Assembly (NCBI GenBank): GCA_903927465.1
Contig: CAIYMY010000121.1
Coordinates: forward strand, 1 to 35,530
DNA length: 35,530 nt
Direction: 5' to 3'
Source of the DNA: an uncultured Rhodospirillales bacterium
GTDB lineage: Bacteria > Pseudomonadota > Alphaproteobacteria > Acetobacterales > Acetobacteraceae
Both the position numbers and the translations under genes were made by a program. The stretch's first letter is position 1; each line of letters starts with the position of its first letter. A model generated the notes under the pieces. It searched no databases. It was not told the DNA's origin and saw only the letters and a list, made by a program, of their open reading frames with translations. Below, piece by piece: positions 1-35,530 of this stretch.

Positions 1-647
1 ATGCGCCCTTCAGGGGTCATGCCCACAAGTTCGGGCAATACGGTTACCACGGGCTTGGCGCGCGCGGCGGCGAAGGCTTCCGCCACGCTTTCATGCCGGG
101 CAAGCTTGGTCAGGTTCATGCGTGTCGGGAACACCAGCTTCTTGGTGCCGGCAATGCCTTCCGCCAAAGCATCGGCAGGCCTGATCCAGACACTATCCAC
201 CGCTTCATGCCCATCATGCACCGCGGCCTGATCTTCCGGCGCGGCGGCCAGGAAGAAATGCGTGTCAAAACGCTTCGGCACTTCCACCGGCGTGATCCAA
301 TGCGCGAAATGCCCGAGTGTGGAGATCGCCGGCACCAGACGGCGCTCGGCAAGCATGGCGGCGAATTCGCCCTCGGCTTCCGGCGCCTGGCCAACTTCGG
401 CCAGCAAGACACCGCATTCTTCCCAGGTTTCACGAATGGCAGCGACGCGAAAGGCTGCGTGGGCGTCGCCTCCGCCAAGTGTCTTGTCAGCCGCTTCAAC
501 GCGCCCGCCGGGAAACACCAAGGCGCCAGAGGCGAAATCAATCTGGCGGTGGCGCACCACCATGAAAACTTCCATGCCACCTGGCCCATCACGCAGCAGC
601 ATGACAGAGGAAGCCGGGCGGGCGGGGGCGCTTGTGGTGTCACTCAT
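1..647 (-). CDS. Nudix hydrolase, 3' end outside window (partial)
   Basis: Reading the minus strand from the ATG at 647 gives an open frame that leaves the window without a stop, so the C terminus is missing. The protein begins MSDTTSAPARPASSVMLLRD and carries FPGGRVE followed, after an insertion of about 17 residues, by AAIRETWEECGVLL. This is the Nudix box (G-x5-E ... RE-x2-EE-x-G) in the extended form seen in the NUDT7/NUDT19-like group, whose members cleave diphosphate-linked substrates such as CoA derivatives. The substrate here cannot be told from sequence. No signal peptide or membrane segment is visible, so it should be cytoplasmic. It starts 46 bp after the ModE-like gene on the same strand and may be the last gene of the mod transcript, though a functional link to molybdenum is not evident. 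Family call is confident; substrate is not. Confidence 0.85.
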   Translation of the reverse strand, partial: MSDTTSAPARPASSVMLLRDGPGGMEVFMVVRHRQIDFASGALVFPGGRVEAADKTLGGGDAHAAFRVAAIRETWEECGVLLAEVGQAPEAEGEFAAMLAERRLVPAISTLGHFAHWITPVEVPKRFDTHFFLAAAPEDQAAVHDGHEAVDSVWIRPADALAEGIAGTKKLVFPTRMNLTKLARHESVAEAFAAARAKPVVTVLPELVGMTPEGR

Positions 648-693
648 AAGGCCATTGCAGCGCGCCCAGCGCTCCGCCGCAAGGTGGCCCGCT

Positions 694-1026
694 TCAACCT
701 TTTGCCAGGCGGCGCAAATGCGCGGCTGCGGCCCGGGTGGCGGCGGCTTCAATGTCACGAAAGCCCACCACCAGCGCCTCCCCCAGGCGGGTGAGCTTGG
801 CGCCCCCGCCCCCGGCGCCGCCGGTGATGCGCTCCACCACTGGGGAAGAAAAGGTCTGGTTCAGTTCCGCCACCAATTCCCAGGCCCGGCGATAGGACAT
901 GCCAAGCGACCGCGCGGCGGCGCTGATCGAACCAGCCTCGGCAATCGCTTCCAGTAGGGTGATCTTGCCGGGCCCGACGCGGCCATCGGCGAGATCAATG
1001 CGCAGCCAAAGCGCTGCTTCCGTCAT
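694..1026 (-). CDS. ModE-type winged helix-turn-helix regulator (DNA-binding domain only)
   Basis: This 110-residue protein matches the N-terminal DNA-binding domain of ModE/LysR-type regulators: ITLLEAIAEAGSISAAAR is the helix-turn-helix core, followed by SYRRAWELVAELNQ (recognition helix) and a wing with the Gly-rich stretch ERITGGAGGGGAKLT. E. coli ModE is about 260 residues and binds molybdate through C-terminal Mop/TOBE domains; none is present here. Its start codon overlaps the modC stop (ATGA), so it is translationally coupled to the transporter genes. The expected role is repression of modABC when molybdenum is plentiful, acting at the palindrome in front of modA, but how a protein without Mop domains senses molybdate is open. 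Short ModE_N-only proteins beside modABC are known in alphaproteobacteria. Confidence 0.85.
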   Translation of the reverse strand: MTEAALWLRIDLADGRVGPGKITLLEAIAEAGSISAAARSLGMSYRRAWELVAELNQTFSSPVVERITGGAGGGGAKLTRLGEALVVGFRDIEAAATRAAAAHLRRLAKG

Positions 1027-2123
1027 GGCCGGGGCATCACATGCAGCGCATCACGCAGCAGGGAAACGCTGCAGGCCTCACCCACTGCCAGGCCATTGCG
1101 CTGCGCGGCATGGCGCGGCAGGGCGAAGGTCAATTGCCTTCCCTCCGGGTCGCCCACATCCAGGGTCACGCGCATTTCCTCGCCCATCGACAGCAGCGCA
1201 ATGATGGTGCCGGAAACCGGGTTCTCTCTTTCGCCAGCCGAAGGCCGGCCTCGGCGATGCAGCACCACCCCGCCCGCACCAATCAGCCAATCCACGGCGG
1301 TGCCAGGCGGCAGGCTTGGCATGGGGGCGGCTTCCAGCATTTGGTCACCCCAGCGGAGTCGCGTGAGGCCATCCTCATGCGCCAGGATCACACCGGTAAA
1401 AAGATTGCGCAGATCAAGCAGCCGCGCGACCTCGGCCGAGGCCGGGCGGGCCAGCATTTCTGCGGGCGGCGCGGTTTGCAGTCCCCTGCCCCGATGCAGC
1501 AACAGCATGCGGTCCGCGAGGGACGCGGCCTCATCCAAATCATGCGTCACCAGGATGATTGGGATGGAAAGCCCCTGGCGTAGATTGGCCAATTCCACCT
1601 GCAAGCGCCGGCGCGTGGCGCGGTCCACGGCGCTGAAGGGTTCATCCAGCAGCAGCACAGCAGGGTCGCGCGCCAAAGCCCGCGCCACCGCAACGCGCTG
1701 CTGCTGCCCGCCGGAAAGCTCCGCCGGGCGGCGTTGTTCAAGCCCGGCCAGATGGACGCGCGCCAGAAGGGCGGCGGCGCGGGGGGCACGCTCGGCACCA
1801 GGCAAATGCCCCATAGCGGCCATGACATTGGCCAACGCAGTCATATGCGGAAACAGCGCGTAATCCTGAAACACTAGCCCCACGCGGCGACGATGTGCTG
1901 GCATGTCAAGCGCGCGGCTTGTGTCGAGCCACGCCTCACCGTCGCAGATCACATGGCCGCTTTCGGGATGATGCAGCCCGGCAATGGCGCGCAGCGTGGT
2001 GGATTTGCCCGCACCGGACGGGCCGATGATGGCCAGCAACTCCCCTGGCGCGCAATCGAGCGCGAGGTCAAGCGCGATCGGCGCTGTGGCCTTCAGGCGC
2101 AGGCTAAGGCCCGGATCAGCCAT
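1023..2123 (-). CDS. modC: Molybdate ABC transporter, ATP-binding protein ModC
   Basis: ATPase of the ModABC importer, acting on the cytoplasmic face of the inner membrane. The 366 residues contain Walker A GPSGAGKS (34-41), Q-loop Gln86 in VFQDYALFPH, ABC signature LSGGQQQRVAVARAL (136-150), Walker B VLLLDEPF (156-163) and H-loop His194 in VTHDLDEA. The C-terminal ~130 residues form the TOBE/Mop-like domain typical of ModC, which binds oxyanion in this family. The start overlaps the end of modB by 8 bp and the stop overlaps the ModE-like start, so the four genes form one tight operon. Length and domain order are normal. Sulfate or putrescine importers have similar ATPases, but the neighbours ModA, ModB and a ModE-type regulator decide for molybdate (possibly tungstate). 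Confidence 0.95.
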   Translation of the reverse strand: MADPGLSLRLKATAPIALDLALDCAPGELLAIIGPSGAGKSTTLRAIAGLHHPESGHVICDGEAWLDTSRALDMPAHRRRVGLVFQDYALFPHMTALANVMAAMGHLPGAERAPRAAALLARVHLAGLEQRRPAELSGGQQQRVAVARALARDPAVLLLDEPFSAVDRATRRRLQVELANLRQGLSIPIILVTHDLDEAASLADRMLLLHRGRGLQTAPPAEMLARPASAEVARLLDLRNLFTGVILAHEDGLTRLRWGDQMLEAAPMPSLPPGTAVDWLIGAGGVVLHRRGRPSAGERENPVSGTIIALLSMGEEMRVTLDVGDPEGRQLTFALPRHAAQRNGLAVGEACSVSLLRDALHVMPRP

Positions 2124-2787
2124 GGCCGCGGCGCCCGATTCCGCGCGTCAAGCGCTGCACCAGCAGCAGCGCCACCAGACAGATCACGAGTAGCAGGGCA
2201 GACATGCTGGCCGCAGCGGCATCGTCAAAAGCCTGCACGCGATCATAAATGGCGATGGCAGCGGTGCGGGTTTCGCCCGGGATGGCGCCGCCCACCATGA
2301 GCACCACGCCGAATTCGCCGAGCGTATGGGCGAAGGTGAGCACAATGGCCGTCGCAATGCCGGGCCAGGCGAGCGGCAATTCGACGCGCCGGAACACTGC
2401 CCAGGGGGTCATACCGGAAGTAGCCCCCGCTTCGCGCAGATTGGGCGGAATGGCGCCAAAGGCGTTCTGGATTGGCTGTACGGCGAAGGGAATATTCGCA
2501 ATGGCACTCGCCAACAGCAGCCCTTCGAAGGAAAAGGCCAGGGTCCGACCGAATATCGCCTGGAAGGCGCCGCCGAACCAGGTGCCGGCGCCGAAGGCGG
2601 TCAGCAGGTAAAAGCCAAGCACGGTGGGCGGCAGCACCAGCGGCAGCGCCACTACCGCCTCAATCACACCCCGCCCAGCAAAACGCCGCAGCGCCAAATG
2701 CCGCCCGAGCCAAAGCGCAAAGGGCAGCAGGATCACCACTGTGCTGAGGCCAAGCCAAAGCGAAAGGCGAAGGGCGGGCCAATCCAT
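2116..2787 (-). CDS. modB: Molybdate ABC transporter, permease ModB
   Basis: Inner-membrane channel subunit of the molybdate importer. The 223 residues hold about five to six hydrophobic segments, starting with LWLGLSTVVILLPFALWLG. The conserved permease motif that docks the ATPase (EAA loop) is visible as LREAGATSGMTPWAVFRRVELPLAWPG. The segment ALPLVLPPTVLGFYLL is characteristic of ModB/CysT-type permeases. Length matches the family. It begins 3 bp after the modA stop and overlaps modC by 8 bp, consistent with co-translation and a 1:1 subunit supply. Confidence 0.95.
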   Translation of the reverse strand: MDWPALRLSLWLGLSTVVILLPFALWLGRHLALRRFAGRGVIEAVVALPLVLPPTVLGFYLLTAFGAGTWFGGAFQAIFGRTLAFSFEGLLLASAIANIPFAVQPIQNAFGAIPPNLREAGATSGMTPWAVFRRVELPLAWPGIATAIVLTFAHTLGEFGVVLMVGGAIPGETRTAAIAIYDRVQAFDDAAAASMSALLLVICLVALLLVQRLTRGIGRRGHG

Positions 2788-2790
2788 CCG

Positions 2791-3558
2791 TCAAGGTGCC
2801 TCTAAGCCATGCCGCGCGAAGACCGCCGCCGCCGGGGGGGAAAGCAACCAAGCCTGCACGCGGACCGCCGCATCGCTGGCGGGCTTGGTCAATGCCAAGC
2901 GATGGCGCAGCGGCCCGTGCAGCACATCAGGCACCAGGCTAAAATCGCCGCGCGCCTTGAGCGCTGGGGAAAGCACGAGAGAGAGCGCGATCAAACCACC
3001 AGTCGCCCCTTCCATCATGGCGAATTGTGCCGCCTGGGCGATGTTTTCGCCAAAAACCAAGCGTGGGCGCAGCGCCTCCCACAGGCCCAGCCGGCGCAGG
3101 GCTTCCTCGGCGGCGCGGCCATAGGGGGCGATTTCTGGATTAGCGATGGCAAAGCGCTGCACGCGCCCTGCCGCCAATAAGGGGCGCAGCGCTTCCAGCC
3201 CGGCGGCGGGATCAAGTGCCGAGCCACGCACCGCAAACAGCGCCAACCTGCCCACCGCAAAGACATGGCCCGCATCGCGCAACTGTCCCGCTTCGGCGAG
3301 TTTCTGGATGCTGATCTCATCCGCCGCCAGCAGCATCTCAAAAGGTGCGCCTTGCGCGATCTGGCGCGCCAGATTGGCGCTGGCACCATAGGCGAAGCGC
3401 GGCGCGATCCCGGTTTCTGCCGCTATCAACGCTGCCGCCTCCTGCAGCGCCGGCTGCAAGCTGGCGGCAGCGGCGATCAGCGGCGTTGGGCCTGCGGCGA
3501 CCTGCCCGCCAAGCCAGGGGGCTGAACCGAAAGCCATAAGCAAGACGCGGCGGAACAT
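2791..3558 (-). CDS. modA: Molybdate ABC transporter, periplasmic binding protein ModA
   Basis: Periplasmic substrate-binding protein that hands molybdate to ModBC. The 255 residues open with a signal peptide (about 22 residues, hydrophobic VLLMAFGSAPWLGGQVAA). The mature part starts LIAAAASLQPALQEAAALI, which matches the ModA signature 'AAASL..a..e...F'. GASANLARQIAQGAPFEML follows and contains the oxyanion-contacting Ser/Ala segment. The C-terminal half (AIANPEIAPYGRAAEEALRRLG) is also typical. The start is fixed by a GAAGGA ribosome binding site 6-11 bp upstream. It is the first gene of the operon; the promoter and a strong palindrome lie immediately upstream. Confidence 0.93.
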   Translation of the reverse strand: MFRRVLLMAFGSAPWLGGQVAAGPTPLIAAAASLQPALQEAAALIAAETGIAPRFAYGASANLARQIAQGAPFEMLLAADEISIQKLAEAGQLRDAGHVFAVGRLALFAVRGSALDPAAGLEALRPLLAAGRVQRFAIANPEIAPYGRAAEEALRRLGLWEALRPRLVFGENIAQAAQFAMMEGATGGLIALSLVLSPALKARGDFSLVPDVLHGPLRHRLALTKPASDAAVRVQAWLLSPPAAAVFARHGLEAP

Positions 3559-3564
3559 GCGAAT

Positions 3565-3597
3565 CCTTCGTTATTCCCGATTGGGTATAGCCGAAGG
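3565..3597. promoter_or_regulatory. Palindrome over modA -10 box and RBS, candidate ModE operator
   Basis: An interrupted palindrome: CCTTCG, then TAT and CCC, a 4-base centre GATT, then GGG, ATA and CGAAGG, with one mismatch and one extra base between blocks. Read on the minus strand it contains CG-N2-TATA ... AATA-A-CG, resembling the half sites of ModE boxes (CG-TATA ... TATA-CG), although not a strict match. It covers the predicted modA -10 hexamer and its proximal arm contains the modA ribosome binding site, so occupancy would block transcription. The assignment to ModE is inference from position and partial motif similarity. Confidence 0.6.
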
Positions 3598-3613
3598 GAA
3601 ATGCGCTTCACAA
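3584..3613 (-). promoter_or_regulatory. Predicted sigma-70-type promoter of modA
   Basis: On the minus strand, TTGTGA (-35, at 3608-3613) is separated by 18 bp from TATACC (-10, at 3584-3589). Each hexamer matches the consensus at four of six positions. Transcription would begin near 3577, inside the palindrome, leaving a leader of about 20 nt before the modA start. Confidence 0.45.
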
Positions 3614-3657
3614 GACTGCCGACAAAAATTCGTACGCGCATTTTCCAAATATAAATC

Positions 3658-3669
3658 TTGCCCGGGCAA
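3658..3669. promoter_or_regulatory. Perfect 12-bp palindrome upstream of the RTX transcription unit
   Basis: TTGCCCGGGCAA is a perfect palindrome 22 bp before the start codon of the small coupled gene and just after an AT-rich stretch containing TATAAA. Its position fits a binding site for a dimeric regulator, but no regulator is identified and chance occurrence cannot be excluded. Confidence 0.3.
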
Positions 3670-3691
3670 TAAAGCGGAAGAGGAGCAATAA

Positions 3692-3850
3692 ATGTTCACT
3701 TCCCAAGAAATTCTTTTGCCTGAAGAAGTTTTTTTTGCCTCACCTTCGCCGGAGGATTTCAACGTATCATACATTATTACTAATAAAGTATTTATGTCTG
3801 GCGCTGCTGAAGAAGCACCATCGGCGAAGGTTGCAGAGGCATTCCCATGA
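3692..3850 (+). CDS. Small 52-residue protein translationally coupled to the RTX gene
   Basis: An ATG preceded by AGGAG with 6-bp spacing opens a 52-codon frame, whose product starts MFTSQEILLPEEVFFASPSP and ends SAKVAEAFP. Its TGA stop overlaps the ATG of the RTX gene in the arrangement ATGA. The ribosome binding site here is better than most in the window, and the stop/start overlap is the usual sign of translational coupling. The product is acidic in its first half and Ala-rich at the end, with no signal peptide, membrane segment or cysteine. I do not recognise a family. It could be a leader that controls RTX translation or a small partner such as a secretion helper; both are guesses. Its coding DNA is more AT-rich than the genes around it. 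Confidence 0.6.
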   Translation: MFTSQEILLPEEVFFASPSPEDFNVSYIITNKVFMSGAAEEAPSAKVAEAFP

Positions 3851-6381
3851 GTGGCTCCGCCCTACCGATAGGTACGGATGGTAATGATTTCCTCTCCGCG
3901 CCAGGCATCACGGATGATAGTCTTTTTGGGCAGGCAGGGAATGATACGCTGCTTGGCTTTGGCGGTGTGGATCAGCTTTCAGGTGGCGCGGGAAACGACT
4001 ACCTCGATGGCGGCGATCTGGCCGATATCCTGCAAGGTGATGCGGGTGATGACACGCTGCTTGGCGGTAATGGCCTAGATTTTCTTTTTGCCGATAGCCC
4101 AACCGACACCACCGGCGACAATGCCGCTTCACGCAATCTGTTGCGCGGAGAAGCGGGGGTTGATGTTCTGCTCGGCGCAATTGGGCGTGACACGCTTGAT
4201 GGTGGCGATGGCCAGGATGTCTTGAGTGGCGGCGGCGGCGCGGATTGGCTGCTTGGCGGCAATGATGCCGATAGTTTCCTGATTGATTTTTCGATAGATT
4301 CCTCTTTCACCAGTAATTTCCTGGCTGCAGATACTATCGCCGATTTCTCCCGCACGCAGGGGGATGCCATTTCCTTCGGCCTCAGCAATGGTGTGCTGCA
4401 GGGCGCCTTGGGACCGGCACCGCTGATCTGGCGCGGCGCATTGCAGACCAGTGGCGGGCCTCTTCCAGGGCTTGCGCTGCCCGGCGCTGAGTTGGGCTTG
4501 GGCTATCTGCAAGCCTGGTACATTCCGGCAGCAAGCACGGATACAATGCCGGGCGGATGGATCACCATTGATCTCGACCAGGACGATGTACTTAGCACCT
4601 CCGATCCTTTGATCCGCCTGGTGACATCAACATTTGCGCCAGAAAGTATCTATTCCTGGGTGGTTGCGGGCAGCTTCGCCGGCATGGCCGGCACGGCGAA
4701 TGACGATGCCATTTCGGCCATTTCATCGGGGTCAAGATTATTCGGCCTGGGCGGCGCCGATCTGCTGCTTGGTGAGGCCGCCGCAGATTGGCTCTCTGGC
4801 GGGGCTGGCGCTGACACGCTTTCCGGTCTTGGCGCCGCGGATCAGCTTTGGGGAGGTGCCGGGGATGATTGGCTATATGGCGGAAATGGCGATGATGCCC
4901 TTTACGCCGATGGCCCGACACTTGATGACGTGGATGCTCCGGACGCAGCAAATCTGCTGGATGGTGATGCCGGGAATGATTCCCTCTTTGGCGGGGCTGG
5001 TTTGGATCGGCTGCTGGGCGGCAATGATGCCGACTTCCTTTATGGCTCCGATGGCGCCGATGTGTTGGATGGCGGCGCAGGGAATGACTGGCTGATCGGC
5101 GGCGATGGTGGCGATAGCCTGGTCGGCGGCACTGGGACCGACACGCTTGATGGCGGCGGCGGCGATGATCGCCTTCTGCTGCAAGACGCCACGGATTGGC
5201 TGGATGGTGGTGATGGGTATGACTGGCTCATTCTCTCTACAGGGCTTTCCATTGATCTCGGGCTGACCGAAAATCAGGTCGCCAATGGCGCCTGGATTGC
5301 GGGTTTCGAAGCCGTGGATGCCAGGAATGCCGGCGCCGCCATGACAATACTTGGCGGCTATGAGGCGAATTACATTTTTGGCGGTTCGGGCAGCGATAGC
5401 CTGACCGGCAATGACGGCGATGATTATCTGCAAGGCGGCGCGGGCAACGACACAATGGCCGGTGGCCTTGGGCAGAATATTCTTGAAGCTGGGCTCGGCA
5501 ATGATGTCTTCCTGGTGGAAAGCACGGATGACCTGCTGGTGGAAAATGCAGGGCAAGGTGCCGATACCGTCTACGCCAGCATTGACTTCTATCTGCCTTC
5601 CGAAATCGAGACGCTTGTCCTTTCATCCACCGTTTCCGCGCTACGCGGCATCGGGAATGAGGGAGATAACCTTCTGATCGGCAATGCGCTGGGCAATGAG
5701 CTTTCAGGTGGGGGGGGCAATGACACCGTCCAGGGCGGGGTGGGTGATGACACGCTGCAAGGCGATGCCGGGGATGATCTTCTGATCGGCGGCGAGGGGA
5801 CAGGCGATTTGGTCAGCTATGCCAGCTTGTCCGAATTCGGCCAGAACGTCGTGGTCAACCTGACCAGTTCGTGGGCGACGGGCGCCGCAGGCAGCGATTT
5901 CTTGCAAGGTATCGAGCATGTGCTGACCGGTGCTGGCGATGACCAGCTTTTTGGCAATGCCGCCGCGAACTACCTCTCAGCCGGATCGGGTAGGGATGAG
6001 CTGCGGGGCGAAACCGGCGCTGACACTCTGGATGGCGGCGAAGGGGATGACACGCTCTATGGCGGCGAAGGCGCCGATTCCATGGCGGGCAGCACCGGAA
6101 ATGACCTCTATTCTCAGATCGACTCGCAGGACCTGATCGTTGAATTCCCCGGAGGCGGTCAAGATACCATCATCACTTCAGCCAATATCACCATGCCGGC
6201 CGATGTTGAGGTGCTGCTCATTGCCGAAGGCGTAAGCGGCCTTACTCTTGTTGCCGGGCCAACCGGGGTAATGATGGTCGGCAATGGCCTCAGCCAAAAC
6301 TTCCAGGGTGGCGCGGGGGATGACGTGATCCTTGCAGGCGGTGGTAGTCTCGCCGATATACTGACGCTCTTCAACATTTGA
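3847..6381 (+). CDS. RTX (hemolysin-type calcium-binding repeat) protein
   Basis: An 844-residue acidic protein made largely of glycine/aspartate nonapeptides of the GGxGxDxLx type, for example GGAGNDYLD and GGEGDDTLY. They occur in blocks at about residues 10-150 and 285-460 and in shorter groups to the end. In RTX proteins such repeats bind calcium and fold as a beta-roll after export. A non-repeat segment at about 150-280 includes DTIADFSRTQGDAISF, a common companion of RTX blocks, and two later stretches contain the YASL...VVVNL...GIEHVLTGAGDD type element. No catalytic domain is recognisable and there is no N-terminal signal peptide. The last residues, DDVIL..GGGSLADILTLFNI, are shared in pattern with the second RTX protein and probably form the type I secretion signal. 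A GAGG ribosome binding site lies 7 bp upstream inside the coupled small gene. No HlyB/HlyD/TolC-like genes are in the window. Confidence 0.9.
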   Translation: MSGSALPIGTDGNDFLSAPGITDDSLFGQAGNDTLLGFGGVDQLSGGAGNDYLDGGDLADILQGDAGDDTLLGGNGLDFLFADSPTDTTGDNAASRNLLRGEAGVDVLLGAIGRDTLDGGDGQDVLSGGGGADWLLGGNDADSFLIDFSIDSSFTSNFLAADTIADFSRTQGDAISFGLSNGVLQGALGPAPLIWRGALQTSGGPLPGLALPGAELGLGYLQAWYIPAASTDTMPGGWITIDLDQDDVLSTSDPLIRLVTSTFAPESIYSWVVAGSFAGMAGTANDDAISAISSGSRLFGLGGADLLLGEAAADWLSGGAGADTLSGLGAADQLWGGAGDDWLYGGNGDDALYADGPTLDDVDAPDAANLLDGDAGNDSLFGGAGLDRLLGGNDADFLYGSDGADVLDGGAGNDWLIGGDGGDSLVGGTGTDTLDGGGGDDRLLLQDATDWLDGGDGYDWLILSTGLSIDLGLTENQVANGAWIAGFEAVDARNAGAAMTILGGYEANYIFGGSGSDSLTGNDGDDYLQGGAGNDTMAGGLGQNILEAGLGNDVFLVESTDDLLVENAGQGADTVYASIDFYLPSEIETLVLSSTVSALRGIGNEGDNLLIGNALGNELSGGGGNDTVQGGVGDDTLQGDAGDDLLIGGEGTGDLVSYASLSEFGQNVVVNLTSSWATGAAGSDFLQGIEHVLTGAGDDQLFGNAAANYLSAGSGRDELRGETGADTLDGGEGDDTLYGGEGADSMAGSTGNDLYSQIDSQDLIVEFPGGGQDTIITSANITMPADVEVLLIAEGVSGLTLVAGPTGVMMVGNGLSQNFQGGAGDDVILAGGGSLADILTLFNI

Positions 6382-6385
6382 CTCT

Positions 6386-6398
6386 GGCCCTGCGGGCC
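6386..6398 (+). terminator. Weak hairpin after the RTX gene
   Basis: GGCCC-TGC-GGGCC lies 4 bp after the RTX stop codon. It has a perfect 5-bp stem but no T-run follows, so readthrough into msrA, 24 bp further on, is likely. Confidence 0.3.
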
Positions 6399-6422
6399 TG
6401 GGTCTAGGAAGGCTGGTCAGTG

Positions 6423-6965
6423 ATGGAAAAGGTGACGCTTGGCGGTGGGTGTTTCTGGTGCCTGGAGGCCGTGTTCCTCGGCATGAAGGGCATCAACACC
6501 GTGACTTCCGGCTATGCGGGTGGGCATGTCGCCAATCCTTCTTATGAGGAGGTTTGCGCCAAGCGTACCGGCCATGCCGAGGTTGTGCAGGTCAGCTATG
6601 ATCCAGCCATTGTATCCTTTCCGGACCTGCTGAGGGTCTTTTTTGCCATCCACGACCCCACCACTAAGGACCGGCAAGGCGCCGACGTAGGGCCGCAATA
6701 CCGCAGCATCATTCTGACGCATGACGCCACGCAGGACACCGTCGCGCGGGAAGTTATTGCGGAACTCACTGCGGCGCGGCTTTGGGGCAACCCGATCGTG
6801 ACCGAGATTTTGCCGCTGACCCAATTCTGGCCGGCTGAACCCGAGCATCACAATTACTTCGCGCGCAACCCCTGGTCGGGCTATTGTCAGGCCGTTGTGG
6901 CACCCAAAGTCGTGAAATTCAGGAAGAATTTTGCGGACTTGCTGAAATCCAACCAGGGGGCATGA
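6423..6965 (+). CDS. msrA: Peptide-methionine (S)-S-oxide reductase MsrA
   Basis: Reduces the S epimer of methionine sulfoxide in free and protein-bound methionine using thioredoxin. The 180 residues start [15 protein letters not shown], with the catalytic cysteine in [22 protein letters not shown] and [12 protein letters not shown] are the canonical MsrA substrate-pocket segments. [22 protein letters not shown] at the C terminus carries a further Cys suited to act as resolving cysteine. A GTG three bases upstream is an alternative start; AGGAAGG lies 7 bp before the GTG and 10 bp before the ATG. No signal peptide is present, so it acts in the cytoplasm. It is the first of five tightly packed genes, with its stop overlapping the msrB start. 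Confidence 0.95.
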
Positions 6966-7405
6966 GTGGCATGGTATTTTTCAAGCAAAACAAGCCGCAA
7001 GATGAGGTCTTTCCGATCCAGAAGACCGAAAGCGAATGGCGCGCGGCCCTTTCCCCCGAAGCTTTTCGCGTCTTGCGCCAGCACGGCACCGAAAGGCCCG
7101 GCACATCGGCGCTGAATGCGGAAAAGCGGGCCGGGCGCTTCCTTTGTGGCGGCTGCGGTACCCCGCTTTTTGATGCGACGACAAAGTATGAAAGCGGCAC
7201 TGGCTGGCCTTCCTTCTATGCCCCTTTGGAAGGCGCCGTGGCCACCCATGTTGATCGTTCGCTTTTCATGGTGCGGACAGAAGTGCATTGCGCCCAGTGC
7301 GGCGGCCATCTTGGCCATGCCTTTCCCGATGGGCCGCCGCCCACGGGCCAGCGCTATTGCATGAACGGCATTGCCATGACCTTTGAACCCGCGGCCGCAT
7401 CGTGA
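6962..7405 (+). CDS. msrB: Peptide-methionine (R)-S-oxide reductase MsrB
   Basis: Complements MsrA by reducing the R epimer of methionine sulfoxide. The start is the ATG overlapping the msrA TGA (ATGA), giving 147 residues, the usual MsrB size. Two CxxC pairs for structural zinc are present in [11 protein letters not shown] and [26 protein letters not shown] is the family substrate-binding signature. The catalytic cysteine lies in [11 protein letters not shown], where most MsrBs have RYCIN. The catalytic machinery looks complete. The following gene starts at a GTG overlapping its stop, so translation is coupled on both sides. Confidence 0.95.
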
Positions 7406-8340
7406 TCCGTTCATTGCTTGGGCTTGGCCTGGGATTGCTTGCCCTATGCGCCCCGGCGCGGGCCGATCTTGTCTATGTGCTGAATTCCACCGACCCCAGC
7501 ATCGTCAAGATTGATTCCAAAACTGGTGAGGAAGTCCGGCGGATCGAGGGCCTGCGCGAAGTGCATCATCTGGTGCTGTCGCCGGATGGCAAGGAATTGC
7601 TGATCGCGGATTCCGCCGGCAATGAAATCCTATTTGTTGAACCGGCAACCGGTACCGTCCTGCGCCGCGAACGCATTTCCAACCCCTATCACCTGGATTT
7701 CACCCCCGACGGCAGACTTCTGGTGGTTGCAAGCCTCAAGCGCGGCCAGGTGGATATCTACGACGCAAATGGCCCGCGGCTTTTGGATCGCCTGCGGGTT
7801 GGCAATAAGCCTTCCCATATCGCCTTCAGCCCTGATTCGCGCTTTGCCTTCATCACCATCCAAGGTGACGGCACCGTGATCGCCATTGACCTGCAAACGC
7901 GGCGTATTGTTTGGCAAATGCCAGTCGGTCCGGAACCGGCCGGCATCATATGGCATCGCGACAGGTTGATTGTTGGCATTATGGGCCGCGATCATTTCGC
8001 TGTCCTGAACCCCGCAACCCAGAAGGTGGAAAGCACCATCCGGGTCGGTCGGGGCGCGCATACGGTTTTTGCCTCCCCTGACGGCAAAACGATCTGGGCC
8101 ACAAGCCGCGTGCAAAGCCGTATTGCGGAAATTGATCCCGCCACGCTTGAAGTGCGCCGCATTCATGAAGTGCCGGGCGGGCCGGATTGCATCGCCTTTG
8201 CCCCGGATGGAGCGGTTTGGGCCACGCTCCGCTGGGCGGGCCGCATTGCGCGGCTAGACCCAAAGACGGGCGATGTTTCGACCATTCGTGTTGGCCGCAG
8301 CCCGCATGGCATTTTCGTGCAACCGGTTGCGGCGCGGTGA
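7402..8340 (+). CDS. Periplasmic YVTN-type beta-propeller protein
   Basis: A 312-residue protein with a signal peptide ([18 protein letters not shown]), so exported. The mature part consists of about seven repeats with the pattern 'hhfsPDGk..hhva.....h.hhD..t..h...h.vg'. Examples are [39 protein letters not shown] and [19 protein letters not shown]. This is the YVTN/SMP-30-like beta-propeller pattern, found in proteins that scaffold or bind small ligands. No catalytic signature is visible. The GTG start overlaps the msrB stop (GTGA) and its own stop overlaps the next gene (TGATG). The role is unknown; the arrangement suggests a cell-envelope task shared with the following deacetylase-like gene. 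Confidence 0.85.
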
Positions 8341-9107
8341 TGAAATTCTGGCGCAAGGCCGTGCTGGCGATGGCCGCGCTTTGCGCCCTTTCAGCCATGC
8401 CGGCCTTGGCTCAAACAACGGCCGCATGCCCCGCCGGGACAGTTTACCTCACCATTGATACGGGCTGGGGGCGGGAGGCGGATAAGATCGCCGAAATCCT
8501 CCGCCGTCGCGGTATTCGCGCCACCCTGTTTGTCGCGCATGAGCCAACCCATCGCGGCGACTACAGCCTTGACCCTGCCTGGGCGGCATTCTGGCGCGCC
8601 CGCGCCGCCGAAGGCCATGTCTTCGCGAGCCACACGGATCGGCATTGGTATTTCCGCGGCGATCCCGCGCCCGGCCAGGTGCGCTATGTCGCGCGCGGCG
8701 GCGGTGGTGAGGCACGGCTGGATCAGGACGCCATGTGCCGAGAGCTGGCAGCGCCGATCGAACGGTTGCGTGCCGCCGCGCCGCAAGCCGTGGTTCTGCC
8801 TCTATGGCGTGCTCCAGGGGGCATCACCACGCCGAATACGCTGCGCCTGGCGGAGGCGTGCGGGCTGCGCCATCAGGGCTGGACCAAAGGCGGCTTCCTG
8901 GGTGATGAACTGAATAGCGACACGCATCCCAATCCGGCTTTGCGCGATCAGGCGCTGAGGAACATCCGCGATGGAGAGATCTTGGTCATGCATTGGGGTG
9001 TCCGTAGCCGGAAGGACCCCTATGCCAATGTGTTGGAAGATGTGCTGGCAGGTCTGCAGGCCAAGGGCTTCTGCTTCGCGCCACTGACCGCGGAAGGCAG
9101 ACGCTAA
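8340..9107 (+). CDS. Divergent polysaccharide deacetylase (NodB homology) family protein, exported
   Basis: The ATG overlapping the previous stop gives 255 residues with a signal peptide ending ALSAMPALAQ. The fold is recognisable from five motif positions: VYLTIDTGWG (motif 1), ASHTDRHWY (motif 2, HTxxH), LWRAPGG (motif 3, RxPxG), GWTKGG (motif 4) and EILVMHWG (motif 5). In active NodB-type enzymes motif 1 is TFDDG, where the second Asp binds the metal; here it is TIDTG, so that ligand is replaced by Thr while the two metal histidines remain. It may therefore be a deacetylase with altered metal chemistry or a non-catalytic carbohydrate-binding relative. The product is periplasmic or secreted. 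Translation is coupled to the beta-propeller gene. Confidence 0.82.
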   Translation: MKFWRKAVLAMAALCALSAMPALAQTTAACPAGTVYLTIDTGWGREADKIAEILRRRGIRATLFVAHEPTHRGDYSLDPAWAAFWRARAAEGHVFASHTDRHWYFRGDPAPGQVRYVARGGGGEARLDQDAMCRELAAPIERLRAAAPQAVVLPLWRAPGGITTPNTLRLAEACGLRHQGWTKGGFLGDELNSDTHPNPALRDQALRNIRDGEILVMHWGVRSRKDPYANVLEDVLAGLQAKGFCFAPLTAEGRR

Positions 9108-9110
9108 GCC

Positions 9111-10055
9111 ATGATTAAGACCTTGGATGATCTGCATACCCGATTGACAGGCTGGATTTTCGAAACTCTGTTGCAGCCGGTGCTCTATGCCACCGATCTG
9201 ATGAATATCGCCGATGAAATACTGGAATGGGTGGATTTCACCCTGTTCAGCATTTTTGGCATGCTGGTGATCTATGCCGTCTGCCGGCCGTTGGAGGCAT
9301 GGCGCCCGGTGGAGCCAGTGACCGATCGGCGCGCCATCCGGACCGATATCATCTATACGCTGCTGGCGCGGCTTGGGATTTTTCCGCTGCTCGCCTTCAT
9401 TTTCCTGGCTGCCATCCAAAGCCAATTGGAAGGGCTGCTTGCGGATACGGGCTTTGTCGCGCCGACGCTGGAAACCTTCTTTCCGGTCCTGCGCGAAGCG
9501 CCTTTGATCACTTTCTTCCTTTACGTCTTGATTCTGGATTTTGGTGAGTATTGGCGCCATCGGCTGCAACACAGCATCGGCTGGTGGTGGGCGCTGCATT
9601 CGATTCATCACGCCCAGCGGCAAATGACCTTCTGGTCAGATGACCGCAACCACATCCTGGATGAGGCGATTGCGGCACTTTGGTTCGGCACCATCGCTTT
9701 GCTAATTGGCGTGACGCCGGCGCAATTCCCGCTGTTGCTGCTGCTGATGCGGCTGGTGGAGGCCTTCTCCCACGGCAATATCCGGCTTTCCTTTGGCGGT
9801 ATCGGTGAACGCCTTGTGGTCTCGCCTCGCTATCACCGTCTGCATCATGGCGTTCTTTCCACGGCGGAACATGGCAAGAATTACGCGGTGCTATTCCCAG
9901 TTTGGGATTGGCTGTTCGGCACGGCGGATTTCAGCCGCAAGGTCTTTCCACGCACTGGCGATCCGCATGGGCCAGAATTGATCGCCACGGGCGGTTGGTT
10001 GGCCCAGCAATGGATGGGCTTCAAGCGTATGTTTGGGTTCCAGGAAAGAACCTAA
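9111..10055 (+). CDS. Sterol desaturase / fatty acid hydroxylase family membrane protein
   Basis: A 314-residue integral membrane protein with hydrophobic segments around FTLFSIFGMLVIYAV, LLARLGIFPLLAFIFLAAI, ITFFLYVLILDFGEYW and ALWFGTIALLIGV. It carries the histidine clusters of membrane di-iron oxygenases: HRLQH, HSIHH and HRLHH, spaced as in the fatty acid hydroxylase superfamily. Such enzymes hydroxylate or desaturate lipids (sterols, carotenoids, sphingoid or ornithine lipids); the actual lipid cannot be inferred. It follows the deacetylase-like gene after only 3 bp and closes the five-gene run that begins with msrA. The next gene converges from the other strand, 52 bp away. Confidence 0.88.
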   Translation: MIKTLDDLHTRLTGWIFETLLQPVLYATDLMNIADEILEWVDFTLFSIFGMLVIYAVCRPLEAWRPVEPVTDRRAIRTDIIYTLLARLGIFPLLAFIFLAAIQSQLEGLLADTGFVAPTLETFFPVLREAPLITFFLYVLILDFGEYWRHRLQHSIGWWWALHSIHHAQRQMTFWSDDRNHILDEAIAALWFGTIALLIGVTPAQFPLLLLLMRLVEAFSHGNIRLSFGGIGERLVVSPRYHRLHHGVLSTAEHGKNYAVLFPVWDWLFGTADFSRKVFPRTGDPHGPELIATGGWLAQQWMGFKRMFGFQERT

Positions 10056-10107
10056 AATTTGACTGAACAGGCCGTCATGGCCGACCGCCGTGATGAAACA
10101 CTACAGA

Positions 10108-13014
10108 TCAGACGCTCGCCTCTGCGCCGACCAGCCTTGCCTGGAAAAAGGCCTCCAGATGCTCTAAAGCAACATCGGCTTCCGTAATCAGTCGCTCTAG
10201 TGCTGCAGCGCTTTGTGCCTGGAAAACACTGCCGTCGCGTGGCTGTAATTTTTGGAATTCATTCAATTGCGCGCAAAGACTGAACGCGCCAAGTGTTCGC
10301 GCCGCCCCAAGCAAGCGATGCGCATTTTGTGCGATCACATCGGGACGCGGAAATTCATGGGCCAATTCAGCCGCGAACTGGTCGCGTATGGTCTGCATTT
10401 CAACGATGAATTCACGTACAACACCGGCGGCTGCACCCTTCAATTCGCTCTTGAGCAATTCAAGTACCCGCGTATCCACTATGACGTTGTCCGGTAGTGA
10501 TGTCTGGACAGCGCTGGCTTCAGGATCTGGTGGCGTCTTTTGCAACTCGGCAAGTGCCTCAGCAAGCGTTTCGCGGCTTAATGGCTTGCCGACATGCCCG
10601 TTCATGCCTGCATCATGCGCCGCCGCTATCTGTTCTGGCATGACGGAAGCCGTAAGCGCGAAAATCGGTATCTGACCAAGTGGCGGTGGCATGGCGCGCA
10701 TAGTGCGCGCGGTCTCAAAACCATCCATCTTCGGCATCTGCAAGTCCATAAGGACAAGATCGAAATGATCCGCCGGCAGTCTTTCAAGCGCCTCACTGCC
10801 GCTGGCCGCAAAACTGACCGTATGGCCCATATTCGCCAACAAGGCCCCCGCCACATCTCGATTGACCTTGACGTCATCAACAACAAGTATGCGAAGCGCC
10901 CGAAAATTGGTGGGCCTTGGTGGGGCACGCCTTGGCTCTTCCTGCGCAACCTCCTGCACTTCCGCGAGCACGAGGGGAATTTCGATCCAGAATGTGGAAC
11001 CGGCACCAGGGTTACTTTGGCAGCCAATCTCGCCATTCATCTGTTTGACCAATCGCGAAGTGATGGCAAGCCCAAGCCCTGTGCCAAGCGCTTCGCTTTG
11101 TGTCATGGACGAAATTTGCACGAAATCTTCGAATATTAGGCGCTGGTTTTCCGTTGAAATTCCAGGGCCGGTGTCGCGCACTTCAATGCGCAGCCTATTC
11201 GGCTTCTTCTGCTTGGCGAGGAAATAGATGCTGCCACCAGACGAGGTGAATTTCACTGCATTGGAGAGCAGGTTGAGGATGACTTGACGCAGCCGTGTTG
11301 GATCGCCCATCACCACCTTGGGTAATCGCTGGTCCACATGCAGTGTAAATTCCAATTGCTTGCGTGTGACATCGGGCGCCATCAGCGCTGCACAGCTTTG
11401 GATTACGTCCTGCACCAGGAAGGCGCGCGTGGCGAATTCCATACGCCCGGATTCGATTTTTGAGAGATCGAGCAGGCCATTGACCAATTCCAGCAAATGC
11501 TTACCCGCGTTATGGAGATTGCGGATTTTGTCATGCTGGCCGTTATCCAGCCGGCCATCGTCCAGCAGCAATTCGGAAAAGCCCAGGATACCGTTCAACG
11601 GCGTACGCAATTCATGTGACATGCGCGCCAGGAATTGGCTTTTCGCCTCACCAGCGGCGCGTGCTGTGTCGCGGGCCGTCGCCAAATCCTGCATGGCGCG
11701 CTTGAGCGGCGTTATATCGGTACGAATGCCCACCACCCCACCATCAGGGGTGCGGCGTTCAGTGATTAGCACCCAGCGGCCATCGGGTAATAGCCGTTCC
11801 ATGGACGGATGATTCCCGCGGTGAAAAGCCTTGCTGTCTGAGACGAATGTCTCGATATCGCCTTGCGCCTGCGGATATTGTCCGCGGAGCGCGCCTTCGC
11901 GCATGATGTCGTCAAACAGTGCGCCGGGCACGATGAAGGGCGCGCTGATTTTATAGAAATCCTTGTAACGACTGTTGCACGCAATCAGCCGATCATCCGG
12001 ATCGAACATTACAAAGCCGTCCGACATGGATTCAAGAGCATTTTCAAGGGTGCGTCGCGCGGTGGCGCGTTCATCTTCCACGCGTTCCCTTTGCCGCAGC
12101 CCCACCATGAGGGCGCCTGCCACAAGCAGTATCATCAAGCCGAGCGCACCCGAGACCAGAAATGCCCGGCTGCGATCCGCATACCAGCCACTCAAGGCGG
12201 TATCCACCTCAAGCGTTACCGCAACTGTCAGGGCGGGATAGAGTGTCGGGCGCACTGCGGCGAAGACCATTTCAGATGTGAAGCGACTTCTGATCTGTTC
12301 CGCTATTGCTATTCCACGAAGCGAAGCGGCTGACGGGACAAGTTTCTGCCCGATCCGCGTTTCATCATGCGGGACAGAGGCGAGTAAGGTCCCATCATCC
12401 CGTTCAAGTGTTACCCTGAGCCCCAAGCTCTCACCGGCACCTGAAAGGATGCTTTGCACAACGGGCACTGGTACCTCGGCGACCGCCATCACCGGACCCA
12501 GGGTGGGCAGAACGATATTGCGGGCAAAGAAAAGCGTCCATTCGCCAGTATTGGCATTCGGCACCGGCCCGCCAATCAAGACACTTCCTCCACGTGCCGC
12601 GACTTCCGCGAAGGAGGAAGCGCTTGGCAATGACAACCGGCGACGGCGTGATACCGGTAAGGCCGTTGCAACCGGCAGCCCGTCTGCACCAATCAGTAAT
12701 ATGTCCCGATAGGTGAAGTTTTGATTGTTCAATTCGCGCAGCACACGATTGACCTGGGATACTTCCAAGCGACCGTCACGCTGAAACGGCGCCAGCACCG
12801 CAGGCAGGCCTGCCAGCATGGCATCAACCTGGACAAAGGAACGGTTGATCGCAGCTTCGGTGGAACGGCCGATCTTATGCAAAGAATCAATGGCCGCAGT
12901 AATTTGCGCTTCCTTGGCGCGGTTCACCATCAATGTGGTCGCCACAATCTGCGCAATCAGCAACGCGAGCGCGGCAAAAAGGACCGCATGACGAAGGAAG
13001 CGCGTGGAAAACAC
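10108..13014 (-). CDS. Membrane hybrid sensor histidine kinase with REC and HPt domains
   Basis: A 968-residue tripartite phosphorelay kinase. Layout: transmembrane helix 1 (about 8-30), periplasmic sensor of about 250 residues (Cache-like by size and position), transmembrane helix 2 (284-306) and a PAS domain (about 318-440, with LESMSDGFVMFDPDDRLIAC). HisKA follows with phospho-acceptor His467 in RMSHELRTP, then the HATPase with N-box NLLSNAVKFT, DTGPGIS and GTGLGLA. The REC domain has Asp757 in LVLMDLQMPKMDG, and a C-terminal HPt domain has His899 in AQNAHRLLGAARTLGA. All phosphotransfer residues are present. It starts with GTG, 4 bp after the stop of a periplasmic binding-protein gene, so the two are almost certainly co-translated. 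No output regulator is adjacent. Confidence 0.93.
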   Translation of the reverse strand: MFSTRFLRHAVLFAALALLIAQIVATTLMVNRAKEAQITAAIDSLHKIGRSTEAAINRSFVQVDAMLAGLPAVLAPFQRDGRLEVSQVNRVLRELNNQNFTYRDILLIGADGLPVATALPVSRRRRLSLPSASSFAEVAARGGSVLIGGPVPNANTGEWTLFFARNIVLPTLGPVMAVAEVPVPVVQSILSGAGESLGLRVTLERDDGTLLASVPHDETRIGQKLVPSAASLRGIAIAEQIRSRFTSEMVFAAVRPTLYPALTVAVTLEVDTALSGWYADRSRAFLVSGALGLMILLVAGALMVGLRQRERVEDERATARRTLENALESMSDGFVMFDPDDRLIACNSRYKDFYKISAPFIVPGALFDDIMREGALRGQYPQAQGDIETFVSDSKAFHRGNHPSMERLLPDGRWVLITERRTPDGGVVGIRTDITPLKRAMQDLATARDTARAAGEAKSQFLARMSHELRTPLNGILGFSELLLDDGRLDNGQHDKIRNLHNAGKHLLELVNGLLDLSKIESGRMEFATRAFLVQDVIQSCAALMAPDVTRKQLEFTLHVDQRLPKVVMGDPTRLRQVILNLLSNAVKFTSSGGSIYFLAKQKKPNRLRIEVRDTGPGISTENQRLIFEDFVQISSMTQSEALGTGLGLAITSRLVKQMNGEIGCQSNPGAGSTFWIEIPLVLAEVQEVAQEEPRRAPPRPTNFRALRILVVDDVKVNRDVAGALLANMGHTVSFAASGSEALERLPADHFDLVLMDLQMPKMDGFETARTMRAMPPPLGQIPIFALTASVMPEQIAAAHDAGMNGHVGKPLSRETLAEALAELQKTPPDPEASAVQTSLPDNVIVDTRVLELLKSELKGAAAGVVREFIVEMQTIRDQFAAELAHEFPRPDVIAQNAHRLLGAARTLGAFSLCAQLNEFQKLQPRDGSVFQAQSAAALERLITEADVALEHLEAFFQARLVGAEASV

Positions 13015-13018
13015 GGCG

Positions 13019-14137
13019 CTACTCAGCCCGCGCCCTTATGCCGAGTACGGGCGCCAGGGTCTTGTTCCAGGCATCCACGCATTCAGTACCGCAGCGCCTA
13101 ACCCAGCCGGGCAATACGCTATCAGTCAGCAATTGGCGCCGCCGCTGTTCGTCAGCTTCGGTCACCGGTACAATCGTCATATTTCCTCGCCTGCCATTCT
13201 GACAGTTTGGCTGGCCAGCATTGCAAGCAAGGCCTTCTCCAGTTTCGCGATCGGCTGCGGCCCAGATATCGGCTTCAAGCTTTGTGACTTCACTGCGGAT
13301 GGTATCGCGCGCCCATTCTGGCAGCGCATTCCAAGTGCCGAGATTGGCGCCAAAAATGGAAAGGCCCCAAGTGATAGCCAAGCTATGCACGTGGGTAGTC
13401 ACTTCATGCAGGCCGATATCATTGCCGGATAATGTCCCGGTGACGGCGCATTCCACCACGCCGGACCTGATCGCGGAAACAATCTCGGCAAAGGGGATCA
13501 CAACCGGTGTCGCCCCAAGTGCAGCGAACATCTCCGATTGGCCCACCGAAGATGTCCTGATCCGTCGCCCCGAAAGATCAGCAAGCCGCGAAAACGGCCG
13601 ACGACAAAACACGACCTGCGCGGGATAAACATAAACCCCAAGCAGTTCGACCTCATACCGATCGCGCAGGGTTTCGCTCAGATGCCCCCGGAAAGCGGCG
13701 ACCGAACGGCGCAGCGCGGCGATATCTGGATTGACTGCGGGCAGGTCTATGGCGTTGAACTCTGGCTCCTCGGTGCTCACCACCGCAAGCAGTGCCGTCC
13801 CAAAGGAAACGACGCCCAGGCGCATCAAGGAAAGCATTTCCTGGCCACGGATGCCGCTGCGGTCGAAGGGGGCAATTTCCGCTACAATGCGTCCGTTAGT
13901 CGCTCTTGAAATACCTTCACGCCAGAAGGGCTCCTCGTAGCGCACATATTGGCTCACATCGGCAAGGCCCCCCACGATGCGCATGCGAATGGGCTCTTCC
14001 CCTTGCGCCACCACCGGACGGAAAACGGCCGGGCAAACCAGCAAGGCCAGCGCCAGCAGTAGGCCGAGGCACAGCGCCCTGCCGGGTGAAGGCCGATGGA
14101 AAGAGCCGGACGGGCGGGAGAGGGATGATCTCGTCAT
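13019..14137 (-). CDS. TRAP-type (DctP family) periplasmic substrate-binding protein
   Basis: A 372-residue exported protein with a long basic leader and hydrophobic core (CLGLLLALALLVCPAVF), cleaved near VVAQ. The DctP fold is indicated by EPFWREGISRATNGRIVAEI, GVVSFGTALLAV, GVYVYPAQVVFCRRPFSRLADLSGRRIRT and ALGATPVVIPFAEIVSAIRSGVVECA. The last of these contains the conserved Arg region that binds carboxylates in TRAP receptors. Four cysteines near the C terminus (LACNAGQPNC and RRCGTECVDAW) suggest two disulfides, as in a subset of alphaproteobacterial DctP proteins. There are no DctQ/DctM membrane genes nearby; the next gene, 4 bp on, is the hybrid kinase. Inference: it serves as a ligand-binding sensor subunit for that kinase rather than as a transporter component. 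Confidence 0.85.
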   Translation of the reverse strand: MTRSSLSRPSGSFHRPSPGRALCLGLLLALALLVCPAVFRPVVAQGEEPIRMRIVGGLADVSQYVRYEEPFWREGISRATNGRIVAEIAPFDRSGIRGQEMLSLMRLGVVSFGTALLAVVSTEEPEFNAIDLPAVNPDIAALRRSVAAFRGHLSETLRDRYEVELLGVYVYPAQVVFCRRPFSRLADLSGRRIRTSSVGQSEMFAALGATPVVIPFAEIVSAIRSGVVECAVTGTLSGNDIGLHEVTTHVHSLAITWGLSIFGANLGTWNALPEWARDTIRSEVTKLEADIWAAADRETGEGLACNAGQPNCQNGRRGNMTIVPVTEADEQRRRQLLTDSVLPGWVRRCGTECVDAWNKTLAPVLGIRARAE

Positions 14138-14237
14138 GCGGGAATGCTACAGGATGTTTCTACAAATACGCGAGTATTTTCGTCGCCTTTATACCATTCA
14201 GGGGGGCGGCCTGTATTGCCCATTTCGGGGCGTGGCC

Positions 14238-14780
14238 TCAACTGGCCGAGGGAGCCGCCGCCAAGGTAAGGTCCAAAGCGCGCTTCAAGGCCGGCGAATC
14301 AGGCGCCACCCGCGCCGGGAAACCCTGCACCTGCCGCCCATCGCGCGAAACCAGGTATTTGTGGAAATTCCAGCGCGGCTCCCCGCCCGCCCGTGCTGCC
14401 GCCCAGCGATAGAATGGGTGCGCTTCCGGCCCCCTCACTTTGGAAAGTGCCGCCATGGGGAAGGTGATGCCGAATTGCGCGTCGCAAAATTCCTTGATCT
14501 TGCGGCCATCCTGGCTTTCCTGATTGAAGTCATTGGAAGGCACGCCAAGCACCACCAGCCCAGCGCCTTCCTGCGCTTCATGCAGGCGTTGCAGCGCGGC
14601 ATATTGTCCTGTGAAGCCGCAAAAGGATGCGGTATTCACCACCAGCAATACGCGCCCGCGCCAGGCGGCCAGGTCATGTTCGCCACCCTCCAGGGCAGCG
14701 AAGCGGAAATCCCAGGCGGTTGCGGGGGCGGCGGCCATCAGGGGCAGGGCCAGCAGGGCGCGACGGGTCGCCTTAACCAT
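14238..14780 (-). CDS. Glutathione peroxidase family thiol peroxidase, probably exported
   Basis: Reduces hydroperoxides with a thiol donor. The ATG at 14780 gives 180 residues with a short signal-like N terminus (MVKATRRALLALPLMAAAPA, containing an Arg pair). The catalytic Cys54 is in VNTASFCGFTGQYAAL; selenocysteine is not used. Gln87 lies in NDFNQES (the GQEP motif of classical enzymes is altered) and Trp137-Asn138 in PRWNFHKYLV, completing the Cys-Gln-Trp-Asn tetrad. FGITFPMAALSKVRG matches the family. The start overlaps the end of the sulfite-oxidase-like gene by 8 bp, so both are coupled. Function as a peroxidase is confident; the electron donor (thioredoxin or glutathione) and the export are inferred. 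Confidence 0.88.
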   Translation of the reverse strand: MVKATRRALLALPLMAAAPATAWDFRFAALEGGEHDLAAWRGRVLLVVNTASFCGFTGQYAALQRLHEAQEGAGLVVLGVPSNDFNQESQDGRKIKEFCDAQFGITFPMAALSKVRGPEAHPFYRWAAARAGGEPRWNFHKYLVSRDGRQVQGFPARVAPDSPALKRALDLTLAAAPSAS

Positions 14781-15441
14781 AGCGTTCCTCAAGCCAGGGA
14801 TCGCCCTGATTGTGATAGCCGCGCACTTCCCAAAAGCCGGGGCGATCTTCCGCAAGCAATTCGATGCGCGTCAGCCATTTCGGGCTTTTCCAGAAGTAAA
14901 GCCGCGGCAGCACAAGCCGCACGGGGCCGCCATGTTGGCGGGTGATCGGCGCCCCTTCCCAGGAATGCGCCACCATCACATCGGCCGCCGCGAAGGCTTC
15001 CAGCGTGAGGTTAGTGGTATAGCCATCATAGGATGTCATGGACACAAAGCGCGCTTCCGGCCGCGGGCGGGCCAATTCCAGCAAGGTCGCGGTGCTGACG
15101 CCGGTGAAGCGGTTATCATAACGGCTCCATTGCGTGACGCAGTGGATATCGCAGACCATGTCGGTTTGCGGCAGCGCCATGAAGCCTTCCCAATCGAAGG
15201 CAAGGCGATTCTCCACCAAACCTTCAAGCCGCAGCCGGAATTTGGCGGTGCTGACATCAGGCTGCACGCCAAGGTCCAGCACCGGCCAATCCTTCACGAG
15301 CGTCTGGCCAGGCGGCAGGCGTTCACGCGTGGGATCGGCGGTGGTGCCGGTCAGCAGGCGGCCTTCTTCGGCCCAGCGTTCCTTGGTGCGCACCAGCTTT
15401 TCGCGGATTTGCCCTTCCAGTGGCACGTCTTCCTGATCCAA
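14773..15441 (-). CDS. Sulfite-oxidase-like molybdopterin-dependent oxidoreductase
   Basis: A 222-residue soluble protein of the oxidoreductase molybdopterin-binding family (YuiH-like), related to the catalytic domain of sulfite oxidase and MsrP. LPPGQTLVKDWPVLDLGVQP, FRLRLEGLVENRLAFDW and DMVCDIHCVTQWSRYDNRF are characteristic; Cys101 in DIHCVTQWS is the expected molybdenum ligand. TRQHGGPVRLVLPRLYFWKSPKWL is the conserved C-terminal core. There is no signal peptide, so it is probably cytoplasmic. The start is a TTG: the upstream frame closes within 24 bp and AGAGGTG sits 5 bp before the TTG, so no ATG alternative fits. The substrate is unknown. It needs molybdenum cofactor, giving a plausible link to modABC in the same window. 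Confidence 0.87.
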   Translation of the reverse strand: MDQEDVPLEGQIREKLVRTKERWAEEGRLLTGTTADPTRERLPPGQTLVKDWPVLDLGVQPDVSTAKFRLRLEGLVENRLAFDWEGFMALPQTDMVCDIHCVTQWSRYDNRFTGVSTATLLELARPRPEARFVSMTSYDGYTTNLTLEAFAAADVMVAHSWEGAPITRQHGGPVRLVLPRLYFWKSPKWLTRIELLAEDRPGFWEVRGYHNQGDPWLEERYG

Positions 15442-15666
15442 GGCATCACCTCTTTCTTGAGCATCTCAGCACCACCACATCGATAGCACTTGGCGTCCCA
15501 GCCTTCCAGGACATAGGTTTCCACTCGCGGATCAGCAAGCAAAGGGATGATGCTACCCCTACCGGCCAAGTGCCGATGGCGTAAGCAGGCCGCATTCGGT
15601 AGAAATACCTGGACCTTCCGACGCAGCGCCAGCTTCGCGGCCCAGGATCCATTCAGGGGAGACATA
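15442..15666. other. Divergent intergenic region with no recognised feature
   Basis: This 225-bp gap separates the diverging molybdoenzyme and glycosyltransferase genes and must hold both promoters. I cannot pick out convincing -35/-10 pairs, a structured RNA or a gene. The short reading frames that cross it lack ribosome binding sites. Confidence 0.5.
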
Positions 15667-16872
15667 ATGGCAAGCGCAGACGTAACGCCCCTGGAAACGA
15701 GAATGGATCAAGGGGCTGCCCGCCTTGAACTCACCATCCTCATGCCCTGCCTGAATGAGGCAGAAACCCTCGCGATCTGTATTGAAAAGGCGCTGGGGTA
15801 TCTGGCACGCAGCGGTGTGTCGGGCGAAGTGCTGATCGCCGATAATGGCAGTAGCGATGGCAGCCAGGCCATTGCGCGGGGTCTTGGCGCGCGGGTCATT
15901 GATGTGCCCGAAAAAGGCTATGGCGCGGCGCTGATTGCGGGCATTGCGGGCGCACGGGGCCGCTTTGTCATCATGGGCGATAGCGATGATTCCTATGATT
16001 TCAGCGCACTTGACCCCTTCATCGCAAAACTCCGCGATGGTTATGATCTGGTGATGGGCAATCGCTTCAAGGGCGGCATTGCACCCGGCGCCATGCCGCC
16101 CTTGCATCGCTATTTGGGCAATCCCGTGCTGTCCACCATTGGGCGGGTATTCTTCGGCGGGCCGATCCGCGATTTCCATTGTGGGCTGCGCGGTTTTTCG
16201 CGTGCGGCGATTGCATCGCTTGATCTGCGCGCGCCGGGCATGGAATTCGCCTCGGAAATGGTGGTGAAGGCCACCATGCGCGGGCTTCGCATCACGGAAG
16301 TGCCGACCACGCTTTCCCCGGATGGAAGATCGCGCCCGCCGCATTTGCGTTCCTGGCGCGATGGCTGGCGGCATTTGCGTTTCTTGCTGATTTTCTGTCC
16401 GCGCTGGCTATTCCTCTACCCGGGCGCGCTGCTTTTTGCGCTGGGCGCGCTGGCCATGGCGGCGCTGCTGCCTGGGCCTATTCGGCTCGGCGGTATCACG
16501 CTTGATGTGCATAGCTTGCTCTATGCGTCGGGCGCCGTGGTGATGGGGTTTCAGGCCATGCAGTTCTGGGTCTTTGCGCGGCTTTATGGCGCGGTGACAG
16601 GGCTTTTGCCTGAACCCCAGCGGCTTTCGCGCTTCGGGCTGGAAGCGGCGCTGGTGGCGGCGGGGTTGCTATTGCTTTTCGGGCTCGGGCTTGGCTTTTT
16701 CGCGGTCGCGCAATGGGGCACGCAGGATTTCGGGGCGCTTGCCGGCGGCAAGGTCATGCGCCTTGCCATTGCTTCCGTCACCGCCATGCTGCTTGGCCTG
16801 CAATTGGCCTTTGGGGCGTTTTTTCTGGCACTGCTTGGCATGATGCGCCCGGCCCCACGGGCGCAAGGCTGA
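15667..16872 (+). CDS. Family 2 glycosyltransferase with C-terminal membrane helices (DPM/Gtr-B-like)
   Basis: The ATG is preceded by AGGGGAG with 5-bp spacing and gives 401 residues. The GT-A catalytic domain (about 20-250) shows ILMPCLNEAETL, VLIADNGSSDGS, EKGYGAALIAGI and GDSDDSYDF (the DxD-like metal/nucleotide site), followed by GNRFKGGI and IRDFHCGLRGFSR. This pattern is typical of polyprenyl-phosphate sugar transferases of the DPM1 type. Four transmembrane helices follow (for example LFLYPGALLFALGALAMAAL and LVAAGLLLLFGLGLGFF). The expected reaction is transfer of a sugar from a nucleotide sugar to a lipid carrier at the inner membrane for surface glycan or glycolipid modification. No other glycan genes are adjacent, so the acceptor is unknown. 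Confidence 0.88.
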   Translation: MASADVTPLETRMDQGAARLELTILMPCLNEAETLAICIEKALGYLARSGVSGEVLIADNGSSDGSQAIARGLGARVIDVPEKGYGAALIAGIAGARGRFVIMGDSDDSYDFSALDPFIAKLRDGYDLVMGNRFKGGIAPGAMPPLHRYLGNPVLSTIGRVFFGGPIRDFHCGLRGFSRAAIASLDLRAPGMEFASEMVVKATMRGLRITEVPTTLSPDGRSRPPHLRSWRDGWRHLRFLLIFCPRWLFLYPGALLFALGALAMAALLPGPIRLGGITLDVHSLLYASGAVVMGFQAMQFWVFARLYGAVTGLLPEPQRLSRFGLEAALVAAGLLLLFGLGLGFFAVAQWGTQDFGALAGGKVMRLAIASVTAMLLGLQLAFGAFFLALLGMMRPAPRAQG

Positions 16873-16887
16873 GCGCCCCTGCCCCAT

Positions 16888-17052
16888 TCAACCCTTGCGC
16901 TTTTGGATACTGGCGGCCCTACGCCCATCCCGGCAGGCGTCAGAGCAATAGCGCACCTCGTCCCACACCCGCTCCCACTTCTTGCGCCAGGTGAAGGGGC
17001 GGTTGCAGGCGGCGCAAAGCTTTTGCGGCAGATTGGGCTTGCGATGCGCCAC
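16888..17052 (-). CDS. DUF2256-family small zinc-ribbon protein
   Basis: A 54-residue basic protein starting at [23 protein letters not shown], then [20 protein letters not shown]. The pattern LPxKxCxxCxRPFxWRKKW ... YCSxxCR is the signature of DUF2256, with two C-x2-3-C pairs that should bind one zinc. The function is unknown; members are small, cytoplasmic and widespread in proteobacteria and cyanobacteria. It starts 2 bp after the stop of the small membrane protein gene on the same strand, so it is the second gene of a two-gene unit, convergent with the glycosyltransferase gene. Confidence 0.88.
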
Positions 17053-17054
17053 GC

Positions 17055-17327
17055 CTATTCGCCGGCCCGGATTTCGCCCACCACACGCCCGCGCGCGGGG
17101 TCGAACAGCAGCACCCTGTCACCATCCGGGCGCACCACCCAAATGGCGATTGTCTTTTCCACCCCAGCTATGCCAGCAATGCGGGTGCCGGCAGGCTGAC
17201 CAAGGGCTGCTGCACCCAAACCAACCGTCGAACCACCTGAACGCTGGACGATCAGCACAACCAGCGCCACGGTTGCCACTACGATCAGCACCCCCATCGC
17301 AATGACCAAAGCCTTAAGAAACCGCAC
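17055..17327 (-). CDS. Small single-pass membrane protein, DUF6476-like
   Basis: From the GTG at 17327 the product has 90 residues: a basic start ([12 protein letters not shown]), one transmembrane helix ([15 protein letters not shown]), then an 60-residue exported-side domain containing [17 protein letters not shown] and [19 protein letters not shown]. The second half looks like a small beta-rich or single propeller-blade-like segment. It resembles the uncharacterised DUF6476 group of alphaproteobacteria, which often sits beside an RluA-type synthase; that assignment is from memory and moderate. The start is chosen because the helix follows directly and a GGGGG run precedes the GTG. The start lies only 13 bp from the diverging synthase start, so promoters must overlap the opposing coding ends. 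Confidence 0.65.
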
Positions 17328-17340
17328 GGAAGACCCCCTT

Positions 17341-18312
17341 TTGAACGATGAACGCCACGAACTTCGCGCGCCCATTGAAGCGGCCGGCATGCGCGCCGAT
17401 CGCTTCCTTGCCGAGGCGATAGGTTCTCTCTCCCGCTCCCGCGTCAAGGCCCTGATTGTCGCGGGCCATGCCAGCCGGGATGGTCAGACGCTCCGCGAAC
17501 CCGCAGACGCCATTCGCCCCGGCGCGCTTTACGCGCTTGAAATCCCCGCGGCCATCCCTGCCCTGCCGCAGCCACAGGATATTCCGCTGACGATATTGCA
17601 TGAGGATGCAGATTTGATCGTGCTGGATAAACCGGCAGGGCTTGTGGTGCATCCCGCGCCGGGCAATCGGGATGGCACACTGGTCAATGCGCTGCTTGCC
17701 CATGCCGGGGATAGTCTACCCGGCATTGGCGGGGAAAAGCGGCCCGGCATTGTGCATCGGCTGGACAAGGACACTTCTGGCGTCATGGTCGCGGCCAAGA
17801 CAGAATTGGCGCTCCGCCGACTATCCGAAAGCTTCGCAGAGCGTGATCTGGAACGGCATTATCTTGCGATTTGTTGGGGCCTACCCACAGCCATGGAAGG
17901 CGAAATCAATGCCCCGATCGGCCGGCACCCGGCGGATCGCAAGCGCATGGCGGTGGTGGAACGCGGCAAGCAGGCCATCACGCGCTATAAGGTTCTGCGG
18001 TCCTGGGGGACTTCCTGCGCCCTTGTTTCCTGCCGGCTGATGACCGGGCGGACGCATCAAATCCGCGTGCATATGGCCCATCTGGGCCATCCCCTGGTGG
18101 GGGACCCGGTCTATCTGCGCCGCACCCCGGCGGCCGCCCGCACCCTGCCGCCCCCCGTGCGCGATGCGCTTCTGGCCTTCCCGCGCCAGGCGCTTCATGC
18201 CGCAAGCCTTGGCTTTCGCCACCCCATCAGCGGCCAGGCACTGCATTTCGAACGGCCACCGCCCGAGGATATGGCCGCGCTTTTTATATTACTGGACGGT
18301 AACACGGAGTAA
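17341..18312 (+). CDS. RluA-family 23S rRNA pseudouridine synthase (RluC/RluD-like)
   Basis: Isomerises specific uridines in 23S rRNA. An S4 RNA-binding domain at the N terminus (RADRFLAEAIGSLSRSRVKALIVAGH) is followed by the catalytic domain with DLIVLDKPAGLVVHPAPGN. The nucleophilic Asp is in GIVHRLDKDTSGVMVAAKT, followed by SCRLMTGRTHQIRVHMAHLGHPLVGDPVY. The frame is open from 17302, but the TTG at 17341 has GGAAGA 7 bp upstream, whereas the ATG at 17302 has no ribosome binding site and would overlap the diverging gene. An ATG at 17389 is also possible. From the TTG it has 323 residues, normal for RluD/RluC. The gene ends in a strong terminator. Confidence 0.9.
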   Translation: MNDERHELRAPIEAAGMRADRFLAEAIGSLSRSRVKALIVAGHASRDGQTLREPADAIRPGALYALEIPAAIPALPQPQDIPLTILHEDADLIVLDKPAGLVVHPAPGNRDGTLVNALLAHAGDSLPGIGGEKRPGIVHRLDKDTSGVMVAAKTELALRRLSESFAERDLERHYLAICWGLPTAMEGEINAPIGRHPADRKRMAVVERGKQAITRYKVLRSWGTSCALVSCRLMTGRTHQIRVHMAHLGHPLVGDPVYLRRTPAAARTLPPPVRDALLAFPRQALHAASLGFRHPISGQALHFERPPPEDMAALFILLDGNTE

Positions 18313-18313
18313 C

Positions 18314-18335
18314 CCGACTATTTCAGTCGGTTTTT
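18314..18335 (+). terminator. Rho-independent terminator of the pseudouridine synthase gene
   Basis: CCGACT, a 5-base loop ATTTC and AGTCGG form a perfect 6-bp stem, followed directly by TTTTT, starting 1 bp after the TAA stop codon. It separates the synthase gene from rpoH transcription. Confidence 0.85.
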
Positions 18336-18336
18336 C

Positions 18337-18365
18337 TTGCACTCCTGCCCGATTCCAGCTAGTAA
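18337..18365 (+). promoter_or_regulatory. Possible promoter of rpoH
   Basis: TTGCAC (18337-18342) and TAGTAA (18360-18365) are 17 bp apart, just downstream of the preceding terminator. The -10 match is weak. A long leader of about 150 bp would precede the rpoH start, which has a good ribosome binding site (CAGGAGGTAA). The leader contains G-rich stretches that could pair, a known route of RpoH thermal control in other bacteria, but I see no definite thermometer structure. Confidence 0.25.
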
Positions 18366-18523
18366 TCTGGTGTCGGAATCCTCAAAGTGCCATTTAAGGC
18401 ATGGCCGGCCAAGGCCTCCGCAAGGGGCAGGCGACCAGTCAGGGCTTTGAGGGGGATGACAGCAATGTAATGATCGGCCAAGGATGCCGCCTTCGGGGCA
18501 GAGTAAGCCGGTTCAGGAGGTAA

Positions 18524-19417
18524 ATGAAGACCATGGCATCTTCTATGGCCATACCGATGGCGACCGAGGGAAATCTCTCACGCTATCTCCAGGATATCCG
18601 CAAATTCCCGATGCTCTCGGCTGAGGAAGAACTCAGCCTCGCGCTCCGCTGGCGCGACAATGCCGATGAGCCGGCCGCGCATAAACTCGTCACCTCCCAC
18701 CTGCGCCTGGTGGCCAAGATTGCCATGGGCTATCGTGGCTATGGCCTGCCGGTAGGGGAGCTGATTTCCGAAGGCAATGTCGGGATGATGCAGGCGGTCA
18801 AGCGCTTCGACCCAGATCGCGGCTTCCGCCTAGCCACATACGCTATGTGGTGGATCCGCGCGGCCATTCAAGAATACATCCTGCATTCCTGGTCGCTCGT
18901 GAAAATGGGCACCACGGCCGCGCAGAAGAAGCTGTTCTTCAATCTACGCCGGCTGAAGGCGCAGATGTCCGCCCTGGAAGAAGGCGATTTGCAGCCCGAA
19001 CAGGTGGCCAAGATCAGCCATGTGCTGCAAGTGCCGGAACAGGACGTGATTTCGATGAACCGGCGCCTTGCGGGCGCCGATAACAGCCTGAATGCCCCGC
19101 TGCGCGCCGATGGCGAAGGCGAATGGCAGGATTGGCTGGTGGATGAAAGTGAGAATCAGGAACAGGAACTCGCCGAACATGAGGACATGTCAAACCGCCG
19201 CGAATTGCTGAGCGGCGCGCTGAAGACGCTGAATGAGCGTGAACGGCATATCCTGATCGAACGCCGGCTGAAGGAAGATCCGACGACGTTGGAAGAACTT
19301 TCGCAGCAATACAACATCAGCCGCGAACGCGTGCGTCAGATTGAAGTGCGCGCCTTCGAAAAGCTGCAAAAATCCATGAAGCAGCAGATCATGGATCGGC
19401 GGCTGACGATTGGCTAA
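18524..19417 (+). CDS. rpoH: RNA polymerase heat-shock sigma factor RpoH (sigma-32)
   Basis: Directs RNA polymerase to heat-shock promoters. The 297 residues contain region 2 (SHLRLVAKIAMGYRGYGLPV, ISEGNVGMMQAVKRFDPDRG, RLATYAMWWIRAAIQEYIL), the RpoH box QKKLFFNLRRLK that distinguishes RpoH from other group 3 sigmas, region 3 (LEEGDLQPEQVAKISHVLQV) and region 4 with TLNERERHILIERRLKEDP and the helix-turn-helix ISRERVRQIEVRAFEKL. Length and all regions are normal. AGGAGG precedes the ATG. ATG codons at 18533 and 18548 are less well spaced alternatives. A large hairpin follows the stop codon. Confidence 0.96.
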   Translation: MKTMASSMAIPMATEGNLSRYLQDIRKFPMLSAEEELSLALRWRDNADEPAAHKLVTSHLRLVAKIAMGYRGYGLPVGELISEGNVGMMQAVKRFDPDRGFRLATYAMWWIRAAIQEYILHSWSLVKMGTTAAQKKLFFNLRRLKAQMSALEEGDLQPEQVAKISHVLQVPEQDVISMNRRLAGADNSLNAPLRADGEGEWQDWLVDESENQEQELAEHEDMSNRRELLSGALKTLNERERHILIERRLKEDPTTLEELSQQYNISRERVRQIEVRAFEKLQKSMKQQIMDRRLTIG

Positions 19418-19424
19418 GGACTGT

Positions 19425-19452
19425 TCAAGCCAAGCGATGTCGCTTGGCTTGA
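19425..19452. terminator. Perfect 12-bp hairpin between rpoH and the convergent RTX gene
   Basis: TCAAGCCAAGCG, loop ATGT, then CGCTTGGCTTGA: a perfect 12-bp inverted repeat 8 bp after the rpoH stop. There is no T-run on either side, so it may act in mRNA 3'-end protection or factor-aided termination. Its arm shares CTTGGCTTGA with the second hairpin of repeat element A, which suggests a decayed or related unit. Confidence 0.6.
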
Positions 19453-19541
19453 TACCAGTGTCATAAACAACCCTGTATCGGCAACGGTTCACCGCATTCT
19501 GTCGCGGTGCACCAGCTTCGGTTTCACCCGGCGCACTGCCA

Positions 19542-21989
19542 CTAATTATTGAACAGCGCCATGATGTCAGCGACGGTGACGTTACCGATCAAGATCACAT
19601 CATCGCCACCCCCACCATCAATGAATTGATCTTCGCCGGTCCCGACGCGGATCGTATCATTCCCGCCATCGCCGTAGAGCAACTGACCAGTGCCGTTCCC
19701 GCCCTGCAGGCTATCGGCATCGGCGCCGCCATAAAGGGGCTGATAGTTGCCCCCGCCCGCGACCAGCGTGTCATTCCCTGCATCGCCAATAAGGAACTGA
19801 TAAGCTCCGGTCCCGCCCTGCAGGCTATCGGCTTCGGCGCCTCCATAGAGCTGCTGATTGTTACCCCCGCCCGCGACCAGCGTGTCATTGCCGACATCGC
19901 CAGAGAGCTCCTGAGCAGTGCCGTTTCCGCCTTGCAGGCTATCGGCACCGTCGCCGCCATAAAGGTCCTGACCGTAGCCCACGCCTGCGACCAGCGTGTC
20001 ATTCCCGACGTCGCCATATAGGCGCTGATAGTCGCCCCCGCCCGCAACCAGCGTGTCATTGCCGGCATCGCCATAGAGATACTGATTAGAACCGTTCCCG
20101 CCCTGCAGGCTATCGGCATCGTTGCCGCCATAGAGAACCTGACTGTTGCCCCCACGCGCGACCAGCGTGTCATTCCCGGCATCGCCATAGAGACCCTGGT
20201 CATCGACTTTCCCGCCTAGCAGGCTGTCATTACCGTCGCCGCCAGATAGACCCTGATTGATGCCCGCACCCGCGACCAACGTGTCATTGCCGGCGTCGCC
20301 ATCGAGTTGCTGATCAGAGCCGCTCCCGCCCTGCAGGCTATCGGCATCGGCGCCGCCATAAAGGGACTGTAAGTAGCCTCCGCCTGCGACCAGCGTGTCA
20401 TTCCCGGCATCGCCAGAGAGGTGCTGATAATTGCCGTTCCCGCCCTGCAGGCTGTCATTCCCGGCATCGCCATAAAGGTCCTGAAGGTCGCCCCCGCCCG
20501 CAAACATCGTGTCATTCCCAGCATCGCCAGAGAGGTACTGATCAGCGCCGTTCCCGCCCAACAGTCTATCGTCACCGTCGCCGGCCTCGAGACGCTGACC
20601 TTCGCCCCCGCCCGCGATCAGCGTGTCATTCCCGGCAACGTCATAGAGATGCTGAAATTTGCCGCTCCCGCCCTGAAGGCTATCATCATCGGCGCCACTG
20701 AAAAGGCGCTGATAATCGCCTCCACCCGCGACCAGCGTGTCATTCCCCGCTTCGCCAAAGAAGTCCTGACCGTAGCCATCGCCCTGCAGGCTATCGGCAT
20801 CGGCGCCGCCATAGAGGTCCTGACCGTAGCCAACGCCCGCGACCAGCGTGTCATTCCCGGCTTCGCCTAGCAGCGAATCTCTGTTGCCATTGTCCGCGAT
20901 CAGGCTGTCATCACCATTGCCGCCGACCAGCGTGTCATCGTCAGCACCACCGCTGAGCGTGTCGTTGCCAGCACCGCCGGTGAGCCTGTCATTGCCGTTG
21001 CCACCATCAAGGTAGTCATTATTGGTGCTGCCCTGCAGGCTGTCATGACCGTTGCCGCCACCGAGGTACTGACCAAAGCCAACGCCCGCGACCAGCGTGT
21101 CATTCCCGGCTTCGCCATAGATTTCCTGAGTAACGCCGATCCCGCCCAGCAGGCTATCGGCACCGTCGCCGCCAGAAAGGTCCTGACCGTAGCCCCCGCC
21201 CGCGACCAGCGTGTCATTCCCGGCTTCGCCATAGAGGCGCTGAAAAGCCCCGTTCCCGCCCAGCAGTCTATCGGCATAACTACCGCCAAGGATGTTTTCA
21301 ATCCCGGTCAGACTGTCATTGCCCGCCGCGCCGGATGACGTGCCCGCGCCAAGATTAACCGTGACTGCGCCCGTGGCAGAGGCATAGCTCGCCCAATCGG
21401 TGCCATCGGCACCGACCAGCGTGTCATTGCCGACGCCGCCGCTGAGCGTGTCATTGCCATTGCCACCATCGAGGCTGTCGATGTTGGTGCCGCCCTGCAG
21501 GCTGTCATTACCGTTGCCGCCAAGGAGCGACGGAAAGTAGCCAACGCCTGCGACCAGCGTGTCATCCCCGGCATGGCCAGACAGGTACTGATAAGCGCCG
21601 CTCCCGCCCTGCAGGCTATCGGCACCGTCGCCGCCAAGGAGCTGCTGAGCGAAGCCCCCGCCCGCGACCAGCGTGTCATTCCCGGCTTCGCCATAAAGAT
21701 ACTGCGCAGAGCCGTTTTCGCCCCGCAGGCTATCGGCACCGTCACCGCCATAGAGGCGCTGTACGCCGCCCCCGCCCGCGATCAGCGTGTCATTCCCGGC
21801 TTCGCCATAAAGGTACTGATCAGCGCCGTACCCACCTATCAGACGATCGGCACCGGTGCCACCATCGAGGTATTGAGAGTCGCCACCCGCGACCATCGTG
21901 TCATTCCCAGCAAGACCAAAAAGCGAATCGCCCGCATTCGACTGAAGAGACAGATGATTATCTGCGGCGTTACCGTAAACGGCTGACAT
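19542..21989 (-). CDS. Highly repetitive RTX calcium-binding protein
   Basis: From the ATG at 21989 (an upstream TTG at 22043 is also in frame) this encodes 815 residues, starting [18 protein letters not shown] without a signal peptide. Almost the whole length is RTX-like repeat. Canonical nonapeptides (GGNGNDTLS) occur only in two short zones. The rest alternates [18 protein letters not shown] and [17 protein letters not shown], so each 19-residue half ends in Gln-x-Leu and two halves make a 38-residue super-repeat, seen about twenty times as GNDT units. One non-repeat insert ([18 protein letters not shown]...GIENILGG) is a common RTX companion. The C terminus, [24 protein letters not shown], shares its pattern with the other RTX protein and is the likely type I secretion signal. 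The role is probably an extracellular or surface structural protein; no enzymatic domain is visible. Confidence 0.88.
19650..21960 (-). repeat. In-gene tandem repeat, ~114-bp unit (two 57-bp halves)
   Basis: The coding DNA of the RTX gene carries near-identical blocks about 114 bp apart. On the plus strand the segment around GACCAGCGTGTCATTCCCGG recurs about twenty times, and CTGCAGGCTATCGGC recurs at the intervening half-unit. Similarity at DNA level, not just protein level, points to recent unit duplication or gene conversion, and the array should be prone to copy-number change. Confidence 0.85.
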
Positions 21990-22177
21990 GATGGCGTTTC
22001 TTTCAGCGCATCGCCTGAAGGGGGATGCGGGTTTGCTGCTCAATCAATTCATACCAGGAAAGCCAAGGCATAGGCGGGCGCCAAGGCAGCGGCTCAGCAC
22101 AGTCACTGCGAAAGACGAACAACTCCCGAGACCCGGAAGTTTTTTATAAAGCCGTCAAAACGCCCCCTGGCATTCTA

Positions 22178-22205
22178 ATTATCGTCGAAATTAAAATTTG
22201 GTCAA
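22178..22205 (-). promoter_or_regulatory. Predicted promoter of the second RTX gene
   Basis: On the minus strand TTGACC (22200-22205) and GATAAT (22178-22183) are 16 bp apart, each matching the sigma-70 consensus at five of six positions, within an AT-rich stretch. The transcript would have a leader of about 180 nt before the RTX ATG. Confidence 0.55.
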
Positions 22206-22520
22206 TTCTTATTTACATGACGATCAGGCAATACTTCCGCTGTAACACTAAAATCAACAGGGCTTTGGCGCACCCTACGCGTAAGTATAAGTTGTGTTTT
22301 ATTCTTTTCTGCACTTGATCTGTTTTGTCAGATACCCAAAGCGCGCTTTCCGTTTACCCAAAAGCGGGGAGGGTCGCTTGAAACGAAAGCTGCCAGATGC
22401 AGCAGCTGCTGCGCTCCAGGATTTGCCCAAAAGCCCAAGCCCCAGGCCTGGCGACACAACGCCCCCCGCAAAGGCAGCGTTGAAGGGAAGGTGCCGCTGG
22501 TTCTTGCGGCTGGGCGTAAC

Positions 22521-22551
22521 AAAAAAGGCGGTGGAAACTCCACCGCCTTTT
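22521..22551 (-). terminator. Rho-independent terminator of the AapJ-type gene
   Basis: Read on the minus strand: GGCGGTGGA, a 3-base loop, TCCACCGCC and then six T residues, 18 bp after the stop codon of the binding-protein gene. The stem is a perfect 9 bp. The opposite strand also ends in four T residues, so it could work in both directions. Confidence 0.9.
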
Positions 22552-22569
22552 CAGTGATCGCTCCGCTAT

Positions 22570-23604
22570 TCAGCGCATCGGGGGCGCGTATTGCAAACCG
22601 CCCTTGCTCCACAAATTGTTGACACTGCGCGGGAAGCCAATCGGGGTCATGTTGCGTTCCCAGATTTCCCCGTAATTGCCCACAGCGCGGATGATGCGCG
22701 GCGCCCAATCCTTCTCAAGCCCAAGCATCTGACCAAGATCACCGGTCTGGCCCATGAAGCGCTGGACATCGGGGTTGGTGCTATTCGCGAAAGTACCGAC
22801 ATTGGCTTGCGTAATGCCAAGTTCTTCCGCCGTCAGCAGAGCGAAATGCACCCAGCGCACGACATCAAAATAGCGCCAGTCACCCTTACGCACCACGGGG
22901 CCGAGAGGCTCCTTGGAAATGATTTCCGGCAGCAGCAGGAAACGATTGGCATTGGCGCCTTGCGCCGCGGCGAAGGATGCCAGGGATGAAGCATCGGTCG
23001 TATAGGCGTCGCAGCGCTTGTTAATGAACGCGGTGCGGATTTCTTCGATATTCTCGATCACCACCGGCGTGAAACGCAGCCGATTGGTGCGGAAGAAATC
23101 GGTCATGTTGAGTTCGGTAGTGGTGCCAGGCTGCACGCAAACCGTGGCGCCATCCAATTGCTTGGCCGAGGTCACACCACTATCGCGATGCACCATGAAG
23201 CCCTGACCGTCAAAAACATTGATACCCGCGAAAACCAGGCCGAGCGAGGCTTCGCGCGTCAGCGTCCAGGTCGTGGTGCGGGACAGCAGGTCAATTTCGC
23301 CTGACTGCAGCATGGTGAAGCGCTGCTGCGTCGAAGAAGGCACAATCCGAACCCGATTGGCGTCGCCCAGGATGGCAGCGGCAACCGCGCGGCAATAATC
23401 CACATCAAGCCCGCGCCACACGCCCTGACTATCCGGCAAGGAAAAGCCGACAGTAGAGGGTGAGGTGGAGCAGACAAGCTGCCCACGGGCGCGAATGGCC
23501 GCCATGGTATCGGCCGCCGGCGCTTGCGCCATAGCGGGGGTGGAGGCGACGGCCATGACCGCCGCCAAGGCCGCGCCGGAAAGGGCGCGGGTAAATCGGA
23601 TCAT
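22570..23604 (-). CDS. aapJ: General L-amino acid ABC transporter binding protein (AapJ/BztA family)
   Basis: Periplasmic amino-acid receptor. The ATG at 23604 gives 344 residues with a signal peptide ending ASTPAMAQ; a start 15 bp upstream is possible. Family features are TMAAIRARGQLVCSTSPSTVGFS, GLDVDYCRAVAAAILGD, RFTMLQSGEIDLLSRTTTWT, GQGFMVHRDSGVTSAKQLDGA and, near the C terminus, WAPRIIRAVGNYGEIWERN. These match AapJ/BztA, the large-type receptors of general amino acid permeases. The usual partners aapQ, aapM and aapP are absent on both sides, so it is either an orphan receptor using a distant permease or a paralogue. It lies downstream of the M20 gene on the same strand but is separated by a repeat element and about 130 bp. 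Confidence 0.88.
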   Translation of the reverse strand: MIRFTRALSGAALAAVMAVASTPAMAQAPAADTMAAIRARGQLVCSTSPSTVGFSLPDSQGVWRGLDVDYCRAVAAAILGDANRVRIVPSSTQQRFTMLQSGEIDLLSRTTTWTLTREASLGLVFAGINVFDGQGFMVHRDSGVTSAKQLDGATVCVQPGTTTELNMTDFFRTNRLRFTPVVIENIEEIRTAFINKRCDAYTTDASSLASFAAAQGANANRFLLLPEIISKEPLGPVVRKGDWRYFDVVRWVHFALLTAEELGITQANVGTFANSTNPDVQRFMGQTGDLGQMLGLEKDWAPRIIRAVGNYGEIWERNMTPIGFPRSVNNLWSKGGLQYAPPMR

Positions 23605-23704
23605 ATTTCTGTCTCCCATAGGTTCTGCAAGCCGGATTGAGCCAGCCTCACCCCGTATAGCATGACCGCTGCCGGACCCAAGGCCAATCTCTTTCTTGGC
23701 AGCA

Positions 23705-23727
23705 CCCCGCCGGGTTTAGCCGCGGGG
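23705..23727. terminator. GC-rich hairpin between the M20 gene and the AapJ-type gene
   Basis: CCCCGC and GCGGGG can pair around an 11-base loop. No T-run follows. It lies directly next to repeat element A and may limit transcription from the M20 gene into the binding-protein gene. Confidence 0.3.
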
Positions 23728-23731
23728 CCTG

Positions 23732-23836
23732 GAGCATTTTCAAGCCAAGTGGAAACACTTGGCGACTCGGAAAATGCGACCAAACAAGCGCTTAGAGCGA
23801 TTCCGGTGAACGAACGTGAACGGAAACCGCTCTAAG
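23732..23836 (-). repeat. Two-hairpin repeat element, copy A
   Basis: Read on the minus strand, hairpin 1 has arms CTTAGAGCG and CGCTCTAAG (23828-23836 and 23791-23799) with an inner TTCCG/CGGAA pairing, and loop TTCACGTTCGTTCA. A 13-base spacer follows. Hairpin 2 then has outer arms GCATTTTC/GAAAATGC and inner arms GCCAAGTG/CACTTGGC around a 4-base loop. The same organisation and the same hairpin 1 loop recur in copies B and C. Hairpin 1 supplies the last 14 codons and the stop of the M20 gene. Confidence 0.85.
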
Positions 23837-25108
23837 CCCACACCAGTCAGTGATGAAGGTAGCGATGGTGCGCGTGCATTTGCGCAAATCCTCGATCGAG
23901 GTCCGCTCATCAAAGGCATGCGCCCCCTCTCCCTTCGGGCCATAGCAAAGCCCGGGGATATCGAAGTAAAGCCCGTAATAGCGCGTGTCATTCACCGCCG
24001 TTGTGCGGCGTTCCGGCAGGCTGCCGCCATGGACCGAGGCATGGGCGGCGGCGAGCACGGCCTCCGCCTCACTGCCTGGCTCAAGCACATAGGGGTCGGT
24101 CTGAAAGCCGGTCCAGACGATTTCGGGCGGGTTATTTGCGAGAAAGCCATCGCCCTTGGCAGTGGCGCGCACCAAAGCTTCGATCCCGGCCATGGCTTCT
24201 TCCGGTGTGGTTCCAGGAACCAGGCCGATGCGGCAATCCACCTCACACCAGGCGGGGGTGGAAGATGCCCAGTCACCGCCGCGAATAATGCCGGGGTTGA
24301 ATTTGATCGGGTCCTTGATGTCAGCATACCAGGTGCTGGCACGCGCGGCTTCATTCAATTTGCGGGTGTGTTCATACAGCGCCTGGATCAGCACATAGGC
24401 CGACATGATGGCATTGCTGCCATCTTGCGCGACCGCAACATGCACCGGAATGCCGCGCACGCGTAGCCGAAACCAGATGGTGCCGGTTTGGCTGCGGGTA
24501 ATGGTATGGCCCGTGGGTTCCGGCACCAGCGCGGCATCCGCGCGATAACCACGCAACAGCGTGGAAAGTGCGCCATTGCCGGTGCTTTCTTCCTCGGTCA
24601 CCGTTTCCACATAGACATCGGCGGCGGGTTCAAACCCGGCATCGCGAATGGCATCCATGGCATAAACCATGCAAGCCACGCCGGATTTCATGTCATGCGC
24701 GCCGCGGCCATACATCCAGCCATCGCGGATCACGGCAGCATAGGGCGGATGGGTCCACATATCGGCGGGGCCTTCGGGCACAACATCAATATGCCCTTGT
24801 AGGATCAGGCTGCGCCCGGTTGGATTTTTGGCGCGATAGGCCGCCACCACCTGCACGCTGCCGGCCGGATCACATTCCACCATCGGCGCCATTTTGGGAT
24901 GCTGCGGCACATCGGCCAAAGTGTAGCGATCCACCGCATAGCCACGCGCGGCCATTTGGCGGGCAAACCAATCCTGCAAGGGCGCTTCCCGGCCGCGCAG
25001 GCTTGGAAAGCGCACCAATTCCGCCAGGAACTGCACTTGCTTGTCGAAATTCGCGTCTATGGCGGCGGCAATGCGCGCCATGGCTTCCTTATCGGCCATG
25101 CTGATCAT
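23792..25108 (-). CDS. M20 family zinc amidohydrolase (ArgE/DapE-like deacylase or peptidase)
   Basis: A 438-residue cytoplasmic metallohydrolase that cleaves an amide bond in acylated amino acids or small peptides. The di-zinc ligands and catalytic residues are visible: His and Asp in LQGHIDVVPEG, bridging Asp in GRGAHDMKSGVACMVYAMDA, the Glu pair in ETVTEEESTGNG, a carboxylate in ALVPEPTGH and the last His in GPKGEGAHAFDE. A dimerisation domain lies between about 205 and 320. It begins 30 bp after the stop of an oligopeptide-type binding protein, suggesting that it processes an imported peptide or acyl amino acid. The final 14 residues (LRAVSVHVRSPESL) and the stop codon are encoded by repeat element A and are probably not ancestral. 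ArgE, DapE or a carboxypeptidase role cannot be separated by sequence alone. Confidence 0.9.
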   Translation of the reverse strand: MISMADKEAMARIAAAIDANFDKQVQFLAELVRFPSLRGREAPLQDWFARQMAARGYAVDRYTLADVPQHPKMAPMVECDPAGSVQVVAAYRAKNPTGRSLILQGHIDVVPEGPADMWTHPPYAAVIRDGWMYGRGAHDMKSGVACMVYAMDAIRDAGFEPAADVYVETVTEEESTGNGALSTLLRGYRADAALVPEPTGHTITRSQTGTIWFRLRVRGIPVHVAVAQDGSNAIMSAYVLIQALYEHTRKLNEAARASTWYADIKDPIKFNPGIIRGGDWASSTPAWCEVDCRIGLVPGTTPEEAMAGIEALVRATAKGDGFLANNPPEIVWTGFQTDPYVLEPGSEAEAVLAAAHASVHGGSLPERRTTAVNDTRYYGLYFDIPGLCYGPKGEGAHAFDERTSIEDLRKCTRTIATFITDWCGLRAVSVHVRSPESL

Positions 25109-25138
25109 TCTTTCCTGTTCAAGGGTCTCATGCTGCGT

Positions 25139-26707
25139 TCAGGGCGGGCTCGCGAGCAGCGCATTGGTGTACCAGGAAGGCGAGGCATCATACTTCACCT
25201 TATTCCTGAGCCCCGCCCAGGAAACTTTCAGATAGAAGATCGGAATGACGCCAGTGTCTTCGATACCGATCCGCATCGCCTCAGCCGTCAGCGCATTGCG
25301 CCGCGTAGTGTCCATGGTGCGCAAAGCCTCCGCCAAGGGCGCATCCATCGCCGGGTTTGAGTAATGCTGACGATTGAAGGGGCCGGCACCGGTTTCGCTG
25401 TTTCGTGTCATCAATACCTGGCGCAGCGTATTGGCCGCGATGGAGGAGGTATAGGTGGTCATGAACATCGAAAACTCTCGCGCAGTGGCGCGGGTGAACA
25501 GATTAGCGGGCGGCAGGACCTCGACACGGGTTTCAATGCCAAGCCGTGTCCAACCCTGCGCGATGGCCTGCGCCACATCTGTATCCGATGCGAACCAGCC
25601 ATTGGGGCTATGCAGCGTGATACGAAAGCCATCCGGATAACCCGCTTCACGGAGCAAGGCGCGCGCCTGATCCAAATCATAGCGCGGGGGTGGCATATTG
25701 GGCGCGCGGTCGGCCACGGCGGGGGCCGCGAATTGTTCCGCCGGCATGCCCTGGCCCATCAGCAACCGGTCCACAATGCCCTGGCGATTAATGGCAAGGG
25801 AGAGGGCGCGGCGCACCCGCGCATCACGCAAGGGGTTACGTTCAAGAACGCGGCCCTGCTTGTCAGTCACGAAGGGTGATGGATCACGCACTGCATCGGG
25901 GAAAAGATAGGCGGTACCATTGCTCGCGACACCAAAGACCGAAAGCCGGGCATCATTGGAAAGGCGCTGCACATCCTGCACCGGCACGAAATCAATCAAA
26001 TCTACATCGCCCGAAAGCAGCGTGGCCACACGCGCCCCAGGATTGCTGATGAAGCGCGTTACCACCCTTTCCCAGGGCTGCGCTTCCCCCCAATAGCCAG
26101 GGTTGCGCGTGATTTCATGCCGCTCACCCATCGTATAGCTGACATGGCGATAGGCGCCGGTGCCGATCATGGCGCGGCCTGCATTGAAATCGCCCAAAGT
26201 CGCATTGGCATGCAGGTTGCGGGACAGGATCATGATGTTGGAAAGGTCCCAATCCAGGAAAGGGTTGGGTTCTTTGGTCCTGATCACGATGCGACGCGGT
26301 TCCGGGATTTCGATGGCGGCGATGCTGCGCACAAAGGGCGTGAAGGGGCCGGGGCTATTGGTAATGGTCGGCACGCGCGCATAGGAAAAGGCAATATCCT
26401 CAGCGGTCAGCGGCGTGCCGTCGTGGAATTTAATGCCCTCGCGCAGCTTGAATTCCCAAGTCAGGTCATCAATGGCGCGCCAGGATTCCGCGAGCCGCGG
26501 GATAAGCCGCCCGGAAGTGTCGAAATCCACCAGGGTTTCAAAAATCTGCCGCAAAACCGCGTTATTGGGGTTGGAGGAATGATAGTGCGGATCCATCCCC
26601 GATGGTGCGCCTTGCGCACCGATGGTGAGGGTGCGCTGCGCCTGAGAGGGCGCCGCGCACAACAGCAACGCGCCGGCCGCCAGCATCAGCGTTCTGAAAA
26701 ATCCCAT
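25139..26707 (-). CDS. Family 5 (oligopeptide/dipeptide) ABC transporter binding protein
   Basis: A 522-residue periplasmic binding protein with signal peptide FFRTLMLAAGALLLCAAPSQAQ. SBP_bac_5 features are ALRTLTIG-like N terminus (RTLTIGAQGAPSGMDPHYHS), LAESWRAIDDLTWEFKLREG, IKFHDGTPLTAEDIAFSYAR, NPFLDWDLSNIMILS and LSLAINRQGIVDRLL. The ATG at 26707 is preferred over a GTG 6 bp upstream because GGGGGTG lies 5 bp before the ATG. No permease or ATPase genes accompany it; the next gene is the M20 hydrolase 30 bp downstream. The ligand could be peptides, but family members also bind nickel, glutathione or sugars. Confidence 0.9.
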   Translation of the reverse strand: MGFFRTLMLAAGALLLCAAPSQAQRTLTIGAQGAPSGMDPHYHSSNPNNAVLRQIFETLVDFDTSGRLIPRLAESWRAIDDLTWEFKLREGIKFHDGTPLTAEDIAFSYARVPTITNSPGPFTPFVRSIAAIEIPEPRRIVIRTKEPNPFLDWDLSNIMILSRNLHANATLGDFNAGRAMIGTGAYRHVSYTMGERHEITRNPGYWGEAQPWERVVTRFISNPGARVATLLSGDVDLIDFVPVQDVQRLSNDARLSVFGVASNGTAYLFPDAVRDPSPFVTDKQGRVLERNPLRDARVRRALSLAINRQGIVDRLLMGQGMPAEQFAAPAVADRAPNMPPPRYDLDQARALLREAGYPDGFRITLHSPNGWFASDTDVAQAIAQGWTRLGIETRVEVLPPANLFTRATAREFSMFMTTYTSSIAANTLRQVLMTRNSETGAGPFNRQHYSNPAMDAPLAEALRTMDTTRRNALTAEAMRIGIEDTGVIPIFYLKVSWAGLRNKVKYDASPSWYTNALLASPP

Positions 26708-26713
26708 CGCCAC

Positions 26714-26984
26714 ACCCCCAAAGGTTTATGAAGCGATAACGTCACCCTTCATGCGGACGCGGTCAAGCAGCAAAAGCGCAGATGCCTCGACCCGCCCAAG
26801 CTCAGGTCTCGGTGCCTTTTTAAGGGGAATTTCACCCTTGCCTGATTAGAATGCAAGCCGCTCCAATCACAGGCCTGGTTTGCTTCAATGTTCTCTGCAC
26901 CTTCGTCGCCCAATGAAATTGCTTGTCGCTCACGCGGCGTGGCGGGTCATTCTTGTTTAGGACATTTGGCGTAGGAATTCCACC
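26714..26984. other. Divergent intergenic region before the soluble hybrid kinase
   Basis: This 271-bp gap separates the minus-strand binding-protein gene from the plus-strand kinase gene and should contain both promoters. I see no confident promoter pair or structured element. AGGAATTCC lies just before the kinase ATG and serves as its ribosome binding site. Confidence 0.4.
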
Positions 26985-29381
26985 ATGACGATAGCCCTGC
27001 CCATACACCCAGAAGCCGCACCCTTGTCCGGTTCGGAAGGGCGCGCCTGGCTGGAATGGAATGCAGATACGGATAAGCTGCACCTTTCCAGCGCTGCACT
27101 GCGCCTTCTTCAGTTGGCAGATTCCATTCTGCCGCAAAGCGAGATCGCATTTGGCGAATTTTTTGACATACCCAATCGGAACAAGTTGGCCATCGCCTTC
27201 GAAGAAATACTGACGCAGGAAGGACCAGTTTCAGTTGAATTGCTGCACCAGACATCCGCAGGTACGCAGGTCCTACTATTTCGTGGAGAATTGGACAGAT
27301 CGCGTGAAGGCCGGATTGTGGTCGCAAGCCTTGAAGACGTCACGCATGGCAGTGAAGGGCATCAGCAAATCGCCGCGAAGAAGCGGTTTGAGACCTTTGT
27401 CAGCCTGATTCAAAAAGACCCTGCCTATTTCGATTCAGTCCCGCTTGGACTCATGATAGTCAATGCTGGCTTCATCGCCCAGGCAAATCCCAAACTCACC
27501 GAAATTCTCTCAATCCGCACCGGAAGCCTGATTGGTGAACCGGTGTCGCGTATCCTGTCCGCCAAACAAAGCTATGATTACTACATGGAATCCGTTTGGG
27601 GTGAGCCAACCGAAGACAGCCAAGAATTTGTCGAAGCCGAATTTGAAAATGACGATGGCGCGCTGATATGGCTTCGGGTCAGCGTCTCACGCATTTGTAC
27701 CGCAGGTTCGGAAAATTCCTGCCTTTGCGTCATTGAAGACATTACAGCGCGTAAGAAGCTTGAACAAGATGTATGGACCGGATTGGCGGACACCCTCTCC
27801 GCCAAGGAAGCAACTGACACTGCAAGTCGCATAAAGAGCGAATTTCTCGCCATGGTCAGTCATGAAATCCGTACACCGCTTTCCGCGGTGATCGGCATGC
27901 AAAAGCTAGCCTTGCGCGACCCAACGCTTAAGGGGAAAACCCGGCAGCATCTTGATATGGCGCAGACCAATGCAGAATTTCTGCTGGAACTGCTGAATGA
28001 CATCCTGGATTTCTCCAAGATAGAGGCCGGCAAGCTGCTACTTGAATCAGTGGATTTTTCGCTGCGGCATCTCATCACCGAAAGTAGCGGCCTGCTGATG
28101 GAACGGGCCGCCACGAAGAATATCTCGCTGACGATAGATACTGAAGCTGCGGTTCCGGATACGCTGGTCGGCGACCCGGCGCGCGTCAAGCAAATCCTGA
28201 TCAACCTGATAGGGAATGGTATCAAATTCACGGATAAGGGGGGTGTGGCGCTACGCGTTCAGCTTGAAAGTAGTGTTGCGGATGTAAAAAATATCCGCTT
28301 TGAAGTTGCAGATACCGGCATCGGCATTTCACGCGATGCGCAGGGGCAGCTCTTTCAGAAATTCGCACAGGGCGATATTTCAACAACACGGCGCTTCGGC
28401 GGTACGGGTCTCGGCCTTGCCATTTGCAAACAGCTTGTGGAGTTGATGCAGGGTGAAATCAGTCTGAAGAGTGATCTTGGTAAGGGAAGCTGCTTCAGCT
28501 TCGTGGTCCCATTCAAAATCGGCTCGGCGCCCGCCAATATCCTGCCAGTCACCCTGGCGCCGCATTCCCACCAGTTGAATATCTTGTGCGCTGAGGATTT
28601 CCCCCCGAACCAAATCATTATCCAGGGCTTGCTGGATGAAATGGGGCATCGGGTGGAGTTCGCCGACAATGGCCGCAAGGCATTGGAAGCCCTGGCACTC
28701 CGCAGCTATGATGTCATTCTGATGGATGGGCGGATGCCTGAAATGGATGGCGCAACCACCATCCGCCTGATCCGTTCTGAAGGTGATGGGCAATTTTATA
28801 TCCCTGACCCCAAAATCCGCATCATTATGCTAACCGCGAATGCAGGCGATGAAAGCCGGCAATTCTATATCGCCAGCGGGGCCGATGATTTTTTGGTCAA
28901 GCCAATTGATGAGACCTTGTTGCACCAAAGCCTGGCGCGGGTGATTGAAGCGCGCCTCACGGAAAGGGCATCGCTGCTGCCAATCTTGCGCCATGATAAA
29001 CAAGAATTGGAAAAGCTGTTCGGTGTGGCGGCGCTGGGTGTGGCCGATGTCACGCAAATCATGCCGACCGCGCCCGTTGAAAATCCTCAGGAGGAAAACG
29101 GGAGCCTAAGGGAACGGCTGCGACAGGCCCTGCGTGCAGATCTCGCCGCTCGGCGTAAGACGCTTGATGAAGCCTATACCACACGGGATATGCAGACACT
29201 CGCCAGTCTCTTTCACAGCCTCAAGGGAAGCGCTGGTTACATCTGGCCAGGGGAGGCGCTGCAAGGCATGAGCGCGCTTCTTGAACAAGCGGCTGACCGC
29301 GAAGATTGGCACACCATAGAAAGAGAAATGCCGGGGTTCCTCGACATACTGAACGACATAGCAAAAGGGACCATCTCATGA
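26985..29381 (+). CDS. Soluble hybrid histidine kinase with PAS, REC and HPt domains
   Basis: A 798-residue kinase without membrane helices, so it senses a cytoplasmic cue. Two PAS-like regions are visible: about 20-120 ([20 protein letters not shown]) and 140-260 ([20 protein letters not shown] ... [15 protein letters not shown]). HisKA follows with His293 in [16 protein letters not shown]. The HATPase has [21 protein letters not shown] and [16 protein letters not shown]. The receiver has Asp581 in [14 protein letters not shown], with an unusual start [11 protein letters not shown] where most have AEDNxxN. The C-terminal HPt has His744 in [12 protein letters not shown]. All relay residues are present. 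Its stop overlaps the start of a response regulator gene (ATGA), its obvious partner. Confidence 0.93.
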
Positions 29382-30133
29382 GAGCGCTTGTGGTTGATGA
29401 TGATGTGGTTTCGCGCATGGCCCTTGCCGATCTTATGCGCAGCTTCATCGAATTGAAGGTGGTTGAAGCGGTGGATGGCCAGGATGCCTGGGAACAGATG
29501 GAAATGGGGCCGGCCCCTATGATCTGTTGCTGCGATGTCCAAATGCCGCGGCTTTCCGGTATTGGCTTGCTGAAGCGCGTGCGTTCTTCGCCGCGCTTCA
29601 AGGATATTCCCTTCGTATTGGTTACTGCCGCGGCCGATCTTGAAACCGTGAAGCAGGCGGTAACGCTTGGCATCAGCCACTACATCATCAAGCCATTTCA
29701 TGCGCGGGAAGCGCGGGGTTCCCTGCAAAAAATCCTCAACGCCGCCTGGGAGAGGATTGCAGAACCACCCCCCGCAACGCTTAACCGGCTGAATATCGCG
29801 CCCGACCAGTTGATGACTTACCTGTATTCACTGCGAGGCCAATGCGCAGTTTTTGCGCGTGACCTCAGGCGGTCCAAAAACCTTCAGGATGTGCAGGATG
29901 TTGTCGGGCGGCTGAAGGGCTTGCATACGGGCTGCCTCACCCTTGGGCTGCATTACGCGGCCGATTTGGTTTTGCATCTGCGTGACGAAGATTCGGAAAT
30001 CGAACGTGTCGAACAGGCGCTGATCGAAATCGAATTGGCCATTTCATCGCAGGAAGAACGGGTCAAGGCGCGCCATAGTCTTGCCACTGGCGGCGCCATC
30101 AAACGGACCTCCATGGGCGGCGCCTCGGCTTGA
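29378..30133 (+). CDS. Response regulator with receiver domain and a histidine-less HPt-like C-terminal region
   Basis: A 251-residue protein. The receiver (1-125) has acidic residues Asp7-Asp9 in VVDDDVVSR, phospho-acceptor Asp53 in CCCDVQMPRLSG, Thr83 in VLVTAAAD and Lys105 in YIIKPFHARE, so it should be phosphorylated. Residues 140-230 are helical. GRLKGLHTGCLTLGLHYAAD there resembles the HPt core H-x-L-K-G-...-LG, but the position of the phospho-histidine (residue 177) is Gly. No DNA-binding or enzymatic output domain is present. It overlaps the soluble hybrid kinase gene, whose HPt domain is the probable phosphate donor. Inference: the degenerate domain may bind a partner protein instead of passing phosphate. 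Confidence 0.85.
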   Translation: MRALVVDDDVVSRMALADLMRSFIELKVVEAVDGQDAWEQMEMGPAPMICCCDVQMPRLSGIGLLKRVRSSPRFKDIPFVLVTAAADLETVKQAVTLGISHYIIKPFHAREARGSLQKILNAAWERIAEPPPATLNRLNIAPDQLMTYLYSLRGQCAVFARDLRRSKNLQDVQDVVGRLKGLHTGCLTLGLHYAADLVLHLRDEDSEIERVEQALIEIELAISSQEERVKARHSLATGGAIKRTSMGGASA

Positions 30134-30196
30134 TCGCCTCTGGCCGCTTTCCCCAAGGGGTTGCTCTGTGCTTTGGTGTGGTTGCAGGAGCAAACC

Positions 30197-31288
30197 ATGC
30201 CAAACGCCGAATCGCCCAGGCCCTCACCCACGCGCCATACGCAAACCGCCATGCTCGCCGAAAGGGCTGCGGTTTTGTTGCTGCTGGCACTTTTGCTCTA
30301 CGGCGTGATCCGCGTTCTGGAACCCTTTGGTCTCGCTATCGCTTTTGGTGGCTTCATCGTCATTGGCACCTGGCCACTAAGGCAGGCGATGGTCAGCCGC
30401 GGGATCCCCCGCGGCATCGCCGCGACGCTCATGCTGCTGGTGCTGATCCTATCCGTCGCCGTTCCGGCGCTTGCGCTGACCCCTGAATTGGGTGGGCAGA
30501 TTGCGCATGCCGGAAAGGTGGCGCGTGAACTTCTGGCCGGTCTGCCAGAGGCAGCGCCAGCTTGGCTTGCGGGGTTGCCATTGGTCGGTGGGATAGCCAG
30601 CGATTGGTGGCCGCAATTGCTGCATTGGCAAGGTGATTTCGGGGCCCTTCTGGCGCCCTATACCGGGCGTATCACCAGCCTTTTGGTGGATATCGGTCAG
30701 GCGGCGGCCGCAAGCGTGGTGCAAATCCTGCTCTCGCTGATTGTTGCCACTGCCTTTTGGGTCAGCGGCGATAAGCTCGGCGATCAGGTGACGGACATTG
30801 CCGGGCGCTTGGCAGGCGAGACGGGCCGCAATGCGGTGATCGCCGCTGAAGGTGCAGTGCGCGGTGTGGCCTGGGGCATTGTCGGCACTGGCATCATCCA
30901 GGCGATGTTGATGGGTATTGGCCTTGCCATTGCAGGCGTGCCCGGGGCTGGCGTGATTTCCTTCCTGACCCTAATTTTTTCCATCAGCCAGGTGCTTGGA
31001 CCGCTGGTGGTGGTGGCCTGGCTTGGCGCGGCGGCTTGGCTCTACAGCGAAGGCCACCTTGCCTGGGCGATTTTCATGGGGCTTTGGGGGCTGATCATGG
31101 TCTCGGGTAGCGATAACATCATTCGTCCCTTGCTGATCAAGCGCAGCAGCGCCATGCCGCTCTCGCTCATTATTCTCGGTGTCTTTGGCGGGCTGATCGC
31201 CTTTGGCTTCCTTGGGCTTTTCATTGGACCTGCCTTGCTCGCCGTAGCGCATGGGCTGCTCAAGGCATGGCGCAGCGCTGAAAGCTGA
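30197..31288 (+). CDS. AI-2E family (PerM/TqsA-like) membrane transporter
   Basis: A 363-residue inner-membrane protein of the AI-2E family. The ATG has AGGAG 6 bp upstream. There are about eight hydrophobic segments, beginning with AAVLLLLALLLYGVIRVLEPF. The family signatures are GIVGTGIIQAMLMGIGLAIAG and SGSDNIIRPLLIKRSSAMPL, followed by LIILGVFGGLIAFGFLGLFIGP. Members export small molecules or exchange ions (TqsA for autoinducer-2, others Na+/H+ antiport); the substrate cannot be inferred. It stands 63 bp after the response regulator and could share its transcript. Confidence 0.9.
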   Translation: MPNAESPRPSPTRHTQTAMLAERAAVLLLLALLLYGVIRVLEPFGLAIAFGGFIVIGTWPLRQAMVSRGIPRGIAATLMLLVLILSVAVPALALTPELGGQIAHAGKVARELLAGLPEAAPAWLAGLPLVGGIASDWWPQLLHWQGDFGALLAPYTGRITSLLVDIGQAAAASVVQILLSLIVATAFWVSGDKLGDQVTDIAGRLAGETGRNAVIAAEGAVRGVAWGIVGTGIIQAMLMGIGLAIAGVPGAGVISFLTLIFSISQVLGPLVVVAWLGAAAWLYSEGHLAWAIFMGLWGLIMVSGSDNIIRPLLIKRSSAMPLSLIILGVFGGLIAFGFLGLFIGPALLAVAHGLLKAWRSAES

Positions 31289-31358
31289 AGCCCGCGGGGC
31301 TGGCAAAGCCCGCATCCCGCGTTATGACTAACTTGACGACAGGGCAGGAGAGACCCGC

Positions 31359-32432
31359 ATGGCCACACGCAAGCATCGTATCGCCGTCATCCCCGGGGAT
31401 GGCATTGGCAAGGAAACCACGCCTGAAGGGCTTCGCGTGCTGGATGCCGCGGCGCGGCGCTTCGGTTTTGAACTGGAACTGACGCATTACGATTGGTCCT
31501 GCGAAACCTACACCAAGACCGGCAAGATGATGCCGGATGACGGCATGGATCGCTTGAAGGACAGCGACAGCATCTTCCTGGGCGCCGTGGGCTGGCCCGG
31601 CGTGCCGGATCATGTCTCGCTCTGGGGGTTGCTGATCCCCATCCGCCGTGGCTTTGACCAATATGTGAATCTGCGCCCCTGCCGGCTGTTGCCGGGGGCG
31701 ACTACGCCGCTCGCCAATCGTGGCCCCAAGGATATTGATTTCATTGTGGTGCGCGAGAATACGGAAGGCGAGTATTCCTCAAGCGGCGGGCGCATGTTTG
31801 TGGGCACGGACCGCGAATTCGTCTCCCAGGAAAGCGTCTTTACGCGCATCGGTGTGGATCGCGTGCTGCGCTACGCCTTTGAATTGGCCAAGACCAGGCC
31901 GCGCAAAAAGGTGACGAGTGCCACAAAATCCAACGGCATCACCTTCACCATGCCCTATTGGGATGAACGCTTTGCCGAAATGGCAAAGAATTATCCCGGC
32001 ATCACCACAGACCAATTCCATATTGACATCCTCTGCGCCCATTTCGTGCAGCATCCGGATTGGTTTGATGTGGTGGTAGGGTCGAATTTGTTCGGCGATA
32101 TCCTTTCAGACCTTGGGCCGGCGGTGGCGGGTTCGATTGGCATTGCGGCGAGCGCCAATATCAATCCCGAAAAGCGCTTCCCTTCCATGTTCGAACCCGT
32201 GCATGGCAGCGCGCCGGATATTGCGGGCAAGTTCATCTGCAACCCGATCGGGCAGATCTGGTCGGGTGCGATCATGCTGGAACACCTTGGTGAAAAACCG
32301 GCGGCTGATGCGATCCTGGCGGTGATTGAAAAGCTGCTGGCGGAAGGTGGCCCGCGCACGCGCGATATGGGTGGGCAGGCCGGCACGGTGGATGTCGGTC
32401 GCGCCATCGCTGAAGCCGTAGCAAAATTCTGA
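31359..32432 (+). CDS. Tartrate/D-malate/isopropylmalate-type dehydrogenase (TtuC-like)
   Basis: A 357-residue NAD-dependent beta-decarboxylating dehydrogenase of the isocitrate/isopropylmalate family. Diagnostic parts are IAVIPGDGIGKETTPEGLRV, IFLGAVGWPGVPDHVSLWG, LLIPIRRGFDQYVNLRPCRL (substrate arginines), VVRENTEGEYSSSGG, the metal-binding Asp cluster in GSNLFGDILSDLGPAVAGS and the NAD site FEPVHGSAPDIAGK. The run GWPGVPDHVSLWGLLIPIRR is typical of TtuC/DmlA rather than LeuB, so (R,R)-tartrate or D-malate is the likelier substrate. A GCAGGAG motif precedes the ATG. Repeat element B begins 5 bp after the stop codon. No leuC/leuD genes are nearby, which also argues against leucine biosynthesis. 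Confidence 0.9.
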   Translation: MATRKHRIAVIPGDGIGKETTPEGLRVLDAAARRFGFELELTHYDWSCETYTKTGKMMPDDGMDRLKDSDSIFLGAVGWPGVPDHVSLWGLLIPIRRGFDQYVNLRPCRLLPGATTPLANRGPKDIDFIVVRENTEGEYSSSGGRMFVGTDREFVSQESVFTRIGVDRVLRYAFELAKTRPRKKVTSATKSNGITFTMPYWDERFAEMAKNYPGITTDQFHIDILCAHFVQHPDWFDVVVGSNLFGDILSDLGPAVAGSIGIAASANINPEKRFPSMFEPVHGSAPDIAGKFICNPIGQIWSGAIMLEHLGEKPAADAILAVIEKLLAEGGPRTRDMGGQAGTVDVGRAIAEAVAKF

Positions 32433-32436
32433 TCAG

Positions 32437-32535
32437 CTAGTGCGCGTCCCATTCACATTCGTTCAGCGGGCGCGCACTAAGTTTTTTGTGATTGTATTTT
32501 CCGAGTCGCCAAGTAATTTCACTTGGCTAAAAATG
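32437..32535 (+). repeat. Two-hairpin repeat element, copy B
   Basis: Hairpin 1: TAGTGCGCG (32438-32446) pairs with CGCGCACTA (32471-32479), with CCC/GGG inside and loop containing TTCACATTCGTTCA. After a 14-base T-rich spacer, hairpin 2 has inner arms GCCAAGT and ACTTGGC (32508-32514, 32521-32527) and weak outer ATTTT/AAAAT pairing. The hairpin 2 left flank (TTTTCCGAGTCGCCAAGT) is identical to copy A over 18 bases, whereas the hairpin 1 stem differs from A on both sides yet stays paired. Confidence 0.85.
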
Positions 32536-32580
32536 ACCTAGGGCCTGTTGAGGAGCGCCTTGGGCGTAAGACCGCGGCCG

Positions 32581-32685
32581 CTAGAGCGTGTTGCGTTCAC
32601 ATGGGTTCACGCAACCCACTCTACATTGTTGTTTTTCGAGCATCTTCACACGTTCAGATGATTCCATCTGAACGTGATCTGCTCT
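32581..32685 (+). repeat. Two-hairpin repeat element, copy C
   Basis: Hairpin 1: TAGAG/CTCTA outer arms and GTTGCGT/ACGCAAC inner arms (32590-32596, 32609-32615), with TTCACATGGGTTCA spanning the loop. After a 13-base T-rich spacer (starting CATTGTTG), hairpin 2 has outer arms GAGCA/TGCTC and a perfect 12-bp inner stem CACGTTCAGATG/CATCTGAACGTG around ATTC. Compared with copies A and B the inner stem of hairpin 2 is completely different but perfectly complementary. The element ends 9 bp before the start codon of the following small gene. Confidence 0.82.
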
Positions 32686-32694
32686 GGATAGATC

Positions 32695-32997
32695 ATGGCC
32701 GCCTTGGCAGATGGTTTGGAATGGCAGGAATTCACTTCCCGCCGGGATATGCTTGCCTTTCACCGGACTGATCCGGTGCCGACTTTGGGGCTTCGTGGCA
32801 ATGGGACCCGGATGGAGCGTATCCATCCCCGGGCCATGATCCGCGACGCTGAATGGCGCCGCATGCGGCATGCTATCTTGCGCGCGCACTGCGTTTATTT
32901 TACGGGCAATAGCCGGCGTTATGTCTACGATTGGGGCCTCATGGCCTGTGGCCCCGCTTCCGTCACGGAAGCACATCCATTGTGCGGCCCGCTATAG
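32695..32997 (+). CDS. Hypothetical 100-residue protein
   Basis: A frame of 100 codons begins at an ATG just after repeat element C. The product, basic and rich in Arg and His, includes DMLAFHRTDPVPTLGLRGNG, EWRRMRHAILRAHCVYFTG and RRYVYDWGLMACGPASV, with three cysteines. Codon choice is compatible with a real gene of this genome, but the ribosome binding site is weak (GGATAG). I recognise no family, signal peptide or membrane segment. It converges on the lipoprotein gene at 33034. It may be a true small gene or a remnant. Confidence 0.45.
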   Translation: MAALADGLEWQEFTSRRDMLAFHRTDPVPTLGLRGNGTRMERIHPRAMIRDAEWRRMRHAILRAHCVYFTGNSRRYVYDWGLMACGPASVTEAHPLCGPL

Positions 32998-33033
32998 GTC
33001 GGTGCCGAAAGCCACCAAATAGCCCCTGCTATC

Positions 33034-33543
33034 TCAAATCCGCCCAAACCGCTGCAACGCCGCATCCAATTCGCCCGCGCGTCGTTCAATGCTTTGCACC
33101 TGATCGGCAGATGGCCCGCCAGCACGCGCCGCCGCGGCGCGGCGGTCCCGTTCCAGCGTGTCCAATTCGGATTGCAGGCGCGCGCCTTCCGCCGTTGCCG
33201 CCGGGTTTTGCGCGCGTTCGGCGCGCAGCCGCTCCAGCGTGGTGCGTTGCTGCGCCAAATCGCGCTGTAACCTAGCCAGCCGCTGTTCTGAAGCGCGCAC
33301 CGCCGCCGTGCTGCGCGCGGCTTCAGCTTGGGCTGCCGTATTGCGCTCTGCGGCCATTTGCGCGGCGCGTTCTTGCAAAGCGGCAGAGCTTTCCAGGCTT
33401 TGCGCACCGCGCACATCTTCACCGCTGACGGCAGCGCCGATGCCGGTGAAGAAGCCACGTTCGGAAGCGGGGCCCGCGCCGGCGCCAGCACAACCTGCCA
33501 GCAGTAAAAGCGGCGCGATGGCGCGGAAGGATTTCAGCTTCAT
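33034..33543 (-). CDS. Coiled-coil lipoprotein of unknown function
   Basis: A 169-residue protein with a lipoprotein signal (MKLKSFRAIAPLLLLAGC, lipobox LAGC, lipidated Cys18). After a short linker, most of the chain is charged, Ala-rich alpha helix with coiled-coil character (about residues 50-160: ERAAQMAAERNTAAQAEAAR, QRLARLQRDLAQQRTTLERL, QSELDTLERDRRAAAARAGG). It should be anchored in the outer or inner membrane facing the periplasm. It begins 6 bp after the previous lipoprotein stop, so the two are co-expressed and may form one envelope structure. No family recognised. Confidence 0.8.
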   Translation of the reverse strand: MKLKSFRAIAPLLLLAGCAGAGAGPASERGFFTGIGAAVSGEDVRGAQSLESSAALQERAAQMAAERNTAAQAEAARSTAAVRASEQRLARLQRDLAQQRTTLERLRAERAQNPAATAEGARLQSELDTLERDRRAAAARAGGPSADQVQSIERRAGELDAALQRFGRI

Positions 33544-33549
33544 GGCGGA

Positions 33550-34260
33550 TCAGCCCGTGGGTACGCGGCGGAGCGCGGATTCCAGATCATCCGCCGCCGC
33601 TTCCAGCCGGCGCTGCGCCTGATCAATCTTCGCTTCCTCATTCATCAATTGCGGCACTTGCCGAGAGCTCGCCACCAGGCGCTGGCGCGCATCACGCGCT
33701 TCGCCGGCGGTTTTGCGCATAAGCTCCGCATCCTGGCGCATGGTCGCGGTCTCGGTGCGATATTGCGCGGCGGTGATCTGGCCCGCGCGATATTGCCGAT
33801 CAAGCTGCGCCAATTTCTGCTGATTTTGCTTCGCCACTTGTTCAGAAGCGGCAGCGGTATTGTTCAAATTATTGGCGACTTGCTGCGCGGATTGGATGCG
33901 TTGGGAAGCATTGGCCTCACGATTTTCGAAGCCAAGATTGCGTTCTGCCACCGTCATGCCGGCGGCCAGCCCAACCAGCGCGCCAATGCCCGCACCAATC
34001 AGTGCATTCTGGCCCGTATTGCCGCGCCCGAATGCCGCGGCACCCGCAGCACCCACCGCAGCACCCGCCAAGGCACCTGTCGCCGCGGTTTGATTCCAGC
34101 GTTGCGATTGCTGGCGCATGGCCTGTTGCTCAGCCGTGAGCGGCTGGCCGCCTGCGCCGACATTCGCGGTTTCGCAGGCCGGCAGCAGCAAAGACAGCGA
34201 TAGCAATGCTGTCGCTGCTTTCAGCGCGGGCTTGCGACGGGCCTGGGCAATCAGGGTCAT
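33550..34260 (-). CDS. Lipoprotein with glycine-zipper and coiled-coil regions
   Basis: The ATG at 34260 gives 236 residues; an in-frame ATG at 34275 is an alternative. The signal LLSLSLLLPACE contains a lipobox (LPAC). Residues about 58-105 form a glycine zipper (GALAGAAVGAAGAAAFGRG ... ALIGAGIGALVGLAAGMTVA), a membrane-associating or oligomerising element like that in YMGG/OmpA-anchoring proteins. The rest (about 110-230) is Gln/Ala-rich helix with coiled-coil character. It is followed 6 bp later by the coiled-coil lipoprotein and preceded by the proline-rich membrane protein. An envelope scaffold role is inference. Confidence 0.8.
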   Translation of the reverse strand: MTLIAQARRKPALKAATALLSLSLLLPACETANVGAGGQPLTAEQQAMRQQSQRWNQTAATGALAGAAVGAAGAAAFGRGNTGQNALIGAGIGALVGLAAGMTVAERNLGFENREANASQRIQSAQQVANNLNNTAAASEQVAKQNQQKLAQLDRQYRAGQITAAQYRTETATMRQDAELMRKTAGEARDARQRLVASSRQVPQLMNEEAKIDQAQRRLEAAADDLESALRRVPTG

Positions 34261-34346
34261 GGGCGTGGTCTCCATCCGATCATCAAAGAACACTCTATCA
34301 CTATGGCATGTATGGCGCAGCTTTGCGGCAAAATCATCGCATAGGC

Positions 34347-35530
34347 TCACCGTCCGCCGGCGGGGCACCCAATACGGTAATCCCAGCGGGTAGAGGGCGA
34401 ACCAGGCGTGCCCATCACCTCAACCGTCACCACGTAATCTTCAGCCGAGCCACCACGCGGCGGGTTCCAGTCAAAGGACACGGCGCCATTGCCGGAAACA
34501 AAGCCCGGCGTTTCCGACAGCAACCGCCCGCGGTGATAGACGCGGATGCGATCTGGCTCCATCCGGGTGTTGTAGGGAATGCTGACGCGCCCCGGTGTCG
34601 GCCCCAGATAGTGCCGCGTCTCCGTAATGCCACGCCCGCCGCTCTGCACTTCAGTATTGCAGGGCTCCACATTTGGTGGGCGTTCCAGCGGCCTTTCCGC
34701 CGGGCGCGGCGATGGGGTTGCCCGCGGTGGGGCTGGCGGCGGAGGGGTCGGAGGCGTCGGTGGGCGCGGCGGTTCCGGTGTCGGTTCTGGCCGCGGTTCC
34801 GGCTGGCGCGGCGGCTCTGGCGCTGGCGGAGGAGGCGGAGGAGGCGGGGGAGGAGGCGGTGCTGCCGGCAGCGGGCATTCCGCGCGGCGGCGGCCGAGTT
34901 CTTCTTCCAGCAGGGTCAGACGGTGGCGCAGTTCCCTCTCGCGTTCCCTTTCGCGCAAAAGGGTCTGCATGGCGTCCAGATCGCCCTGCTCCACGCGGCA
35001 CATGCCGGGCTCTGGCGCCAGCCAGCGCGCGATCCAGGGCGAGGCAAAGGCCGCCAGCGCGCCAAGCAGCAGAAGCGAAAGCAAAGCCGCGCCAAGCGCT
35101 GCCAAGGGGGTGCGGGCGGGCGCTTCGGCGGGCTTGCCATCATCCAAATCGCGCAAAAGGCCAAGCCCGCCCGGCGCATTGGCCGGCGCCATACCCCAGC
35201 CTGCCAGCACGGGCCGGCCTTCATGGGCAAAAACCTGTTCAAAGCTTGGAATTTCAGTCGCGGCCGCGACCAGCGCGGGAAGATGCCCTGCACCTGCGGG
35301 GTCTTCCGCCGCCGCCTGGGCAGCCGCGCGGCGCAGCGCGCTGATGATCCGCCCAATCTCGGCGCGCAGCCTGTCCCGCCCTGTGGCGTCCAGCTCCGCA
35401 AAACGCGCCATGCGGCCTTCGGGGGCGAAGAAGGCCAAGCCCTGTTCAGTTGCGCTGACTGGGGCGAAAAAACCCGCAACCTCAGCGCCCAGGGTTTCAC
35501 TCAACAGCGCCGTTAAAGCGCGATGCGCGC
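34347..35530 (-). CDS. Proline-rich membrane protein, 5' end outside or at window edge (partial)
   Basis: The frame is open to the window edge, so the start may lie outside; a TTG at 35504 could be internal. Visible parts in order: a soluble N-terminal region (FFAPVSATEQGLAFFAPEGR), one transmembrane helix (AALGAALLSLLLLGALAAFA), a charged coiled coil (ERERERELRHRLTLLEEELG) and a proline-rich linker of about 65 residues containing twelve consecutive prolines. The C-terminal domain (about 110 residues) contains RVSIPYNTRMEPDRIRVYHR and DYVVTVEVMGTPG, probably a beta-sandwich. The layout, helix then Pro-rich spacer then exported domain, is that of proteins that span the periplasm, such as TonB or cell-wall-linked scaffolds. 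The N-terminal fragment faintly recalls SrfA-type proteins of srf operons; this is weak. Confidence 0.7.
   Translation of the reverse strand, partial: AHRALTALLSETLGAEVAGFFAPVSATEQGLAFFAPEGRMARFAELDATGRDRLRAEIGRIISALRRAAAQAAAEDPAGAGHLPALVAAATEIPSFEQVFAHEGRPVLAGWGMAPANAPGGLGLLRDLDDGKPAEAPARTPLAALGAALLSLLLLGALAAFASPWIARWLAPEPGMCRVEQGDLDAMQTLLRERERERELRHRLTLLEEELGRRRAECPLPAAPPPPPPPPPPPPAPEPPRQPEPRPEPTPEPPRPPTPPTPPPPAPPRATPSPRPAERPLERPPNVEPCNTEVQSGGRGITETRHYLGPTPGRVSIPYNTRMEPDRIRVYHRGRLLSETPGFVSGNGAVSFDWNPPRGGSAEDYVVTVEVMGTPGSPSTRWDYRIGCPAGGR
34823..34861 (+). other. G-rich (GGN) tract, possible G-quadruplex
   Basis: The plus strand has an almost uninterrupted series of GG and GGGGG runs separated by one or two bases, complementary to the polyproline codons of the minus-strand gene. 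Such tracts can form quadruplexes on the template strand and are prone to slippage. Confidence 0.4.

Follow-up and report, generated by a model that had tools for sequence, protein, structure and literature searches.

The window, that is, the whole stretch of 35,530 nucleotides that was analysed, contains three copies of a two-hairpin palindromic repeat, here referred to as elements A, B and C, along with a peptidase M20 gene and an isocitrate/isopropylmalate dehydrogenase gene. The features are as follows.

23732..23834, minus strand: element A, type I, reading TAGAGC...GCTC (model positions 5-107; empty sites in relatives)
23793..23834, minus strand: hairpin 1 of element A, loop TTCACGTTCGTTCA
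23778..23792, minus strand: linker of element A
23734..23777, minus strand: hairpin 2 of element A, type I
23792..25108, minus strand: peptidase M20 gene (open frame and Pfam)
31359-32432: isocitrate/isopropylmalate dehydrogenase gene (Pfam)
32438..32539, plus strand: element B, type I
32438..32479, plus strand: hairpin 1 of element B, loop TTCACATTCGTTCA
32495..32537, plus strand: hairpin 2 of element B, type I, with the outer stem in part decayed
32582..32684, plus strand: element C, type II
32582..32623, plus strand: hairpin 1 of element C, loop TTCACATGGGTTCA
32638..32684, plus strand: hairpin 2 of element C, type II, with a GAGCA/TGCTC clamp and a 12-bp inner stem
32676..32683, plus strand: GATCTGCT of element C, the insertion point of an IS110-family element in other type II copies

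The coordinates, loops, stems and the order hairpin 1, linker, hairpin 2 agree with those given in the preliminary description of this DNA. Single-strand folds of A, B and C on both strands reached z-scores of -4.6 to -8.0 relative to dinucleotide shuffles, and none of 200 shuffles equalled any of the six folds. Searches against Rfam at gathering score returned no match in the window. Element A supplies the final 12 residues and the stop codon of the peptidase M20 gene, and the matches to it in close relatives extend no further than residue 425 or 426 of 438. The stop codon of the dehydrogenase gene is followed, after five bases, by element B. Element C is free of any IS110-family interruption, and TGG flanks its GCTC end.

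A covariance model, R1, was built from 29 rows of the genome that contains the window, including A and B and without C; it assigns 124 bits to A, 87 to B and 44 to C. Searching this genome (3.78 Mb, 220 contigs) with R1 yielded at least 143 matches at E<=10, a lower bound that counts in solo hairpin-2 units, with 150 of the 1143 first-look candidates scored. The genome holds more than 100 copies of the two-hairpin family; a model and search of this kind, proposed earlier as a check on whether a repeat family exists, thus returned many further copies rather than none. R1 matches were found in 33 of 35 genomes of the genus, which is Roseomonas-like, compared with 2 among 24 from other families. 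Elements A and B belong to type I, the subtype to which the 143 matches are assigned, and element C to type II. The earlier observation that hairpin 2 of C differs from the other two holds, but C is not a one-off: it represents a second subtype, of which the same genome has 18 strong full-length copies. The 76 well-formed examples of hairpin 1 show 69 different 5' arms and a stem identity of 0.56, compared with 0.89 for hairpin 2. Ten low-scoring model matches were removed by hand from the counts of gene placement, left ends, GANTC sites, G.U and A.C mispairs and type I dinucleotides, and were retained in the 121-row covariation count. GANTC sites are about eight times denser within the elements than in the window; as the two usual sites occur in just 24 and 32 of 84 copies, no role in methylation is claimed.

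The copies cluster at the 3' ends of genes. Convergent gaps account for 27 of 95 gaps with an element and 8 of 96 element-free gaps, and in tandem gaps the element lies closer to the end of the upstream gene in 44 of 61 cases. Orientation relative to tandem genes shows no bias (29 same, 32 opposite). Only 2 of the 115 placed copies fall inside genes, with 18 of the 115, at contig edges, left unclassed.

Comparison with relatives indicates how the elements arrive. With element limits set after five earlier cases, an element-free site could be aligned for 19 of 24 sampled elements, and 14 of these 19 alignments have no gap near the junction, one of the 14 (q8) being poorly conserved. Insertion is precise: it adds about 103 bp net, and any duplication is of 2 bp at most. 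The left end follows the pattern Y-TAG-AGC, and of 74 copies 68 have T or C before TAG. The lack of a long duplication suggested an IS200/IS605 or RAYT origin, which was rejected, Y1_Tnp being absent from all 15 genus genomes searched; 2 of 7 other genomes carry one. The empty sites initially pointed to a TA target duplication, which the dinucleotides flanking 74 copies make unsafe for type I and which type II still allows. The same dinucleotides bear on the possibility that the repeats are classical MITEs of an IS630/mariner-type transposase, with GAGC...GCTC ends, a TA duplication and a right-hand TA mutated away in many type I copies. Such an origin is consistent with type II, where 17 of 18 copies have TA at the left and 11 of the 14 uninterrupted ones have TA at the right, and with the equality of left and right dinucleotides in 16 of 74 type I copies, against an expectation of 10.8 and with 1% of shuffles reaching that count. 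The net insertion length fits it equally well as it fits a 103-bp element without duplication. However, of 74 type I copies 51 have TA on the left and only 13 on the right, and for several of the sampled type I elements the relatives have CA or another dinucleotide at the empty site. The genome itself carries just two fragments of an IS630-type DDE_3 domain, and neither TAGAGC nor GCTCTA occurs in their loci. Among the transposase families searched, Y1_Tnp and DDE_3, no enzyme that would move the two-hairpin elements came to light. We therefore regard an IS630-type MITE as possible, though rather unlikely.

Base pairing within the family was compared between copies and in place. Between copies, both bases had changed in 11 of the 15 pairs of hairpin 1, a level that none of 500 shuffles reached, and in the larger alignment of 121 distinct rows this held for all 15 pairs; a structured repeat family with strong covariation, as anticipated from the three window copies, is thereby supported. 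In place, eight comparisons of orthologous copies (seven elements) revealed 15 differing hairpin-1 pairs and no compensatory double change among them, in a small set where a single decayed copy accounts for 7 of the 15 and the first pair, which takes in the flanking base, for 3; in 2 cases the relative keeps the pair and the copy of this genome does not. The earlier proposal that selection on structure or templated palindrome correction acts on resident copies is thus not borne out, none of the 15 altered pairs having been compensated. Mispairs in the hairpin stems comprise 69 A.C and 45 G.U among 1061 cells (low-scoring spurious matches left out), so that G.U shows no excess over A.C; that A.C is not rarer than G.U weighs against an RNA helix on the modelled strand.

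These data bear on two readings in which the stems are maintained where they lie. According to the first, the repeat is a selected RNA element, such as a 3'-UTR terminator, an mRNA stabiliser or a small RNA, whose pairing is kept by selection. Its position at gene 3' ends and in convergent gaps, the stable folds, the covariation between copies and the transcriptional activity seen for S. meliloti repeats (in excerpts of PMC2873474) all agree with such a role, but the lack of a G.U excess, of an orientation bias, of compensation between orthologues and of an Rfam match in the window makes it improbable. According to the second, the stems are corrected where they lie by template switching from one arm to the other, and the covariation results from this. 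The diversity of hairpin-1 arms and their low stem identity relative to hairpin 2 would be expected from such correction, but no corrected pair appeared in the small orthologue set, and we consider it equally doubtful.

The pairing is best interpreted as a DNA palindrome that spread requires, not as an RNA structure kept in place. Elements of the kind of A, B and C are probably non-autonomous mobile DNA that spreads and inserts as whole units, its palindromes being recognised as DNA. The unit of about 103 bp, with its two linked palindromes, would insert whole, chiefly at gene 3' ends, and both the palindromes and the conserved hairpin-1 loop may be recognised as DNA while spreading. Copies with paired arms would be the founders of new copies, and covariation between copies could then arise without repair in place, because only paired-arm copies found new ones. 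Type II copies also are the landing site of an IS110-family element with a putatively guiding leader.

This IS110-family element, encoding an IS621-like protein, a recombinase of 311 residues, occupies one exact insertion point in type II copies, at GATCTGCT. The sole uninterrupted frame, at locus L407, contains the DEDD_Tnp_IS110 and Transposase_20 domains, while no single open frame exists at loci L403 and L406; the closest solved relatives of the protein are ISCro4 and IS621. Its leaders contain guide-like matches in the order target-left (9/12), target-right (8/12), donor-left (7/10) and donor-right (5/10). Leaders at type II sites carry GATCTGCT, matching the type II right end, and the one leader remnant that lies at a type-I-like copy has TGAAAATGCT, a 10-base match to the type I end, in the same slot, the rest remaining alignable. 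From this match, the leader seems to guide the IS110-family element to the type II end. Fold prediction for two leaders gave unconvincing structures. Across the six IS loci, Rfam at gathering score detected one tRNA. Mobilisation of the two-hairpin elements in trans by an IS110-family recombinase is very improbable: guide-like stretches that match both subtypes at their ends and the lack of a long target duplication would fit, but the guides match the element at its right end only, leader matches are present in 9 of the 35 genus genomes against 33 of 35 for R1, and the IS interrupts type II copies as it would a target.

The family offers a clean case for an old question, namely whether paired stems are kept by selection on resident copies or are needed for spread only, and the orthologue comparison favours pairing required for spread only. 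Palindromic repeats are here linked with RNA-guided IS110 recombination, in which the guide sequence would predict the repeat subtype that is hit, and matching guides to repeats may point to further natural bridge-RNA targets. It is about an even call whether the two RIME-like subtypes serve as dispersed, gene-side IS110 landing pads with the bridge-RNA target guide having changed between subtypes. If so, the spread of repeats would keep supplying new, mostly harmless sites, and an RNA-guided recombinase could follow by changing its guide.

Beyond the genus, the linker pattern was found in 8 of 385 class genomes (this one included; 1 control match) and, within one order, in 17 of 199 genomes (0 control matches). 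Two-hairpin units in other alphaproteobacteria, some of them incomplete, often begin with TAGAGC, in line with the earlier remark that alphaproteobacteria are known to have short palindromic intergenic units starting with TTAGAGC; the same architecture could be read in other genomes of the class. Plasmid BLAST returned 3 weak records for element A and 8 records for the form from genome G395. A literature text search with short element sequences gave no relevant paper among the matches listed. The RIME, or Rhizobium-specific intergenic mosaic element, is about 100 bp long with two palindromes, and this plan together with many intergenic copies defines it. RIMEs are intergenic, repeated, palindromic and alphaproteobacterial (Osteras, Stanley, Finan 1995, as cited in excerpts of PMC2245857, PMC2573895 and PMC2873474). 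The present family resembles them, by description only, in its two linker-joined palindromes, its length of about 100 bp and its many intergenic copies, and a Sinorhizobium fredii plasmid carries the linker together with a hairpin 2 built on the same plan. It differs in its host, Acetobacteraceae, and probably in its hairpin-1 loop (GTTCACNTNNGTTCAC) and its hairpin-2 core. As other alphaproteobacteria share the architecture, the two-hairpin family is of a RIME-like kind.

Bru-RS1 and Bru-RS2 of Brucella (Halling and Bricker 1994; excerpts of PMC10800456) are likewise palindromic, at 103 and 106 bp, by description only, and form two related kinds within one genus. REP, BIME and REPIN sequences with RAYT transposases (excerpts of PMC3733652; see also PMC3116915) are short, dispersed, mobile intergenic palindromes, some in two-palindrome units. 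The present elements, in contrast, end in TAGAGC/GCTC with no GTAG or CGTC tag, and their genus yielded no Y1_Tnp; repeats can outlive a lost transposase. CGTC repeats are given as missing in Acetobacteraceae in the excerpted part of PMC3733652. Br-REP1 and Br-REP2 of Bradyrhizobium, alphaproteobacterial palindromic repeats tied to 3'-UTRs, recall the gene 3' ends occupied here, and their consensus, as printed in the excerpt of PMC5082802, is unlike the two-hairpin unit. The IS110-family element shares both domains, the core CT and ordered guide-like leader stretches with the bridge-RNA elements IS621 and ISCro4 (excerpts of PMC11208160), and one insertion point in a palindromic repeat with the REP-targeting ISPa11, ISPpu9, ISPpu10 and ISRm19 (excerpts of PMC1525189). 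Compared with known IS110 elements, this one targets the type II two-hairpin element, at its right end. What is new here, judged by sequence matching, is an IS110-family element at one type II point with putative bridge-RNA-like guides that match that end.

The two-hairpin repeats constitute a real, abundant and mobile family built from two palindromes. Re-reading of the sequence located three elements of about 103 bp, each with the order hairpin 1, linker and hairpin 2, in agreement with the positions and structure in the preliminary description. The relevant features are as follows.

23732..23834, minus strand: element A, at the end of a peptidase M20 gene (23792..25108, minus strand)
32438..32539, plus strand: element B, adjoining a dehydrogenase gene (31359-32432)
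32582..32684, plus strand: element C
3847-6381 and 19542-21989, opposite strands: two large RTX calcium-binding nonapeptide-repeat frames (Pfam HemolysinCabind)

The source genome comprises 3.78 Mb in 220 contigs, one of which is represented completely by the window. A BLAST search of this genome with element A returned at least 56 matches at E≤10 (40 of 151 candidates scored). Alignment A1 was assembled from 28 own-genome copies, A included, together with B (29 rows), omitting two of 30 loci in which hairpin 1 was absent or different. The covariance model built from it, R1, bore out the suggestion of a wider family, with at least 143 own-genome matches at E≤10 (150 of 1143 candidates scored), some of them tandem or solo hairpin-2 units. 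Across 59 genomes, R1 at E≤0.001 detected the element in 33 of 35 members of the genus and in 2 of 24 genomes from other families of the class.

Element C scored 44 bits with R1. A second model, R2, constructed from C and six similar elements, identified 18 strong full-length own-genome copies (E≤1.8e-22) and at least 59 matches in total at E≤0.001, many of them resembling A and B (150 of 420 candidates scored in both counts). The 18 strong copies and the R1 score of C distinguish two subtypes, type I (A, B and similar copies) and type II (C and similar copies), whose hairpin-1 loops are of one kind and whose hairpin 2 differs. The reported difference between hairpin 2 of C and those of A and B therefore stands, with C now placed in a subtype of its own. 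Tandem arrays of linker plus hairpin 2 without a further hairpin 1 were also observed (G000:C39:47410-47754, G000:C63:4354-4536 and others), with spacings of about 57 and 64 bp. At three own-genome loci (L269, L284 and L294), linker and hairpin 2 are kept and a palindrome of other sequence occupies the place of hairpin 1, as expected of a mosaic element. The 84 full-length own-genome type I copies contain 92 GANTC sites, compared with about 33 expected from Markov resampling (9.9 per kb, versus 1.2 per kb in the window), the two usual sites being at model positions 71 (GAGTC) and 83 (GATTC). The CcrM methylation site is a parallel.

Mobility is documented by comparison with relatives. According to record titles, the peptidase gene at A has orthologues in freshwater Roseomonas and Neoroseomonas (Acetobacteraceae). 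Most relatives lack A at this site, and one carries it at the same place (L160, L263). In close relatives the peptidase match stops at residue 425 or 426 of 438, so A contributed, on insertion, the 12 C-terminal residues together with the stop codon. The joined flanks of 24 own elements, with element limits fixed after five earlier cases, were searched against three relatives, and for 19 of them, among the loci examined, an alignment spanning the junction was obtained with a site that lacks the element. Fourteen of these showed no gap within 5 columns of the junction in at least one relative, including one poorly conserved junction (query q8); the relative had one extra base at three junctions, and the own genome had extra bases at two. 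The alignments give a net insertion of about 103 bp without a long target duplication, a length with which a 2-bp duplication would be compatible. Among 74 type I copies, 51 have TA as the left-hand dinucleotide, and the right-hand one is TA in 13, CA in 13 and CG in 12; the two sides agree in 16 copies where 10.8 would be expected, a weak excess that 1% of shuffles reach. For type II, 17 of 18 copies have TA at the left, and 11 of 14 uninterrupted ones have it at the right. One relative, G008, carries an orthologous element with a second linker-plus-hairpin-2 unit in place, and tandem arrays of such units are likewise present in the own genome.

Placement relative to genes was evaluated with a purpose-made simple hexamer gene caller. 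Of 115 distinct copies, 2 were intragenic and 18 were at contig edges; the neighbouring genes were tandem for 61, convergent for 27 and divergent for 7. Convergent gaps were enriched, at 27/95 compared with 8/96 among gaps of 20 bp or more that hold no element (p 0.0003). Between tandem genes, orientation was even (29 and 32), and 44 of 61 copies were closer to the end of the upstream gene. The element's own TAG coincides with 12 of 37 gene ends lying no more than 30 bp from the hairpin-1 end, and 13 of 33 gene ends near the opposite, hairpin-2 end fall at the element's last bases; part of this coincidence is to be expected whenever the original stop codon is lost at insertion and reading continues to one in the element. 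At 32433-32580 the window has B in place of the strong terminator-like hairpin and T run found 3' of the dehydrogenase gene in relatives (L250, L251, L254, L257 and L265), which the window lacks.

The folds of A, B and C exceed those of dinucleotide shuffles on both strands. The covariation anticipated in the preliminary description was recovered: in A1, 11 of 15 hairpin-1 pairs show both-sided changes, and the whole-structure score of 0.180 (0.078 in shuffles; at most 0.046 with slid partners) was equaled by none of 500 shuffles. In a model-fitted alignment of 121 distinct own-genome rows, 10 of them low-scoring, all 15 pairs show both-sided changes, and the score is 0.283 versus 0.103 (slid partners at most 0.054). 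With those 10 rows removed, hairpin 1 is present in 80 copies and well formed in 76, which between them have 69 different 5' arms. Stem 1 averages 0.56 identity between pairs of copies, and the hairpin-2 stems average 0.89.

Such stems could reflect selection on structure, one of the two sources named in the preliminary description, and here an RNA helix maintained in place was considered. In a helix formed by RNA of the modelled strand, G.U would be expected to be tolerated. Among 1061 hairpin-1 cells, flank pair omitted, A.C mispairs (69) outnumber G.T (45), a slight excess (p 0.03, cells not independent) that would read as G.U on the other strand. Seven elements shared with close relatives provided eight orthologous comparisons with 15 differing hairpin-1 pairs, of which 11 are intact only in the own copy, 2 only in the relative and 2 in neither. 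No compensatory double change occurred among these 15 pairs, a small set in which 7 come from a single decayed copy and 3 concern the first pair, involving the flanking base. Both observations argue against an RNA helix maintained by selection in place. In this small set, hairpin-1 pairs appear to differ between copy lineages while resident copies decay, and the most economical interpretation makes pairing a requirement on copies that spread.

Related units also occur in other bacterial groups. Of 385 class genomes searched for the linker pattern TTGTTTNGWCGCRTTTTC, 8 contained it, counting the source genome, and the reversed control hit once, in a single genome. In the order to which one of these 8 belongs, 17 of 199 genomes contained it, with as many as 43 copies in a genome, and the control gave 0 hits. 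These counts are lower bounds owing to exact matching. Many of the loci show a palindrome, the linker and then a hairpin 2 ending in GAAAATGCTC or GAAAACGCTC, and several lack one part or are divergent. Linker loci were inspected on named plasmids of Bradyrhizobium, Sinorhizobium fredii, Asticcacaulis and Novosphingobium, and records of Xanthobacter, Bosea and Methylobacterium matched by BLAST alone. Units of this plan thus occur in several alphaproteobacterial orders, and the two-hairpin kind is RIME-like. Among the genomes so searched, exact copies of the linker pattern are most numerous in G406, a 1.9-Mb incomplete genome of another family, which has 55. On a Bradyrhizobium barranii plasmid (L363, 1201-1310), a full-length unit lies between IS1380-family transposase and integrase genes. 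No description of this element in Acetobacteraceae was found in the accessible parts of the open-access literature (PMC2873474, PMC2245857, PMC5082802, PMC1273637, PMC2267715, PMC2573895, PMC2780559, PMC10800456, PMC3733652, PMC1525189, PMC11208160, PMC11187229).

Type II copies are also associated with an IS110 element. Four of the 18 strong own-genome copies continue, after GATCTGCT or its equivalent, into a common sequence reaching the contig end (136, 136, 125 and 14 bases). Used as a query against the genus, the 136 bases matched 18 times, in 9 of 35 genomes, and 13 stretches were taken, 12 with upstream sequence. The junction lies at an identical point in type II hairpin 2 in 10 of the 12, and directly 3' of a type-I-like hairpin 2 in L409 and L410. 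L407 encodes a 311-residue open frame with both IS110 domains, similar to ISCro4 and IS621. No single open frame was found in L403 or L406, and no transposase match within 3 kb at L404, L408, L409 or L410, or in the 813 bases of sequence at L412. Four right ends were found, reading GGATACTC, with TAG next in two.

The IS leader contains four guide-like stretches, in the order target left, target right, IS right end and IS left end: GATCTGCT (9 of 12 leaders), YTAGAG, the complement of CTCTAR (8 of 12), CGGATAC (7 of 10) and GACAAG, the complement of CTTGTC (5 of 10), two leaders stopping short of the last two slots. In L409, slot 1 reads GTGAAAATGCT, with 10 bases in common with the type I end; when that leader is shuffled, the 10-mer turns up in 4 of 20000 cases. 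Several points weigh against this reading: the L409 junction is decayed and mismatches its own guide, its transposase is missing, L408 and L410 are not exact fits to either guide, and for two leaders the predicted folds did not outperform those of shuffled sequence (z -1.2 and 0.4). The sequence matches suggest an apparent, testable guide-target link. The slot order corresponds to the guide layout described for the IS621 bridge RNA (PMC11208160). IS110 elements inside REP-like repeats are already known, including ISRm19 in S. meliloti (PMC1525189), so the association is not new in kind; as far as our literature search reached, what appears new is this IS110 target and the apparent change of guide.
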